Assembly: GCF_000300335.1 (NCBI RefSeq)
Contig: NZ_AMRM01000003.1
Coordinates: 1-64,000, forward strand
Direction: 5' to 3'
Length of the DNA stretch: 64,000 nucleotides
Origin: Nitratireductor pacificus pht-3B
GTDB lineage: Bacteria; Pseudomonadota; Alphaproteobacteria; Rhizobiales; Rhizobiaceae
The translations under genes were made by a program, and so were the position numbers. Shown here piece after piece: positions 1 through 64,000 of the stretch. The number at the start of each line of letters is the position of its first letter. Position 1 is the first letter of the stretch. Below the pieces are notes generated by a model. It did not search any database, had not been told where the DNA came from, and worked only from the letters and a program-made list of their open reading frames with translations.

Positions 1-324
1 GGGGGCGCTGCCACCGCATCGGGCATCCAGGGCGCTGCCAGCGCATCGGGCAGCCAGGGCGCTGCCACCGCATCGGGCAGCCGGGGCGCTGCCACCGCAT
101 CGGGCCACCGGGGCGCTGCCACCGCATCGGGCGACTGGGGCGCTGCCACCGCAACCGGATATGAAGGCAAGGTCCGCGGCAAGGAAGGCTGCGCCCTCTT
201 TCTCGTCGAGCGCTCGGACACCGGTGAAATTGTCAATGTCTGGGCCGGCATAGCGGGCCGAGGCGCCATCAAGCCGGAGACCTTCTATCGCCTCGTCGAC
301 GGCGAGCCGGTCGAGGTCAACTGA
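1..324 (+). CDS. Nonapeptide-repeat protein, C-terminal part (DUF7666-like tail), partial
   Basis: The open frame enters from outside the window and ends at TGA 322-324, leaving 107 residues. The visible part opens with six tandem nine-residue units of the form GAATASGxx, in which almost only the last two residues change (IQ, SQ, SR, HR, DW; final unit GAATATGYE). A compact domain follows, with GYEGKVRGKEGCALFLVER, an acidic stretch, VWAGIAG and IKPETFYRLVDGEPVEVN. From memory, phage and prophage proteins with short repeats (NTGxxSAA type) end in a similar domain, now called DUF7666. That fits the integrase and tRNA next door. Role unknown; a virion or host-interaction part is inference. The N-terminus is not visible. 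Confidence 0.75.
   Translation, partial: GGAATASGIQGAASASGSQGAATASGSRGAATASGHRGAATASGDWGAATATGYEGKVRGKEGCALFLVERSDTGEIVNVWAGIAGRGAIKPETFYRLVDGEPVEVN
4..165 (+). repeat. Six tandem 27-bp coding repeats
   Basis: Units at 4-30, 31-57, 58-84, 85-111, 112-138 and 139-165. Each encodes Gly-Ala-Ala-Thr-Ala-Ser-Gly plus two variable residues. Unit 2 has Ser for Thr and unit 6 has Thr for Ser. The array is cut by the window edge, so the copy number is a minimum. Because the units are contiguous and in frame, this is a protein repeat and not a CRISPR. Confidence 0.95.
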
Positions 325-326
325 CA

Positions 327-560
327 ATGGCGCGACGGCGCAGAACTCCACCAAAGGTCACGGCGGCCCGTGTCGAGCTCTATCTCGACAAGCTAGCGGA
401 GGTGATGTCGTGGGCCGGCGAGAATGCCCATCTCGGCGTCCCGCTCTGGAAGCGGCTCGAGAAGGAGCTCGAGCGCCTGCGCGAAGAAGAGGCTGTCGTC
501 GACGCCGCCAGGGCGCGCCTCACACGATCGACGGATCGAACGGCAGGGCAATCCGCCTGA
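327..560 (+). CDS. Small hypothetical protein, 77 aa, in the integrated element
   Basis: ATG lies two bases after the stop of the repeat protein, so the two are probably co-transcribed. The product is charged and helical. It has a basic N-terminus (MARRRRTPPKVTAARVE), a central amphipathic stretch and a Glu/Arg-rich segment (KRLEKELERLREEEA) with coiled-coil character. No catalytic motif is visible and I do not recognise a family. Its last 41 bases overlap convergently with the 3' end of the integrase gene. Small helical proteins of this kind are common beside phage structural genes, but a function is not assigned. Confidence 0.55.
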   Translation: MARRRRTPPKVTAARVELYLDKLAEVMSWAGENAHLGVPLWKRLEKELERLREEEAVVDAARARLTRSTDRTAGQSA

Positions 561-1884
561 GTTCTTTCGCCCGCCATTCCAGCGATCCGCCCGCACCGTA
601 GCGCGGCCGGTCGATCGTGTGCCCCATCAGGATCCGGCGCAGCTCCTCGTCGAGCCCGCCTTCCTTCATCCTGTCCTCGAATGTGTGGCGGAACGAGTAG
701 ATCTTGTGCTGCGCCGTCGGAAACAGCTTGTTCGCGCGAAAGAACTTGTTGAGCGCCGCGGAGAGCTCGTTCTCTCGATTGCGATAGCGTGGAAACCCCG
801 CCTTGTGGCGCCTGAACACTTCCAGCGCGATCCCGACCAGCGGCACCAGTCGTTCAGAAGACGCCGTCTTGATCTCGCGCGGATCGTCCGGATCGGTACG
901 CGGCTCGATGGCCAGATGCGGAATCTTGTGTGTCAGCCGGATCGAAGACGGCTGCAGATTGGCAATCTCGCTCGGCCGCGCCCCTGTCTCGATCAGGGCG
1001 AGCGCGATGCCGCGCGCCTCGTCGTTAAGCGTGGCGAGCGCGCCCGGCTTCATGATGGTGCCCGTGATCCACTCGGACGGGAATGGCGGGCGGGAGCGCT
1101 TCTTGCGCGTGGAGAAGTTCAGCCCGGCAAACGGGTTCTTTCGCTCCTCGTCGCCCATATGCTGGAAATAGGCGTCGTAGAGCACGCGCATGTTTCCGAT
1201 ATCGCGGTTTCCGGACGAGGCGGAATGCGTCGCCCGCCCTTCCTTCGGCGCGATCCGCTCGAGCCAGTAGCGGTAGATCCGCTGCGCGTCGTCGCGCGTG
1301 ATCTCCGCCATGGCCTTGTCGCCGACGATCGCGATGAAATTGTTGACCGCCCGCTGCTTGACCTTCTTCCACTGCGCCTTCTGGACGGCCGACTTGTTGA
1401 CCAGTTCGTCGGCGACGATCTCGTCGCAGTAAACGCCGAACGCCTCGCTGACCGATGTGGCCGGAACGGGCGTCATGCCAAGCAGGCCGACGGCGGTCTC
1501 CTTCTCGATCCTGTCGGAGAGAAGAACCTCCACGCGCTCGGCGATCTCATTGAAGGATGGCGAATCGGCAAGTGCCTGGGACGACCGGAAGGAAAAGCCG
1601 AGCGCCTCGACGCGCCGCATGACGGCCTGATGCCGCGCCCTGGCGAGATTCGATTCGTCGCCCTCGACGAGAGAGGCCCAGAGAGCTTCATCGCCCGCCT
1701 CCAGAAGGTTGCGCTTGGCGCGGGCAATGGCCAGATCGTCGGTCTTCAGGGAAACGCGGATGCGCGGCGCGCGCTCGTCGAGCAGAAGGACGGCCGTTGG
1801 AACGTTGCGCTTGTAATAATACCAGCCGTCGCGCAGCTGAAGATATCGATCCTGATCGGCCTTCGACTTTCGCTGCCGCCCCAC
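520..1884 (-). CDS. Tyrosine recombinase (phage/island integrase)
   Basis: 454 residues. The N-terminal part (about 1-60, QLRDGWYYYKRNVP) resembles the DUF6538 head found in alphaproteobacterial integrases. A SAM-like core-binding region follows (about 140-215), then the catalytic domain. Catalytic residues visible: Arg303 in TGARPSE, Lys339 in the beta-hairpin IKTASSER, Arg399-His400 in YSFRHTF (the usual His of HxxR is Tyr396, a common variant), His422 in LMGHT and the nucleophile Tyr429 in RPRYG. The reaction is conservative site-specific recombination between phage or island and chromosomal att sites. The gene starts 158 bp from the 3' end of tRNA-Leu and points away from it, the classic position at one end of an element using that tRNA. 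It looks intact. Confidence 0.93.
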   Translation of the reverse strand: MGRQRKSKADQDRYLQLRDGWYYYKRNVPTAVLLLDERAPRIRVSLKTDDLAIARAKRNLLEAGDEALWASLVEGDESNLARARHQAVMRRVEALGFSFRSSQALADSPSFNEIAERVEVLLSDRIEKETAVGLLGMTPVPATSVSEAFGVYCDEIVADELVNKSAVQKAQWKKVKQRAVNNFIAIVGDKAMAEITRDDAQRIYRYWLERIAPKEGRATHSASSGNRDIGNMRVLYDAYFQHMGDEERKNPFAGLNFSTRKKRSRPPFPSEWITGTIMKPGALATLNDEARGIALALIETGARPSEIANLQPSSIRLTHKIPHLAIEPRTDPDDPREIKTASSERLVPLVGIALEVFRRHKAGFPRYRNRENELSAALNKFFRANKLFPTAQHKIYSFRHTFEDRMKEGGLDEELRRILMGHTIDRPRYGAGGSLEWRAKELRRIALPFDPSIV

Positions 1885-1983
1885 TACCGCACCCTTCCAA
1901 ACCCTTGCCTTTCCGGCGAAAGGCCCCGTTAGAGGTCACAGTATAGGGCACGATAACGAAGAATTGGTCAATAGCGCGAAGCG

Positions 1984-2007
1984 ATCAAAAGGCGAAAGCC
2001 TTTTGAT
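1984..2007. other. Perfect 10-bp inverted repeat with GAAA loop between integrase and tRNA-Leu
   Basis: Arms 1984-1993 and 1998-2007 enclose a GAAA loop. It lies between the 3' end of tRNA-Leu and the integrase start, both on the minus strand. No U-tract follows on either strand, so it is a weak terminator candidate. It could instead be a recombinase or excisionase arm site. The rest of 1885-2042 shows no gene. Confidence 0.4.
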
Positions 2008-2042
2008 TTCAATGCACTAGAGGATTTCCGATGAGGGAAAAT

Positions 2043-2066
2043 TGGTGCGGTCGAGAAGACTCGAAC
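2043..2066. other. Likely attachment core in the 3' end of tRNA-Leu
   Basis: The T-arm and acceptor end of tRNA-Leu is the usual crossover site for tyrosine integrases, and the integrase gene abuts this side. The element would lie at lower coordinates with the intact tRNA kept on the chromosome side. The matching direct repeat must lie outside the window, so the exact core cannot be seen. This is inferred from position. Confidence 0.4.
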
Positions 2067-2127
2067 TTCCACGGGTTGCCCCACAGCGACCTCAACGCTG
2101 CGCGTCTACCAATTCCGCCACGACCGC
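2043..2127 (-). tRNA. tRNA-Leu (anticodon GAG)
   Basis: Read on the minus strand, the acceptor GCGGTCG pairs with CGACCGC and a CCA is encoded (2043-2045). The anticodon arm CAGCG/CGCTG encloses TTGAGGT, giving anticodon GAG. The molecule has the long variable arm of a class II tRNA (85 nt with CCA) and a standard T-loop GTTCGAGTC. Its 3' end faces the integrase. Confidence 0.97.
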
Positions 2128-2350
2128 ACGCAACGAAAGGCCGGCTCGCACCGGCCAGAGGGCGTGTAGCAAATCGGTTATTCAGAGACAAGTGCGACAG
2201 ACGCAAATCTTCGCAAAATCGAACGGCGCGTCCACGAGGTTCTGAAACTGGTCCCGGCGCGGCTTGCGGCATGGTCCGCGAGCGACTGGACCCGGGCGAC
2301 GTTTATCGCCATATGTGCCACAGCAACGCCCGTGAAGAGACAGATCCCTG

Positions 2351-3067
2351 ATGAGCGAACGCAGCCAGATCGACACCGCTTTCCAGCCGCGCGACACAGC
2401 CCCGCCCGTCGAATGGCGCGTCGAGCCGGGGCTGACGGAATATGCTGCGGCACTCGCCTTCATGGAAGAGCGCGCCGGGCAGATCCGCGAGGGCCTGGCC
2501 GGCGAGATGGTCTGGCTGGTGGAGCATCCGCCCCTTTACACCGCCGGCACCAGCGCCCGGCAGGAAGACCTGCTCGACGCCGCTCGCTTTCCGGTCTTCA
2601 AGGCCGGGCGCGGCGGCGAATACACCTATCACGGACCGGGCCAGCGGGTGGCCTATGTGATGCTCGACCTCAAGTCGCGGCGCGAGGATGTGCGGGCCTT
2701 CGTCGCGGCGCTCGAGCACTGGATCATCGATACGCTCGGACGCTTCAACGTCACGGGCGAGCGGCGCGAGGACCGGGTCGGGGTCTGGGTCCGCCGCCCC
2801 GACAAGCCCCCCCTACCCGGCGGCCTGCCGGCGGAGGACAAGATCGCCGCCATCGGGATTCGCGTGCGCCGCTGGGTCAGCTTCCACGGCATCGCGGTCA
2901 ATGTCGAACCGGAACTGGCACATTTCAACGGCATCGTGCCCTGCGGTATAAGCGGCTATGGCGTCACAAGCCTGGTCGATCTCGGCCTGCCGGTGACGAT
3001 GGAGGACTTCGATCTGGCGCTGAAGGCGGCCTTCGAGAAAACGTTCGGTCCCACCGAACGCCGCTGA
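2351..3067 (+). CDS. lipB: Octanoyltransferase LipB
   Basis: 238 residues. LipB moves the octanoyl group from octanoyl-ACP to the lipoyl domains of 2-oxoacid dehydrogenases and the glycine cleavage H protein in the cytoplasm, the first step of lipoate synthesis. Visible landmarks: [12 protein letters not shown] around His94, the catalytic Lys164 in [14 protein letters not shown], and the acyl-accepting Cys198 in [11 protein letters not shown]. Length and motif order are normal. It is monocistronic: tRNA-Leu lies on the other strand upstream and ggt starts 69 bp downstream. The 223 bp before it (2128-2350) hold no other gene that I can see. Confidence 0.97.
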
Positions 3068-3136
3068 CGGCACCGACCCAATGCACACGAGGGAGCATCT
3101 TCCGATGCGCTCCCGCCCAGCAGAGGAGTGCCAGGC

Positions 3137-4900
3137 ATGCGCTTTCCCCACGCAATGACATCCGCCGCCGCCTTATCGGCCCTGCTTCTTGCCGGAAGCA
3201 CCGGTTTCGCACAGCAGGCGACGGACGCCCACGCCCCCGAAATGGCCAGCGGCATCACCAGCAAGGCGGCCGTCCGCGCCAAGGAGCAGATGGTGGCCGC
3301 CGCCAATCCGCTGGCCGCCGAGGCCGGTCTTGAAATCCTGCGCAAAGGCGGCAGCGCCGCCGACGCGCTCGTCGCGGTGCAGACCGTGCTCGGCCTGGTG
3401 GAGCCGCAATCGTCCGGCATCGGCGGCGGCGCCTTTCTCGTCTGGTACGACGCGGCAAGCGGCGCGGTCACCACGTTCGACGGCCGCGAGACGGCACCCG
3501 CCGCGGCCACCCCGGCCCTCTTCCTCGACGGGAAGGGAGAACCCCTCGCCTTCTTCGATGCGGTGGTCGGCGGCCGTTCGGTCGGCGCGCCCGGGGTGGT
3601 GCGCCTGATGGAAGCCGTGCATCAAAAGGCCGGCAGGCTCGCCTGGGCGGAGACGCTCCAGCCGGCGATTGCTCTGGCCGAGGCCGGCTTCGCGGTGTCG
3701 CCACGCCTCAACGCGCTTCTGGCCGGAGACAAGGACAAGCTCGCCACGCAGGCCGCGGCCCGCGCCTATTTCTACGACGCCGCGGGCGAACCGCTCGCTG
3801 CCGGCAGCCTTCTCCGGAATCCCGACTACGCGGAAACCCTGAAGGTAATTGCCGCGGAAGGGGCCGACGGTTTCTACAAGGGGGCCGTGGCGGAAAAGAT
3901 CGTCGCGGCGGTCAAGGCGCACGAGACGAATCCCGGCCTGCTCACGCTGGACGATCTCGCCGCCTATGAGGTCAAGGAGCGGGAGGCCGTCTGCGCGCCC
4001 TATCGCGGCCTCGACGTGTGCGGCATGGGACCGCCCTCCTCCGGCGCGCTGACCGTCGGCCAGATCCTCGGCATGGTCGCCGAATTCGACCTGGCGGGCC
4101 TCGGTCCGGACGATCCGGAGAGCTGGCGCATCATCGGCGACGCGACGCGCCTCGCCTTCGCCGACCGCGGCCTCTACATGGCCGACAGCGACTTCGTCAA
4201 AATGCCGAGCGGCCTGCTCGACGCCGACTATCTGAAGGAGCGCGCCGCGCTGATCCGGCGACCGACCGCCCTGGAGGACGACGCGGTCAAGGCCGGCACG
4301 CCGCCCTGGGACAAGGCGGAGCTGCGCATCGACGGCACCAGCCTGACGCAGCCCTCCACCTCGCATTTCGTCATCGTCGACAAGGACGGCAACATCGCCT
4401 CCATGACCACATCCGTGGAAAGCGCCTTCGGCTCACGGCAGATGGCGGGTGGGTTCATCCTCAACAACCAGCTCACCGATTTCTCCTTCGCGCCTGAAAG
4501 CGACGGCGAGGCGGTGGCCAACCGGGTGGAGCCGGGCAAGCGCCCGCGCTCCTCGATGTCGCCGACCATCATCATGAAGGACGGCAAGCCGCTCCATGCA
4601 CTGGGTTCGCCAGGCGGAAGCAACATCATCCCCTATGTGGCGAACACGATCATAGCCCTCGCGGACTGGCAGATGAACATGCAGCAGGCGATAGACCTGC
4701 CGCATCTGACCAACCGATTCGGGACCTATACGATCGAGTCCGGAACGGCGGCGGAAGACCTGACCGACGATCTCGACGCGCTGGGCTTCAAGACGTCGGT
4801 CGGCGAACTGAACTCGGGCCTGCATGGGATATCCATCCTGCCGGACGGGCTGGAAGGCGGGGCGGACCCGCGCCGCGAAGGCGTCGCCATCGGCGACTGA
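3137..4900 (+). CDS. ggt: Gamma-glutamyltransferase (periplasmic)
   Basis: Ntn-hydrolase that cleaves or transfers the gamma-glutamyl group of glutathione and related compounds in the periplasm. The precursor self-cleaves before the nucleophile. ATG 3137 is chosen because GAGGAG at 3123-3128 is well placed; an in-frame GTG at 3128 would add three residues. A signal peptide is visible (basic start, hydrophobic segment, cut near GFAQQ). The large-subunit signature SGIGGGAFLVWYD is present. The nucleophile is Thr408 in PSTSHFVIVD, and the substrate-binding region includes SSMSPTI and GSPGGSNII. Length (587 aa) is typical. A terminator hairpin follows at 4949-4973. Confidence 0.96.
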   Translation: MRFPHAMTSAAALSALLLAGSTGFAQQATDAHAPEMASGITSKAAVRAKEQMVAAANPLAAEAGLEILRKGGSAADALVAVQTVLGLVEPQSSGIGGGAFLVWYDAASGAVTTFDGRETAPAAATPALFLDGKGEPLAFFDAVVGGRSVGAPGVVRLMEAVHQKAGRLAWAETLQPAIALAEAGFAVSPRLNALLAGDKDKLATQAAARAYFYDAAGEPLAAGSLLRNPDYAETLKVIAAEGADGFYKGAVAEKIVAAVKAHETNPGLLTLDDLAAYEVKEREAVCAPYRGLDVCGMGPPSSGALTVGQILGMVAEFDLAGLGPDDPESWRIIGDATRLAFADRGLYMADSDFVKMPSGLLDADYLKERAALIRRPTALEDDAVKAGTPPWDKAELRIDGTSLTQPSTSHFVIVDKDGNIASMTTSVESAFGSRQMAGGFILNNQLTDFSFAPESDGEAVANRVEPGKRPRSSMSPTIIMKDGKPLHALGSPGGSNIIPYVANTIIALADWQMNMQQAIDLPHLTNRFGTYTIESGTAAEDLTDDLDALGFKTSVGELNSGLHGISILPDGLEGGADPRREGVAIGD

Positions 4901-4948
4901 GCGGTACGCCTACAGAAGACGGGACGCGCAGTGCACAAAGCGGCTCTC

Positions 4949-4973
4949 GAGGCGGGATCATCCCGCCTCTTTC
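4949..4973 (+). terminator. Intrinsic terminator after ggt
   Basis: Perfect 9-bp stem (4949-4957 with 4961-4969), loop TCA, then TTT. It lies 48 bp after the ggt stop. It also sits just beyond the end of the minus-strand small ORF at 4984, so it may serve both strands. Confidence 0.8.
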
Positions 4974-4983
4974 ACGGCCACTC

Positions 4984-5070
4984 TCAGAACGCGCCGATCA
5001 ACGCGGCGGCGACGACGATGAAGGAACTGACGGCAACAAGCGAGGCGACATCCTGAACAAGTTCGGTCAT
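4984..5070 (-). CDS. 28-residue single-span membrane peptide with SOS promoter (SidA-like by context)
   Basis: Missed by length cut-offs. The minus-strand frame runs from ATG 5070-5068 to TGA 4986-4984. Its AGGAGAG ribosome site lies five bases before the ATG, close to ideal. The peptide opens MTELVQDVAS and continues as one hydrophobic stretch of about 20 residues ending LIGAF, so it is a short polar N-terminus plus one membrane helix. Upstream, a -35/-10 pair brackets a perfect GAAC-N7-GAAC LexA box, so it should be induced by DNA damage. Caulobacter SidA is a known 29-residue SOS-induced inner-membrane peptide that blocks division through FtsW. Size, topology and regulation match; sequence homology is not claimed. 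A toxin-like or signalling role is possible. Confidence 0.72.
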   Translation of the reverse strand: MTELVQDVASLVAVSSFIVVAAALIGAF

Positions 5071-5098
5071 AACTCTCTCCTGATCTCTTTATGAGCCG

Positions 5099-5127
5099 TT
5101 TATGTTCTATTTTTGTTCCATCGTCAA
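5099..5127 (-). promoter_or_regulatory. SOS promoter with LexA box (5104-5118)
   Basis: On the minus strand TTGACG (5127-5122) and CATAAA (5104-5099) are spaced by exactly 17 bp. The spacer and the edge of the -10 are filled by GAACAAAAATAGAAC (5118-5104), a perfect match to the alphaproteobacterial LexA operator GAAC-N7-GAAC. The start codon of the 28-residue peptide is 29 bp beyond the -10. LexA bound here would block RNA polymerase directly. Confidence 0.8.
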
Positions 5128-5167
5128 GCGCATGCGGAGGCCGGGCGGTCGCATCGGAACAACAGGG

Positions 5168-5184
5168 TTGACGTAAAGTTAACC
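5168..5184. promoter_or_regulatory. Possible CtrA box
   Basis: TTGACGTAAAGTTAACC matches the CtrA consensus TTAA-N7-TTAACC with one base change in the first half. It lies about 40 bp upstream of the SOS promoter of the small peptide. A single near-match in AT-richer intergenic DNA is weak evidence. The rest of 5185-5311 shows nothing recognisable. Confidence 0.3.
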
Positions 5185-5311
5185 GGTCCGCGCCGGCGCA
5201 CGGACGCTCCAGACGGGTTCATCGTTTCGGGGAAATGCCGCCCGGCTTCATCTTCCGCATCGGCATAGACGCCGGGGTTTCCGGCCGACCGCGCGGCCGC
5301 GCTTCTGGCGC

Positions 5312-5998
5312 TCAGTGCCTGAACGGAACGACCTTCCCCCCCTCGAGCGTCACCACCCGGTCCATGCGCCTGGCGAGATCGTGATTATGGGTGGCGATGA
5401 GCGCGGCCAGACCCGACTGGCGCACCAGCGCCTCCAGTGCATCGAAGACATAGCCGGCGGTGACCGGGTCGAGGTTTCCGGTCGGCTCGTCGGCGAGCAG
5501 GACGCGCGGCGCATTGGCGACGGCGCGGGCGATGGCGACGCGCTGCTGTTCGCCGCCCGAAAGCTCGGCCGGTCGATGTCCGGCGCGATGGCCGACGCGC
5601 AGATAGTCCAGCAGTTGCAGGGCGCGGCCCTTCGCCTCGCCGGGGGCCATTCCAGTCACCATCTGCGGGATCATCACATTCTCCTCGGCGGTGAACTCCG
5701 GCAGGAGATGATGGAACTGGTAGACGAAGCCGATCTCGTTGCGGCGGATCGCCGTGCGCTGATCATCGTTGAGGCGGCCGCAGGCCCTGCCCCCGATGAC
5801 GACCTCGCCGGCGTCCGGCGCCTCCAGCAGACCGGCCAGATGCAGCAGCGTCGACTTGCCGGCGCCCGACGGCGCGACCAGCGCCACCATCTCGCCCGGC
5901 ACCAGCGCGAAATCGGCATCCTGCAGGATGGTCAGGCGGTCGGCGCCCTGACGATAGCTGCGCTCGATCTTCTTCAGTTCGAGAACGGCGGCGGCCAT
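5312..5998 (-). CDS. lolD: Lipoprotein-releasing ABC transporter ATPase LolD
   Basis: 228 residues from ATG 5998; an upstream extension with no family match is rejected because ATG 5998 overlaps the lolC stop (TGATG coupling). ATPase of the LolCDE-type complex that extracts outer-membrane lipoproteins from the inner membrane and hands them to LolA. Motifs in order: Walker [10 protein letters not shown] (42-50), Q-loop [15 protein letters not shown] signature [14 protein letters not shown], Walker [14 protein letters not shown] and the switch His in IATHNHDLA. It is the last gene of proS-lolC-lolD. Confidence 0.96.
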
Positions 5999-7317
5999 CA
6001 GTCGTACCTCAGCGCATCGACCGGATCGAGGCGCGAGGCGCGCCATGCCGGAAACAGGGTCGCCAGGAAAGACAGCGCCAGCGCCATCACGATCACATAG
6101 ATCGTCTCGCCGGCCTCCATCTTGGCCGGCAGGCGGCTCAGGAAGTAGATCTCGGGGTTGAAGATGGTCGTGCCGGAGAGCCAGGAGAAGAACTGGCGGA
6201 TCGACTCGACGTTCATGCAGATGACGACGCCGAGCACGACGCCGGCGATCGTGCCGGCCACGCCAATAGCCGCCCCCGTCATCAGGAAGATGCGCATGAT
6301 GGCGCCGCTGGTCGCGCCCATGGTGCGCAGGATGGCGATGTCGTGCCCCTTGTCCTTCACCAGCATCACGAGGCCGGAGATGATGTTCAGGGCCGCCACG
6401 AGGACGATCATGGTCAGGATCATGAACATCACGTTCCGCTCCACCTCGAGCGCGGAGAAGAAGGTGCTGTTGCGCTGCCGCCAGTCGGACAGGAGGACCG
6501 GCCTCTGGGCGGCTTCCTCCACCGCCGGGCGGATCGCCTCCACGGCATCCGGATCGTCGACGAACAGTTCGATCGACTGCACAAGACCCTCAGCGTTGAA
6601 GAAGAGCTGCGCTTCCTCGAGCGGCAGGTAGATGATCGAGCTGTCATATTCGGACATGCCGCTCTCGAAGGTGGCGGAGACTGGATAGGTCTTCACCCGC
6701 GGGGTCGTGCCGAAAGGGGTGATGTCGCCCTCCGGCGCCACCAGGGTGACCGAATCGCCGATCGCCAGACCGAGATTCTCCGCCATGCGTGTGCCAACCG
6801 CGACCCCTTCACCGGCTGCGAAGCCAACCAGCGAACCGTCGCGGATGTTCTTCGAGATAAGATCGAGGCGGGTAAGATCGTCGGCCCGCACGCCACGGAC
6901 GAAGGCGCCGGTGCCGGCGCCCGAGCGGCCGGAAACGAGCACCTGTCCCTGCACCATGGGCAGGGCGAGCCGCACGCCGTCCACGCCCTCGATGCGCTTG
7001 GCGACGGCGTCGTAGTCGCTGAGCGGCATGTCCACCGGCTGGACGATCAGGTGGCCGTTGACGCCCAGAATGCGCGTCAGGAGTTCGGCGCGAAAGCCGT
7101 TCATCACAGCCATCACCACGATCAGCGTGGCGACGCCGAGCATGATGCCGACAAAGGAGATGGAGGCGATGACGGAGATCACCGTCTCCTTGCGCCGCGA
7201 GCGCAGATAGCGCCAGGCGATCAGCCGTTCGAAGTGCGAAAAAGGTCCGGCGCCCTTCGGCGTCGCCTGCGCCGTGGCGGCAGCCGGCTGGCTGGTGGCG
7301 GCGTCACTCATCATCAC
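5998..7317 (-). CDS. lolC: Lipoprotein-releasing ABC transporter permease LolC/LolE family
   Basis: About 439 residues; MMMSDAA gives three possible starts a few bases apart. Architecture is the usual one for LolC/E: a cytoplasmic N-terminus with [18 protein letters not shown]1 ([28 protein letters not shown] region), a large periplasmic domain (about 70-290), and three C-terminal helices ending [18 protein letters not shown]. Alphaproteobacteria commonly have one LolC/E homolog acting as a homodimer (LolF-like), so no separate lolE is expected here. It overlaps lolD by one base and follows proS by 30 bp. Confidence 0.95.
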
Positions 7318-7347
7318 ACCTCGTGGGCTGAAGCCTGCGCGGTCGCG

Positions 7348-8679
7348 TCATGGACGCCCGGCGTTCAGACGGTTGACCACCGCTTCGAGCGGCAGGGTTT
7401 CGCGCGCGCCGGTGGCCCGGTTCTTGATTTCCGCCTCGCCGCCGGCCACGCCGCGCGGGCCGACGATGACCTGCCAGGGAACGCCGATCAGGTCGGCCGT
7501 GGCGAACTTGCCGCCGGCACGGGCATCCGTGTCATCGTAGAGCACGTCCTTTCCGGCCGCCTGCAACTGCTCATAGAGCGTTTCGCAGGCCTGGTCACAC
7601 GCTTCGTCGCCGGCCTTCATGTTGATCAGCACGGCGTCGAACGGCGCCACGCTTTCCGGCCAGATGATGCCGTTCTCGTCATGGCTTGCCTCGATGATCG
7701 CCGCCAGGAGGCGGCTCGGGCCGATGCCGTAGGATCCCATGGACACAAAGTGCTCCTTGCCGTCCGGTCCGGTGACCGTGGCGTTCATGGGCTTTGAATA
7801 CTTGGTGCCGAAGTGGAAAATATGGCCGACCTCGATGCCGCGCGCGGAAACTTTCTCGCCCTCGGCGATGGCGGTCCAGGCGGCCTCGTCGTGCATCTCG
7901 TCCGTCGCCGCGTAGGGGGTCGTCCAGGCCTCGACGATCCCAGCAATCTCCGCATCATCGGCGAAGTCCACGTCGGCGCCGGGCACCTCGAACTTCAGGA
8001 AGTCCTTGTGACAGAAGACCTCGCTCTCGCCCGTCGAGGCGAGGATGATGAACTCGTGGCTGAGATCGCCGCCGATCGGGCCGGTGTCGGCGCGCATCGG
8101 GATGGCCTGCAGCCCCATGCGCGAGAAGGTGCGCAGATAGGCAACGAACATGCGGTTGTAGGCAGCCTTCGCTCCCTCGAAATCGAGGTCGAAGGAATAG
8201 GCGTCCTTCATCAGGAACTCGCGCGAGCGCATGACGCCGAAGCGCGGGCGCACCTCGTCGCGGAACTTCCACTGGATGTGATAGAGGTTCAGCGGCAGGT
8301 CCTTGTAGGACCGGACATAGGAGCGGAAGATGTCGGTGACCATCTCCTCATTGGTCGGGCCGTACAGCATCTGGCGCTCGTGCCGGTCGACGATGCGCAG
8401 CATCTCCTTGCCGTAATCGTCGTAGCGGCCGCTCTCCATCCACAGATCCGCCGACTGGATGGTCGGCATCAGGATCTCCTGCGCGCCGGCGCGGTCCTGT
8501 TCCTCGCGCACGATGCCGTTGACCTTCTCGAGCACCCGCTTGCCCAGCGGCAGCCAGGAGAACGAGCCGGCACCCTGCTGGCGGATCATGCCGGCGCGCA
8601 GCATCAGGCGATGCGAGACGATCTCGGCCTCGCGCGGTGTTTCTTTCAGGATCGGCAGGAAGTAGCGCGACAGTCGCAT
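7348..8679 (-). CDS. proS: Prolyl-tRNA synthetase, short bacterial type without INS editing domain
   Basis: Class II synthetase that charges tRNA-Pro. About 443 residues from MRLSRYFLP (ATG 8679; an in-frame ATG at 8691 adds four residues and neither has a strong ribosome site). Class II motifs are visible: [17 protein letters not shown] (motif 1 region), [47 protein letters not shown] (motif 2, given here as positions about 110-160) and [16 protein letters not shown] (motif 3). The protein is 120-130 residues shorter than E. coli ProRS because the editing insertion between motifs 2 and 3 is absent, as usual in alphaproteobacteria. Ala-tRNA-Pro clearing then needs a free-standing YbaK/ProXp protein elsewhere. 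Confidence 0.96.
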
Positions 8680-8855
8680 AGACGCATCCATAAAGGCGGC
8701 TCGGGGAGCCTGTTCGGAATCACAGTTTCGTGCTGCTAGAGCCCGGTTTCTTTAACCATTTCGCAAGGGATTGGAAACCCACGCCCGCGACCCGACGCAG
8801 GCATGGAAGGCCGGCCCGCGTTTTCAAGAGGCGCACCCGAAGTCCCGACGGTAAC

Positions 8856-8910
8856 AATGCATTTCAAATGCATTTTTCCTCGTGACATTTCGTCTCAACA
8901 TGATCTAGAG
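8856..8910 (+). promoter_or_regulatory. Putative sRNA promoter with upstream palindrome
   Basis: GTGACA (8882-8887) and CTAGAG (8905-8910) are spaced by 17 bp and point at the terminator at 9045-9072. A perfect 9-bp inverted repeat AATGCATTT-C-AAATGCATT (8856-8874) lies eight bases upstream of the -35 and could be an operator. Divergent proS starts at 8679. Confidence 0.45.
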
Positions 8911-9072
8911 TGCGCTCCCATAACAAGAGGATGGAGCCAAATTCATCCTCACCACGCGGTCAAAGTCTTGGGAGGATGCGGTCCAGGCGCGGTTATACGC
9001 AGCCGCCGACAGTGATACGGTTAAGGATCGGACGCGTTGAGTTAGCAAGGCCTCGGCCTTGCATTTTTTTTT
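8911..9072 (+). ncRNA. Candidate small RNA, about 160 nt, possibly the rhizobial alpha-r9 (Smr9C) family
   Basis: A strong intrinsic terminator on the plus strand (9045-9072) has no plus-strand gene before it, and a plausible promoter ends at 8910, so an independent short transcript is likely. The 5' part has a hairpin (8927-8933 with 8944-8950). The same CATCCTC arm can instead pair with a second GAGGATG at 8972-8978, giving two exclusive folds. From memory, the Sinorhizobium sRNA Smr9C lies beside proS in the same gene order and is about 150 nt long. Family assignment rests on position and length only. An 89-codon plus-strand ORF here runs through the terminator and palindromes and is not credible. 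Confidence 0.55.
9045..9072 (+). terminator. Strong intrinsic terminator of the putative sRNA
   Basis: GCAAGGCC (9045-9052) pairs with GGCCTTGC (9055-9062), followed by A and nine T residues, then a second T-run. It is strand-specific and points away from proS. Confidence 0.85.
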
Positions 9073-9144
9073 GGCTTTTTTCCCTCAGGGGACTGACGGT
9101 CAGGTGGGCGGCAACGGACCGGTCGCCGCCATCGGAAGCGTCTT

Positions 9145-9185
9145 TAGGCCCGTTCAGCGTTTCACAGAAACGCTGAACGGGCCTA
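9145..9185. repeat. 19-bp perfect inverted repeat (rhizobial palindrome type)
   Basis: Arms 9145-9163 and 9167-9185 match perfectly around ACA. The TTTCACAGAAA centre and GC-rich arms are typical of short palindromes scattered in rhizobial genomes. It could end transcripts from either side. Confidence 0.7.
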
Positions 9186-9204
9186 TCTCATTGTTCTACC
9201 GCGT

Positions 9205-9310
9205 TTATGCGGGCGTCAGGTGATTCCACCTGACTGCAAAACGCTCAAACTTATTGTTTTTCCGCAATTCCGGACGGAAAACCGGTCCCCACTTTTCCTG
9301 GAATTGCTCT
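9205..9310. repeat. Interspersed rhizobial repeat with two palindromes
   Basis: First hairpin: 9215-9222 with 9227-9234. Second, larger: outer arms GCAATTCC (9264-9271) and GGAATTGC (9300-9307), inner GGAAAA (9276-9281) and TTTTCC (9293-9298). I recognise both cores as motifs repeated many times in Mesorhizobium, Brucella and relatives. The element ends inside the stop codon of the DUF1467 gene. Confidence 0.65.
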
Positions 9311-9578
9311 AGTCAAAGGTCGGGACGATGCGCGGGATGTCGTCGAACGACCATCCGAGACCGCGGGTCACGAAATACAGGATGCCGAAGATGATGAGCG
9401 CGATGATTGTCGTGCGGATCAGCGCGCGCAGCATGTGCGGCCCGCGCGGCGCGCTTTCGGTGGTGCCGAGCGTCACCTCGCCGTCCTCGTCCTGCGTCCG
9501 CAGTCCGAAGGGGATCGCGGCGAACAGGACCGTCCACCAGATGATGAAGAACACAGCGAGAAGCGAAAGCCAGCCCAT
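9309..9578 (-). CDS. DUF1467 family membrane protein
   Basis: 89 residues with two membrane helices: the first at about 4-24 (LSLLAVFFIIWWTVLFAAIPFG), the second at about 53-72 (TTIIALIIFGILYFVTRG), joined by an acidic loop (QDEDGEVTLGTTESAP). The pattern WWTVLFAAIPFGLRTQ is the hallmark of DUF1467, an alphaproteobacterial family that sits next to mce and proS. Function unknown. It starts 8 bp after the mce stop, so it is translated from the same mRNA. The TAG stop lies inside the repeat at 9205-9310, so the repeat supplies the end of the gene. Confidence 0.93.
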   Translation of the reverse strand: MGWLSLLAVFFIIWWTVLFAAIPFGLRTQDEDGEVTLGTTESAPRGPHMLRALIRTTIIALIIFGILYFVTRGLGWSFDDIPRIVPTFD

Positions 9579-9586
9579 CGGAAACC

Positions 9587-9991
9587 TCAGACCTGTTCGA
9601 GTTCGACGAGCGTGCCGGTAAAGTCCTTCGGGTGAAGGAACAGCACCGGCTTTCCATGAGCGCCGGTTTTCGGCTCGCCGTCACCGAGCACCCGCGCCCC
9701 GCCGGCCTTCAGCCGGTCCCGCGCGGCGACGATGTCATCCACTTCATAGCAGATGTGGTGCATGCCGCCATCGGGGTTCCGGGCGAGGAAAGCGGCGATG
9801 GGAGACCCCTCGCCCAGCGGCTCCAGAAACTCGACCTTGGTGTTGCCGAGCTCGACGAAAACGACCGTCACGCCATGCTCGGGCAGAGCCTGCGGTGCGG
9901 AGACGCGCGCGCCCAGCGTGTCGCGATAGAGAGCGGCCGCCTTCGCCAGATCGGGCACCGCAATCGCCACATGGTTCAATCGTCCGAGCAT
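9587..9991 (-). CDS. mce: Methylmalonyl-CoA epimerase
   Basis: 134 residues, vicinal-oxygen-chelate fold made of two beta-alpha-beta-beta-beta modules. It interconverts (S)- and (R)-methylmalonyl-CoA in propionyl-CoA breakdown. Metal ligands expected for the family are visible: His7 in LNHVAIAV, the Glu of KVEFLEPLG, His in GMHHICYEV and the C-terminal Glu in GTLVELEQV. Length is normal. It lies between rnj and DUF1467 in the order conserved across rhizobia, and there is no mutase or carboxylase gene nearby. Confidence 0.94.
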   Translation of the reverse strand: MLGRLNHVAIAVPDLAKAAALYRDTLGARVSAPQALPEHGVTVVFVELGNTKVEFLEPLGEGSPIAAFLARNPDGGMHHICYEVDDIVAARDRLKAGGARVLGDGEPKTGAHGKPVLFLHPKDFTGTLVELEQV

Positions 9992-10046
9992 CGGCTTCTT
10001 CTTCCGTCGGCAGGCAAGGGAGACCGCAACCGGTCAGCTCCCCTGC

Positions 10047-11744
10047 TTATTGCGTGACGAAGACCGTCACAATGGGCTTTTTGCCCCAGGCATTGTTGGC
10101 GGCATTGCGCACGGCGCGGCGGACCGCCTCGAGCACCAGATCGAGGTCCTTGCGGCGCGCCCGCGGGATGCCCCGGACGGCGCTGACCGCCGCCTCGAGC
10201 ATGATCTCCTCCAGCAGCTTGCCGCTCGCATCCGCCTCGGCGACGCCGATGGCGACGATGTCCGGATCGCCGTCGAGATCGTGGCGCTCGTCGAGCACGA
10301 CATTGACGGCGACATGGCCGGCGAAGGACAGTTTGCGCCGGTCGCGAATGCCCATCTCCTCGTCGGAGCCGAGCAGCTTTCCGTCCTTGAAGAAGCGCCC
10401 ATGCGGCACCTCGCCGACGATCTCGGCGGGGCCGGGGGCGAGGCGCAGCATGTCGCCATTGCGCACCTGCGCCACTTCGGGAATGCCTTCCATCGCGCCG
10501 AGCGATCCCTGCGCCACCAGATGGGCCGCCTCGCCATGCACGGGCACGAGGATCCGCGGCCGCGTCCAGGCATACATGCGCTTAAGTTCGCTGCGCCGGG
10601 GATGGCCCGACACATGCACCAGCGCGTCATCGTCCTCGATGATCCTGATCCCCTGCTCGATCAGCAGGTTCTGCGTCTCGAGGATCGCCTTCTCATTGCC
10701 GGGAATGACGCGCGAGGAATAGACCACGGTATCGCCGGGCGAGAGCGCCACGTTGCGCATCTCGTCGCGGGCGAGCTTGGCGAGTGCGGCCCGCCCCTCG
10801 CCCTGGCTGCCCGTGCACAGGATCACCACCTTGTCGCGCGGCACGCTCTGGAAATCCTCTTCCGCCAGGAAGCCCGGCAGGCCGTCGAGATAGCCGAGCT
10901 CGCCGGCGACGTCGATCACCCGCTTCAGCGAGCGCCCGAGCACCAGAAGCTGCCGCCCGGCATCGCGGGTGGCCTCGGCAATGGAGCGGATGCGCCCGAC
11001 ATTGGACGAGAAGGTGGTGACGGCCACCCGTCCCCGGGCGGCGGCGATGACCTCCTTCAGGCCTTCGCCGACAGCCTGCTCGGTGGGCGATTCGCCCTCG
11101 CGCATCGCGTTGGTGGAATCGCAGACCAGCGCCAGAACACCGGCATCGCCGATGGCGCGGAAACGCGCCTCGTCGGTCTTGGGGCCGATCGCCGGCGCCT
11201 GGTCGATCTTCCAGTCGCCCGTGTGGATCACCGTGCCGGCCGCGGTCGTGATGGCGAGCGACACCGGTTCGGGGATAGAGTGCGCAACAGCGACGGCCTC
11301 GATGCTGAACGGGCCGACCTCGAAGGTCTCGCCGGCGCGGAAGACCTTCACCGGGACTTTCGGCGCGTTCGATTCCGACTGGCGCTTGGCCTCCAGCAGG
11401 CCGGCGGCGAAGGGTGTCATCCAGACATCGACCTTGAGGCGCGGCCAGAGATCCAGCACTGCGCCATAGTGGTCTTCATGGGCATGGGTGATGATCATGC
11501 CGCGCAAATTGCCGACTTCGCCCTCGATGAAGCGGATGTCCGGCAGGACCAGATCGACGCCGGGAAGGTCGGGGCCCGGAAAGGTGACGCCGCAATCGAC
11601 GATGATCCATTCGCGCTTGTGCTTCGGGCCGAAGCCGTAGAGACCGAAATTCATGCCGATCTCGCCGACGCCGCCCAAGGGGCAGAAGACGAGTTCCGCC
11701 TCGCCGGCTTGTTCGTTGATGTCCTTCTTGCTGGAACGCGCCAT
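10047..11744 (-). CDS. rnj: Ribonuclease J
   Basis: 565 residues from ATG 11744, preceded by AAGGGGA. A longer in-frame start inside birA is rejected. Metallo-beta-lactamase/beta-CASP nuclease with 5'-3' exonuclease and endonuclease activity in rRNA maturation and mRNA turnover. Visible: LGGVGEIGMN near the N-terminus, metal-binding THAHEDHYGA, the HTGDWK aspartate, the beta-CASP domain with VCDSTNA and TTFSSNVGRI, SSRVIPGNE, and HVSGHPRR near residue 370. The C-terminal region is normal. It follows birA by 14 bp. Confidence 0.96.
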   Translation of the reverse strand: MARSSKKDINEQAGEAELVFCPLGGVGEIGMNFGLYGFGPKHKREWIIVDCGVTFPGPDLPGVDLVLPDIRFIEGEVGNLRGMIITHAHEDHYGAVLDLWPRLKVDVWMTPFAAGLLEAKRQSESNAPKVPVKVFRAGETFEVGPFSIEAVAVAHSIPEPVSLAITTAAGTVIHTGDWKIDQAPAIGPKTDEARFRAIGDAGVLALVCDSTNAMREGESPTEQAVGEGLKEVIAAARGRVAVTTFSSNVGRIRSIAEATRDAGRQLLVLGRSLKRVIDVAGELGYLDGLPGFLAEEDFQSVPRDKVVILCTGSQGEGRAALAKLARDEMRNVALSPGDTVVYSSRVIPGNEKAILETQNLLIEQGIRIIEDDDALVHVSGHPRRSELKRMYAWTRPRILVPVHGEAAHLVAQGSLGAMEGIPEVAQVRNGDMLRLAPGPAEIVGEVPHGRFFKDGKLLGSDEEMGIRDRRKLSFAGHVAVNVVLDERHDLDGDPDIVAIGVAEADASGKLLEEIMLEAAVSAVRGIPRARRKDLDLVLEAVRRAVRNAANNAWGKKPIVTVFVTQ

Positions 11745-11758
11745 TGGTTCCCCTTTTC

Positions 11759-12583
11759 TCAATCTGATTGCGCCGAGGCAACGGCGCCGAAATGAACATC
11801 GCCGGCAGCGACCTTGAGCAATGAGCCATCCGCCTCGCGGATGACGAACCGGCAATCCTCGTCGATGGTCTCGAAGGTACCGCGCGCCACGCGGCCATCC
11901 AGACGAATGGATACTTGTGCGCCCAGCCCGGCGGCGCGCTCCAGCCAGCGCTCCCGGACCTGCTGGAGACCGCGCCCGGCGTTCCAGAGGCGACTGTTAT
12001 CGACCCAGGCATCGGAAAGCGCAAGGAACAGGTCTTTCGCGTCTCCCTGAAACCCCAGTCCGCGCAGCGAGATCGCCGGATAAGGCACATCCTCGGGATG
12101 CGCGACGACGTTCACGCCGATGCCGAGCGCGATGGCGAAGCGTCCATCGGCCAACAGGCCGGATTCGAGCAGGATGCCGGCAAGCTTGGCGCCGCCCGCC
12201 AGAACGTCGTTCGGCCATTTGAGTTCGAAACGGCCACGCCTGGTGTCGGCGCCGTCGGCGGCAATGGCCACCCGCGCCTCGGGGACGATGGCGGTGAGCG
12301 CATCCGACAGGGCAAGACCGGCGACGAAGCCCAGCGTGGCGGCGGTGCCCGGAGCCAGATCGCCGACCGTCAGGAGCGTGGCCGCCAGATTGCCGTGCGG
12401 CGTCGCCCACTGGCGGCCGCGCCGGCCCCGGCCGCTTGACTGCTGAAGGGCCGTGATCCAGAGAGCGCCGGGATCGCCGTCGCGGGCGCGGTCGAGCGCC
12501 ATGGCGTTGGTCGACCCGACGCTGTCATGCGCTTCCAGGCGGTAGCCGGCCTGGATGGCGGAAGGCGCCAGGCGGAATCCCAT
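11759..12583 (-). CDS. birA: Biotin--[acetyl-CoA-carboxylase] ligase BirA (no DNA-binding domain)
   Basis: 274 residues. It activates biotin as biotinyl-AMP and attaches it to the lysine of BCCP and other biotin carboxylases. The catalytic domain shows SVGSTNAMA, the biotinyl-AMP loop SSGRGRRGR, LKWPNDVL with the catalytic Lys, and LGIGVNV. The C-terminal SH3-like cap is present (RVARGTFETIDEDCRFV). The helix-turn-helix domain of E. coli BirA is absent, so biotin-dependent repression is not expected from this protein. The start lies 4 bp after the nuoN stop, so birA belongs to the tail of the nuo transcript. Confidence 0.95.
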   Translation of the reverse strand: MGFRLAPSAIQAGYRLEAHDSVGSTNAMALDRARDGDPGALWITALQQSSGRGRRGRQWATPHGNLAATLLTVGDLAPGTAATLGFVAGLALSDALTAIVPEARVAIAADGADTRRGRFELKWPNDVLAGGAKLAGILLESGLLADGRFAIALGIGVNVVAHPEDVPYPAISLRGLGFQGDAKDLFLALSDAWVDNSRLWNAGRGLQQVRERWLERAAGLGAQVSIRLDGRVARGTFETIDEDCRFVIREADGSLLKVAAGDVHFGAVASAQSD

Positions 12584-12587
12584 CCGA

Positions 12588-14024
12588 TCAGAAGAACGTC
12601 TTGGCGGCGGCCTCGGCGAACCGGCCGACGGGACCGCCGATCAGGGCATAGAACAGGACGAAGGCGGCGGAGATCAGCATCACCAGGCGCAGTTCGCCGG
12701 CCATCGGCTGGAAGCCGCCCGCGGATTCGTCGAACCACATGATCTTGATGACGCGCAGATAGTAGTAGGCGCCCACGACGGAGGCGAGCACGCCGATCAC
12801 GGCAAGCGCATAGAGTTCCGCGTTGATGGCGGCCATGAAGACGTACCATTTTCCGAAGAAGCCCGCGAGCGGCGGGATGCCGGCCAGCGAGAACATCAGG
12901 ATCGTCATGATGGTCGCCATCATCGGGTTGGTCGAGGACAGGCCCGCCAGATCGTCGATCTGCTCGACATTGCCTTCGTGGCGGCGCATGGCGAGGATGA
13001 CGGCGAAGGTGCCCAGCGTCATCGCCAGGTAGATCAGCATGTAGATCGCCACGCCACGCACGCCTGCTTCCGAATTGGCAGCCAGGCCGACGAGCGCGTA
13101 GCCCATATGGCCAATCGACGAATAGGCCATCAGGCGCTTGATGTTGCGCTGGCCGATCGCGGCGAAGGCACCGAGCGCCATCGAGGCGATGGAGATGAAG
13201 ACGATGATCTGCTGCCAGTCGAGCGCGATGGGCTCGAAAGCGCCCATGGTGATGCGCACCAGCAGCGCCATGGCCGCCATCTTGGGCGCCGCGGCGAAGA
13301 AGGCGGTGACCGGGGTCGGCGCGCCCTCGTAGACGTCCGGTGTCCACATGTGGAACGGCACCGCAGAGATCTTGAAGGCGAGGCCGGCGAGCACGAAGAC
13401 GAGGCCGAAGACGAGGCCGAGCTGGCGTTCGGCGCCGGTCAGGGACGCGGCGATCACGTCGAAGCCGGTGTTGCCGGTGTAGCCGTAGACCAGCGAGATG
13501 CCGTAGAGCATCATGCCCGAGGAGAGCGCGCCGAGGACGAAATACTTCAGGCCCGCTTCCGTTGAACGTGCGCTGTCGCGATTGATCGCCGCCACGACGT
13601 AGAGCGCCAGCGACTGCAGTTCGAGACCGAGATAGAGCGCGATCATGTCGTTGGCGGACACCATCAGCATCATGCCGAGCGTCGCCAGCATGATCAGCAC
13701 CGGATATTCGAACTTGTCGAACTTCTCCGCCTTGGCGAAGCCGACCGACATGATCAGCGTGACCACGGAACCGATCACGGTCAGGATCTTCATGAAACGC
13801 GAGAATGCATCGCTGACGAAGGCGCCGCCGAAGGCACGGCCGTCCGACGGGAAGATCACCATCAGCGCGACCACCGCCACCATGAGCGCGACGGCCAGGC
13901 CGGTCACAGTGGTGTTGGCACGCGCCCCGGAGAAGACGCCGACCATCAGGAGCGCCATGGCGCCCACCGCCAAGAGCAGCTCCGGCGTGGCAAGGATCAG
14001 GCTTATCGTCAGATCAGGCGTCAT
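12588..14024 (-). CDS. nuoN: NADH-quinone oxidoreductase subunit N
   Basis: 478 residues, 13-14 membrane helices; one of three antiporter-like proton-pumping subunits of complex I. Family features: the Glu-containing [15 protein letters not shown] helix, [16 protein letters not shown], Lys and Pro in the broken helix region [29 protein letters not shown] (about residues 215-245), and [17 protein letters not shown]. It lies at the membrane tip of the arm next to NuoM. Its start is 15 bp after the nuoM stop. Confidence 0.97.
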
Positions 14025-14039
14025 TTCATTTTCGTCCGT

Positions 14040-15554
14040 TTACTGGGCGGCTGCCGTCGCCGCCTGACGCGCCGCATCGGCGGAAAGGGCGACATTGTTG
14101 ACTAACGCTTCGACGGAAACCGCCGTCGCGTCGAGCAGCGGGGCGGGATAGACACCGAAGAAGATGACGAGCACGACCAGCGGATAGAGGATCAGCTTCT
14201 CGCGCGTCGAGAGATCGAGCAGGCTCTTCAGGCTTTCCTTGGTCAGCGAGCCGAAGACCACGCGGCGGTAGAGCCACAGCGCATAGGCGGCCGACAGGAT
14301 CACGCCGGTGGCCGCGAACAGCGCCACCCAGGTGTTGACCTCGAAGACGGCCAGCAGCGTCAGGAACTCGCCGACGAAGCCGCTCGTGCCCGGCAGGCCG
14401 ACATTGGCCATGGTGAAGATCAGGAACACCGTGGCGTATTTCGGCATGTTGTTGACCAGGCCGCCATAGGCTGCGATCTCGCGGGTATGCATGCGGTCAT
14501 AGATGACGCCGACGCAGAGGAACAGCGCGCCGGAGACGAGGCCGTGCGAAATCATCTGGAAGATGGCGCCCTGCACGCCCTGCTCGTTGAGCGCGAAGAT
14601 GCCCATCGTGACGAAGCCCATATGGGCGACCGAGGAATAGGCGATCAGCTTCTTGATGTCCTCCTGCATCAGCGCCACCAGCGAGGTGTAGATGATGGCG
14701 ACCACCGACAGGGTGAAGACCAGCGGCGCCAGGTCGATGGAGGCGACCGGGAACATGGGCAGCGAGAAGCGCAGGAAGCCGTAGCCGCCCATCTTCAGGA
14801 GGATGCCGGCCAGGATCACCGAACCGGCCGTCGGCGCTTCCACATGCGCGTCGGGAAGCCAGGTGTGGACCGGCCACATGGGCATCTTGACGGCGAAGGA
14901 GGCGAAGAAGGCCACCCACAGCCAGTATTGCATGCCTGTCGGGAAGACGTGCGTCAGCAGCGTCGGGATGTCCGTCGTGCCGGCCTGCCAGAACATCGCC
15001 ATCATGGCGAGCAGCATCAGGACCGAGCCCAGCAGCGTGTAGAGGAAGAACTTGAAGCTCGCATAGACGCGCCGCTTGCCGCCCCACACGCCGATGATGA
15101 TGAACATCGGGATCAGGCCCGCCTCGAAGAAGACGTAGAACAGAACGACGTCCAGCGCGCAGAACACGCCGATCATCAAGGTTTCCAGGATCAGGAAGGC
15201 GATCATGTATTCCTTGACGCGCTTGTCGATCGCCTCCCAGCTGGCCAGGATGCAGAACGGCATCAGGAACGTGGTCAGGATGACGAACAGCATCGAGATG
15301 CCGTCCACGCCCATGTGATACGAAATCCCCGAATCCAGCCATTCCCGCTTCTCGACCATCTGGAAGCCGGGAACCGAAGCATCGAAGCCCAGCCAGATGA
15401 ACAGCGACAGGACGAAGGTGAACACCGTCGTCAGCAGCGCGACGTTGCGGATGTTGCGGCGCGCGCCCGGTCCGTCCTCGCGGATCAGCAGGATCAGGAA
15501 CGCACCGACCAGCGGCAGGAACGTAACCGTGGAGAGAATGGGCCAGTCGGTCAT
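14040..15554 (-). CDS. nuoM: NADH-quinone oxidoreductase subunit M
   Basis: 504 residues, 14 helices, antiporter-like proton-pumping subunit. Visible: [19 protein letters not shown] near residue 70, [21 protein letters not shown] with the key Glu around 145, [23 protein letters not shown] around 230 and [15 protein letters not shown] around 305. The C-terminus is Ala/Gln-rich. The stop-start spacing to nuoL is 1 bp, so translation is coupled. Confidence 0.97.
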
Positions 15555-15555
15555 T

Positions 15556-17541
15556 TTAGAATGCGCCTCCGAGCATCATCCAGGTAACGAGAGCCGCAAC
15601 GCCGATGAGCATGGCGAAGGCATAGTGATAGAGATAGCCGCTCTGAAGCCGGACGATCCGGTTGGTGACGTCGACCACCCAGGCCGACACGCCGTCGGGG
15701 CCGAAACCGTCGATGAGCCAGCCGTCGCCCTTCTTCCAGAGGAAGTGGCCGAGACGCTTGGCGGGGCGGACGAACAGGAAGTCGTTGGCCTCGTCGAAAT
15801 ACCACTTGTTGAGCAGGAAGGCGTAGAGGCCGCTGAACTGGCGGGCGAGCGCCTTCGGCCGCTCGGGCGAGCGGATGTAGAACACCCATGCGACGTAGAG
15901 ACCGATCAGCATGGCGACGAACGGCGCCAGCTTCACCCAGACGGGCACATGGTGGAATTCCTCGAGCATGTGATTGTCCGGCAGCGTGAACAGCGCTCCC
16001 TTCCAGAAGGCCTCGTAGCCCTCCCCGATGAACGCGCCCTTGAAGATGACGCCCGCGAACAGCGCGCCGGCGGCCAGGATGAAGAGCGGAAGCAGCATGA
16101 CCATCGGCGATTCATGCACGTGATGCATGACGTCGGCGGACGCCCGGGCCTTGCCGTGGAAGGTCATGAAGATCAGGCGCCAGGAATAGAAGCTGGTGAA
16201 GACGGCGGCCAGCGTGAGGAGCACGAAGGCGATCCCCGCCATGGCGTTCTCGCCGGCGAAGGCGCCTTCGATGATCGCGTCCTTGGAGAAGAAACCGGCG
16301 GTGCCGATGACGGTCATCGGAATGCCGACGCCGGTCAGTGCGATCGTGCCGATGATCATCATCCAGTAGGTCTTCGGTATCAGCGTGCGCAGGCCGCCCA
16401 TCTTGCGCATGTCCTGTTCGTCGGAAACGGCATGGATGACCGAGCCGGAGCCGAGGAACAGCAGCGCCTTGAAGAAGGCGTGCGTGAAGAGGTGGAAGAT
16501 CGCCGCGCCGTAGAAGCCGGTGCCGAGCGCCACGAACATGTAGCCGAGCTGCGAGCAGGTGGAATAGGCGATGACGCGCTTGATATCGTTCTGCACGAGA
16601 CCGACGGTGGCAGCGAAGAAGGCCGTGAAGGCGCCGACGAAGGTCACCACGGTGAGCGCCGTGTGCGACAATTCGAAGATCGGCGACAGGCGCGCCACCA
16701 TGAAGACGCCGGCGGTGACCATCGTCGCCGCGTGGATCAGCGCCGAGACGGGCGTCGGGCCTTCCATGGCATCCGGCAGCCAGGTGTGCAGCGGCACCTG
16801 CGCCGACTTGCCCATGGCACCCATGAAAAGGAGCAGCGCGACCACGGTGATGGCCGTCGACTTGTCGAGCGCATAGCCGAGGAAGGTCAGGACCGTCTCG
16901 CTGGATTCTGCGCCTTCCGCCGGCAGATAGGTCGCCGCATTGGCGAAGATCGTGTCGAAATTGACCGAGCCGAACAGCATGAACAAGCCGAAGATGCCGA
17001 GCAGGAAGCCGAAATCGCCGATGCGGTTGACGACGAAGGCCTTGATCGCTGCGGCGTTGGCCGAGGGCTTCTTGAACCAGAAGCCGATCAGCAGGTAGGA
17101 GGCGAGACCGACGCCCTCCCAGCCGAAGAACATCTGGATCAGGTTGTCGGAGGTCACCAGCATGAGCATGGCGAAGGTGAACAGCGACAGATAGGCGAAG
17201 AAGCGCGGCCGGTGCGGGTCGTGGTGCATGTAGCCGATGGAATAAATGTGCACCAGCGCCGAGACCGTGTTGACCACGACCAGCATGACCGCCGTCAGCG
17301 TGTCGATCCGCAGCGCCCAGTAGACGTCAAGGCTGCCGGAGGTGATGAAGCGCAGCACCGGCACGGAGAAGGCCTCGCCGCTACCCAGCGCCACCTGGAA
17401 GAAGGCAACCCAGGACAGGAGGGCCGAAATCACCAGCAGGCCGGAGGTGATCAGCTCGGATCCCTTGGCGCCGATGGAGCGGCCGAAGAGCCCGGCAATC
17501 AGAAATCCGACGAGCGGAAGGAAAACGATCGCGTGATACAT
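15556..17541 (-). CDS. nuoL: NADH-quinone oxidoreductase subunit L
   Basis: 661 residues, about 16 helices. It is the distal proton-pumping subunit with the long lateral helix at the C-terminus. Visible: [19 protein letters not shown] around residue 140 (the conserved Glu), [33 protein letters not shown] around 230, and [16 protein letters not shown] around 335. The start ATG follows the nuoK stop by 10 bp. No frameshift or deletion. Confidence 0.97.
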
Positions 17542-17551
17542 GGCGCGGCTC

Positions 17552-17863
17552 TCAGCCCTTCATCATGTTGATGTCTTCGACGGCGATGGTGCCGCGATTG
17601 CGGAAGAAGACGACGAGAATGGCGAGGCCGATCGCGGCTTCCGCCGCCGCGACGGTGAGAACGAACAGGGCGAAGACCTGGCCCACCAGATCGCCGAGCA
17701 CCGACGAGAAGGCGACGAAGTTCAGGTTCACCGCGAGCAGGATCAGCTCGACGGACATCAGGATGATGATGACGTTCTTGCGGTTCAGGAAGATGCCGAA
17801 CACGCCGAGCGTGAAAAGGATCGCCGAAACGGTCAGATAGTGTGCGATGCCGATTTCCAGCAT
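17552..17863 (-). CDS. nuoK: NADH-quinone oxidoreductase subunit K
   Basis: 103 residues, three membrane helices. Two conserved membrane glutamates of the proton channel are present, in [17 protein letters not shown] and [13 protein letters not shown]. Length is typical for NuoK. It starts 2 bp after the nuoJ stop. Confidence 0.97.
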
Positions 17864-17865
17864 GG

Positions 17866-18486
17866 TCAGATTCCCTCGCCCGTTTCGACTTTCTTGATCT
17901 CGATCGCCGTCTCGGGCGTACGCGCCACCTGGACCGAGATGTTCTGGCGCTTGACGCCTTCCTTGTGGCGCAGAGTCAGAACGATGGCGCCGATCATGGC
18001 GACCAGCAGCACCATGCCGGCGATCTGGAAGTAGTGGATGTAATCCGTGTAGAGGATGTCGCCGAGCGCGGCGGTATTGTGCCGCACCGAAGGCGGCGGC
18101 GCGGGCTTGGCGATATCGCCGGCAAGCTCCGGCGCGAAGGCATAGCCGCCGAGCACGATCACCAGTTCGGCCGCCAGAATGATGCCGACCAGCGCGCCGA
18201 CCGGCGCATATTGCAGGGCGCCGCGCTTCAGCTCGGCGAAGTCGACATCGAGCATCATGACGACGAACAGGAACAGCACGGCGACCGCGCCGACATAGAC
18301 CACCAGCATGATGAACGCCAGAAACTCGGCGCCTGTCAGCAGGAACAGGCCGGCGGAATTGAAGAAGGCCACGATCAGGTAAAGCACCGAGTGCACTGGA
18401 TTGCGCGCGGACACGACCATGAAGGCCGCCGCCACGGTTAGGAAGGCGAACAGATAGAAGAAAATCGCCTCAAGTCCTGTCAGCAT
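17866..18486 (-). CDS. nuoJ: NADH-quinone oxidoreductase subunit J
   Basis: 206 residues, five membrane helices. Family features: [20 protein letters not shown], the pi-bulge helix with the conserved Tyr in [20 protein letters not shown], and a C-terminal extension ([20 protein letters not shown]) typical of alphaproteobacteria. A 129-bp gap (18487-18615) separates its start from the nuoI stop, the longest spacer in this part of the operon besides the insert. I see no ORF in it. Confidence 0.96.
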
Positions 18487-18615
18487 GGTTCCCTCGGTCC
18501 CTAGCCCGGGCCGGCAGACATGTCCGGCTTCGGATTTCCGCCCGGCGCCGTGCCGGCCGTCAAATTCGCGTGTCTCTTAGACGAGCGCCCTGCCCCCGTC
18601 CACTCTCTGTCAAGC

Positions 18616-19107
18616 TCACCGATACGGTGCGTCCAGGGCGATGTTGCGCGCCAGTTCGCGCTCCCAGCGATCGCCGTTGGCCAGCAGCTTTTCCTTGTCG
18701 TAGTAGAGTTCCTCGCGGGTTTCCGTCGCGAACTCGAAATTCGGCCCCTCGACGATGGCGTCGACCGGGCAGGCCTCCTGGCAGAAGCCGCAATAGATGC
18801 ACTTCACCATGTCGATGTCGTAGCGGACCGTGCGGCGCGTGCCGTCATTGCGGCGCGGCCCCGCCTCGATGGTGATGGCCTGCGCCGGGCAGATCGCCTC
18901 GCACAGCTTGCAGGCGATGCAGCGTTCTTCGCCGTTCGGATAACGGCGCAGCGCATGTTCGCCGCGGAAGCGCGGGCTGACCGGTCCCTTCTCGTGCGGG
19001 TAGTTCAGCGTCGCCTTGGGCGCGAAGAACTGGCGCATGGACAGGATCACGGCCCCGACGAACTCTTTCAGAAGCAGCGACTTGGCGGCTTGAGCGAGCG
19101 CAGACAT
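18616..19107 (-). CDS. nuoI: NADH-quinone oxidoreductase subunit I
   Basis: 163 residues from ATG 19107 (GGAGA seven bases upstream; a GTG three bases earlier is also possible). It carries the tandem [4Fe-4S] clusters N6a and N6b: [16 protein letters not shown] and [16 protein letters not shown], each a CxxCxxCxxxCP motif. The N-terminal amphipathic helix ([18 protein letters not shown]) docks on NuoH. It passes electrons to NuoB in the peripheral arm. Confidence 0.97.
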
Positions 19108-19150
19108 CACTTTTCTCCAGCGCGCGTGGTGGGAACGGGCATCGACATCG

Positions 19151-20194
19151 TCACGCCATCCCGGTGAATTTCAGGAACGCAGCCGTCGCGACGACCATGA
19201 ACAGCGACAGCGGCAGGAACACCTTCCAGCCGAGGCGCATGAGCTGGTCGTAGCGGTAGCGCGGCACGAAGGACTTCACCAGGGCGAACATGAAGAAGAC
19301 CATGCACACCTTGAGGACGAACCAGACGATGCCCGGCAGCCAGGTGAACGGCGCGAAATCGAAAGGCGGCAGCCAGCCACCGAGGAACAAGATGGTGGTC
19401 AGCGCGCACATCAGGACGATGGCGACATACTCGCCCAGGAAGAAGAGCAGGAACGGCGTCGAGGAGTATTCGATCATGTGACCGGCGACGAGTTCGGATT
19501 CTGCTTCCACGAGGTCGAAGGGCGGACGGTTCGTCTCGGCGAGCGCCGAGATGAAGAAGACGATGAACATCGGGAACAGCGCCAGCCAGTTCCAGTCCAG
19601 GAAGGTGTTCGGCAGGCCGAGCATGGTGCCGAGGCCGTCGCCCTGCGCCAGAACGATATCGGTCAGGTTGAGCGAGCCGACCGTCAGGAGCACGGTGACG
19701 ATGACGAAGCCGATGGAGACTTCGTAGGACACCATCTGCGCGGCGGAGCGCAGCGCGCCGAGGAACGGGTATTTCGAGTTCGACGCCCAGCCGCCCATGA
19801 TGACGCCGTAGACTTCCAGCGAGGCGATGGCGAAGACATAGAGGATGCCGATATTGACGTTGGCGATCGCCCAGCCTTCATCGACCGGGATCACCGCCCA
19901 GGCGGCCAGCGCCAGGACGGCGGCCACCACGGGCGCCAGGAGGAACACGCCCTTGTTGGCGCCGGACGGGATGACCGGTTCCTTGAAGACGAACTTGAAC
20001 AGGTCGGCAAAGGCCTGGAACAGACCCCAGGGACCGACGACGTTCGGGCCACGGCGCAGTTGCACCGCCGCCCAGATCTTGCGGTCGGCATAGAGGATAT
20101 AGGCGACGAAGATCAGCAGGACGACGATCATCACCACCGATTTCAGCAGGATGATCAGCCCGGGAAGGACGTAAGTTGCGAAGAAAAGTTCCAT
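19151..20194 (-). CDS. nuoH: NADH-quinone oxidoreductase subunit H
   Basis: 347 residues, eight or nine helices; forms the quinone chamber between arms. Conserved pieces: [22 protein letters not shown] with the E-channel entrance at about 45-65, [34 protein letters not shown] around 235-260 (the conserved acidic loop), and [10 protein letters not shown]. Its stop is separated from nuoI by 43 bp. Confidence 0.97.
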
Positions 20195-20200
20195 GCGTCT

Positions 20201-22282
20201 CTACTCGGCCGCCTGTTTCAGTTCGCCCCGCGCCAGCGCCGAGCATTCGGCCATGACGGCCGAAGCGCGCGCAATCGGGTTGGTGAGATAGAAATCCTTC
20301 ACCGCCGAGGCGAAGGGAGCCTTGGTGAGGCGTCCGCCGAGCTTGGCGAGACCGGCAACAGCCGAAGCGTCGGCCGCCGCGACCGTGTTGATCGCCGCAA
20401 AATGCTTGTGCTCGGCGTAAAGCGCAGCACGCAGCGCGGTGAGCGAATCGAAGGGCAGCCTGTGGCCCAGCACGTCCGACAGGGCGCGCAGGATGGCCCA
20501 GTCTTCCTTCGCCTCGCCCGGCGCGAAACCGGCGCGGTTGGTCACCTGCACGCGGCCCTCGGTGTTGACGTAAGTGCCGGATTTCTCCGTATAGGTGGCG
20601 CCCGGCAGGATCACGTCGGCGCGGTGCGCGCCCGCATCACCATGGGTTCCGACATAGACCGTGAAGGCATCGCCGATGGCGTTCATGTCGATCTCGTCCG
20701 CGCCGAGCAGGAACAGGACGTCCATCGCGCCCATCATGCCGGCCACGTCCTTGCCGCCCTTGCCCGGCACGAAGCCGAGGTCCAGGCCACCGACGCGGGC
20801 AGCCGCCGTGTGCAGCACGGCAAAACCGTTCCAGTCGCCGGTAACGGCCTTGACGCCATCGGCAAGCCGGGCGGCAAGGCCGAGAATGGCCGCGCCGTCG
20901 CTGCGGGTGAGCGCCCCCTGCCCGACGATGATCATCGGACGCTTCGCCTTCTTCAGGACCGACGCGAATTTGTGCGTGCCGTCGACAAGCTCCTTCAGCG
21001 TCTCCGGGCCGGCGCCGAGCATCTCGTGGTCGTAGCGCAGATCGCCCATCTCGCCGATGACGCCGATGGGGAAATCGCCCATGCGCCAGCGCTTGCGGAT
21101 GCGGGCGTTCAGCACGGAGGCCTCGAAACGCGGATTGGCGCCGACGATGAGCAGCGCATCGGCCTGCTCGATGCCCTCGATGCCGGGGTTGAACAGGTAG
21201 GAGGCGCGGCCGGCGGCCGGGTCGAGCGCCGTGCCATCCTGACGGCAGTCGATGTTCTGCGAACCGAGCGACTGCATCAGCGCCTTCAGCGCATACATCT
21301 CCTCGACGCTCGCCAGGTCGCCGGCGATGGCGCCGACCTTCTCGGGCGCCGCCTTGCCGACCGCCTTGGCGATGGCATCGAACGCCTCCGCCCAGCTTGC
21401 CGGCTGCAGGCGCTTGCCCTTGCGCACATAGGGACGATCGAGGCGCTGGGTCCTGAGGCCATCCCAGATGAAGCGGGTCTTGTCGGAAATCCACTCCTCG
21501 TTCACCGCCTCGTTGATGCGCGGCATGATGCGCATCACCTCGCGGCCGCGCGTGTCGACGCGGATGGCCGAGCCGACGGCGTCCATCACGTCGATGGACT
21601 GGGTCTTGTTCAGTTCCCACGGGCGCGCCTGGAAGGCATACGGCTTCGAGGTCAGCGCGCCGACCGGGCACAGGTCGATGACGTTCCCCTGCAGCTCGGA
21701 GGTCATCGCCTGCTCGAGATAGGTGGTGATCTCGGCGTCCTCGCCGCGGCCGATCAGGCCAAGCTCGGAAATGCCTGCGATTTCAGTGGTGAAGCGGACG
21801 CAGCGCGTGCAGTGGATGCAGCGGGTCATGATCGTCTTGACCAGCGGCCCGATATACTTGTCCTCCACCGCGCGCTTGTTCTCGTGATAGCGCGAGGAAT
21901 CGACACCGAAGGCCATCGCCTGGTCCTGCAGGTCGCATTCGCCGCCCTGATCGCAGATCGGGCAATCGAGCGGGTGGTTGATGAGCAGGAACTCCATCAC
22001 GCCTTCGCGGGCCTTCTTGACCATCGGCGTGTTGGTGAAGACTTCCGGCGGCTCGCCGTTCGGGCCGGGGCGCAGGTCGCGCACGCCCATGGCGCAGGAG
22101 GCCGCCGGCTTGGGCGGTCCGCCCTTCACCTCGACCAGGCACATGCGGCAATTGCCGGCGATCGACAGGCGCTCATGGAAGCAGAAGCGCGGCACTTCCG
22201 CGCCCGCTTCCTCGGCGGCCTGCAACAGCGTGTAGTGATCGGGTACCTCGATCTCCGTGCCGTCGACTTTCAATTTTGCCAT
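20201..22282 (-). CDS. nuoG: NADH-quinone oxidoreductase subunit G
   Basis: 693 residues from ATG 22282 ([15 protein letters not shown]); a longer frame upstream shows no homology and overlaps the nuoF end. The N-terminal 2Fe-2S ferredoxin domain has [18 protein letters not shown], followed by the His-Cys3 cluster region [19 protein letters not shown] and [10 protein letters not shown] with the further [4Fe-4S] ligands. The rest is a molybdopterin-oxidoreductase fold without cofactor. The extra N7 cluster cysteines of E. coli NuoG are not evident, as in other alphaproteobacteria. Electron wire of the peripheral arm. Confidence 0.96.
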
Positions 22283-22332
22283 GGTCGCTGTCCGCTTACC
22301 TCTCGCCCCTTCCGGAGCAAAAAACTTCGCTC

Positions 22333-23637
<1,305 letters not shown>

Positions 23638-23648
23638 GCTCTAGTCCC

Positions 23649-24737
23649 TCACCGTGGCTTCTTGCCGAAGACTTTGATGTATTCGGCCTCGCCGCCCTTG
23701 GCGAGCGCCTTGGCCTGCCTGACCCAGTCCTCGCGCTCGATGCGGCCGTGAAAACTCAGGTAGCCGTCGACCCATTCACGCTCGGCCTTCTTCCACTTCG
23801 AGACCTGCGCGAAGGTGAAGATGCCGAGATCGTGCAGGATGCCCTCGATCTTCGGGCCGACGCCGGAGATCATCTTGAGGTCGTCGACGGCGGACGGCCG
23901 GGCGATGCCCTGCGGACGGTTCTTGTCCTCGAGGCTCGGCTTGGCCGCCTTCTTTGCCCGCGCCTTCCCGGCCGATCCCTCGTCAGCCTTCACCGGCGAC
24001 GGCGATGCGATGGCCTTGGCCGTCTCGACGGCATCGGTCTTCGGCCTGGCGGCCTTCGACGGCGGCACCCTGGCGCCCGTTGCCCCGGCTGCGGTGGCCT
24101 TGGCGCGGCCCTTGCCGGTGACCGCCTTCTCGTCGGTCAGCGCGGTCAGGCCGCCCATCGGGGCGGAAAAGATGCGGTCCACCTGCGGGCCGGTCCTGAC
24201 ACTATCGCCCCTGCCCGCCTCGAACTCGTCGATGATCTCGTCGAGACGCTCCGGCGTCAAATCCTCATAGGTGTCCTTGAAGATCATCACCATCGGCGCG
24301 TTGACACAGGCGCCCTGGCACTCGACCTCCTCCCAGGAGAGCGTGCCGCCCTCATTGGTGTGGAAGGGTTCCGGATGGATCTTCGACTTGCACAATTCGA
24401 TCAGCTCGCCGGCGCCGCGCAGCATGCAGGGCGTGGTGCCGCAGACCTGGATATGCGCGCGGGTGCCGACCGGGGCCAGCTGGAACTGGGTGTAGAAGGT
24501 CGCCACCTCGAGAACGCGGATCAGCGGCATGTCGAGCATGTCGGCCACGTGCTCGATGGCGGCGCGGGTGACCCAGCCGTCCTGCTCCTGCGCCAGCATC
24601 AGCAGCGGGATGACTGCCGACTGCTCGCGCCCCTTGGGGTATTTCTTGATCCAGCGCTTCGCCTCCGTGCCCATGGCGCGGGAGAAGGCGAAGGATGCCG
24701 GCTGGACGGCTTCGTCTGCGAGACGGCGGACTGACAT
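23649..24737 (-). CDS. nuoE: NADH-quinone oxidoreductase subunit E with C-terminal helix-hairpin-helix extension
   Basis: 362 residues, about twice the length of E. coli NuoE. Residues 1-200 are the thioredoxin-like 2Fe-2S subunit with VCGTTPCMLRGA and VECQGACVNAP supplying the four cysteines of N1a. Residues 200-285 are a low-complexity Lys/Ala/Pro linker. Residues 285-345 form a domain with DDLKMISGVGPKIEGILHDLG, a helix-hairpin-helix of the kind seen in DNA-binding and ribosomal S13-like modules. The same tail is known on NuoE and other proteins in rhizobia; its job in complex I is unknown. The start is 1 bp upstream of the nuoD stop. Confidence 0.96.
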   Translation of the reverse strand: MSVRRLADEAVQPASFAFSRAMGTEAKRWIKKYPKGREQSAVIPLLMLAQEQDGWVTRAAIEHVADMLDMPLIRVLEVATFYTQFQLAPVGTRAHIQVCGTTPCMLRGAGELIELCKSKIHPEPFHTNEGGTLSWEEVECQGACVNAPMVMIFKDTYEDLTPERLDEIIDEFEAGRGDSVRTGPQVDRIFSAPMGGLTALTDEKAVTGKGRAKATAAGATGARVPPSKAARPKTDAVETAKAIASPSPVKADEGSAGKARAKKAAKPSLEDKNRPQGIARPSAVDDLKMISGVGPKIEGILHDLGIFTFAQVSKWKKAEREWVDGYLSFHGRIEREDWVRQAKALAKGGEAEYIKVFGKKPR

Positions 24738-25928
24738 TTATCTGTCTACCTCACCAAACACGATGTCGAGGGAGCCAAGGACGGCGGAGACGTCGGCCAG
24801 GAGATGGCCGCGGCACAGGAAATCCATGGCCTGGAGATGCGCGAAGCCCGGCGCGCGCAGTTTGCAGCGGTAGGGCTTGTTGGACCCGTCGGAGACGAGA
24901 TAGACGCCGAACTCGCCCTTCGGCGCTTCGACGGCGGCATACACCTCGCCCTCAGGAACGCGATAGCCTTCCGTGTAGAGCTTGAAGTGATGGATCAGCG
25001 CTTCCATCGAGCGCTTCATCTGGCCGCGCTTGGGCGGAACGACCTTGCCGTCCATGTTGGAGACCGGACCGGTGCGCTGCGCGCCCAGAAGGCGATCGAC
25101 GCACTGGCGCATGATCTTCGCCGACTGGCGCATCTCTTCCATGCGGATCAGATAGCGGTCGTAGCAATCGCCGTTCTTGCCGATGGGGATGTCGAACTCC
25201 ATCTGCGGATAGCATTCGTAGGGCTGGCTCTTGCGCAGGTCCCAGGCCGCGCCCGAGCCGCGCACCATCACGCCGGAGAACCCCCAGGCCCAGGCGTCCT
25301 CCAGGCTGACGACGCCGATGTCGACGTTGCGCTGCTTGAAGATGCGGTTGCCGGTCAGGAGGTCGTCGAGGTTCTTCACCGTCACCAGGAACGGGTCGAT
25401 CCACTTGCCGATGTCCTCGACCAGATGGTCGGGAATGTCCTGATGGACGCCGCCGGGACGGAAATAGGCGGCGTGCATGCGCGCGCCGCAGGCGCGCTCA
25501 TAGAACACCATCAGCTTCTCGCGCTCCTCGAAGCCCCAGAGCGGCGGGGTCAGCGCGCCGACGTCCATCGCCTGCGTGGTGACATTGAGGAGATGCGACA
25601 GGATGCGGCCGATCTCGGAGAAGAGGACGCGGATCAACTGGCCGCGGATCGGCACTTCGATGTCCAGAAGCCGCTCGACAGCGAGCGCGAAGGCGTGCTC
25701 CTGGTTCATCGGCGCGACATAGTCGAGCCGGTCGAAATAGGGCACGGCCTGCAGGTAGGTCTTGGCCTCGATCAGCTTCTCGGTGCCGCGATGCAAAAGG
25801 CCGATATGCGGATCGACGCGCTCGACGACCTCGCCGTCCAGTTCCAGCACCAGACGCAGAACACCGTGCGCGGCCGGGTGCTGCGGGCCGAAATTGATGT
25901 TGAAGTTACGAACGGATGCTTCAGGCAT
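24738..25928 (-). CDS. nuoD: NADH-quinone oxidoreductase subunit D
   Basis: 396 residues, the 49-kDa subunit forming the quinone pocket with NuoB. Visible: [21 protein letters not shown] near the N-terminus with the two quinone-site histidines, [24 protein letters not shown], and the C-terminal [29 protein letters not shown]. It is normally followed upstream within a few bases by nuoC; here 479 bp intervene because of the four-helix-bundle insert. Confidence 0.97.
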
Positions 25929-25953
25929 GACGCATGGCCCCTTCGCGGCCAGA

Positions 25954-25981
25954 GCGAATAGCGAATAGCGAATAGCGAATA
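25954..25981. repeat. Heptamer array, left arm: 4 x GCGAATA
   Basis: Four perfect tandem heptamers, 26 bp upstream of the nuoD start on the minus strand. The reverse complement recurs at 26375-26402. Same length (28 bp) on both sides. Confidence 0.95.
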
Positions 25982-25994
25982 GAAAGCGATCCCA

Positions 25995-26363
25995 TCATGC
26001 CGATTTTTCCTGTAACCGCCGGATCATTGATCTAATCATCTTTCCAATCTCTTCGGCAGCCTGGAGCAAATCCTGCAGCCTGTTTTCTTCCAAGAAACTC
26101 AACCGCGACGCCAGCATCAGATGCGTCTCAAGCTCTTTTAGCGAACCCTGCGCAATGCGCAGAAACTGAACAAAGGGGCCGGTTAGTTTGCGACCATGCC
26201 CTTCGGCGATGTTCGCAGGTATCGAGCTCGCCGACCTTCGAATCTGGCTCGTAAGACCGTAGGTCTCTGAGGCAGGGAAGCCGCTAGTAGCGCGATAGCA
26301 CTCCGTCGCCAGATCCATCGCCGCTTTCCATACCAGAAGGTCCCGATACGAGTTGATCACCAA
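25995..26363 (-). CDS. Four-helix bundle protein (23S rRNA intervening-sequence/S23 family)
   Basis: About 122 residues; starts at TTG 26363 or GTG 26360, neither with a strong ribosome site. The family signature is clear: SYRDLLVWKAAMDLATECYR, FPASETYGLTSQIRRSASSI, PANIAEGHGR and a C-terminal helical pair. Members were first found in intervening sequences of 23S rRNA genes; relatives include the Avd accessory protein of diversity-generating retroelements, which binds nucleic acid. No role in complex I is known. It probably travels on the nuo mRNA between nuoC and nuoD. Function not assigned. Confidence 0.88.
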   Translation of the reverse strand: MVINSYRDLLVWKAAMDLATECYRATSGFPASETYGLTSQIRRSASSIPANIAEGHGRKLTGPFVQFLRIAQGSLKELETHLMLASRLSFLEENRLQDLLQAAEEIGKMIRSMIRRLQEKSA

Positions 26364-26374
26364 CCCCGCCCCTC

Positions 26375-26402
26375 TATTCGCTATTCGCTACTCCCTATTC
26401 GC
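26375..26402. repeat. Heptamer array, right arm: TATTCGC units
   Basis: Units 26375-26381, 26382-26388 and 26396-26402 are perfect TATTCGC; 26389-26395 (TACTCCC) is degenerate. Inverted relative to the left arm. It ends 5 bp before the nuoC stop codon. Confidence 0.93.
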
Positions 26403-26407
26403 TTCAT

Positions 26408-27010
26408 TCACTCTTTCGCCTTTTCATCGCCCGGCAGGACGTAATCCGTCCCTTCCCAGGGCGAGAGGAAATCGAAGTCGCGGAACTCCTGGCGCAGTTC
26501 GACCGGCTCGTAGACGACGCGCTTGGCGTCATCGTCGTAGCGCACCTCGACAAAGCCCGTCAGCGGAAAATCCTTGCGCAGCGGATGCCCCTCGAAGCCG
26601 TAGTCGGTCAGGATGCGGCGCAAGTCCGGATGGCCGGTGAAGAGTACGCCGTACAGATCGTAGATCTCGCGCTCGAACCAGTCGGAGGCCGGGAAGACCT
26701 CGACTGTCGAGGGGACCGGCGTGTCCTCGTCGGTCGACACCTTGACGCGTACCCGCTGGTTCTGGCGCGGCGACAGGAGGTGGTAGACCACCTCGAAACG
26801 CTTGGCGCGCGCCGGGTAGTCGGCGCCCGAAATATCGATGAAGGCGTAGAACTGGCACTGCACGTCGTTCTTCAGAAAGGTCAGGACATCGACGATGTCG
26901 CCCGGCTCGACCAGGAAGGTCAGTTCGCCGTAAGCAACGACCGCATCCTGAATCTGCGCGTCGAGCTTTTCCGTGACGTAGGCCGCCAGGTCCTTCAGCG
27001 CTTCGCTCAT
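26408..27010 (-). CDS. nuoC: NADH-quinone oxidoreductase subunit C
   Basis: 200 residues from ATG 27010 (GAGGCGA six bases upstream; an ATG three bases earlier is possible). The 30-kDa subunit connecting NuoB, NuoD and NuoI; no cofactor. Family signature [22 protein letters not shown] is present at about 125-145, with [18 protein letters not shown] after it. Separate from NuoD, unlike the fused NuoCD of E. coli. The stop is 6 bp from the heptamer array of the insertion. Confidence 0.96.
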
Positions 27011-27019
27011 CATTCGCCT

Positions 27020-27595
27020 CTAACGTTCGATCGTGCCGGTGCGCCGGATTTTCTTCTGCAGAAGAAGAATGCCGTAAAGCAGGGCCTCGGCCGTGGGCGG
27101 GCAGCCCGGCACATAGATATCGACCGGCACCACGCGGTCGCAGCCGCGCACCACGGAATAGGAATAGTGGTAGTAGCCGCCGCCATTGGCGCAGGACCCC
27201 ATCGAGATGACGTAACGCGGCTCGGGCATCTGGTCGTAGACCTTGCGCAGCGCCGGCGCCATTTTATTGGTCAGCGTGCCGGCGACGATCATCACGTCCG
27301 ACTGGCGCGGTGAGGCGCGCGGCGCGATGCCGAAACGCTCGGCGTCGTAGCGCGGCATCGAGACATGCATCATCTCGACGGCGCAGCAGGCGAGACCGAA
27401 GGTCATCCACATCAGCGAGCCGGTGCGCGCCCAGGTGATCAGCGCTTCCGAGGAGGTGACCAGAAAACCCTTGTCGGAGAGTTCGCTGTTGATGCCGGCG
27501 TAAAACGGATCGTCCGCCCCGAGCGGATTGCCGGTGTGCGGATCGACAAGGCCCTTCGGCTGCGGGGCGATGAGGGTGCGGTCGCTCAATCCCAT
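27020..27595 (-). CDS. nuoB: NADH-quinone oxidoreductase subunit B
   Basis: 191 residues from ATG 27595 (MGLSDRTL); the upstream seven codons lie inside the nuoA end. It holds the terminal cluster N2 that reduces quinone. The four ligands are visible: the tandem cysteines in [11 protein letters not shown], the Cys of [11 protein letters not shown] and the Cys of [14 protein letters not shown]. The start overlaps the nuoA stop by 10 bp, so the two are translationally coupled. Confidence 0.97.
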
Positions 27596-27951
27596 TCCAG
27601 CGCTCCCTTCTTCCATTCATAGATGAAGCCGATGGTCAGAACGCCCAGGAAGATCATCATCGACCAGAAGCCGAGCCAACCGATCTCGCCGAAGGAGACG
27701 GCCCACGGGAACAGGAACGCCACTTCCAGATCGAAGATGATGAACAGGATCGCCACCAGATAGAAGCGCACATCGAACTTCATGCGCGCATCGTCGAAGG
27801 CGTTGAAGCCGCACTCGTAGGCCGACAGCTTCTCCGGATCGGGATCGCGATAGGCGACGATGAAGGGCGCGACCACCAGCGCAAGACACACCACCAGCGC
27901 CACGCCGATGAAAATGACTATGGGTAGGTATGAACTCAGAAGCTCGTTCAT
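27586..27951 (-). CDS. nuoA: NADH-quinone oxidoreductase subunit A
   Basis: 121 residues from ATG 27951 ([12 protein letters not shown]). Three membrane helices with the conserved [43 protein letters not shown] region split at about 45-85. It is the first gene of the 14-subunit operon. A longer upstream frame of 432 codons is not real: the extension has no family match and is rich in Arg/Pro. Confidence 0.97.
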
Positions 27952-28341
27952 GGTCCGACTTTCCGTTGCCCGCCGCGGGCGAGGCTGCGTATTGGGTCCC
28001 GATTCGGGGCCTGGACACCCGTCAGCCTTAGCGGCAAGGCAAGGCTCATGTTGCAATGCGGCGAGCGTTAGCGCAGGGCGCTTGAGGACGCAAGTCAAAC
28101 CTTGGCCAGATTGCGGCATTGTGCAAGCGCCGACAGGCGGCAAGCCGCGGCAAACCGGGCGATCGGCGCGTTGTTCACAACCACGCCATGGCGGCCGCTG
28201 AACGCCGGATCCGAGGCGCGCTCCCGGCGCGGATGTCAGGAGAACCCTCCCCTTACGGGCAATCGGGTGGCGGCGGCTCGGCGAAACCGCTACGCCTTTG
28301 CAACGGAACATAACGGGAATCACCTGGAGGTTCGTGGAGGT
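27952..28341. other. Divergent intergenic region nuoA / alkX
   Basis: 390 bp without a credible gene. On the minus strand TTGACT (28098-28093) is a candidate -35 for the nuo operon, but I see no convincing -10. A GGAGG at 28336-28340 serves the plus-strand gene. The stretch is GC-rich with no obvious palindrome. Confidence 0.4.
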
Positions 28342-29556
28342 ATGATGCGCAGGGAACGACTCACTCCCGGCGAGGTGCGGCGAATAGCCCTTGCGGCACA
28401 AGGTTTTGCCGACCGCACCCCTGCCGGCGATGTCACGCGGCGGCATGTGCGGCGCGCACTCGACCGGACGGCGCTGCTGCAGATCGATTCCGTCAACGTG
28501 GTGGCGCGGGCGCATCTGATGCCGCTTTTCTCGCGGCTTGGCCCCTATGCGACGGACCTGCTCGACCGAGCCGCGGCGCGCAAACCGCGCATGCTTTTCG
28601 AATACTGGGCGCACGAGGCCTCCCTCCTGCCCGTCGAGACCCAGCCCCTGCTGCGCTGGCGGATGGCGCGCGCCGAGCGCGGCGAAGGCATCTACAAGCA
28701 GCTCGCCCGGTTCGGGCGGGAAAGGCGCGACTTCATCAACCGCGTCCACGACGAGGTTGCCGCGCGGGGTCCGATCGCCGCGTCCGACTTCGAGGGCGAG
28801 AAAGGAAGCGGCGGCTGGTGGGGCTGGAGCACCACCAAGCATGCCCTCGAATGGCTGTTCTGGAGCGGGCGCATCACCACCCATTCGCGCCGGCCAAGCT
28901 TCGAGCGGCTCTACGACCTGCCGGAACGTGTCCTGCCGGAAGCCGTCGTCAACACGTCCACACCGGACGAGGTCGACGCGCAGCGCCGGCTGATCGCCAT
29001 CGCGGCGCGATCGCTCGGCGTCGCGACGGAAGCGGACATGCGCGACTATTTCCGCCTGTCGCCGGTCGCCTCAAAGGCGCGGGTGGCCGAACTCGTCGAA
29101 GAAGGCGAACTGACGCAGGTCGAGATCAGGAACTGGCGGCAGCCGGCCTATCTGCATCGCGACGCCCAGCTGCCGCGCAAGCTGAACCGAGCCGCCCTGC
29201 TCGCTCCCTTCGATCCCGTCGTGTGGGAACGCCAGCGCGCCGAGCGGATCTTCGGCTTTCGCTACCGCATCGAAATCTATACGCCGGCGCACAAGCGGGT
29301 GCATGGCTACTATGTCCTGCCCTTCCTGCTCGGCGACAGGATCGTGGCGCGTGTCGACCTGAAGGCCGATCGCGGGCGGAAGCGCCTCATGGTGCAGGCC
29401 GCGCATCTGGAACCGGGCGCACCGGATCATACAGGCGCGGCGCTGCTGCGGGAGCTCGAAATCATGGCCGGCTGGCTCGGCCTCGAACGCGTGGAGGTCG
29501 CCGGACGCGGCAATCTTTCCAGAGCGCTGCTCGATCTCACCCGCGCACCCGCCTGA
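28342..29556 (+). CDS. YcaQ/AlkX-type winged-helix DNA glycosylase
   Basis: About 404 residues (start MM at 28342 or 28345, with GGAGG very close). The family (HTH_42, YcaQ/AlkX/AZL) removes bulky alkylated bases and unhooks interstrand crosslinks. The essential QxD motif is present in [14 protein letters not shown] at about 35. Winged-helix modules follow, including the tract [21 protein letters not shown] and the C-terminal [34 protein letters not shown] (about 285-320). Length is standard. It is probably monocistronic and may be constitutive; no SOS box seen. Confidence 0.85.
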
Positions 29557-30037
29557 CCATCCGGCCGCGCACTCCTGCAAGGCAACGCGCCTTCCGGCAA
29601 GCAAGTCAAAGCTTCAGGCAGAAAACCGCGCAATTGACCTAGGGTCACGTCTTGCATCCACTCATAATTGAAAAATAAATGTTCTCTCCCATGGATTGTT
29701 TCCCGCGAGACGAAGAAACATTCGACTTACAACTGCTCCAAAAGTACTTAAAACCTAAAATTCATGGATTTACAATTTTCGGGTGCATGCATGGCCGCCA
29801 AAGCCCTTGCATTTCCCTTGGGAAAGCGAGCTCCGCCAGAAAACAAGTTAATTGCAAGCAGCACTTGCAGAACTCTAAGTTGCCATGTATGGTGAATGCG
29901 CATATTAATCTATAGTTGCAAAATATTCATTGAAGTAACCTTTGATTGCATAAATCAAGACTATAAGTTTATATTCTTGTTTATACTTTATTTATTCCTC
30001 GGGCCGGATGCTTCTCATGGGCTCGGGAGTATGTGTC
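29557..30037. other. AT-rich intergenic stretch before tadE-like gene
   Basis: About 480 bp; from 29650 to 30000 the sequence is much more AT-rich than anything else in the window. It contains direct candidates for A/T-tract curvature but no gene that I believe: a 78-codon plus-strand frame at 29679 has no ribosome site or family pattern. The stretch probably holds the tadE promoter and may be a silencer target or a foreign remnant. Confidence 0.6.
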
Positions 30038-30466
30038 GTGAAGAAAGCAGTTTTTCGGAATTTCCTACATCGAACAAATGGCGCCGCCGCACTGGAGTTT
30101 GCGATCATCGCACCCGTCTTCTTCATGACGGTCTTCTCCATGATCGCTTATGGAATCTATCTGGGCGCGGTCCATTCGGTTCAACAGGTCAGCGCCGACG
30201 CGGCACGCGCTGCGGTCGCGGGCCTGTCTCAGGCGGAGCGGCAGACCCTCGCCCGCGATTACATCCAGCGCTCGCTGATGCGCCATCCCTTCATCGATGC
30301 GCACCAGGTCAAGGTCGACGTCGCCGATGACAGCGCAAATCCGAACCAGTTCACGGTGAGCGTCAGCTACGACGCCTCGCATCTGCCGATCTGGTCGCTC
30401 TATACCTATGCGATGCCGGACAGCGAGATCAGTGGCTTTTCGACGATCCGCATCGGGGGATTGTGA
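30038..30466 (+). CDS. TadE-like pilus assembly protein
   Basis: About 142 residues from GTG 30038, with GGGAG eight bases upstream; an ATG at 30008 would add ten residues. The N-terminus has the TadE signature: RTNGAAALEFAIIAPVFFMTVFSMIAYGIYLG, i.e. a Gly-Ala-x-Ala-Leu-Glu-Phe pseudopilin-like processing site followed by one membrane helix. Known TadE/F minor pseudopilins are cleaved by TadV and join the Flp pilus machine. The rest is a small extracellular domain. No other tad genes are in the window apart from the downstream partner. Confidence 0.85.
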   Translation: MKKAVFRNFLHRTNGAAALEFAIIAPVFFMTVFSMIAYGIYLGAVHSVQQVSADAARAAVAGLSQAERQTLARDYIQRSLMRHPFIDAHQVKVDVADDSANPNQFTVSVSYDASHLPIWSLYTYAMPDSEISGFSTIRIGGL

Positions 30467-30467
30467 C

Positions 30468-32207
30468 ATGGCGCGCCTGTCAAGACGCTTGCGCGGGCTG
30501 ACGCGCGACAGGAACGGCAATGTCGCGACATTGTTCGCCCTGATCCTGCCGGTGATGATCGGCTGTCTGGCGCTCGGCGTGGACTACGGAAACCTGACGC
30601 TGCAGCAGCGAAAGCTGCAGAAGACGGCGGACCTCGCCTCCATCGTCGCCGCTTCCGACATCAAGAACGCCGAAGCGGCGGTCTCGCAGTTCTTCTCCCT
30701 GAACAACGAGCAGATCGCCGTCGAGACACCGGACGGCCTGCTGCTCGACGGCCACTATCTGCCGCAGGAGAACTACATCGAGCAGGCGAAGCGTGGAATC
30801 GCCCGCCTTGTGCGCGGGCGGTATTTCCCCGATCCAGCCGTCGCCAGCAATCTGCGGTTCGTCGAAATGACGACCGCTCCGGACGCCGCGAAAGTAACGA
30901 TCAGAAAAGAAGGCGTCCTGTACTTCGGATCGCTGTTCAGCGACCCACCGCCGATCGGCGTTGTTGGCACGGCTTCTGCGGAAAAGCTTGCGGGCTTCTC
31001 CATCGGCTCACGCCTCGCCAGCCTCGACGGCGGCATTCTGAACGGCATCCTCGGGCAGATGCTCGGCACCACGGTGTCGCTCAAGGCCATGGACTACGAG
31101 GCCCTGCTCGACGCCGACGTCAATGTGCTGTCCTTCGTGAACACGCTGGCGACGCGGCTCAGCCTGACCGGCCTCACCTATAAGGAGATCCTGCAGACCG
31201 ACCTGACCATGCCGCAACTCCTCTCGGCTATGCGCCTGACGAGCGGCGTGCCGGGAACCGTGCAGGCGGTGCTGCGGACGCTGGAATCACTCACGTCGAA
31301 GACCAGCAGCACCTTCAAGCTCGAGCAGTTGCTGAACCTCGATCCGAAGGGTCCCCTGACCGTCGCCACGGGTGCGCCCTGGGACATGAAGATCGGCGCG
31401 CTGGAAATGATCACGGCGGCGGCAGCGCTGTCGAACGGCGGTCACCAGATCGAGATCGGCAGCGGTATCAACCTGCTCGGACTTGGCGCCGTTAAGCTCA
31501 GCCTCGCCATCGGCGAGCCACCCGTCGGCACGCCGCCTCATGCGCTGGCGCCGATCGGCACCGCGGTCAGGACGGCGCAGACGCGGCTCAAGCTGGACGT
31601 GGAGATCAACGGTCTGCAGCTTCTCGCAGGCACCAAAATCCATTTGCCACTCTATGTCGAGGTGGCCCATGCGGAGGCGCGTATCGCCGACATCCAGTGC
31701 TCCGCCGCATCGACCACCAGCGGCACCGTGGCGATCGATGCGGTGCCCGGCGTGCTTGAGATCGCTATCGGCGACGTCGATCCGTCCGTCCTGTCGAACT
31801 TCTCCGACGAGGCGCGGGTGACCAAGGCGCAGCTCGTCAATGCGGCCGGGCTGGTCAAAATCTCCGGCAAGGCCCATGTCGAAACCAAGAACCTGCAGAT
31901 GTCGCGCCTCACCTTCTCGGGGTCCGACATTTCGCAGCGCCGTATAAAGAGCGTCTCGACCAAGGACATCCTCGGTTCGACCACCGCGACGCTGCTGCAG
32001 AACCTGGACCTGGACGTGCGCGTCCTGACGCTGTCGCTCGGCCTCGAGCCGCTTCTCAAGGCCGCGCTGGCTGCCACACTGTCCAGCGTCGCCCAGCCGA
32101 TCGACACGCTGCTCTACAACGTGCTGGCGCTCGTCGGGGTGAAGGTCGGCGAGGCCGACATCCGCGTTACCGGCGTCAATTGCGAGCGCCCGGTGCTGGT
32201 CCAGTAG
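30468..32207 (+). CDS. TadG-like pilus assembly protein
   Basis: 579 residues from ATG 30468, one base after the tadE-like stop. The N-terminus RNGNVATLFALILPVMIGCLALGVDYG is the TadG/TadE transmembrane signature, followed by the RKLQKTADLASIVAA helix. The body has no visible von Willebrand A MIDAS motif (no DxSxS), unlike classic TadG. Instead it has repeated beta-rich stretches and ends with GVKVGEADIRVTGVNCERPVLVQ, a tail seen in other alphaproteobacterial TadG-type proteins. Likely an envelope part of a Flp-type pilus; the partner secretion genes must be elsewhere. Confidence 0.82.
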   Translation: MARLSRRLRGLTRDRNGNVATLFALILPVMIGCLALGVDYGNLTLQQRKLQKTADLASIVAASDIKNAEAAVSQFFSLNNEQIAVETPDGLLLDGHYLPQENYIEQAKRGIARLVRGRYFPDPAVASNLRFVEMTTAPDAAKVTIRKEGVLYFGSLFSDPPPIGVVGTASAEKLAGFSIGSRLASLDGGILNGILGQMLGTTVSLKAMDYEALLDADVNVLSFVNTLATRLSLTGLTYKEILQTDLTMPQLLSAMRLTSGVPGTVQAVLRTLESLTSKTSSTFKLEQLLNLDPKGPLTVATGAPWDMKIGALEMITAAAALSNGGHQIEIGSGINLLGLGAVKLSLAIGEPPVGTPPHALAPIGTAVRTAQTRLKLDVEINGLQLLAGTKIHLPLYVEVAHAEARIADIQCSAASTTSGTVAIDAVPGVLEIAIGDVDPSVLSNFSDEARVTKAQLVNAAGLVKISGKAHVETKNLQMSRLTFSGSDISQRRIKSVSTKDILGSTTATLLQNLDLDVRVLTLSLGLEPLLKAALAATLSSVAQPIDTLLYNVLALVGVKVGEADIRVTGVNCERPVLVQ

Positions 32208-32248
32208 CCGGCCGGGCCTCTCCCACCAGTCACCCGCACCTCCACCCT

Positions 32249-32279
32249 GCCCCGCGGCCGACGTCGCGGGGCTTTTTTT
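32249..32279 (+). terminator. Intrinsic terminator after tadG-like gene
   Basis: GCCCCGCG (32249-32256) pairs with CGCGGGGC (32265-32272), followed by seven T. It ends the tadE-tadG transcript 42 bp after the stop. Confidence 0.88.
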
Positions 32280-32433
32280 GCCTCGCCGTTCCCCGCGGGG
32301 TCGCAGGGTCCGATGCGGGAAAGCCGGACGGCCGTCCAGGTGCCTTCCGTTCACGCGCGCGCAATTCACCCTTTGAAGACACGCAGCGTCGTCCTATCCG
32401 TGGAAACGAACCCGATTCGGGAAAGGACCACCC

Positions 32434-32919
32434 ATGAACCGCACAGCCTCAGCCTTCCTGCTCGTCACCGGCTTCACCGGCCTGCTCGCCGCCCTCAGCT
32501 TCGCCCTGCAGGTCAAGGGCTACGGCTTCGGCAGCCTCGGCATCGCGCGCCTCGACGAGGTCGCCAGCTCCGCGACCTTCGTGCCGCTGGCCGCGCTCTA
32601 CGCCCTGGCGGGCGCGTTGATCGCCATCCTGCCGCTGCGCGCCGCCGGCCTCGTCCACGCGAACGCCGCCACGCCCGTCTATTCGACGACGCTGGTCCTG
32701 CTGGCAACGATCGTCGGCCTGCAGATCGCCCGCTTTGCTTTCGGCAATGACGGCGCGCTGTGGGTCCTTCTCGACTGGCGGTTCGGCTTTGCCGGCGCGG
32801 TCATCGCAGCGCATCTGTTCCTCGATGCGCTGCGCCGCAACGCGCTGCTGCGCACGCTCGCCTTCATCGGCTTCTGCGCGGCGACCCTTGCCTGCCTCTA
32901 TTGGAGCTTTCGCCTGTAG
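32434..32919 (+). CDS. Five-helix hypothetical membrane protein
   Basis: 161 residues with AAAGGA before the ATG. Five hydrophobic segments are visible (about 7-28, 48-70, 84-104, 112-137, 140-160). The short loops contain few charges. Hallmarks include GYGFGSLGIARLDEVAS after helix 1 and LDALRRNALLRTL between helices 4 and 5. I do not recognise a family. Not coupled to neighbours: the tadG terminator lies upstream and tRNA-Asp downstream on the other strand. Confidence 0.6.
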   Translation: MNRTASAFLLVTGFTGLLAALSFALQVKGYGFGSLGIARLDEVASSATFVPLAALYALAGALIAILPLRAAGLVHANAATPVYSTTLVLLATIVGLQIARFAFGNDGALWVLLDWRFGFAGAVIAAHLFLDALRRNALLRTLAFIGFCAATLACLYWSFRL

Positions 32920-33043
32920 ACCGCAGAGGCCGGTGTGTCGGGCGCGGAAGCGTCCGATGCCTTCACCCGGAAGACGGTCGGTACACCTGATCGGGGAAAG
33001 CGAAACCGCTAAATGGTTGAAGATTTTGCGCTTTGCGCGATGG

Positions 33044-33064
33044 CCACTTTCCGTAGGAAAGTGG
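33044..33064 (-). other. 9-bp inverted repeat at the 3' end of tRNA-Asp
   Basis: CCACTTTCC (33044-33052) and GGAAAGTGG (33056-33064) flank GTA. The right arm includes the tRNA CCA positions (33062-33064), so the precursor tRNA would have a hairpin right at its 3' end. It may be a terminator-like or processing element. Confidence 0.5.
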
Positions 33065-33138
33065 CGCGAGTGACGGGGCTCGAACCCGCGACCTCCGGCG
33101 TGACAGGCCGGCACTCTAACCAACTGAGCTACACCCGC
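33062..33138 (-). tRNA. tRNA-Asp (anticodon GTC)
   Basis: Minus strand. Acceptor GCGGGTG pairs with CACTCGC (one G-U pair), discriminator G, CCA encoded. D-arm GCTCAGTTGGTTAGAGTGC, anticodon arm CCGGC-CTGTCAC-GCCGG giving GTC, standard T-arm GCGGGTTCGAGCCCCGT. Length 77. Confidence 0.97.
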
Positions 33139-33321
33139 GCTTGAAGCGCTCCGCCGAAGCAGAAGCGCGTCGTGGGCGGTGAATTAGGCGGTTCTGACGG
33201 AGGTGTCAAGCAGGGTTGGCATGCTTTATCGCAGTTTGTTGCAATTGGCCCGAATGCCGCGCCCGAATGGCATTTTTGCTTGCGATGAGACGGCGAACCG
33301 CCTAAACGGACCGCGTGGAAT

Positions 33322-33397
<76 letters not shown>

Positions 33398-33478
33398 TTC
33401 TTCTCAGGCTTTTGCACAGGAAATGCCGCGCTTGGCGGCGCGCGGACCGGCATGATGCATGCCGGCGGGCGGCTCTCG

Positions 33479-34234
33479 TCACGCCACGCCGGTGATCATC
33501 GAGACGATCTCGTTCTTGTCGGTCTTCGCGGTCTCGCGCACGCCCACCTGCACGCCGCGCCGCAGGACGCAGATGCGGTCCGACAGGCGGAACACCTGGT
33601 CGAGGCTGTGACTGATGATGAGCGTCGCCATGTTGCGCTCCTTCAGCGCCAGCACGATCTTCTCCACCTTCGCCGTCTCGGCGACGCCGAGCGCCGCCGT
33701 CGGTTCGTCGAGCAGAATGAGCTTTGTCGCCCAATGGGTGGCGCGTGCGATCGCCACGCCCTGACGCTGGCCGCCCGACAGATCGCGAATCACGGCGCTG
33801 GCCGAGGGAATCCGCACGTCCAGCTCGTCGACCAGCTTCTGCGTCTCCTGCATCATCGCCTTGCGGTCGAGCAGGCCGAAGGGGCCACGCAACCTCTCGC
33901 GGCCGAGGAACAGGTTCATGTAGACCGGCTGCTGGTCAGCCAGCGCCAGATCCTGATAGACCACCTCGATGCCGCTCGAGCGCGCCTTGCTGGCATCGGA
34001 AAAGCTCACCGGCTCGCCGTCGAGCGCGATGGAACCGGAGGTCGGCGCGTGAACGCCGGAGATGATCTTGATCAGGGTCGACTTGCCGGCGCCGTTGTCG
34101 CCGACCAGCGCGACGATCTCGCCGGCCCGCAGATCCAGCGAGAAATCCTCGATGGCGACGACGCCGCCGAAGGATTTGTGGATGTTGTTCAGCTCCAGGA
34201 CTGGCCTTGCGGCCGCTTCTACGGTTCCGGTCAT
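33479..34234 (-). CDS. CUT2-type sugar ABC transporter ATPase, single domain (FrcA-like)
   Basis: 251 residues. Motifs in order: Walker A VGDNGAGKST (about 45-54), Q-loop VVYQDLALADQQPVYMNLFLGRE, signature LSGGQRQGVAIARA, Walker B LILLDEPTAALGV and the switch IISHSLDQV. Only one nucleotide domain, as in rhizobial fructose transporter FrcA, against two in RbsA. It is the last gene of the operon, 3 bp after the YhfX-like gene. It would power the permease encoded at 35466-36425. Confidence 0.93.
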   Translation of the reverse strand: MTGTVEAAARPVLELNNIHKSFGGVVAIEDFSLDLRAGEIVALVGDNGAGKSTLIKIISGVHAPTSGSIALDGEPVSFSDASKARSSGIEVVYQDLALADQQPVYMNLFLGRERLRGPFGLLDRKAMMQETQKLVDELDVRIPSASAVIRDLSGGQRQGVAIARATHWATKLILLDEPTAALGVAETAKVEKIVLALKERNMATLIISHSLDQVFRLSDRICVLRRGVQVGVRETAKTDKNEIVSMITGVA

Positions 34235-34237
34235 GGC

Positions 34238-35443
34238 TTACCTCAGTTCCGGCCAGTCTTGCGCGACGCCGAAGGGGTTCTCGATGGTTTCGACGCGCGG
34301 CTCGCCCCGCGCGATCCCCGAAACGCCGACCGTGAAGCCGCGCTTGACGAAGGCCTGCCCACGGAAGCCGAACACGACGCTGTCGCCGGTCTTCGGCTTG
34401 ACCTGGCCTGTCGTGTCGATCATCCCGTAATAGTCGATTGCCGAGGTGGACGGGATCTCGACGCTGGCGAGCGCGCCGGCCGAGGCGGTCGGCTCGGCGG
34501 CGACGATGGCCTTCACGTCATAGTCCGGGAAAACCGGGTCGATGTAGAGCCCGCCGCCAAAGCAATAGGCGCGCTCCTGGTGCAGGTGCGACACCTCGGT
34601 CAGGTAGAGCATGGCCGGACGTTCGGGCAGATCCTCCACCGCGTGCAGCGGGGTGGTGCCGTGCAGGCCGTTGCCGGGTTCACACTGGGTGGCGCCCGCC
34701 TCGGCCAGGATGTCGAGCACGATCGAAGAAGTGGTGCCCGGCGCGTTGATCTCGATGTCGCCGCGCCCGCCCTTCGCCAGCGCCGCCGCGGCGCGCGCCA
34801 GCGTCGTCAGATTGTGGGTCGGCAGGACCTTCCTCTTCTCCTGATCGAAGAGAAGCGCGGGAAATGTCGTCAGCCCGGCGAAGCGGGCGCCGTCGAGCGC
34901 ATCGATCATCGCCGCCACATCGGCGACCTTGTCCGCCGGGAAGCCGCCCTCATGCCCGCGATAGAAGGTGTCTCCGGCGGTCTGGATGCGCGCCATGAGG
35001 TCCTGCGTGCGCCCTGCCCGCTTGGCGGCTGCGGCGGCCTCCCCGGCCTTCTCGCGGCTGAACACGGTCCAGTAGTCGGGCCGTAGCCGGGAAGCGGCCA
35101 TGTCGGCCTCGAAGCGGGGGATCTGAACCAGATGCCCCAGATGGCCAACCTTCAGCCCCGCCCTGTCGCAGGCGACGGCGCAGGCCATGTCGACAGCGAC
35201 CGCGCGATCGATCCCGCCCCGCATGATGGCCTGGCAAAAGCCGCTGTTGCGCCCGACCTGCTTGGTCATGGCGAAGACCTTCAGGCCGTGCCGGTCGGCT
35301 GCGGCGCGAAACAGCCGCGCGTTCTCCTCGACGGCGTCGAGATCGAGAACGAAGGAATTGGCAGGGATGCGGCCTTCCTGATGCAGGCGGATCGCCGCCT
35401 CGATGAAGGAAGGATTTCGGCGTCTCAGCACGTCGAGGAACAT
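34238..35443 (-). CDS. YhfX-family PLP-dependent enzyme (alanine racemase-like barrel)
   Basis: 401 residues from ATG 35443 (GGGAG 9 bases upstream; the longer frame has no support). The N-terminal barrel resembles alanine racemase and D-threonine aldolase: SFVLDLDAVEENARLFRAAA, then the PLP-lysine in LKVFAMTKQVGRNS at about 55. Later parts include LVQIPRFEAD, ARIQTAGDTFYRGHEGGFP, TSSIVLD and a C-terminal domain with DVKAIVAAEPTASAG. E. coli YhfX, of the uncharacterised yhf operon, is the nearest named relative. Its substrate is unknown; amino acid or amino sugar derivatives are plausible. Located between ATPase and permease of a transporter, so its substrate is probably what the transporter imports or a product of it. 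Confidence 0.82.
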   Translation of the reverse strand: MFLDVLRRRNPSFIEAAIRLHQEGRIPANSFVLDLDAVEENARLFRAAADRHGLKVFAMTKQVGRNSGFCQAIMRGGIDRAVAVDMACAVACDRAGLKVGHLGHLVQIPRFEADMAASRLRPDYWTVFSREKAGEAAAAAKRAGRTQDLMARIQTAGDTFYRGHEGGFPADKVADVAAMIDALDGARFAGLTTFPALLFDQEKRKVLPTHNLTTLARAAAALAKGGRGDIEINAPGTTSSIVLDILAEAGATQCEPGNGLHGTTPLHAVEDLPERPAMLYLTEVSHLHQERAYCFGGGLYIDPVFPDYDVKAIVAAEPTASAGALASVEIPSTSAIDYYGMIDTTGQVKPKTGDSVVFGFRGQAFVKRGFTVGVSGIARGEPRVETIENPFGVAQDWPELR

Positions 35444-35465
35444 GGACTTCTCCCGGAAACTGGCG

Positions 35466-36425
35466 TCAGGCGCGGCTGGTGCCACGCAGTGAAATGGCTA
35501 CGGCGAACAGGATGATGAGACCGCGGACGATCATCTGGTCGGAAACCGACAGGCCCATCAGGATCAGGCCGTTGTTGAGCATGCCCATCATCAGCGACCC
35601 GACCAGGGCGCCGACGACGGACCCCTTGCCGCCGTTCAGCGCCGTACCGCCGACGATGACGGCGGCGATGACAGTCATCAGGTCGCTTTCGCCGAGCGTG
35701 TATTTCGCAGCCTGCAGGCGGCCGGCATAGAGCAGGCCCGCAAGGCCCGCACAGCCGCCGCTGACCATCAGCACGGCCAGGCGGATGCGCGGCACCTTGA
35801 TGCCGGAGACCTGCGCGGCGCGCGGATTGTCGCCGGTGGCGATCACATGCGCGCCGAACCGGGTCTCGCGATAGATCAGGTGGCCGATGATGACCGCGCC
35901 CAGCGTCCACAGGATCAGCGAGGGAATGCCGAACAGCGATCCCGAGCCGAAGAAGCCCGTGAAGACGTCGCTGATGACGGGGATGGAGCGCAGATCGGTC
36001 ATCGAGCGGGCGACGCCGGCGAACAGCCCCATCGTCGCCAGGGTGACGAGGAAGGACGGCAGGCGCAGATAGGCGACCAGCGCACCGTTCAGCCAGCCGA
36101 TGGCGAGCCCGGCTCCCAGGCCCGCCAGGATGCCGAGCAGCATGGAATGCTCCTGCATCACCACGGCGGCCGAAAGGGCTGCCACCGCCACGATGGAGCC
36201 GAAGGAGAGGTCAATCTCACCGGCCGACAGGACAAAGACGAGGCCGATCGCCATGATCGTCGCCGGCGCCGTCTGGAGCACGATGTTCGACAGGTTTCGC
36301 GTGGTCAGGAAGCCGTCATCGGCGAGCGTGACCGCGAAGAAGAGGAAGATCGCGATGAAGCCAAGATAGATGACGCTGCCCTGTAGATCGAACTTTCTGG
36401 CAATCGCATGCGTGCGCTGGAACAT
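35466..36425 (-). CDS. CUT2-type sugar ABC transporter permease (FrcC/RbsC-like)
   Basis: 319 residues, about eight to ten helices. Family signs: GLVFVLSAGEIDLSFGSIVAVAALSAAV at about 60-85 (BPD_transp_2 'SxGxIDLSxG' motif), GAGLAIGWLNGALVAYLRLPSFLVTLATMG around 105-135, and DLMTVIAAVIVGGTALNGGKGSVVGALVGSLMMGMLNNGL around 250-285. It is the single permease of the operon and probably works as a homodimer. 22 bp separate it from the YhfX-like gene and 60 bp from the upstream binding-protein gene. Confidence 0.94.
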   Translation of the reverse strand: MFQRTHAIARKFDLQGSVIYLGFIAIFLFFAVTLADDGFLTTRNLSNIVLQTAPATIMAIGLVFVLSAGEIDLSFGSIVAVAALSAAVVMQEHSMLLGILAGLGAGLAIGWLNGALVAYLRLPSFLVTLATMGLFAGVARSMTDLRSIPVISDVFTGFFGSGSLFGIPSLILWTLGAVIIGHLIYRETRFGAHVIATGDNPRAAQVSGIKVPRIRLAVLMVSGGCAGLAGLLYAGRLQAAKYTLGESDLMTVIAAVIVGGTALNGGKGSVVGALVGSLMMGMLNNGLILMGLSVSDQMIVRGLIILFAVAISLRGTSRA

Positions 36426-36485
36426 GTCGTATCTCTGAACGAACTTTTCGGGTGGGCAGGCCGCCGGCGCGCCCTGCCGGGATTG

Positions 36486-37550
36486 CTATTGGGCGGCTGC
36501 CTTGACGCTGTCCGGCGGCTGCCGGTTCATCGACTGCATCCAGCCATCGACCACATTGCCGGGACCGACCGCGAGCGCATCGACGACGAGGAACGGCTCG
36601 ACCGGCTTGTCGAGGAGGCCGGCGGCCGCGGCGCGCGCGGCGGTGACGCCGATCTGGTAGGCCTCGTCTGCGACGATCGCGGCGATGTTGCCGCCCTTCA
36701 GCATGTCGAGCGCGGCCGGCTCGTTGAGGTCGATCGTCACCACCTTGGTGCGGTCGTTCGACTGCTGGCGCAGGACGGACAGGACGCCCAGCGCCGGCTC
36801 GGCCCACGGCGTGTAGATGCCGTCGAGATCGGGATTGCGCGACAGCATGGCGCTGGCGATGTCCTCGGCATTGGCCGGGTCCGTCATGCCCGATTCGATG
36901 ACGATCTCGATCTCCGGATAGGCGTTCTCGATGGTCCATTTGAACGCGCCGTCGCGCTGGTTGGTCACCGGGAAGTCGGCATCATGGAACATGTAGCCGA
37001 CCTTGCCCTTGCCGCCCATGGCGTCGGCCAGTGCGATCGCCGCCTTGTTGCCGATCTGGAAGAGATCAGCGGAAACCACGGTCGTATAGTCCTTGCCGTG
37101 GGTGAAACCCTGAACCGCATTGTCGATGAAGACCAGTTCCACACCGGCATCCCTAGCCGGGCCGTAGACCGTTTTCGCCGTTGGCGGGTCGATCGGCAGC
37201 GAGATGATGATCGAGGGATCGCGCGCCATCACCGTCTCGACATCGGCCTTCTGGCGCGCGGTGTCGAAACCGGCATCGGTTTCCGCCACGACCTCGATGC
37301 CCAGCCGGGCGAACTCGTCCTTGGCGCCCTGGGCGACGGCGTTGGACCAGTCGTACAGCTCGTGCCAGACCAGCGCGGCCGTGTGCTTACCGGACCTGAC
37401 GGTTTCGATCTCCGCGTCGCTCAGGGTGAGCGATGCGGCGGGCGTCGGCGCCTCGCCATTCGGCCCGACGGTTTTTGGCTGATCGGCGAATGCGATGGCG
37501 GCGCTCGTTGCGAGAAGCGGCATCGCGGCAAGCAGAGCCTTGAGTTTCAT
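36486..37550 (-). CDS. Sugar-type ABC transporter substrate-binding protein (copy 1)
   Basis: 354 residues from ATG 37550 (GGAGG seven bases upstream). Signal peptide MKLKALLAAMPLLATSAAIAFA, then an unusual prefix (TVGPNGEAPTPAASLTLSD) before the type 1 periplasmic binding fold: HTAALVWHELYDWSNAVAQGAKDEFARLGIEVVAETDAGFDTARQKADVETV at about 55-105, ISLPIDP, VFIDNAVQGF, YMFHDADFPVTNQRDGAF and GIYTPWAEPALGV. No lipobox. The second gene upstream encodes a paralog sharing the same prefix, so the pair is an ancient duplication. Which ligand it binds is not evident. Confidence 0.9.
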   Translation of the reverse strand: MKLKALLAAMPLLATSAAIAFADQPKTVGPNGEAPTPAASLTLSDAEIETVRSGKHTAALVWHELYDWSNAVAQGAKDEFARLGIEVVAETDAGFDTARQKADVETVMARDPSIIISLPIDPPTAKTVYGPARDAGVELVFIDNAVQGFTHGKDYTTVVSADLFQIGNKAAIALADAMGGKGKVGYMFHDADFPVTNQRDGAFKWTIENAYPEIEIVIESGMTDPANAEDIASAMLSRNPDLDGIYTPWAEPALGVLSVLRQQSNDRTKVVTIDLNEPAALDMLKGGNIAAIVADEAYQIGVTAARAAAAGLLDKPVEPFLVVDALAVGPGNVVDGWMQSMNRQPPDSVKAAAQ

Positions 37551-37623
37551 GTCCATTCCTCCCGAATATGTGGATCGGAGCCGGCGCCGCATGGCGACCG
37601 GCTCGCACGGATCCGTTCCGGCT

Positions 37624-38682
37624 TCACTTCCCGGCTTCGACCACGCTCTTCGGCGCATCGACACGCAGGGACTGCTGCCAGGCTTCCTTGACGTTGTCCG
37701 CGGTCGCGGTGACGGCGGGCGCCACGATAAAGGGCGGCGTTTCCTCGCCCAGAAGCGCGCGCGCTCCCGTGGCGGCCATGGCGCGACCGAGCTCGTAGGC
37801 CTCATCGGCGACGAGGGCCGTGACGTTTCCGCCGCGCACCATGTCCAGCGCCACCGGCTCCGACAGGTCGAGCGTGACGACTTTGGTGGTCTTGTTGCCA
37901 TTGGCGCGCAGGGCGGCGAGAACGCCTTCCGCCGGGCCGGCCCACGTGACGTAGATGCCGCCGAGATCAGGGTTCTTCAGAAGCATCGCGTTGGCGATCT
38001 CCTCGGCGCGCGCCGGATCGCTGATGCCCTGCTCGGCGACGATCTTCATGTCCGGATAGTCCTTCTCCACCGTGGTCTTGAAGGCGTTGTCGCGCTGGTT
38101 GGTGACGTAGTAGTCGGCATCGTGGAAGATCCAGCCGACCGTGCCCTTGCCACCCATGACCTTGGCCAGCGCGTCGGCGGCCTGCTTGCCCATCTGGAAG
38201 AGATCGTCGGTGACGATCGCGGCGTAGTCGGCCGGATGCTTGTAGTCCTTCGGCAGGTTCGACAGGAAGACGAGCTTGACGCCCTCGCTCTTCGCCTGCT
38301 CGAAGGCGGCGGCCGAGGTCACCGGATCGAGCGGCAGGGACAGGACGATGTCCGGCTTCTTGGCGAGCGCGGTCTCGATGTCGCTGCGCTGCTTGGCGGC
38401 GTCGAAGCCGGCGCTGGTCGTCGCCACCACCTCGATGCCGAGGCGCGTGAACTCGTCCGTCGCGCCGGCCGTCACGGCGTTCACGAAGTCGGACTGGTCG
38501 TGCCACAGAAGCGCGGCGCGATGCTTGCCCTCCTTCAAAGTGGCGACCTTGTCCTCAGGGACGGTGATGCTGGCGGACGGCGTCGCCGTCTCGCCCTGCG
38601 GGCCGACGGTCTGCGCATAAGCGGCAGAGCCAAGCAGCATGCTTGCGACGGATGCGGCATAGAGCATTTTTCTGATAGACAT
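37624..38682 (-). CDS. Sugar-type ABC transporter substrate-binding protein (copy 2)
   Basis: 352 residues with signal peptide ending SAAYAQ and the same mature prefix as copy 1 (TVGPQGETATPSASITVPE). The fold markers align throughout: AALLWHDQSDFVNAVTAGATDEFTRLGIEVVATTSAGFDAAKQRSDIET at about 55-100, LSLPLDPVT, VFLSNLPKDY, WIFHDADYYVTNQRDNAF, GIYVTWAGPAEGV. Differences lie at likely ligand positions (e.g. DNAVQGF against SNLPKDY), so the two may bind related but different ligands. It follows the M20 gene by 45 bp. Confidence 0.9.
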   Translation of the reverse strand: MSIRKMLYAASVASMLLGSAAYAQTVGPQGETATPSASITVPEDKVATLKEGKHRAALLWHDQSDFVNAVTAGATDEFTRLGIEVVATTSAGFDAAKQRSDIETALAKKPDIVLSLPLDPVTSAAAFEQAKSEGVKLVFLSNLPKDYKHPADYAAIVTDDLFQMGKQAADALAKVMGGKGTVGWIFHDADYYVTNQRDNAFKTTVEKDYPDMKIVAEQGISDPARAEEIANAMLLKNPDLGGIYVTWAGPAEGVLAALRANGNKTTKVVTLDLSEPVALDMVRGGNVTALVADEAYELGRAMAATGARALLGEETPPFIVAPAVTATADNVKEAWQQSLRVDAPKSVVEAGK

Positions 38683-38727
38683 GACGTTCTCCTCTTTCCC
38701 CTGTTCTGGCGTCCGACTTCCGGACGC

Positions 38728-39987
38728 TTATGCTTCTTCAGTTCCGCAATACCCGGCGATGAAGGCCGCAAAGCCCACGACACCGGCGAAATACTCCTCG
38801 AGATTCACCCGCTCCTCGAGCGTGTGGCAGTTGGTGATGTCGCCCGGCGCGCAGTAGACGGCCGGGCAGCCGATCTGGTTGATCAGGAAGGGCGATTCCG
38901 ACCAGTAGGGGGCGCCCGCAATGCTGCCGCGGCCCGGTAGGACACCGTCCATCACGGTGCTCAGAAGACGGATTTCGGCAGAATCGGGATCGGTCTCCGC
39001 CGGCGAACCGCCATGGCTGTGGTCACGACCGGCGGGATAGGCGATCTCGACCGAGATGCCGGGCGCGTTGGCAGCGCTCCGGATGGCCGCCTCCAGTTCC
39101 CGGACCGCTTCGTCGAGGCTTTCGCCCGGAAGCAGCTTGCGGATCAGCGAGAACCGGCATTCGCCGGGCACGGCGATATAACCGCCGCCCTCGATGCCCG
39201 TCACCAGCGCGAAGGCGCGTCCCACGAGGGGATGGCTGGCGCGGGCGGCGATGGCGTCGGAATGGCGCCAGACTTCTTCCAGAATGCGGTGCGTCGCCTT
39301 CAGCGCGTCGACGCCCTGTTCCGGGACACCGAAATACGCGGATTTGCCGGTAACGGTCACATCGGCGATGAAGAAACCCATCTGCGCGGCGAAAACCTCG
39401 AGCCGGGTCGGCTCCACATAGACGGCGAAGTCGGGCGTCGCCACGGCGCCGGAGAGAATACGCCGCGTCATGTCCTTGATGCCGGCGCTGACGCCGGTGC
39501 CCGGCTCGCCGCTTTCCTCGTCGCCGACGAAGGCATAGGCGATATCGCCCTTGAGCCGAAGGCCGGCGCTGTCGATGAGGTGGAGCGCTGCCAGCGAGGC
39601 CGCGATGCCGGCCTTCAGATCGCCCGTGCCGCGCCCCCAGATCTCGCCATCGACGATCGCGCCGCCGAACGGGTCCTCGCGGTCCGTGCCCTTCCAGTGC
39701 TCTTCCCAGCCGCGCACATGCACGGTGTCCGTGTGGCCGATGAACAGCAGGCGCGGCCCCTCGCCTGCCCCCTGCCGCTCACCCCAGAGATTGGGGCGAC
39801 CGGGCAGGAAATCCGCCTTCTGCGGCGCGAGGCCGAGCGCCGCCATCCGCTTTTCGAGAAAGGCGACGACATTCGCCTCGTTGCCGGTGACGCTCTGGCA
39901 GGCCACCGCGCCCCTGAACAGGTCGAGCGCGGCGTCGCGGTCGAGATGAGCGTTCAGCCGCTCGAGGAGCGCCGCGACGGGCTTCAT
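38728..39987 (-). CDS. M20 family metallohydrolase (ArgE/DapE/peptidase type)
   Basis: 419 residues from ATG 39987, whose ATGA overlaps the ROK stop. Metal ligands of the di-zinc M20 site are visible: His in LLFIGHTDTVHV (about 87), Asp in GRGTGDLKAG (about 120), Glu-Glu in VGDEESGEPG (about 155), Glu in YVEPTRLE and the C-terminal His in ITNCHTLEE. A dimerisation domain lies between. Family members hydrolyse N-acyl amino acids, dipeptides or carbamoyl groups. Within the operon it probably removes an acyl or peptide group from the imported compound. Confidence 0.9.
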   Translation of the reverse strand: MKPVAALLERLNAHLDRDAALDLFRGAVACQSVTGNEANVVAFLEKRMAALGLAPQKADFLPGRPNLWGERQGAGEGPRLLFIGHTDTVHVRGWEEHWKGTDREDPFGGAIVDGEIWGRGTGDLKAGIAASLAALHLIDSAGLRLKGDIAYAFVGDEESGEPGTGVSAGIKDMTRRILSGAVATPDFAVYVEPTRLEVFAAQMGFFIADVTVTGKSAYFGVPEQGVDALKATHRILEEVWRHSDAIAARASHPLVGRAFALVTGIEGGGYIAVPGECRFSLIRKLLPGESLDEAVRELEAAIRSAANAPGISVEIAYPAGRDHSHGGSPAETDPDSAEIRLLSTVMDGVLPGRGSIAGAPYWSESPFLINQIGCPAVYCAPGDITNCHTLEERVNLEEYFAGVVGFAAFIAGYCGTEEA

Positions 39988-41222
39988 TGCGCCGCCTCCA
40001 CCAGCTTGACCACCTTTGCCGGCGGCAGGGAGATTTCGGCGCCGGGAACGCCGCCCGCGAACAGCGTCGTGTGCAGATGGGTAAGACCGACGGCGGCGCC
40101 GCCGACGATGGCAACGCGCGAACCGAGCTCCGACACGCCGATCTCGACCGGATAGGGGAAGCACTGCGGCAGGAATTCGCGAACGCGGTTGACCAGTTCG
40201 GCCCGGCCGCCGATAGAGCCGCCCAGAACGACCTTGCCGGGATTGGTGATGGCGCAGATCGAGGCGACGGCCCGGGCGACATAGCGGGCCGTTTCCTCCA
40301 GCACCTGCAAGGCCGCCGCATCGCCCTTGCCGGCGGCGTCGAAAATGCCGGGGACATCGAGCCCCCTGCCGGCGATCTCCTGATAGCGCCGGCGGATGCC
40401 GACCGTGCCGGTCACCCGCTCCAGCGCGCCGACCTTCAGGGATTCCGCCTCGAACGGGTCGGTGCCGAACGGCAGGAAGCCCAGTTCGCCGGCCGCGTTG
40501 CCGAAGCCGCGCACGAGCGTGCCGCCGACCATGACGCCGGCGCCGATACCGGTCCCGAGCGCGATATAGGCAAGATCATCGACGCCCGTGGCGCTGCCGA
40601 TCCAGTGCTCACCGATGGCGGCGAGATTGACGTCGTTCTCGAGCAGGATCTCGACGCCCAGCTCAGCGCCAAGCGCCGCCTTCACATCGAGCGTGTCGAA
40701 GCCCGAGACGTTCGGCGCCATGACCACGCGGCCGTGCTGCGGGTCGGGAACGCCCGGCACGCCGACGACCGCCATGCGCAGCTTCTCATAGGCGATGCCG
40801 TTGTGCTCCGCCGCCTCGCGACACAGGCGGGCGATCTGGCGCACCACGTGCAGCCCCCCGCGCTCGTCGGTCGGCTCGGTCACCTCGGCCAGCACCTGGC
40901 ACGAGAGGTCGGCGATCGCCGCCCTCACCTTCGTGCCGCCCAGATCAATCGTTGCGATGCAGGCGGCATCCGGCACGATCTCGTAGGTGACGGCGGAGCG
41001 CCCGACATGGCCGCTGGTGCGGCCCGTCTCGCGAATCCACCCGTCGTCTTCAAGCTGGCGGGCGATCTCCGAGATGGTCTGCTTGGAAAGACCGGTCTGC
41101 TTGGCCACGCTGGCGCGGGAAATCGGCCCGCAATGAACGATCGCCTCCATCACCATGCAGAGGGAGAACTGGCGGGAAATGCGCGGGGCGTCGTTCACGG
41201 CTTCTCTTTTAGTTCGTTCCAT
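39984..41222 (-). CDS. ROK family transcriptional regulator, first gene of the transport operon
   Basis: 412 residues from ATG 41222. N-terminal winged helix with SRASVAKQTGLSKQTISEIARQL at about 38-60, then the ROK sugar-kinase-like domain: ATP-binding-like DLGGTKVRAAI, ENDVNLAAIGE and ALGTGIGAGVMVGGTLVRG. The conserved zinc motif CxCGxxGCxE and its His are absent here (NAAGELGFLPFGTDPFEAESLK occurs instead), which is unusual for NagC/Mlc/XylR-type members. A TTAGTTCG-N9-CGAACTAA palindrome covers its own start codon, so autorepression is likely, relieved by a ligand derived from the transported substrate. Confidence 0.9.
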   Translation of the reverse strand: MERTKREAVNDAPRISRQFSLCMVMEAIVHCGPISRASVAKQTGLSKQTISEIARQLEDDGWIRETGRTSGHVGRSAVTYEIVPDAACIATIDLGGTKVRAAIADLSCQVLAEVTEPTDERGGLHVVRQIARLCREAAEHNGIAYEKLRMAVVGVPGVPDPQHGRVVMAPNVSGFDTLDVKAALGAELGVEILLENDVNLAAIGEHWIGSATGVDDLAYIALGTGIGAGVMVGGTLVRGFGNAAGELGFLPFGTDPFEAESLKVGALERVTGTVGIRRRYQEIAGRGLDVPGIFDAAGKGDAAALQVLEETARYVARAVASICAITNPGKVVLGGSIGGRAELVNRVREFLPQCFPYPVEIGVSELGSRVAIVGGAAVGLTHLHTTLFAGGVPGAEISLPPAKVVKLVEAAQ

Positions 41223-41233
41223 TACCGAACTAA
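41209..41233 (-). promoter_or_regulatory. Putative ROK operator overlapping the regulator start
   Basis: TTAGTTCG (41209-41216) and CGAACTAA (41226-41233) are perfect inverted arms separated by 9 bp that include the ATG (41222-41220). The arm sequence and spacing resemble known ROK operators with TTxGTT...AACxAA halves. Binding here would block translation initiation or transcription of the seven-gene operon. Confidence 0.65.
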
Positions 41234-41241
41234 TTACACGA

Positions 41242-41293
41242 GACCGCGAAACCGTCAAGCGCGGATGGTGAACCCGACCGCGAAACCATCGAG
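41242..41293. repeat. Direct repeat upstream of the ROK operon
   Basis: GACCGCGAAACCGTCAAG (from 41242) recurs as GACCGCGAAACCATCGAG (from 41276): 16 of 18 bases match, period 34 bp, about three helical turns. They lie in the promoter-side region between the ROK gene and phoD. Confidence 0.6.
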
Positions 41294-41470
41294 AGATTCC
41301 CGCATCTTCTGCCACGGGCCGGCGCGACGCGCGCCTGCCTGCGTCCCGCGAAACGGGGCGTTTCCCGCCCGCCCTCTTCTCCCGCCAGCGTGTCACATGC
41401 GCTTCAAGCTGCCCTGCTACCTGCCCCGCGAACCCCTCGACTGAGATCCGGAAAAGAAAGAGAAATCAAA

Positions 41471-43003
41471 ATGAAGCGGCGTGACTTACTGATCGGCGGC
41501 ATGGGCCTCGGCGCGACCCTGGCAATGCCGCGTCTTGCCTTCGGCCAGACGGCGCGGTTCGACAGGGACCCCTTCCAGCTTGGGGTCTCCTCGGGCGAGC
41601 CGACCTCCACATCGATCACGCTGTGGACAAGACTCGCACCTGACCCGCTGGTTCCGGGCGGCGGGCTCGAACCACGGCCCTATGCGGTCGATTGGGTCCT
41701 CGCTTCCGACGAAGCCCTCGGGGCGCCGGTGGCGCGCGGCACGGCGATCGCCACGCCGGAGATGGCGCACAGCGTGCGCGTCACCGTGCAGGGCCTCCAG
41801 CCCGGCCGTCACTACTGGTACCGCTTCACCGTCGGCGATGCGACGAGCGTCACCGGGCGGACGAAAACCCTGCCCGACCTGCGCCTCAGCACCGGACAGG
41901 TCCGTTTCGCCACTGCCTCCTGCCAGCATTTCGAGCAGGGCCTGTTCGTCGCCTACGATCACATGGTGGAAGACGATGTCGATTTCGTGCTTCATCTGGG
42001 CGACTATATCTATGGCGTCTCGCGCGGCGAATTCCGCCACCACACACGCAAGGACGTTCCCGTCACGCTCGAGGACTACCGGCTGCGGCACGCGCTCTAC
42101 AAGACCGATCCGCATCTCCAGAAGGCGCATGCCTCCTTTCCCTTCATGGCGGTGATGGACAATCACGACGCCCTGAAGGACGTGGACCTCACGCCGGAGG
42201 CGCTGGCCCAGCGCGCGGCCGCCTATCAGGCCTGGTTCGAGCACATGCCGATGGCCGGCGGTTACACGGCCGGCAGCCGGTCGATCTATACACATGGATC
42301 CCTCGATTTCGGCGATCTCCTGCGCCTCAACATCCTCGACACGCGCCAGTTCCGCGACAACGAGGATCTTTGCCGCGAGGCCGCCGACCCGGACTATGGC
42401 TTCACCATCTACCGTCCGGCCTGCGCGGATGTCACCGCGCCGGGCCGCACCACGCTCGGCGCGGCGCAGGAAGCCTGGATCGCCGACCGTTTCGCCACGT
42501 CACGGCAGCGCTGGAACGCCACGGCGTCGAGCGTCCTGTTCGCCCCGTTCGCCATGCAGCACGGGGGCGACACCTTCCGCTACGAAAGCTCCTGGGACTA
42601 TTACCCGGAGAACCGCAAGCGGCTGATCGGCGCGATGAAGGAGACCGGCCTGTCGAACCCCGTCGTCCTGTCCGCCGACATCCACTCCAACTGGGCCATC
42701 GACATTCCCGAGGATCCCGACGAACCGGAGAGCGCTCCGATCGGCTCCGAAATGCTGGCGACCTCGATCAGCTCCGGCTGGCCGCAGCCGCTGGATGCGC
42801 CGATGAAGGATAATCTGACGTACAATCCGCATGTCCATCACTACGATTCCAGCCAGCGCGGCTACATGCTGCACGACGTGACGCCGGAAAGCTGGACAAC
42901 CGCGATGCGCGTTGTGGATACGATCGAATCCGCGCAGGCTAAGGTCTCGAATCAGGCCCGCTTCGCCATCGAGCATGGCAAGGCAGGCGTTCAGAAGGCA
43001 TGA
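41471..43003 (+). CDS. phoD: PhoD-type alkaline phosphatase/phosphodiesterase, Tat-exported
   Basis: 510 residues from ATG 41471. Twin-arginine signal MKRRDLLIGG with hydrophobic core and cut near FGQTA. Fibronectin-like N-terminal domain, then the metallophosphatase: TASCQHFEQGLFVAYDHM with the Cys ligand near 155, HLGDYIYG (Asp), VMDNHDALKD where family members usually have WDDHE, and LSADIHSNWAIDI (His). The Asn-His-Asp variant is unusual but keeps the ligands. It releases phosphate or alcohol groups from esters in the periplasm. The upstream 248 bp show no clear Pho box. Its stop overlaps the next start (ATGA). Confidence 0.92.
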   Translation: MKRRDLLIGGMGLGATLAMPRLAFGQTARFDRDPFQLGVSSGEPTSTSITLWTRLAPDPLVPGGGLEPRPYAVDWVLASDEALGAPVARGTAIATPEMAHSVRVTVQGLQPGRHYWYRFTVGDATSVTGRTKTLPDLRLSTGQVRFATASCQHFEQGLFVAYDHMVEDDVDFVLHLGDYIYGVSRGEFRHHTRKDVPVTLEDYRLRHALYKTDPHLQKAHASFPFMAVMDNHDALKDVDLTPEALAQRAAAYQAWFEHMPMAGGYTAGSRSIYTHGSLDFGDLLRLNILDTRQFRDNEDLCREAADPDYGFTIYRPACADVTAPGRTTLGAAQEAWIADRFATSRQRWNATASSVLFAPFAMQHGGDTFRYESSWDYYPENRKRLIGAMKETGLSNPVVLSADIHSNWAIDIPEDPDEPESAPIGSEMLATSISSGWPQPLDAPMKDNLTYNPHVHHYDSSQRGYMLHDVTPESWTTAMRVVDTIESAQAKVSNQARFAIEHGKAGVQKA

Positions 43004-43683
43004 CGCAATCCATGGACACACTCTCCGCCTGGCAAGCCCGCTTCGAGCAGGACCTGCAGAACGCCTGGGGCGATGCGATCGACGGCAGCCACGATCTCGG
43101 CCATGTGCGGCGCGTCTGGCTCAATTGCCGGCGCATCGACGCCGGCGAGACCGCGACATGCGACGCGCATGTGCTGCTCGCGTCGGCCTACTTCCATGAT
43201 CTGGTCAATCTGCCGAAGAACGCTCCCGACCGCAGCCAGGCTTCACGGCGCTCTGCGGAAGCCGCCTCGGCGATCCTTTCGGGACATGGCTGGAACGAGG
43301 ACCGCGTCCGCGCCGCGGCGCATGCCATTGAGGCGCACAGCTTCTCCGCCAGCATCGCACCCCGGACGCAGGAAGCGCGTGTGTTGCAGGACGCCGACCG
43401 GCTGGAAGCCCTTGGAGCGCTCGGCATCGCCAGGACCTTCTACATCGCCGGCAAGATGGATGCGTCCCTGTTCGATTTCGACGACCCACTGGCCGGCAAC
43501 CGGCCACTGGACGACAAGCGCTTCGCGCTCGACCATTTCGCGAGCAAACTGCTCGGGCTTGCCGCGACGATGCAAACGGAGACGGGCCGGGCCCTGGCGG
43601 AGAAGCGCAGCGCCGTCCTGCTGCAGTTCCGCGACCAGCTCGCCAGCGAGATCGGCGCGGGCATGCAGGACGCGATTGCCTGA
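43000..43683 (+). CDS. HD-domain phosphohydrolase
   Basis: 227 residues. HD signature: SHDLGHVRRVWLNCRRI near 30 (first His-Asp), ASAYFHDLVNLPK around 65 (His-Asp), AAAHAIEAHSF and VLQDADRLEALG at about 130. Metal-dependent hydrolysis of phosphomonoesters or nucleotides is known for the superfamily; the substrate is not predictable. The start overlaps the phoD stop by four bases, so expression is coupled and both may be turned on with phosphate or a related cue. Confidence 0.9.
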   Translation: MTQSMDTLSAWQARFEQDLQNAWGDAIDGSHDLGHVRRVWLNCRRIDAGETATCDAHVLLASAYFHDLVNLPKNAPDRSQASRRSAEAASAILSGHGWNEDRVRAAAHAIEAHSFSASIAPRTQEARVLQDADRLEALGALGIARTFYIAGKMDASLFDFDDPLAGNRPLDDKRFALDHFASKLLGLAATMQTETGRALAEKRSAVLLQFRDQLASEIGAGMQDAIA

Positions 43684-43712
43684 AAGCCAGTCCGCAAAGC
43701 ACTATGACCAAA

Positions 43713-43742
43713 AGAAAAGCCGGGCTTGAACCCGGCTTTTCT
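43713..43742. terminator. Bidirectional terminator between HD gene and HU gene
   Basis: 12-bp stem AGAAAAGCCGGG/CCCGGCTTTTCT (43713-43724 with 43731-43742), loop CTTGAA. A-run on one side and T-run on the other make it work for both convergent genes. Confidence 0.85.
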
Positions 43743-43763
43743 TGCATTCAATGAGGGCTGCGA

Positions 43764-44036
43764 TCAGTTGACCGCATCCTTCAGGCCTTTACCGGCCGAG
43801 AACTTCGGCACGTTGCGGGCAGGAATCTGAACGGCGGCACCCGTCTGCGGGTTGCGACCGGTCGAGGCTTCACGCCGCGAAACGGAGAAATTGCCGAAGC
43901 CGACGAGGCGCACGTCCCCACCCTTCTTGAGTTCGCCTTCGATGACGGCAAACACCGCATCGACCGCGGACTGCGCGTCACCCTTGGAGAGATTGGCCTC
44001 TTCGGCGACTGCGGATACGAGCTCGTTCTTGTTCAT
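43764..44036 (-). CDS. hup: DNA-binding protein HU
   Basis: 90 residues. Nucleoid protein with helical body (MNKNELVSAVAEEANLSKGDAQSAVDAVFAVIE) and the flexible DNA-grasping arm with GRNPQTGAAVQIPARNVPKFSAGKGLKDAVN. The family signature GFGNFSVSRREASTGRNPQTG is intact at about 46-66. Length is normal. It is followed upstream, on the same strand, by lon after 224 bp; that gap contains the lon terminator and its own promoter. Confidence 0.97.
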   Translation of the reverse strand: MNKNELVSAVAEEANLSKGDAQSAVDAVFAVIEGELKKGGDVRLVGFGNFSVSRREASTGRNPQTGAAVQIPARNVPKFSAGKGLKDAVN

Positions 44037-44174
44037 GTGGATTACCCCTTCCTGATAAGGACCAAAGTGATGCGACTCACCCGGCTCGGCGTACTCTAGG
44101 GATTAGCGCGCCTGCCACCAAGCGGGAAATGCCGGAAAGACAGCTCGAAACCCATGTTTTCCGGGGTTTTCGAC

Positions 44175-44202
44175 AGAAAAGCCGAGTCCAGGGACCCGGC
44201 TT
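44175..44202 (-). terminator. Intrinsic terminator after lon
   Basis: On the minus strand AAGCCGGGTCC (44202-44192) pairs with GGACTCGGCTT (44189-44179, one G-U) and runs into TTTT. It lies 60-85 bp after the lon stop and separates lon from hup. Confidence 0.75.
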
Positions 44203-44260
44203 CTGCAATTTCCTTCCGGTCGCCGCGACGGACGGGCGTCAGGGCGGTCCGCCCGGAGAC

Positions 44261-46684
44261 TCAGTGGGCGACCGTCTGGCCGGCCGTGTCGGCCACCTCG
44301 ACCTTCGCCGGCTCGACCGGTTCGACCCATTCGATCGGCTCCGGCATGCGAACCAGAGCATGCTGGAGGACCTCGCCGACGCGGCTGACCGGCACGATCT
44401 CGAGGCCGTTCTTCACATTCTCCGGAATGTCGGCCAGGTCCTTGGCGTTCTCCTCGGGAATGAGCACCTTCTTGATGCCGCCGCGAAGTGCTGCAAGCAG
44501 CTTCTCCTTCAGGCCGCCGATCGGCAGGACGCGGCCGCGCAGGGTGATCTCGCCCGTCATGGCGATGTCCTTGCGGACCGGAATGCCGGTCATGATCGAG
44601 ACGATCGACGTCGCCATGGCCACGCCCGCGGAGGGACCATCCTTCGGCGTCGCGCCTTCCGGCACGTGCACATGGATGTCCTTCTTGTCGAAGACCGGCG
44701 GCTCGATGCCGAAATCGACGGCGCGCGAGCGGACATAGGATGCCGCCGCCGAAATCGATTCCTTCATCACGTCGCGCAGATTGCCGGTGACGGTCATCTT
44801 GCCCTTGCCGGGCATCATCACGCCTTCGACCGTGAGCAGTTCGCCGCCCACTTCCGTCCACGCGAGACCCGTCACGACGCCAACCTGATCCTCGCCCTCG
44901 ACCTGGCCGAAACGGAAGCGCGGCACGCCGAGATAGTCGGCGAGATTGTCCTCCGTCACCTCGACCGAAGCCTTGGCGTCGTCCTTCTTGGCGTTGCGCA
45001 GGATTTCCGTCACCGCCTTGCGCGCCAGCTTCATCAGCTCGCGGTCGAGGTTACGGACGCCGGCTTCCCGCGTGTAGGTGCGGATGATCGCCTGCAGCGC
45101 GCCGTCGGTGACCGAGAACTCCTTCGCCTCGAGCGCATGCTCGCGGATCGCCTTTGGCAGCAGATGCCGCTTGGCGATCTCCACCTTCTCGTCCTCGGTG
45201 TAGCCGGCAATGCGTATGATCTCCATGCGGTCCATCAGCGCCGGCGGAATGTTCAGCGTGTTGGCGGTGGTGACGAACATCACGCTCGACAGGTCGTATT
45301 CCACCTCGAGATAGTGGTCCATGAAGGTGCCGTTCTGCTCGGGGTCCAGAACCTCCAGCAGGGCCGAAGACGGGTCGCCGCGGAAATCCATGCCCATCTT
45401 GTCGATCTCGTCGAGCAGGAAGAGCGGGTTGGACTTCTTCGCCTTCTTCATCGACTGGATGACCTTGCCGGGCATCGAGCCGATATAGGTGCGGCGGTGA
45501 CCGCGGATCTCGGCCTCGTCGCGCACACCGCCCAGCGCCATGCGCACGAACTCGCGGCCGGTCGCCTTGGCGATCGACTTGCCGAGCGAGGTCTTGCCGA
45601 CGCCGGGAGGACCGACGAGGCACAGGATCGGCCCCTTCAGCTTCTTCTGCCGGCTCTGCACGGCCAGGTACTCGACGATGCGCTCCTTGACCTTCTCCAG
45701 GCCGAAATGATCCGTGTCGAGCACTTCCTCGGCGAATTCGAGGTCTTGCTTGACCTTGCTCGGCTTCTTCCACGGAATGGAGAGCAGCCAGTCGAGATAG
45801 TTGCGCACGACGGTCGCCTCGGCCGACATGGGCGACATGGTCTTGAGCTTCTTCAGCTCCGCCTCGGCCTTCTCGCGCGCCTCCTTGGTGAGCCGCGTCT
45901 TCTTGATGCGCTCTTCCAGTTCGGCGGCTTCGTTGCGGCCGTCCTCGCCCTCGCCCAGCTCCTTCTGGATCGCCTTCATCTGCTCGTTCAGATAGTATTC
46001 GCGCTGGGTCTTCTCCATCTGGCGCTTGACGCGCGAGCGGATGCGCTTCTCCACCTGCAGCACGGATATCTCGGCTTCCATGAAGCCCATGGCCTTTTCG
46101 AGCCGCTCACGCACGGAAAGCGTGGCGAGCATCTCCTGCTTCTCGGGGATCTTGATCGCCAGATGCGAGGCGACCGTATCCGCCAGCTTCGAGTAGTCCT
46201 CGATCTGGTTGGCGGCGCCGACGACCTCGGGCGAAATCTTCTTGTTGAGCTTCACATAGTTCTCGAAATCGGAGACCACCGAGCGGGCCAGCGCCTCGAT
46301 CTCGATCTCGTCCTCCTCCGGCTCGGGCAGCAGTTCCGCATAGGCCTCGTGATACTCCTCACGGTCCGTATAGCGCTTGACGCGCGCGCGGCCGGTTCCC
46401 TCGACGAGCACCTTGACGGTGCCGTCGGGCAGCTTCAGCAATTGCAGGACATTGGCGAGCGTTCCCAGATCGTAGATGCCGTTCGGCTCCGGATCGTCGT
46501 CGGCGGCGTTCATCTGGGTGGCGAGAAGGATCTGTCGCTCGGCCCCCATCACCTCTTCCAGCGCCTTGATCGACTTGTCGCGGCCGACAAACAGCGGAAC
46601 GATCATGTGCGGGAACACGACGATGTCACGCAGCGGCAACACCGGATACAGAGTTTCACCGGCAGTCTTGGGGGATTGCGTCAT
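44261..46684 (-). CDS. lon: ATP-dependent protease Lon
   Basis: 807 residues. Lon degrades misfolded and regulatory proteins; in Caulobacter it degrades CcrM and DnaA. N-terminal substrate domain ([14 protein letters not shown]), coiled-coil middle, AAA+ module with Walker [10 protein letters not shown] (about 360) and Walker [12 protein letters not shown], and the Ser-Lys protease with nucleophile in [13 protein letters not shown] (about 680) and Lys in [14 protein letters not shown] 27-bp hairpin (46701-46727) lies in the 5' region. clpX lies 253 bp upstream on the same strand. Confidence 0.97.
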
Positions 46685-46700
46685 TTTTCAGCCTTTCAAA

Positions 46701-46727
46701 CCACGGCCGCTCAGGAGCCGACCGTGG
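46701..46727 (-). promoter_or_regulatory. Hairpin in the lon leader
   Basis: CCACGG (46701-46706) and CCGTGG (46722-46727) with a partly paired interior; it lies 17-43 bases before the lon start codon. Its role is unknown; the ribosome site (AAAGG) is outside it. Confidence 0.35.
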
Positions 46728-46937
46728 AACAGAGTCTAACCGGCCAGAGGGTTGTCCGCCAGAAGCATCCGCACTTTGCGCAACGCGTGCCCGGAAAACC
46801 ACCCCGCCCTCGTTAACCCCTTAGTTGGAGTTACGGACCGAGAAGATCAAGGGCTTACGCAATACGCACGGTCCGGACGCGGGACAAACCGCCTGTACGC
46901 GGCGGCGCCGGCCCGAAACGGGACCGGCGCAACGGGC

Positions 46938-48212
<1,275 letters not shown>

Positions 48213-48534
48213 GTCTTACGTCCTTTCACTACCACCGGCACGCCGACCCGCTCAGCCGGGCGGTTGAACCGCATCGGGCGCCGTTCCAGCGCCTCCGTGG
48301 CGATCCATCTTCCGTTTCGGAGCGAACCACAAATCCGAAATCGCGGCAACAACACCGAGCCCCCATGCAAAACTTGGCGGTGGAAACTCAATATAGGCTT
48401 AACGTAGGCGTTCACAGACCGGCTGCAAACATAAAATTGTGACCGAATTGACGCAATCGACCGCGAATGCGCGCCGAACGGCGCCATTCCCGGCCGATCA
48501 TGGGTCGTCGCTGGTTCCGTCGCGGGCTGGAGAA
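48213..48534. other. clpX-clpP intergenic region
   Basis: 322 bp. No gene seen. It probably contains a clpX promoter (AT-rich patches CAAACATAAAATTG and CAATATAGGCTTAACG around 48390-48440) and the clpP end. Nothing palindromic stands out. Confidence 0.4.
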
Positions 48535-49167
48535 TCAGGAGCCGGCTACCTTTTCGGCCGCTTCGCGCGAGCTCATCACCTTGTCGATCAGGCCGAATTC
48601 CCTGGCCTCATCGGAGGTCATGAAGTGATCGCGGTCGAGCGTCTTCTCGATGGTCTCGTAGTCCTGCCCCGTGTGCTCGACATAGACCTCGTTCAGGCGC
48701 CGCTTCAGTTTGATGATGTCCTGGGCGTGGCGCTCGATGTCGGAGGCCTGGCCCTGGAAGCCGCCCGAAGGCTGATGCACCATGATGCGCGCGTTCGGCG
48801 TGGCAAAGCGCATGTCCTTGTGGCCGGCGCACAGGAGCAGCGACCCCATGGACGCCGCCTGGCCGATGCACAGGGTGGATACGGCCGGCCGGATGAACTG
48901 CATCGTGTCGTAGATCGCCATGCCGGAGGTGACCACGCCACCCGGCGAGTTGATGTAGAGCGCGATCTCCTTCTTCGGGTTCTCGGCTTCGAGGAACAGG
49001 AGCTGCGCGCAGACGAGTGAGGCCATGCCGTCCTCGATCGGACCGGTGATGAAGATGATGCGCTCCTTGAGGAGGCGCGAGAAGATGTCGTAAGCCCGCT
49101 CGCCCCGGTTCGTCTGCTCGACGACCATGGGCACCAGATTCATGGCGGTATCGACGGGATTCGGCAT
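48535..49167 (-). CDS. clpP: ATP-dependent Clp protease proteolytic subunit
   Basis: 210 residues from ATG 49167 (MPNPVDTAM); longer in-frame upstream codons have no family match. Catalytic triad: Ser in [14 protein letters not shown] (about 113), His in [10 protein letters not shown] (about 138), Asp in GLIDKVM (about 187). Forms the 14-mer barrel with ClpX. The C-terminal extension [12 protein letters not shown] is normal for rhizobia. An RpoH-type promoter lies upstream at 49245-49277. Confidence 0.97.
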
Positions 49168-49244
49168 GAAAACACCTTTCGGTTTGAAACAGCGCGCCGG
49201 AAGCTGCACGGCGCGCAAAGCGGCAGAATCGTTTCGTTCTGCCC

Positions 49245-49277
49245 GATAGATAGGATGCCGCCTTCCCCTCGCGCAAG
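49245..49277 (-). promoter_or_regulatory. Possible RpoH (sigma-32-type) promoter of clpP
   Basis: Minus strand CTTG at 49277-49274 and CCTATCTATC at 49254-49245 resemble the alphaproteobacterial heat-shock promoter CTTG-N17/18-CyTATnT; the gap here is 19 bp, slightly long. It is 78 bp upstream of the clpP ATG. Confidence 0.4.
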
Positions 49278-49343
49278 TGCAGCGGGCGCCGAGCGCCGTC
49301 GGGCCGCGGCATTTGCGCCGCCAGCCCGCGCCGCAAACCGTCC

Positions 49344-50627
49344 TCAGATCTGCGCCAGTGCCTGCTGCAGGTCGGCGATGATGTCTTCGGCGTCCTCGAT
49401 GCCGATCGACAGGCGGATGACGTCGACACCGGCGCCCGCCGCCGCCTTCTGATCGTCGGAGAGCTGGCGGTGCGTGGTCGACGCCGGATGGATGATCAGC
49501 GATTTCGTGTCGCCGATATTGGCCAGGTGCGAGAAGAGCTCGACGCCCTCCACGACCTTGATGCCGGCGTCGTAGCCGCCCTTCAGGCCGAAGGTGAACA
49601 CCGCGCCCGCACCGTTCGGCGCATACTTCTGCATCAGCCCGTGGTTCGGATCTTCCGGCAGACCCGGATAGGAGACCCAGGACACGGCCTCGTGCCCGCG
49701 CAGCCACTCGGCGACCTTCAGCGCGTTGTCGCAGTGGCGCTGCATCCTGAGCGGCAGCGTCTCGATGCCGGTCAATATCTGGAACGCGTTGAACGGCGAG
49801 ATGGCCGGGCCGAAATCGCGCAGCCCCAGCACGCGCGCCGCGATGGCGAAGGCGAAATTGCCGAACGTCTCGTGCAGCACCATGCCGCCATATTCGGGGC
49901 GCGGCTCCGACAGCATCGGATACTTGCCCGACTTCGACCAGTCGAACGTGCCGCCGTCGACCAGAACGCCGCCGACCGAATTGCCGTGACCGCCCATGAA
50001 CTTCGTCAGCGAATGCAGCACCAGATCGGCGCCATGCTCGATCGGGCGGACCAGATAGGGCGAGGCCATGGTGTTGTCGACGACGAAGGGCAGCCCGTGC
50101 TTGCGGGCGATATCGCCGATCTTCTCCAGGTCGACGAAGGTGCCGCCCGGATTGGCGAGGCTTTCGACGAAGATCGCCTGCGTCTGGTCGTCGATCTGGC
50201 TTTCGAAGGTCGAAAGATCCTCCGGATCGGCCCAGCGGACATGCCAGTCGAAATTCTTGAAGGCGTGGCCGAACTGGTTGATCGAGCCGCCGTAGAGTTT
50301 CTTCGCGGCGATGAAGTTCGCACCCGGCCGCATCAGCGAATGGAACGTCAGGAGCTGCGCGGCATGGCCCGAAGCGGTGGCGACGGCGGCCGTGCCGCCC
50401 TCGAGGGCGGCGACGCGCTCCTCGAGCACCGCCTGGGTCGGGTTCATGATGCGGGTGTAGATGTTGCCGAAGGCCTTCAGGCCGAACAGGGACGCCGCGT
50501 GATCGGCATCGTCGAACACGTAGGAAGTTGTCTGGTAGATCGGCGTGGCGCGCGCGCCGGTGGCGGGATCCGGCTGGGCTCCGGCGTGGACGGCCAGCGT
50601 GTTGAAACCAGGCGTGCGCTCGCTCAT
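49344..50627 (-). CDS. metY: O-acetylhomoserine (thiol)-lyase / aminocarboxypropyltransferase
   Basis: 427 residues from ATG 50627 (GGAGG seven bases upstream). PLP-dependent; makes homocysteine (or methionine with methanethiol) from O-acetylhomoserine and sulfide. Visible: [31 protein letters not shown] (about 8-38), [16 protein letters not shown] with the PLP Lys around 207, and the C-terminal [20 protein letters not shown]. Length (about 430) separates it from MetB/MetC-type members. Upstream lies a pseudoknot-prone leader resembling SAM-II riboswitches, so repression by S-adenosylmethionine is plausible. Confidence 0.93.
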
Positions 50628-50634
50628 GCTATTT

Positions 50635-50699
50635 CCTCCGTGCATTTCGGCATGTTTCACTCGGTGTGCCGGCATCAATACAGAGGGTCACCCACCGAG
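50635..50699 (-). promoter_or_regulatory. Candidate SAM-II-like pseudoknot leader of metY
   Basis: On the minus strand CTCGGTG (50699-50693) pairs with CACCGAG (50666-50660). The loop segment CGGCA (50671-50667) can pair with TGCCG (50652-50648) downstream, an H-type pseudoknot that ends just before GGAGG (50639-50635). The tail GUGAAACAUGCCGAAA resembles the SAM-II 3' part (...GAUAAAUGUAGCUAAA...), and GUAUUG in the loop is shared. SAM-II is known in front of met genes in alphaproteobacteria. The match is incomplete. Confidence 0.45.
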
Positions 50700-50742
50700 G
50701 CAAAGGAGATTTGACCCCACGGCAGCGGCGCATGCGGAAAAA

Positions 50743-51264
50743 TCACCGCTGGCGGATGCCGAAACTCTGGAAACCCTTGCGCATCAGCGGCTTCTTCGAC
50801 GAGATGACCCGGCTGTTGATGCCGTTCCAGCCGATCTCACCGGACAGGCGCGCATATTCGATCTTGGGGCAGCGGTTCATCACCACCTGGATACCGGCTT
50901 CCTCCAGGCGCCGCGCCGATGCGTCGTCGCGAACGGTGAGCTGCATCCACACGACTTTCGGCAGCGGATCCATCGCGAGCACCTCGTCGGCGACGCCGGG
51001 AACGGCGGCGGAGGGGCGGAACACGTCGATCATGTCGACCGGCTCCGGCAGGTCGGCGAGCCGCGCCACCACCGGCCGGCCGAGGATCGTCTTGCCCGCC
51101 TGGCCCGGATTGACCGGATACACCGCATAGCCCTTGTCGATCAGGTACTTGGTGACGAAGAAGCTCGGCCGGACTTCGTTTGCCGAGGCCCCGACGATGG
51201 CGACACTCTTCACCGTGTTCAGGATCGCGGAGATATACGCGTCGTCATAGGTATCGTGATTCAT
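50743..51264 (-). CDS. CoA-binding protein (YccU-like)
   Basis: 173 residues. Rossmann-type CoA-binding domain: SVAIVGASANEVRPSFFVTKYLIDKGYAVYPVNPGQAGKTILG at about 20-62, then DMIDVFRPSA and VVWMQLTVRDDASARRLEEAGIQVVMNRCPKIEY. This is the fold of succinyl-CoA synthetase alpha, here alone. Function unknown. Located upstream of metY on the same strand, separated from it by the pseudoknot leader. Confidence 0.92.
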   Translation of the reverse strand: MNHDTYDDAYISAILNTVKSVAIVGASANEVRPSFFVTKYLIDKGYAVYPVNPGQAGKTILGRPVVARLADLPEPVDMIDVFRPSAAVPGVADEVLAMDPLPKVVWMQLTVRDDASARRLEEAGIQVVMNRCPKIEYARLSGEIGWNGINSRVISSKKPLMRKGFQSFGIRQR

Positions 51265-51368
51265 TGCCGGTCCCGGGAAGCCGCGCCGCGGTCGCCGGAC
51301 TGTATCGGCGGGCGCGTGTTCGTGATATGCTTTCGCAGCGTTGCAAGCCGAAAGCGAAGTGCTCGATC

Positions 51369-51716
51369 ATGTTGCGATATGCCGCCCCGATCCTTGGTGT
51401 CCTTGTCACCGGCGTCCTTGCCTTCACGGGCCAGGCCGAGGCCATCTCTCGCTACAATTCAACTGCCATGAGCTGCGCCGCGGTGCAAGGGAGGATCGCC
51501 GCGGAAGGCGCGGCCATCATGCGCTACCGGTCCCAGCGCAATCCCAGCCTGACGCTCTACGACCGCTATGTCGCGCACGGCTATCTCTGTCCCGCCGGCC
51601 ATCGCGCGGTGCGCAGCCATATCCCCACCGCCGACCGCGCCTCCTGCCCGGTCCTTCACTGCAAGCCCGAAATGCGCGACCGTTCGAACCGGCGTTTCTG
51701 GCTGTTCGGCGACTGA
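51369..51716 (+). CDS. Small secreted four-cysteine protein (copy A)
   Basis: 115 residues from ATG 51369. Signal peptide at about 1-24 (hydrophobic APILGVLVTGVLAFTG, cut near AEA). The mature part has four cysteines spaced C-x37-C-x18-C-x4-C with TLYDRYV, CPAGHRAV and RSHIPTADRASCPVLHC. The next gene has the same spacing. The C-terminal tail is basic. Function unknown; the pattern suggests two disulfides in a small periplasmic or surface protein. Confidence 0.75.
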   Translation: MLRYAAPILGVLVTGVLAFTGQAEAISRYNSTAMSCAAVQGRIAAEGAAIMRYRSQRNPSLTLYDRYVAHGYLCPAGHRAVRSHIPTADRASCPVLHCKPEMRDRSNRRFWLFGD

Positions 51717-51787
51717 TGCATCATCCAGCGAACGAATCGCGCAACGCCCGGAAAACTAGAATAAACTAATCGTATTCATCATCGTTT

Positions 51788-51818
51788 GTTTGCATAAACA
51801 TGCGCTTTTTATGCAAAC
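51788..51818. promoter_or_regulatory. AT-rich 11-bp inverted repeat between the two four-cysteine protein genes
   Basis: GTTTGCATAAA (51788-51798) and TTTATGCAAAC (51808-51818) with a 9-base loop. It could be a terminator of copy A or an operator for copy B; T-rich on both sides. A TATATG lies 17-22 bases beyond. Confidence 0.5.
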
Positions 51819-51914
51819 GGACCCCTGCGTATATGTCCTGCCGCACCCCGGAGAACGGCTCCGGGCGCGGTCTTGATGCGGCCTAACCAGCATGCAGAGA
51901 AGAAAGGACAACCC

Positions 51915-52202
51915 ATGCCGACACGTTCCCTTATTGCGCTGAGCGCGCTTGCCCTTGCCCTGCCCACCCTCCCTGCCGCAGCAGCTCCGAGCTGCGGGCA
52001 GATCCAGGCGCAGGCCGCGGCGCCGCGCGGCGCCACGATACGGTATCCCTCGCCGACCGGCTCCGGGATGACGCTCTATGATCGCTTCGTGACCCGGGGG
52101 GCAGCCTGCATGCCCGGCTACAGCAGGGTCCCGCGGTCGATCCCGGCGGCGGACACCGCGAACTGCCGGGTCTTCGTCTGTGCGATCAGGAACGACGACT
52201 GA
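51915..52202 (+). CDS. Small secreted four-cysteine protein (copy B)
   Basis: 95 residues from ATG 51915 (AAAGGA seven bases upstream). Signal peptide about 1-23 (LIALSALALALPTLPAAAA). Mature part repeats the cysteine spacing of copy A: C-x37-C-x18-C-x4-C, with TLYDRFV, CMPGYSRV and RSIPAADTANCRVFVC. Unlike A it lacks the basic tail. Paralogous tandem pair, family not known to me. No enzymatic motif. Confidence 0.78.
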   Translation: MPTRSLIALSALALALPTLPAAAAPSCGQIQAQAAAPRGATIRYPSPTGSGMTLYDRFVTRGAACMPGYSRVPRSIPAADTANCRVFVCAIRNDD

Positions 52203-52241
52203 GCGCGCCTCGCCTCCGACCGGCGGCTTCCCGGTCCGCCA

Positions 52242-52265
52242 GAGACAGGCCGTCAGGCCTGTCTC
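52242..52265. terminator. Bidirectional hairpin between copy B and the enoyl-CoA hydratase gene
   Basis: GAGACAGGCC (52242-52251) pairs with GGCCTGTCTC (52256-52265) around GTCA; it lies between two convergent genes. Few T residues follow. Confidence 0.65.
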
Positions 52266-52288
52266 CCTTCACCGGACTAAACAATGTC

Positions 52289-53110
52289 TTAGGCATCCTT
52301 CCATTCCGGCGAACGCTTCTCGATGAAAGCGCCGATGCCCTCCTCGGCGTCGCGGGCGAGCATGTTCTCGACCATCACCCGGGCGGCATAGTCATAGGCC
52401 TGCGACAGGCCCATCTCCGCCTGCGCGTAAAACGCCTCCTTGCCGATCTTCACCGTCAAAGACGATTTTGAAGCAATGGTTTGCGCCAGTTTGGCGACAG
52501 TCTGATTCAACGCGTCACGCGGCACCACGCGGTTGACGAGACCCATGCCGTGCGCCGTCTCCGCGTCAATCATCTCGCCGGTCAGCAGCATTTCCATGGC
52601 GTGCTTGCGCGCGACGTTGCGCGACAGCGCCACCATCGGCGTCGAGCAGAACAGGCCGATGTTCACGCCCGGCGTCGCAAACCGGGCCGTTTCGCTCGCC
52701 ACGGCCAGATCGCAGGACGCGACGAGCTGGCAGCCCGCCGCCGTCGCCACGCCGTCCACCTCGGCGATCACCGGTTTCGGATGGCGCACCACCGCCTGCA
52801 TCAGTTCGGCGCACAACTGCATCGTCGTCTCGAAGAATCCCCGCCCCCGGTCCGCGTCGCCGCGATGGGCGGTCAGCTCCTTCAGGTCGTGGCCGGCAGA
52901 AAACACCTTTTCCGACGAGCGCAGGACGATGACGCGCACGCCGGCGTCGTCGCGCGCCCGGTCGAGCGCTCCCTTCAGCGCCCGCATCACGGCGATCGAC
53001 AGCGCATTGGCCGGCGGACTGGACAGCGTCAGCGTCAGGATGCCGCCGGCGCTCGCCGCCGTCACGGGCGCCCTTACGGGTTCTTCGATGCCTGCAGCGG
53101 CCTCGGCCAT
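52289..53110 (-). CDS. Enoyl-CoA hydratase/isomerase family protein (ECHDC3-like)
   Basis: 273 residues from ATG 53110. Crotonase fold: oxyanion-hole FSAGHDLKEL (about 75), EVDGVATAAGCQLVASCDLAVASETARFATPGVNIGLFCSTP (about 125-165). The first catalytic Glu position (ASE) is kept, but the second, usually PE(V/I)xLG, reads PGVNIG. So true hydratase activity is doubtful; ECHDC3-like proteins share this feature. A lipid-metabolism role is likely. It starts 133 bp from the divergent thioesterase gene. Confidence 0.9.
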   Translation of the reverse strand: MAEAAAGIEEPVRAPVTAASAGGILTLTLSSPPANALSIAVMRALKGALDRARDDAGVRVIVLRSSEKVFSAGHDLKELTAHRGDADRGRGFFETTMQLCAELMQAVVRHPKPVIAEVDGVATAAGCQLVASCDLAVASETARFATPGVNIGLFCSTPMVALSRNVARKHAMEMLLTGEMIDAETAHGMGLVNRVVPRDALNQTVAKLAQTIASKSSLTVKIGKEAFYAQAEMGLSQAYDYAARVMVENMLARDAEEGIGAFIEKRSPEWKDA

Positions 53111-53242
53111 GTGCCTTCTCCTGTCCTGGTTGATGCACGATCGGGGTGCCAGCATAGTTCGGCTTGTCTTCGCGCGGCAATCCGGCAATTGTTTCGACTG
53201 CGCGACATCGCGCGCGGGACCAAGCAGCGGAGGATTGCCGGG

Positions 53243-53707
53243 ATGGATGCCAGACGCGCAGCGGAAACCTATCGGCCGCTCATGCAGGCCCGCGAGGTGA
53301 ACGCCTTTCTGCGCGAAGTCTTCCCGCAGGCCTGCGGCGGGGAACCGCCCGACTACCGCGCGCTCGATATCTGGCCCGGTGGCTGCCACGTGCGGCTAGA
53401 GGCCGGCTTCCAGCACCTGCGTCCGGGCGACACGGTCTCCGGCCCGTCGCTGTTCGCGCTGGCCGATATCGGCGGCTATGTCTGCGCCCTCTCGCATATC
53501 GGCCCCGAGGCGCTAGCCGTCACCACCAATCTCAACATCAACTTCATGCGCAAGGCCACGGCCGGGCCGGTCGACGGGCACTGTCGCATCCTCAAGCTCG
53601 GCAGGCGCCTGATGGTGTTCGAGGCCGAGCTTTTCAGCGGTGAGAAGCAGGCAACGGTCGCCCACGCGACCGGCACCTATTCGCTGCCGCCCACCGGCGG
53701 CGCCTAA
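53243..53707 (+). CDS. PaaI-family acyl-CoA thioesterase
   Basis: 154 residues from ATG 53243 with GGAGG 9 bases upstream. Hot-dog fold with RPGDTVSGPSLFALADIGGYVCALSHIG (the Asp-containing helix of the 4HBT/PaaI family at about 70-85) and TNLNINFMRKATAGPVDGHCRILKLGRRLMVFEAELFSGEKQATVAHATGTYSLP at about 95-150. It hydrolyses acyl-CoA thioesters, fitting the divergent crotonase-like gene. A repeat element follows. Confidence 0.9.
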   Translation: MDARRAAETYRPLMQAREVNAFLREVFPQACGGEPPDYRALDIWPGGCHVRLEAGFQHLRPGDTVSGPSLFALADIGGYVCALSHIGPEALAVTTNLNINFMRKATAGPVDGHCRILKLGRRLMVFEAELFSGEKQATVAHATGTYSLPPTGGA

Positions 53708-53810
53708 TGCATGTCGCTTTCAAGTGAGTTCATTTGAAAGACAACGAACATGCATCGTTTCAAAGTGCTACAGCGCCGCGCGTCTTACAAGACGCGCGGC
53801 GCTGTAGCAC
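53708..53810. repeat. Two rhizobial palindromes downstream of the thioesterase gene
   Basis: First: ATGCATGT...ACATGCAT with TTTCAAGTG...ATTTGAAA inside (about 53708-53756). Second: perfect 22-bp inverted repeat, 53765-53786 with 53789-53810, of the form GTGCTACAGCGCCGCGCGTC. I recognise both as interspersed elements in rhizobia. They probably end the thioesterase transcript. Confidence 0.7.
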
Positions 53811-53927
53811 ATCTCCGGTAAAAGCAGGTGCATCGGGAACGCGCTGGATCTTGTTCTTTCCGCGTTGTCCGAGGCCGGAACGATCCCGCTTCGGCTGGGA
53901 ATACTCCTGGAAAGCGACTTGCAGATA

Positions 53928-53943
53928 CGGTATCTAAATACCG
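53928..53943. other. CGGTAT-CTAA-ATACCG hairpin in the rplM upstream region
   Basis: Perfect 6-bp arms 53928-53933 and 53938-53943. It lies 58 bases before the -35 of rplM. The remaining bases 53811-54000 show no gene. Confidence 0.4.
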
Positions 53944-54000
53944 CAAATATAAACCACTGTTTTTGCTTTGTTATTTTTCGATACTGCGCAATACCTGTGC

Positions 54001-54029
54001 TTGACGGCGCCTTGCAACCCCTGTAGACA
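54001..54029 (+). promoter_or_regulatory. rplM-rpsI promoter
   Basis: TTGACG (54001-54006), 17-bp spacer, TAGACA (54024-54029). It is 113 bp upstream of rplM, leaving a leader that could host autoregulation by L13/S9. Confidence 0.65.
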
Positions 54030-54142
54030 GCACGAGCCTGCGGCGGCGTGTCGTCGCGGACGCTTGCGCGCCCTGAAAGCCCGCAAGACAAGCAACAAGA
54101 AACGCCCTGCCCTGTGGCCGGGTCCAGTAAGTGGAAAAGACC

Positions 54143-54607
54143 ATGAAGACATTTTCGCAGAAGCCTGCGGAGGTGACGAAGAAGTGGGTTCTGATCGACG
54201 CCGAAGGTCTCGTCGTCGGCCGTCTCGCCACCATCGTCGCCAACCGCCTGCGCGGCAAGCACAAGCCCACCTTCACCCCGCATGTGGACGATGGCGACAA
54301 CGTCATCATCATCAATGCCGAGAAGGTCGTGCTGACCGGCAAGAAGTACACCGACAAGAAGTACTACTGGCATACGGGCCATCCCGGCGGCATCAAGGAG
54401 CGCACCGCGCGCCAGCTGATCGAGGGCCGCTTCCCCGAGCGCCTGCTCGAGAAGGCCGTCGAGCGCATGATCCCGCGCGGGCCGCTTGGCCGCCGCCAGA
54501 TGAAGAATCTGCGCGTCTATGCCGGCGCCGAGCATCCGCACACGGCGCAGAACCCGGAGACGCTGGACGTCGCCGCCATGAGCAAGAAGAATGTGAGGGC
54601 CCAGTAA
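54143..54607 (+). CDS. rplM: 50S ribosomal protein L13
   Basis: 154 residues from ATG 54143; a GTG 12 bases earlier is not needed. Family sequence: [56 protein letters not shown] at about 13-70 and [24 protein letters not shown] near the end. Binds 23S rRNA early in assembly. One base separates its stop from rpsI. Confidence 0.98.
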
Positions 54608-54608
54608 C

Positions 54609-55091
54609 ATGGCCGAAATCAATTCCCTCGAAGAGCTGGGTGCGGCGACCGCCGCGCAGACGAGCGAGCAGCAGGCTCCCGTCCACGTCCAGAAGCTCGA
54701 CGCCCAGGGCCGCGCCTACGCGACCGGCAAGCGCAAGAACGCCATCGCCCGTGTCTGGGTCAAGCCGGGCTCCGGCAAGATCACGGTCAACGACAAGGAG
54801 TTCAACGCCTATTTCGCCCGTCCGGTCCTGCAGATGATCCTGCAGCAGCCGATCATCGCGGCGAGCCGCAACGGTCAGTACGACATCGTCGCGACCGTCG
54901 TCGGCGGCGGCCTTTCGGGCCAGGCGGGCGCTGTGCGCCACGGCATCTCCAAGGCGCTGACCCATTACGAGCCGGCCCTGCGCGCCGTGCTCAAGAAGGG
55001 TGGTTTCCTGACCCGCGACAGCCGCGTGGTCGAGCGTAAGAAGTACGGCAAGGCCAAGGCCCGCCGCTCGTTCCAGTTCTCGAAGCGCTAA
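54609..55091 (+). CDS. rpsI: 30S ribosomal protein S9
   Basis: 160 residues, with an alphaproteobacterial N-terminal extension of about 30. Core: [33 protein letters not shown] and [19 protein letters not shown], ending in the P-site-contacting SKR at the C-terminus (RSFQFSKR). Translated with rplM. Terminator at 55116-55141. Confidence 0.98.
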
Positions 55092-55115
55092 GCTTCGGAA
55101 CAAGACCGAACGAAG

Positions 55116-55141
55116 AAGCGGGCCCTCGGGTCCGCTTTTTT
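55116..55141 (+). terminator. Intrinsic terminator after rpsI
   Basis: AAGCGGGCCC (55116-55125) pairs with GGGTCCGCTT (55128-55137, one G-U) and runs into T5. Ends the rplM-rpsI operon. Confidence 0.85.
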
Positions 55142-55254
55142 GTTGCGCGAAGCCTGTTGTTCACCCTACCCATTGGGCACACGCCATAGCATTCTGCAGT
55201 CCGGTGGATCACCCGACGTCCGCGCAAATGCGGAGAACAAGAAGATCGAGCGCC

Positions 55255-56202
55255 ATGCCGTCGAACGCCATCGACCACGCCTTCACCGCCCGCAGCCTGA
55301 CCGGCGCGGCCAGCGACCCGACCTATGCGGGCGCGCTCTCCTTCATGCGGCGGAAATACACCAAGAACCTCAAGGGCGCCGATGCCGTCGTCTGGGGCAT
55401 TCCCTTCGACGCGGCGGTCTCCAACCGGCCCGGCGCGCGCTTCGGCCCGCAGGCGATCAGGCGCGCCTCAGCGATCTTCGACAATGATCCGCAATACCCC
55501 TTCGACCGCGATCTCTTCGCCGCGCTGTCGGTGATTGACTATGGCGACTGCCTGCTCGATTACGGCAATCACCAGAAGACGCCGGCGACGATCGAGCGGG
55601 AAGCGGCAAAAATCCTCAGATCGGGCGCCTTCCTCCTGTCGCTCGGGGGCGATCATTTCGTCACCTGGCCGCTTCTAAAGGCGCATGCGGCGCTGCACGG
55701 TCCGCTGGCGCTGGTGCAGTTCGACGCGCATCAGGACACCTGGTTCGACGACGGGCGGCGCATCGACCACGGTTCCTTCGTCGGCCGCGCCGTGCGCGAC
55801 GGGGTGATCGACCCGGCGCACTCGATCCAGGTCGGCATCCGCACCCATGCGCCGGAGGATTGCGGCATCGCGATCCTGCACGGGCATGCCGTCGAGGAGA
55901 TGCGGGCCGCCGAGATCGCCGAAGCCATCATCGCCCGCGTCGGCGACCGGCCAGCCTATGTGACCTTCGACATCGACTGCCTCGACCCGGCCTTCGCACC
56001 CGGTACGGGCACCCCGGTGGCGGGCGGCCCGTCGAGCGCGAAAATGCTCTCCGTTCTGCGCCAGCTCGGCGCGCTGCGCATGGTCGGCGCGGATGTGGTC
56101 GAAGTGGCCCCGGCCTACGATCACGCCGACATCACCGCCATCGCGGGCGCCTCTGTCGCCATGCATTATCTGGGCCTTCTCGCCGGCAGGGAGCGACGAT
56201 AG
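55255..56202 (+). CDS. speB: Agmatinase/arginase family ureohydrolase (SpeB)
   Basis: 315 residues from ATG 55255. Mn-binding motifs: GGDHFVTWPLL (about 135), LVQFDAHQDTW, and FDIDCLDPAFAPGTGTPVAGG (about 235-255). VSNRPGARFGPQAIRRAS is the agmatinase-type N-terminal substrate loop. Hydrolyses agmatine to putrescine and urea, or a close relative (guanidinobutyrase). It lies 90 bp upstream of argC, both touching arginine metabolism. Confidence 0.9.
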   Translation: MPSNAIDHAFTARSLTGAASDPTYAGALSFMRRKYTKNLKGADAVVWGIPFDAAVSNRPGARFGPQAIRRASAIFDNDPQYPFDRDLFAALSVIDYGDCLLDYGNHQKTPATIEREAAKILRSGAFLLSLGGDHFVTWPLLKAHAALHGPLALVQFDAHQDTWFDDGRRIDHGSFVGRAVRDGVIDPAHSIQVGIRTHAPEDCGIAILHGHAVEEMRAAEIAEAIIARVGDRPAYVTFDIDCLDPAFAPGTGTPVAGGPSSAKMLSVLRQLGALRMVGADVVEVAPAYDHADITAIAGASVAMHYLGLLAGRERR

Positions 56203-56291
56203 GCGCTCATCCGACGATTCAACGCGCTGACGGATTGATTCCGCCGGCCGGCACAACCATCTGAAATCAGACTCTTTTCCAGGACAGACCC

Positions 56292-57227
56292 ATGACGGCG
56301 AAAATCTTCATCGATGGCGAACACGGCACCACCGGCCTGCAGATCAGGACGCGGCTCGCCGAGCGGCGCGACATCGAGGTGATCTCCATCCCCACGGAGA
56401 AGCGCAAGGACCCCGCCGCGCGCGCCGAGTTCCTCAACACGGCTGACATCGCGATCCTGTGCCTGCCCGACGATGCCGCCCGCGAAAGCGTCTCCCTGAT
56501 CGAGAACAACACGACGCGCGTCATCGACGCCTCGACGGCGCACCGGGTCGCAGAAGGCTGGACCTACGGCTTCGCCGAGATGGACAAGGCGCAGGGCGAC
56601 GCCATCCGCAATGCGGGGCGCGTCGCCAATCCCGGCTGCTGGCCGCAGGGTCCGATCGCCTTCCTGCGGCCCCTGATCGCCGCTGGCCTGCTGCCGGCCG
56701 ACCTCGCCGTGACCGTCAACGGGATTTCGGGCTATTCGGGCGGCGGGCGGACGATGATCGAGGACTACGAGGCCTCTCGCGATGAGGCGCCCGAGTTCAT
56801 GCCCTATGCGCTGACCCTGAAGCACAAGCACGTGCCGGAGCTGCAGGCCTATTCCGGCCTGTCCGGCGCGCCGCTGATGCAGCCCGCCGTCGGCAATTTT
56901 GCGCAAGGCATGCTGACCGCCCTGCCCCTGCAGCTCGGCCACCTGCCGCGCGTGCCGACGGGCGCCGAACTCCATGCCGCGCTCGCTGACCATTACGGCG
57001 CCATCACAGGCAGCGTCGTCGATGTCGCCCCCCTCGGCAATGCCGAGCGCAGCGGCGCCCTCGACCCCGAGCGGCACAATGGCAGCAACAACATGACGCT
57101 GCACGTCTTCGCCAACGACGCGCGCGCCCAGGCGCTGCTGATCGCCGTCTATGACAATCTCGGCAAGGGAGCCTCGGGCGCGGCCGTGCAGAACATGGAC
57201 CTGATGATCGGAAGCGATGGCCGATAG
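56292..57227 (+). CDS. argC: N-acetyl-gamma-glutamyl-phosphate reductase, type 2
   Basis: 311 residues. Third step of arginine synthesis, NADPH-dependent reduction. Short ArgC type 2: N-terminal IDGEHGTTGLQIRTRLAERRDI, catalytic Cys in NPGCWPQGPIAF (about 117), SGYSGGGRTMIEDYE and HNGSNNMTLHVF. The last codons overlap the next gene by 11 bp. Confidence 0.95.
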   Translation: MTAKIFIDGEHGTTGLQIRTRLAERRDIEVISIPTEKRKDPAARAEFLNTADIAILCLPDDAARESVSLIENNTTRVIDASTAHRVAEGWTYGFAEMDKAQGDAIRNAGRVANPGCWPQGPIAFLRPLIAAGLLPADLAVTVNGISGYSGGGRTMIEDYEASRDEAPEFMPYALTLKHKHVPELQAYSGLSGAPLMQPAVGNFAQGMLTALPLQLGHLPRVPTGAELHAALADHYGAITGSVVDVAPLGNAERSGALDPERHNGSNNMTLHVFANDARAQALLIAVYDNLGKGASGAAVQNMDLMIGSDGR

Positions 57228-58083
57228 CACCGCGGAAGCGCCCGCCTCACCGGACTTTCCGCCAGACTTTCCGCCAGACTGGGACATCATCTCGGTCCGG
57301 CTGATGGCGGACACGCCGGCAAGCCATATCTGGGAAGTGACCCGCTGCGGCGGCGACATCGCCGTGGTCAAGGACCACAAGCCCGCCGGGCTGGAGAATT
57401 TCGAGACCGGCGCGCTCTTCCTGCAATGGCGGGCGGGCCGGGATGCGGTGCGGCTGATCGACCGGCGCGACAACGCCCATCTCATCGAGCATGCGGGTGA
57501 TCGCACGCTGCTCGACGTGCTCGATGAGAGCGGTGACGAGGCGGCGAACACGCTGGCGGCCGAGATGCTCGCCCGGCTGGCCGGCGATGCGAGCTCACCG
57601 GCGCCCGCAGGCCTGACGCCGCTGCGGGACCATTTCCGCAGCCTGTTCGCGAAGGCCCGCGAGGACCGCAGCTCCGGCCGGGAAACGCCGTTCACGCGCG
57701 CGGCATCCATCGTCGACGACCTCCTGTCGAACCAGCGCGACGTGCGCCCCCTGCATGGCGACTTCCATCACGAGAACATGATGTTCGGCCCGCGCGGCTG
57801 GCTGCTGATCGATCCGACGGGCATCGCGGGCGACGCCTGCTACGATGCCGCCAATCTGTTCTACAATCCGCTGGAGCGCGACGACCTGCGCAACGATCCG
57901 GACCGCGCCGCGCGGCTTGCCGCCCTGCTCTCGCGTCGGCTCGGGCGCGATGCGGGCGATTTCCTGCGCTACGGCCTTGCCCATGCCTGCCTGTCGGCCT
58001 CATGGCACCTGGAAGACGGGAATGCGGACGAAGCCGCGCGCAGCCTGTCCGTGGCGCGCGCCGTGGAGATGGCGCTTCAGTAG
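57217..58083 (+). CDS. APH family kinase (aminoglycoside/streptomycin 6-phosphotransferase-like)
   Basis: 288 residues. Kinase motifs: [16 protein letters not shown] (Brenner HGDxHxxN, about 185) and [28 protein letters not shown] (the DxD-like metal aspartate at about 205-230). N-terminal lobe short, with [17 protein letters not shown] holding the Lys. Closest to StrA/StrB-type APH(6) but chromosomal and next to argC, so the natural substrate may be a metabolite; resistance is not implied. Translated in overlap with argC. Confidence 0.82.
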
Positions 58084-59198
58084 ATCTCGTCTTCCACCGC
58101 AGGTCGCGCCGGCAACGGGTAGGCCCCACGCGCGGCGCGCCAATGCGCGCAGGCAAAGCCCAGAACCACCAGCGCCATGCCCTGATGCAGAAGGGCGAAA
58201 CCGAAGGGCACGACCATCAGCAGCGTGACGATCCCGACCGCCGCCTGCAGCACGACAAGCAGGGCCAGCAGGATGCTGCGGCGCGCATGCGGCGACCCGG
58301 GTTCGGCGCGCAGCACGCAGACGGCGTGCCAGACGGCCAGCACCAGCAGCACATAGGCGCCGAGCCGGTGGACGAACTGCACCGTCTTCGGGTTCTCGAA
58401 GAGATTGATCAGCGCGGGCTGCTGGACGAACAGGCCGCCGGGCACCAGCGCGCCGTCCATCAGCGGCCAGGTGTTGAAGGTCATACCGGCGCGCAAGCCG
58501 GCGACGAGCCCGCCCAGATAGATCTGGAACAGGATGGCGATCACCAGCCAGCCGGCGAAGCGTCGCGTGCCGTTTTGCGCCGCGCCCGTGGTGTGCGGGG
58601 CCAGCCCGCGCGCCACCAGCATCGTCGCGGCGAAGATCAGGCAGGCGATGGTCAGATGGGTGGCCAGACGATACTGGCTGACATCGACCCGGTCGACCAG
58701 GCCGGACGCGACCATCCACCAGCCGACCGCCCCCTGCAGCCCGCCGAGCGCCAGGATTCCCAGAAGCTTGGGTTTCAGATGGCCCTCGAGCCGTCCCGAC
58801 AGCCAGAAGAAGGCGAGCGGCAGGGCGAAGACGAAGCCGACGCTGCGCGCCAGAAGACGGTGTCCCCACTCCCACCAGAAAATGGTCTTGAACTCGGCGA
58901 GGCTCATGCCCTTGTTGATCAGCTGGTACTCGGGAATCTGCCGGTATTTGGCGAATTCCTCCTGCCATTCCGCCTCGCCGATCGGCGGAACGATGCCGTG
59001 GATCGGCTTCCATTCGGTGATCGACAGGCCGGATTCGGTCAGCCGCGTGGCGCCGCCGACGAGCACGAGCGCGAACAGCACCAGAAGCACGCCATACAGC
59101 CAGAACCGCACGAGCCTACGGTTGCGCAGCAGGGTTTCCTGCGTGGTTTGCCCGAACGCGGCACTGGAAGCGGAGATATCCAAGGTGGCAGCCATCAT
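58077..59198 (-). CDS. ctaA: Heme A synthase (COX15/CtaA)
   Basis: About 373 residues; MM at the start. Eight helices in two four-helix halves. Conserved: [25 protein letters not shown] (about 45-70), [20 protein letters not shown] (His at 110), [15 protein letters not shown] (His 185), [18 protein letters not shown], and [14 protein letters not shown] (His). Converts heme O to heme A for the aa3 oxidase. Overlaps the APH-like gene by 7 bp at the 3' ends (convergent). Confidence 0.96.
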
Positions 59199-59343
59199 TG
59201 TTGAGGGAATGCCCGTTCCTGAACCAAAGCCCGGCCCGTTGCAAGCCGAACCGCCTGCCGCGCGACAAGCCGTCGCGCCGGCCATGACGCGGCGTTGCAT
59301 CCCGCCGCCCGGGCTTCTATGAAGCAGCGGAAAGGTGGTTCCC

Positions 59344-59559
59344 ATGCCTGTACGCCTCAGAAAATTCATCGGCATGCTCGCCCTGCTGGCGCTCGTGGCC
59401 ATTTACGCGATCCTGTCGACCGCGATCGCCGTCGCGCAGCTTGCCGAATCCGGCCCGCTCGTGCACCTCGCCTATTTCTTCTTCACCGGCCTCCTGTGGG
59501 TCCTGCCCGCCATGGTCGTCATCCGCTGGATGATCGGCCGGCCGGACAACCAGGGCTGA
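59344..59559 (+). CDS. DUF2842 family small membrane protein
   Basis: 71 residues from ATG 59344 (an upstream GTG at 59335 is less likely). Two helices: [23 protein letters not shown] and [25 protein letters not shown], with PVRLRKFIG before and GRPDNQ after. Typical DUF2842; widespread in alphaproteobacteria next to ctaA. Function unknown, possibly linked to oxidase assembly by context. Confidence 0.92.
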
Positions 59560-59670
59560 GCCGCCCGTCGGCGCAATGTTCGCGCCGGCGTCGATCATTC
59601 CTTCACCTTTTGCCGCTATCGTGGCCGCAACGCTGTCATTCAGGGGCCGCAACAGCGCTGCGTCATCGCG

Positions 59671-60855
59671 ATGAATTCCGCCAGTTCCCACGCCGAGATC
59701 CAGGACCCGGCCGCGCATGCGGGCGGCGCGCCGACGCTGACCGTCAGCAGCGCCGATCCGACCGCCCGGGCGCAGTATCGAGAGGACTGCCGCACCGCGC
59801 ATTTCATGCCGGCGCAAAGCCCGGACTGGATCGACGCTTGGGCGGAGCATGCCTCGAACGCCTGCATCATCGTCCGCCTGTCGGACGGCGAGCGGCATCT
59901 CCTCAGCCTCGCTCTGGAAATCGCCGCCCACGGGCCGCTGCGCATCGCCCGCTTCATCGGAGACAGGCACGCCAACGGCAATTTCCCGGCCACGGAGCGC
60001 AGTCTCGGCGGGCCCCTCCCACCGCAATTGATGACGGCGCTCCTGGAGGGACTTCGCCGGCAACGTCCCGACATCGACCTGCTCGCCCTCGAGCGTCAGG
60101 TCCATGCGATCGACGGTGCGCAGAACCCGCTGCTTGCCTGGCCCGGCACGCCGAGCCCGAATGTGGCGCTGGCCGTCGATCTTGCCGGCGGGTTCGAGGC
60201 GGTGCTCGGCCGCGCCAGCGGCAAGCGCAAGCGCAAGCAGCACCGCGCCCAGGCGCGCAAGCTCGAAGCTGCCGGCGGCCACCGCCGCCTGCGGGCCACA
60301 TCACGGGCCGAAACCGATGCCATGCTCGACGCCTTCTTCGCCATGAAGCGGCACCGCTTCGCCAAGATGGGCATTCGCGACGTCTTCGCCGCAGAATCCG
60401 TGCAGCAGGCCTTCCGCACGCTGTTCGGCGACGCCGTCCGGGCGGAGGAGCCCGCCTTCGTGATGCACGGGCTTGAAGTCGGCGGCCGGCTGCGTGCCGT
60501 GACCGGGTCGAGCCGCACCGCAACCCGGATGATCTGCGAGTTCAGCTCGATCACCGAGGATGAACTGAGCGATATCAGCCCCGGCGCTTTTCTGTTCTTC
60601 GAGAACATCGAGGAGGCCTGCGGCGACGGGCTTCAGGTCTACGATTTCAGCGTCGGGGACGAGTATTACAAGCGCCTATGGTGCGATCTGGAAACCGTCC
60701 AGTTCGACACCTTCGTGCCGCTGACCGCCAGAGGCCGTTTGCTGGCTCTGAGCCGCTCCGGCCTCGCCCACGCCAAGCGGCGGATCAACGGCAATCCGCG
60801 CCTGTGGAGCGCTGCCAAATGGCTGCGCCGCAAGCTGGCCTTCCTGCGCGGCTGA
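59671..60855 (+). CDS. GNAT/BioF2-like acetyltransferase, probably for polysaccharide synthesis
   Basis: 394 residues. The central-C part matches the BioF2-like (Acetyltransf_6) FemAB-related fold: KRKRKQHRAQARKLEAAGG, FFAMKRHRFAKMGIRDVFAAESVQQAF, VTGSSRTATRMICEFSSI and the end motif LQVYDFSVGDEYYKRLWCDLETVQF at about 330-355. Relatives such as CelD occur in cellulose and exopolysaccharide loci. It probably acylates a sugar or lipid precursor. It opens the locus on the plus strand, with the Wzz-like gene convergent 28 bp on. Confidence 0.83.
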   Translation: MNSASSHAEIQDPAAHAGGAPTLTVSSADPTARAQYREDCRTAHFMPAQSPDWIDAWAEHASNACIIVRLSDGERHLLSLALEIAAHGPLRIARFIGDRHANGNFPATERSLGGPLPPQLMTALLEGLRRQRPDIDLLALERQVHAIDGAQNPLLAWPGTPSPNVALAVDLAGGFEAVLGRASGKRKRKQHRAQARKLEAAGGHRRLRATSRAETDAMLDAFFAMKRHRFAKMGIRDVFAAESVQQAFRTLFGDAVRAEEPAFVMHGLEVGGRLRAVTGSSRTATRMICEFSSITEDELSDISPGAFLFFENIEEACGDGLQVYDFSVGDEYYKRLWCDLETVQFDTFVPLTARGRLLALSRSGLAHAKRRINGNPRLWSAAKWLRRKLAFLRG

Positions 60856-60883
60856 GCACGAGCACCGCCGCGAGCCGGCCGCC

Positions 60884-63043
60884 TCAGGCCGCGTCGCGGC
60901 CGGGCGGATAGGCCTTGCCGGCAGGGGTCACCAGGATCGGCGCGTGAATGCCCGCCTCGCGCAGCTGTTCTGCCGTATCGGCGGCGATCTCCCCTTCCCG
61001 CGGATCGATCATGCTCACCAGCACCTCGGTGTCGGCGGCCAGCAGCCGGCCGATGGCGCCGGCATCCGCCGGCCCGCACTCGACCACCACCACGTCATAG
61101 GCGGCGGTCAGCGATTCCATGATGATCGGCAGCCGGTCCGCAGCCCGCATGGCGCGCGCCGGATCGGCGGTGCCGACCGGGATGATGTGGCAGTCGGAGA
61201 ACAGATCGGCGTGGATGATTTCGGCGAACTGCGCCTGCGAGGCCAGCAGGTTGGTGATGCCCGTATAGGCGACGCTCTCCAGCATCGGCAACGACGCGGC
61301 GCCCGACGCCGTCAGGTCGAGAAGCACGACGCGCAGGCCGGAATCCGCGACATCGCGCGCCACGAGAACCGAGGCGGCCGCCGCCTCGTCGCCTTCCGGC
61401 GAAATGAACAATGCGCGCGTCGCGCCGCCCGAAACGAGTTTCTCGGAGGCCTGCTCGACACCGATCTCGCCGAACTGCGGCTCCCACGCCGTATCGGCGG
61501 CATCGGGCTCATAGGATGGCGCGGCTGCAGCCAATCCATGCACCGTCCGGGATGCGGAGGACGGAAGCCGGCTTTCCGCCGCGTCGTCGAAGGCCGGTTT
61601 GGGTTCTGGTGCCGCCGGGCTTGCCACCGGCTGCATCGTGTCCACCGCGGGACGCATGGCGCGGCCGCTGAACAATTCCTGCAGGAGCGTGATGATGGCC
61701 ATGATCAGCAGCGAGGCGACGAAGGCCGCCGCTGTGATGGGAACGATTTTGGGGAAGTAAGGCTCGCTCGGCGTGATCGCGCGCGAGAAGATGCGCACAT
61801 CGGCCGGCAGATAGTTGCGGTCGCTGCGCGAGGCAGCCTCGCGATAGCGGGTCAGGTAGGATTCCAGGAGTTCGCGCTGGGCGGTCGCCTCCCGCTCGAG
61901 CGCCCGCAGCTCCACCTGCTCCTCTTCGGCGCGGCCCGAGGCCACCTTCAGCTGGTTGAGTTCGCTGGTCAGGTCCGCCTCGCGCCGGCGCGCCGTATCG
62001 GCTTCTGATTCCAGGCCGGACAGCACCTTGCCGGCCTCGGCGCGGATCTGGCCGCTGATGTCCGTGAGCTGCGACTGCAGGGCGCGGATGCGCGGATGAT
62101 TGCCGAGCAGGGTGGTGGAAAGATCGGCGATCTGCGTCTGGAGTTCCAGCTGCCGCTCGCGCAGACGCTGGATGAGGGGCGACGCCATCACTTCCGGCTG
62201 GTTCTCGATCGCGGCACCGTCGCGCAGGGCCGCGCGCAGCGCCTCCGCCTGGACCTCGGCAGCCGAGCGGTTGGCGCGCATCCGCGACAGCTCGCTGGAC
62301 AGCTCGGACAATTGCTGCGTCGCCAGAACCGTGTTGTTCTGGCCCAGCAGGAGATCGGATTTCGCCCGATACTCCGCAACGCGCGCCTCGGCCTCCTTGA
62401 CCCGCTCCCGCAGGTCCTCGATCTCCGGCTCCAGCCAGTCGGTCGCGCTCGTGTTGGACAGCAGCTTCGCGTCGCTCTGTACCGCCACATAGGCGTCGGC
62501 CACGGCGTTGGCCACCTGGGCCGCCAGCGCCGAGTCCTCCGACGAGAACTCGATCACGATGACGCGCGAGTTCTCGACCCGGTAGACGGTGAGATGCTCG
62601 CGGAAGGCGGTCAGCACGCGCTCATCGACGGGCGCCTCCGGCGGCGTGCTCTTCAGGCCGACCAGGACCATCAGCCGGTCGACGAGCGAGCCGCCGCCGC
62701 CCGAAAACTCGGCGCGCTCGCCGAGCTGAAGCGCGCCGGCCACCTGGCTCAGGATCTCCGTCGAGCTGATCAGCTGGACCTGGCTCGTCACCCCTTCCCC
62801 GTCGAGGATGGGGCGGTCGCCGTCCACCGTCCCTTGCGGACGGGTGTAGATGGATTCGCGCGTCTCGATCAGAAGCCGCGTCTCGGCGCGGTACTGCGGC
62901 GTCGCCATGAAGGCCACCGCGAAGACGATGCCGGTGATGACCAGGGCCGCAAGGAGGATCCGCGGCCATTTGCGCCGGAACCCCGCGAAAAGCCGCGCCA
63001 GGTCGACATCGACGTCCCCGGCTGCAATTTGACCGCTGTTCAT
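60884..63043 (-). CDS. Wzz/ExoP-like polysaccharide chain-length protein with degenerate kinase domain
   Basis: 719 residues from ATG 63043 (GGAG nearby). Wzz domain with TM1 (RILLAALVITGIVFAVAFMATPQYRAETRLLIETRE, about 28-60), a long periplasmic coiled-coil (about 170-410), the second helix preceded by SEPYFPKIVPITAAAF (about 430-465), then a Pro/Ala linker and a BY-kinase-like domain. The P-loop reads SPEGDEAAAASV with no GK(S/T), and the Walker B is VVVVECGP. The C-terminus has one Tyr and no Tyr cluster. So kinase activity is unlikely. It probably sets chain length. Confidence 0.9.
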   Translation of the reverse strand: MNSGQIAAGDVDVDLARLFAGFRRKWPRILLAALVITGIVFAVAFMATPQYRAETRLLIETRESIYTRPQGTVDGDRPILDGEGVTSQVQLISSTEILSQVAGALQLGERAEFSGGGGSLVDRLMVLVGLKSTPPEAPVDERVLTAFREHLTVYRVENSRVIVIEFSSEDSALAAQVANAVADAYVAVQSDAKLLSNTSATDWLEPEIEDLRERVKEAEARVAEYRAKSDLLLGQNNTVLATQQLSELSSELSRMRANRSAAEVQAEALRAALRDGAAIENQPEVMASPLIQRLRERQLELQTQIADLSTTLLGNHPRIRALQSQLTDISGQIRAEAGKVLSGLESEADTARRREADLTSELNQLKVASGRAEEEQVELRALEREATAQRELLESYLTRYREAASRSDRNYLPADVRIFSRAITPSEPYFPKIVPITAAAFVASLLIMAIITLLQELFSGRAMRPAVDTMQPVASPAAPEPKPAFDDAAESRLPSSASRTVHGLAAAAPSYEPDAADTAWEPQFGEIGVEQASEKLVSGGATRALFISPEGDEAAAASVLVARDVADSGLRVVLLDLTASGAASLPMLESVAYTGITNLLASQAQFAEIIHADLFSDCHIIPVGTADPARAMRAADRLPIIMESLTAAYDVVVVECGPADAGAIGRLLAADTEVLVSMIDPREGEIAADTAEQLREAGIHAPILVTPAGKAYPPGRDAA

Positions 63044-63252
63044 ACGTCCCACTCCAACATCTCGTGCCGGCAGGGTAAATATCTATGGTAACCATGCCGT
63101 TAAGATGCGCGCTTTCGCGAGCAGCCCGGCGAGGGTTCGCGTTATGAGCGCATAATCGCCGGCTTTACCCGACATTAACCCTAACGGAACGATAAGGAGA
63201 GCGTGGCGCCCCGCTTGCGGGCGCGGATGACGCCAGAGGTTCGCAGTTGGCC

Positions 63253-63816
63253 ATGAAGAAACGCATCCCCCTTTTGCCCGCGTTGATCGCGGCCGCGGCC
63301 GTGGCCGGCTGTTCCGGTTATCGCCCCGCCCCGGCGGCGTTTCATGAGGCGCTCTATCAGCCGTATGTGCTGGATGCGGGCGACAATCTGCGCGTCACGG
63401 TCTTCGATCAGGAGAACCTGACCAACACCTACAGCGTCGATCAGGCCGGCTACATCGCCTTTCCGCTGATCGGATCGGTTCCCGCGCGCGGCAAGACGTC
63501 CAAGCAGATCGAGACCGATATCGCCTCCGCCCTGCGCCAGGGCTATCTGCGCGATCCCGATGTGACGGTGGAGATCGACCGCTACCGGCCGATCTTCATC
63601 ATGGGTGAGGTCGGCGCTCCGGGACAATATTCCTATGTACCGGGCATGACCGTCCAGAAGGCGGTGGCCGCCGCCGGCGGCTTCAGCCCGCGCGCCAACC
63701 AGGGCACGGTCGACATCACGCGCGGCATAAACGGCAAGGTGCTGACGGGGCGTGTCGTCACGTCGGATCCCCTGCTCCCGGGCGATACGGTCTATGTGCG
63801 CGAACGCCTGTTCTGA
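63253..63816 (+). CDS. Polysaccharide export lipoprotein (Wza-like)
   Basis: 187 residues from ATG 63253. Lipoprotein signal with lipobox VAGC at about 20. Poly_export domain: LDAGDNLRVTVFDQENLTNTYSVDQAGYIAFPLIGSVPARG (about 42-85) and the SLBB-type FIMGEVGAPGQYSYVPGMTVQKAVAAAGGFSPRAN (about 115-150). Much shorter than E. coli Wza, like other rhizobial exporters (ExoF-type). Divergent from the Wzz-like gene with a 209-bp gap that must hold both promoters. Confidence 0.93.
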   Translation: MKKRIPLLPALIAAAAVAGCSGYRPAPAAFHEALYQPYVLDAGDNLRVTVFDQENLTNTYSVDQAGYIAFPLIGSVPARGKTSKQIETDIASALRQGYLRDPDVTVEIDRYRPIFIMGEVGAPGQYSYVPGMTVQKAVAAAGGFSPRANQGTVDITRGINGKVLTGRVVTSDPLLPGDTVYVRERLF

Positions 63817-63843
63817 TTTATCCCGTCCCTTCGGAACCCTCGC

Positions 63844-64000
63844 ATGCAGGTAAAGCGGAAGCTGCGCATCGTTCACTGCTTCCGCTCGCCCGTCGGCGGC
63901 ATCTTCCGCCATGTCCGAGATCTGTGCGACGCGCAGATGGCGGACGGCCACGCGGTCGGCATCGTCTGCGATTCGACAACCGGCGGGGATTTCGAAGCAC
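63844..64000 (+). CDS. Glycosyltransferase (GT4-type), N-terminal part
   Basis: Partial, 52 codons to the window edge from ATG 63844. The N-terminus fits a GT-B family 4 glycosyltransferase: LRIVHCFRSPVGGIFRHVRDLCDAQMADGHAVGIVCD has the GGIxRHV donor-domain loop and the conserved VGIVC strand (given here only as position 7-45). Start 28 bp after the export gene, so it probably belongs to the exopolysaccharide operon. Confidence 0.75.
   Translation, partial: MQVKRKLRIVHCFRSPVGGIFRHVRDLCDAQMADGHAVGIVCDSTTGGDFEA

What the first reader, a model, noticed from the sequence alone, without database searches (positions are those of the whole stretch)
25954..26402. Four-helix-bundle gene boxed by inverted heptamer arrays inside the nuo operon
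The nuoC-nuoD junction is normally tight. Here a 449-bp block with a S23/IVS-family gene separates them, bounded by 4 x GCGAATA on one side and 4 x TATTCGC (one unit degenerate) on the other, both 28 bp. Symmetric inverted arrays around a nucleic-acid-binding type protein look like a transposase-less mobile cassette. Such genes are known inside rRNA intervening sequences; an insertion in an essential respiratory operon is unexpected. The transcript may fold the arms together into a 28-bp stem that brings nuoC and nuoD close.
Basis: partly seen in the sequence, partly recalled or inferred. Interest (0 to 1): 0.7.

Follow-up and report, generated by a model that had tools for sequence, protein, structure and literature searches.

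The report
Hairpin repeats with their own reader
A small helical protein gene in the middle of a respiratory operon turns out to be one copy of a very widespread bacterial element: a gene boxed by inverted seven-base repeats, whose repeat sequence changes together with specific residues of the protein, which suggests that the protein reads the repeat.

Summary
Confirmed: an S23/four-helix-bundle gene (PF05635) lies between nuoC and nuoD, boxed by 4 x GCGAATA and its inverted complement. The arrangement is general. Of 190 distinct S23 loci, 187 have period 7, 14 or 8 as the best joint period of their flanks, and 168 have matching inverted arms (43 with partners swapped, 2-3 in other controls). 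It recurs in Acidobacteria, Planctomycetes, Bacteroidetes and Cyanobacteria. Dozens of unit sequences occur; the unit follows the S23 protein, not the location or the host. Residues 56 and 64, at the turn beside the invariant NIAEG.GR motif, covary with unit bases 4 and 5, mainly in Alphaproteobacteria. Gene-less hairpins of the same units sit at operon junctions (atpD-atpC, sucD-sucA, rpsM-rpsK), and two units counted across 394 genomes are enriched where S23 is present (odds ratios 10-11). Empty sites exist, and nuoC-nuoD is reused by several S23 clades. No Y1 transposase was found in the genus. Best reading: a transposase-less repeat system in which S23 recognises its own heptad hairpin; 23S rRNA intervening sequences are special cases. 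How it moves is unknown.

The parts
26374..26403 (-). 5' arm of the element on the coding strand: inverted heptad array, reads AGCGAATAGGGAGTAGCGAATAGCGAATAG (4.3 units, one degenerate)
25995..26363 (-). S23 / 23S_rRNA_IVP four-helix-bundle gene, 122 aa, same strand as the nuo operon
   Evidence: ORF; PF05635 E 2.9e-38; TIGR02436, NF008911; four helices, mean pLDDT 95.4; 2gsc, 2rld, Avd 4dwl
25953..25982 (-). 3' arm of the element on the coding strand: reads CTATTCGCTATTCGCTATTCGCTATTCGCT (4.3 perfect units)
26172..26219 (-). codons of residues 49-64 (PANIAEG.GR motif and the start of helix 3), which hold the alpha2-alpha3 turn; residues 56 and 64 covary with the heptad
   Evidence: covariation; helices 31-56 and 61-87; positions counted from the ORF
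26408..27013 (-). nuoC (Complex1_30kDa), upstream flank; four bases separate its stop codon from the array
24738..25928 (-). nuoD (Complex1_49kDa), downstream flank

Best explanation
The block is one gene-bearing copy of a two-part repeat system. Part one is an S23 protein, a four-helix bundle of the Avd fold without an enzyme domain. Part two is its cognate palindrome: two inverted arrays of about four seven-base units (eight-base in one main clade). Shown by sequence comparison: the association, the matching of unit to protein, dispersed gene-less hairpins, the reuse of operon junctions, and empty sites. Inferred: the S23 oligomer (five chains in both crystal entries) binds the purine-rich arm as a single strand, about one unit per subunit, with the alpha2-alpha3 turn reading bases 4-5. 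It does this on the hairpin in RNA or in exposed single-stranded DNA. Binding protects the hairpin and favours its being copied into other intergenic hairpin positions, giving autonomous (gene-bearing) and non-autonomous (gene-less) copies. Which enzyme copies it is not known; host replication with strand switching at hairpins, or a reverse transcriptase acting in trans, are the candidates. In the nuo transcript the arms should form a stem of about 30 bp that carries the S23 message, as in 23S rRNA intervening sequences.
For: Association: 187 of 190 loci with best joint period 7/14/8; inverted arms in 168 of 190 against 43 of 190 swapped, 3 of 190 shuffled and 2 of 180 displaced. 17 further loci from genomes reached through non-rhizobial loci: period 7 or 8 best in 16, inverted match >=12 in 16, displaced control 2 and 1 of 15. 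Unit follows protein: at S23 distance 0.2-0.35 the unit is the same or one change away in 260 of 460 pairs at one location and 168 of 289 pairs at different locations; at distance >=0.5 in 0 of 260 and 6 of 755 (pairs are not independent). Within 58 nuo loci the partial correlation of unit with S23 given NuoD is 0.42 (p 0.001), of unit with NuoD given S23 0.05. Recognition residues: of 86 variable columns, 64 and 56 rank first and second; F64 with G5 in 55 of 61, Y64 with C5 in 25 of 29, H56 with C4 in 26 of 29, F56 with T4 in 15 of 15; p 0.0003, 0.0003 and 0.004 for Y64-C5, H56-C4 and F56-T4 in tree-aware simulation. Dispersal: solo TAGCGAA arrays in 45 of 116 S23 genomes and 15 of 278 others, solo TAGGCAG arrays in 29 of 116 and 9 of 278; TAGGCAG-type S23 genomes carry solo TAGGCAG arrays in 16 of 21, TAGCGAA-type in 4 of 25. 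23 of 27 inspected array sites have an inverted partner arm. Movement: at least 13 location changes on the S23 tree; two sister copies in one genome (L165, L198); empty sites in plasmids with flanks of 85-95% identity.
Against: No binding has been measured. Solo TAGCGAA arrays do not separate TAGCGAA-type from TAGGCAG-type S23 genomes (16 of 25 and 9 of 21, p 0.23); some genomes without an S23 match carry many arrays (G395 36 matches, G278 47); only two of many units were counted, and ancestry was ignored. The reversed control pattern was not quite silent for TAGGCAG (1 and 3 matches in 2 of 394 genomes). Independent contrasts on well-supported branches give only 3 pairs and no significance, and swapped residue-base controls also correlate, more weakly (phi -0.48 and -0.40). 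The residue code does not hold widely: of 14 named loci with H56/Y64 only 4 have C5 in the register used and none has C4. Within the J3 junction close S23 pairs (0.2-0.35) share the unit in only 31 of 119. Arms of one locus match no better than arms of relatives with the same unit (p 0.55), so arm-to-arm copying is not supported. No target-site duplication was seen, and inserts replace host bases (by eye). 150 kb of a Nostoc plasmid with two S23 copies held no solo arrays of either unit. The S23 tree rests on 116 columns and is poorly resolved.
Confidence: 0.7

Rival explanations
1. The hairpins are REP-like repeats moved by a Y1 (IS200/RAYT-type) transposase in trans, and S23 is a passenger.
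For: Dispersed intergenic palindromes with a single polarity look like REP elements (the likeness is from general knowledge).
Against: PF01797 has no match at E <= 0.001 in any of 10 congeneric genomes, while the same search rings in 5 of 14 control genomes; six of these ten carry S23 and many arrays. A passenger would not be expected to set the unit sequence.
Confidence: 0.03
2. S23 is an ordinary host regulator. The arrays are its binding sites in operon mRNAs, made by slippage and kept by selection; nothing is mobile beyond rare gene transfer.
For: Sites recur at the same operon junctions (nuoC-nuoD 65, glutamine synthetase-FAD oxidoreductase 28, CP-ATPgrasp-Alpha-E 27 of 131). Gene-less hairpins sit in core operons. 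150 kb of a Nostoc plasmid with two S23 copies held no solo arrays.
Against: S23 and NuoD distances are almost uncorrelated (0.11). There are at least 13 location changes, two sister copies in one genome, and empty sites with closely related flanks. Presence is patchy: 116 of 394 family genomes.
Confidence: 0.2
3. S23 elements at nuoC-nuoD are alleles exchanged between species by homologous recombination through nuoC and nuoD, not by an own mode of movement.
For: Different S23 clades occupy one junction in one genus (G000/4/5/6 against G007/8; G008 is not in the tree).
Against: It does not explain related S23 at other junctions (J3, J4, J5, single places), matching gene-less hairpins elsewhere, or three unit types at atpD-atpC in relatives.
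Confidence: 0.15
4. S23 is an accessory of a reverse transcriptase (Avd-like), and the hairpins are retro-copied.
For: The predicted fold matches Avd 4dwl (TM up to 0.80) and the diversity-generating retroelement complex 8ube (0.77); bAvd and DivGenRetAVD are sequence matches below their curated cut-offs.
Against: No genome was searched for reverse transcriptases, so there is neither support nor test. Template and variable repeats were not looked for.
Confidence: 0.15

Closest known systems
[quoted passage not shown] tandem heptamers (GACAGAT, number varying between strains) just upstream of the ORF.
   Different: Lies in helix 45 of 23S rRNA; the passages read do not describe heptamers as a general partner of S23 genes or dispersed gene-less copies.
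REP sequences with RAYT (TnpA-REP) transposases (recalled, general knowledge)
   Same: Dispersed intergenic palindromes paired with a protein encoded by a gene-bearing copy.
   Different: S23 is a four-helix bundle without an enzyme domain; no Y1 transposase match in the genus; arms are tandem heptads of changing sequence.
GGGAATC heptamer repeats of Xanthomonas and GGGGA(C/T)T repeats of Nostoc PCC 7120 (PMC4692102, passages read); TAACTGA repeats of Beggiatoaceae (PMC4679880, passages read)
   Same: Heptamers, mostly intergenic, variable in number (four favoured in PMC4692102); 186 sets in X. campestris, 70 cases as inverted pairs. X. campestris also provides the S23 crystal structure 2gsc (XCC0516).
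   Different: The terms 's23' and 'four helix' occur 0 times in the main texts; whether XCC0516 is boxed by GGGAATC was not tested here.
Avd of diversity-generating retroelements (PDB 4dwl, 8ube)
   Same: Fold (TM up to 0.80); the likeness of PF05635 and Avd is noted in PMC10053308 (passages).
   Different: Works with a reverse transcriptase and template/variable repeats; here only the fold is shared as far as tested.

Membership tests
S23 / 23S rRNA-intervening sequence protein family (PF05635) | sequence match above the curated cut-off | tested here: met
   130.8 bits against 33.8; TIGR02436 129.6 against 24
S23 / 23S rRNA-intervening sequence protein family (PF05635) | four-helix bundle fold of 2gsc/2rld | tested here: met
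   pLDDT 95.4; 2gsc TM 0.85-0.90, 2rld TM 0.77-0.81
S23 / 23S rRNA-intervening sequence protein family (PF05635) | pentamer in solution | not tested
   both PDB entries list five chains; no assembly was computed
rRNA intervening sequence (IVS) element | S23 ORF between terminal inverted repeats that form a stem of about 28 bp | tested here: met
rRNA intervening sequence (IVS) element | location inside 23S rRNA | tested here: not met
   lies between nuoC and nuoD
rRNA intervening sequence (IVS) element | excision by RNase III | not testable with these tools
   needs RNA data
REP/RAYT | Y1 HUH transposase partner | tested here: not met
   PF01797 in 0 of 10 congeneric genomes
REP/RAYT | dispersed intergenic palindromes cognate to a gene-bearing copy | tested here: met
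   cognate type significant for one of two units
insertion sequence / MITE | target-site duplication | tested here: inconclusive
   none seen by eye at four plasmid filled/empty comparisons or at atpD-atpC, but host bases are replaced there
insertion sequence / MITE | transposase in the element | tested here: not met
   the only ORF of 70 aa or more within the arms is S23
diversity-generating retroelement | Avd-type four-helix bundle | tested here: inconclusive
   fold alike, but DivGenRetAVD 24.8 bits against a cut-off of 80 and bAvd 30.3 against 40
diversity-generating retroelement | reverse transcriptase with template and variable repeats | not tested
   no genome search for reverse transcriptases was run

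The most novel reading that the evidence does not exclude
Free-standing S23 proteins are sequence-specific readers of tandem-heptad hairpins. Each S23 clade has its own heptad, in Alphaproteobacteria set largely by residues 56 and 64, and the pair spreads through operon junctions without a transposase. Many of the unexplained heptanucleotide repeats of bacteria (Xanthomonas, Nostoc, Beggiatoaceae) are footprints of such pairs, and rRNA intervening sequences are copies that landed in rRNA hairpins.
Probability: 0.5. Interest if true: 0.92.

Novelty: new variant of a known kind. Interest (0 to 1): 0.85.

Why it matters
The S23 family has had crystal structures since 2006-2007 whose titles still say 'conserved hypothetical' and 'unknown function'; heptanucleotide repeats have been catalogued in several phyla without an explanation (PMC4679880, PMC4692102, passages); the function and origin of rRNA intervening sequences are called unclear (PMC4990558, passages). 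One arrangement would connect all three and offers a direct test: a compact protein whose nucleic-acid target can be partly predicted from two residues. If the copies do move, it is a mobile repeat class with no nuclease of its own.

Tried and rejected
Rejected: chance; IS200/RAYT transposase in the genus; a known Rfam RNA in 25700-26700 (0 matches to E 1); a phage gene (0 of 50,697 phage records; only 4 loci in a scan of viral contigs).

Led nowhere or negative: arm-to-arm concerted evolution; independent contrasts of residues and bases (3 supported pairs); solo arrays in 150 kb of Nostoc plasmid pNe_5; weak arrays at 4 of the 12 cyanobacterial plasmid loci that I fetched of 40 records (L330-L333). 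A cyanobacterium-centred search was not possible.

Rows dropped before counts: 21 of 211 loci (4 cut by contig ends, 17 duplicates); the 17 lowest-scoring of 148 PF05635 rows were not fetched; 9 of 116 S23 genomes were left untyped; 6 of 128 loci without a clear unit; 20 of 154 period-7 loci without a clear unit, register or motif. In one search I first treated 30 loci as new; 13 of them are among the 80 named loci already counted, and the report uses the 17 new ones.

Full report
What is there. The 449-bp block is as described. On the strand of the nuo operon it reads: nuoC stop, an array AGCGAATAGGGAGTAGCGAATAGCGAATAG, an S23 gene of 122 codons, the inverse array (CTATTCG x 4.3), and nuoD. 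The gene matches PF05635 far above its cut-off, and the predicted model (pLDDT 95.4) is a four-helix bundle closest to 2gsc and 2rld, then Avd 4dwl.

In the own genome. It has one S23 match, and 18 matches of GCGAATAGCGAATAG against 0 of the reversed spelling. Five array places without S23 were read; each has units on the 5' side and their complement on the 3' side of a short loop, with degenerate units in some (inverted-match scores 9-20). One lies between sucD and sucA and one between atpD and atpC.

In the genus. S23 at nuoC-nuoD occurs in 6 of 10 genomes; G002, G003 and G009 show a short junction without it; G001 has no S23 match and its junction was not read. Two kinds of S23 protein (56-58% identity to the window's in G007/G008, 78-86% in G004/5/6) occupy this one junction, with arrays AGCGAATA or GTGAATR. 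Matches of GNGAATRGNGAATRG: 24, 25, 14, 18, 68 and 26 in the six S23 genomes; 4, 1, 0 and 0 in the four without; the reversed control is 0 in all ten. These counts include overlapping matches within one array.

Generality. Of 394 genomes drawn from the bacterial family, 116 have S23. I fetched 131 of the 148 matching rows (the 17 lowest-scoring were left out) plus 80 named loci from GTDB contigs, the best 80 of 507 relatives. After removing 4 cut loci and 17 duplicates, 190 remained. The best joint period of the two 200-bp flanks is 7 (132), 14 (21) or 8 (34) in 187 of 190; a joint score >=16 is reached at period 7 by 138 and at period 8 by 32, against 0 and 1 of 190 in Markov-shuffled flanks and 0 of 180 in windows 800-1000 bp away. 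Inverted matching of the two flanks (score >=12) occurs in 168 of 190, 43 of 190 when partners are swapped, 3 of 190 shuffled and 2 of 180 displaced. 45 distinct units have a score of 8 or more, 23 of them in at least two loci. Genomes reached through 14 non-rhizobial loci (Acidobacteria, Planctomycetes, Bacteroidetes, Gemmatimonadetes, Rubrobacter, Hormoscilla, a Sphingomonas) gave 30 S23 loci, 13 of them already counted; of the 17 new ones, period 7 or 8 is best in 16, the joint score is >=16 in 12 and the inverted match >=12 in 16, against 2, 0 and 1 of 15 in displaced windows. Of 40 plasmid records with a match, mostly cyanobacterial, I fetched 12; the inverted match is >=12 in 9, and arrays are weak in four.

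Where the genes sit. Of 131 family loci, 65 are at nuoC-nuoD, 28 between a glutamine synthetase and an FAD oxidoreductase, 27 between a circularly permuted ATP-grasp and an Alpha-E protein; the rest are at two minor junctions (5 and 2) and four single places. A few were assigned by one flank only. Eight-base arrays belong mostly to one S23 clade.

The unit follows the protein. On the S23 tree location changes at least 13 times, period at least 3 and unit at least 47 times. At equal S23 distance (0.2-0.35) pairs share the unit, or differ by one change, as often at different locations (168 of 289) as at the same one (260 of 460); within junction J3 alone it is 31 of 119. Among 58 nuo loci, unit and S23 correlate (0.42) while unit and NuoD hardly do (0.09), nor S23 and NuoD (0.11); the partial correlation of unit with S23 given NuoD is 0.42, p 0.001. 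So the element comes and goes at this junction largely independently of its host and brings its unit along.

A possible reading head. Among 86 variable S23 columns, residues 64 and 56 covary most with the unit (0.57 and 0.47; next 0.38; median 0.10). With the unit written T1 A2 G3 C4 G5 A6 A7: F64 goes with G5 in 55 of 61, Y64 with C5 in 25 of 29; H56 with C4 in 26 of 29; F56 with T4 in 15 of 15; Y56 with G4 in 27, T4 in 17 and C4 in 1 of 45. In named loci outside the family set, H56/F64 goes with T(A/G)GCGA(A/G) in 29 of 33 and F56/F64 with GTGAA units in 7 of 7, but of 14 with H56/Y64 only 4 have C5 and none C4; three of the four H56/F64 exceptions have units seen in non-alphaproteobacterial loci. 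Simulated neutral traits on the tree reach the observed correlation in 0 of 3000 (Y64-C5, H56-C4) and about 0.4% (F56-T4); swapped pairings are weaker but not nil (p 0.002 and 0.035). Contrasts restricted to well-supported branches have only 3 pairs and decide nothing. The residues lie at the end of helix 2 and the start of helix 3, beside NIAEG.GR, which is invariant in 36 of 36 aligned proteins.

Gene-less copies and matching. In 394 family genomes, solo TAGCGAA arrays occur in 45 of 116 S23 genomes and 15 of 278 without; solo TAGGCAG arrays in 29 of 116 and 9 of 278 (odds ratios 11 and 10). TAGGCAG arrays track TAGGCAG-type S23 (16 of 21 against 4 of 25, p 6.7e-5); TAGCGAA arrays do not separate the types significantly (16 of 25 against 9 of 21, p 0.23). 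These tests ignore ancestry, and only two units were counted. The reversed control matched in 2 of 394 genomes for TAGGCAG and in none for TAGCGAA. Of 27 inspected array sites in four genomes, 23 have an inverted partner arm. At atpD-atpC, read by eye, the hairpin is GCGAATA-type in G000, G004, G005, G006, GTGAATG-type in G007 and G017, octamer-like in G016, and without arrays in G001, G002, G003, G008, G009, G011, G012: one junction, three unit types. At rpsM-rpsK G004 has GTGAATG-type and G005 and G006 GCGAATA-type arrays.

Empty sites. In plasmids the S23 element lies between cas10 and cmr3 of Picosynechococcus 7003 but not 7002 (flanks 90.5%), between a TraM-like gene and its neighbour in Nostoc C052 and N. 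edaphicum but not in Nostoc C057 (95%), with a gene-less hairpin at the same spot in Nostoc ATCC 53789 (87%), and between nrdB and nrdA of N. edaphicum but not Calothrix NIES-4105 (85%). Between cas6 and cas4 of Anabaena 90 it stands where Dolichospermum (98.8%) has a different hairpin. By eye no duplication of target bases is visible, and some host bases are replaced.

Mechanism. Shown by comparison: association, specificity by descent, dispersal, reuse of junctions, presence and absence. Inferred: S23 binds its heptad strand; the arms act as a hairpin in RNA or single-stranded DNA; copies spread by strand switching or reverse transcription. A Y1 transposase partner is not found in the genus (0 of 10). 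Coxiella's 23S rRNA element has the same parts: a 28-bp terminal stem, tandem heptamers and S23 (PMC4990558, passages).

Literature. My searches listed no paper that I could recognise as describing heptamer arrays as the general partner of S23 genes; I saw listings and, for six papers, passages only, and the library lacks preprints and most subscription journals, so prior description cannot be excluded. PMC4692102 reports 186 GGGAATC arrays in X. campestris, 70 cases of inverted pairs, without the term S23. PMC6749651 mentions heptamer-derived satellites. PMC10053308 notes that PF05635 resembles Avd. PMC10910872 lists the family only in a figure legend.

Noticed in passing
L324 and L327 (cas6-cas4), L329 (cas10-cmr3): S23 elements sit inside CRISPR-cas operons of cyanobacterial plasmids, so 'four helix bundle protein' next to cas genes may reflect element insertion and not a CRISPR function.
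   Followed up: partly
L337, 838-1084: At the cas6-cas4 junction of Dolichospermum, where Anabaena 90 carries S23, a different hairpin-like repeat (GTAGGTTGGGTTGACGC ... inverse, by eye) is present: one junction, another repeat family.
   Followed up: no
L261, 773-801: A one-armed heptad array in G006 appears to lie close to a 5S rRNA gene (recognised by eye, not tested).
   Followed up: no
G395, G278: Genomes without a PF05635 match carry 36 TAGCGAA and 47 TAGGCAG array matches: S23 lost, missed, or another carrier.
   Followed up: no
L215, L218: Eight-base units TAGTGAGA arise inside a clade with seven-base TAGTGAG: a separate change of unit length.
   Followed up: no
G414, G416: Two genomes reached through acidobacterial loci have 23 and 19 PF05635 matches each, far more than the rhizobia; good places to look for recent copying.
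   Followed up: no
window 2-153: A 27-bp tandem repeat, 5.6 copies, at the window's start.
   Followed up: no
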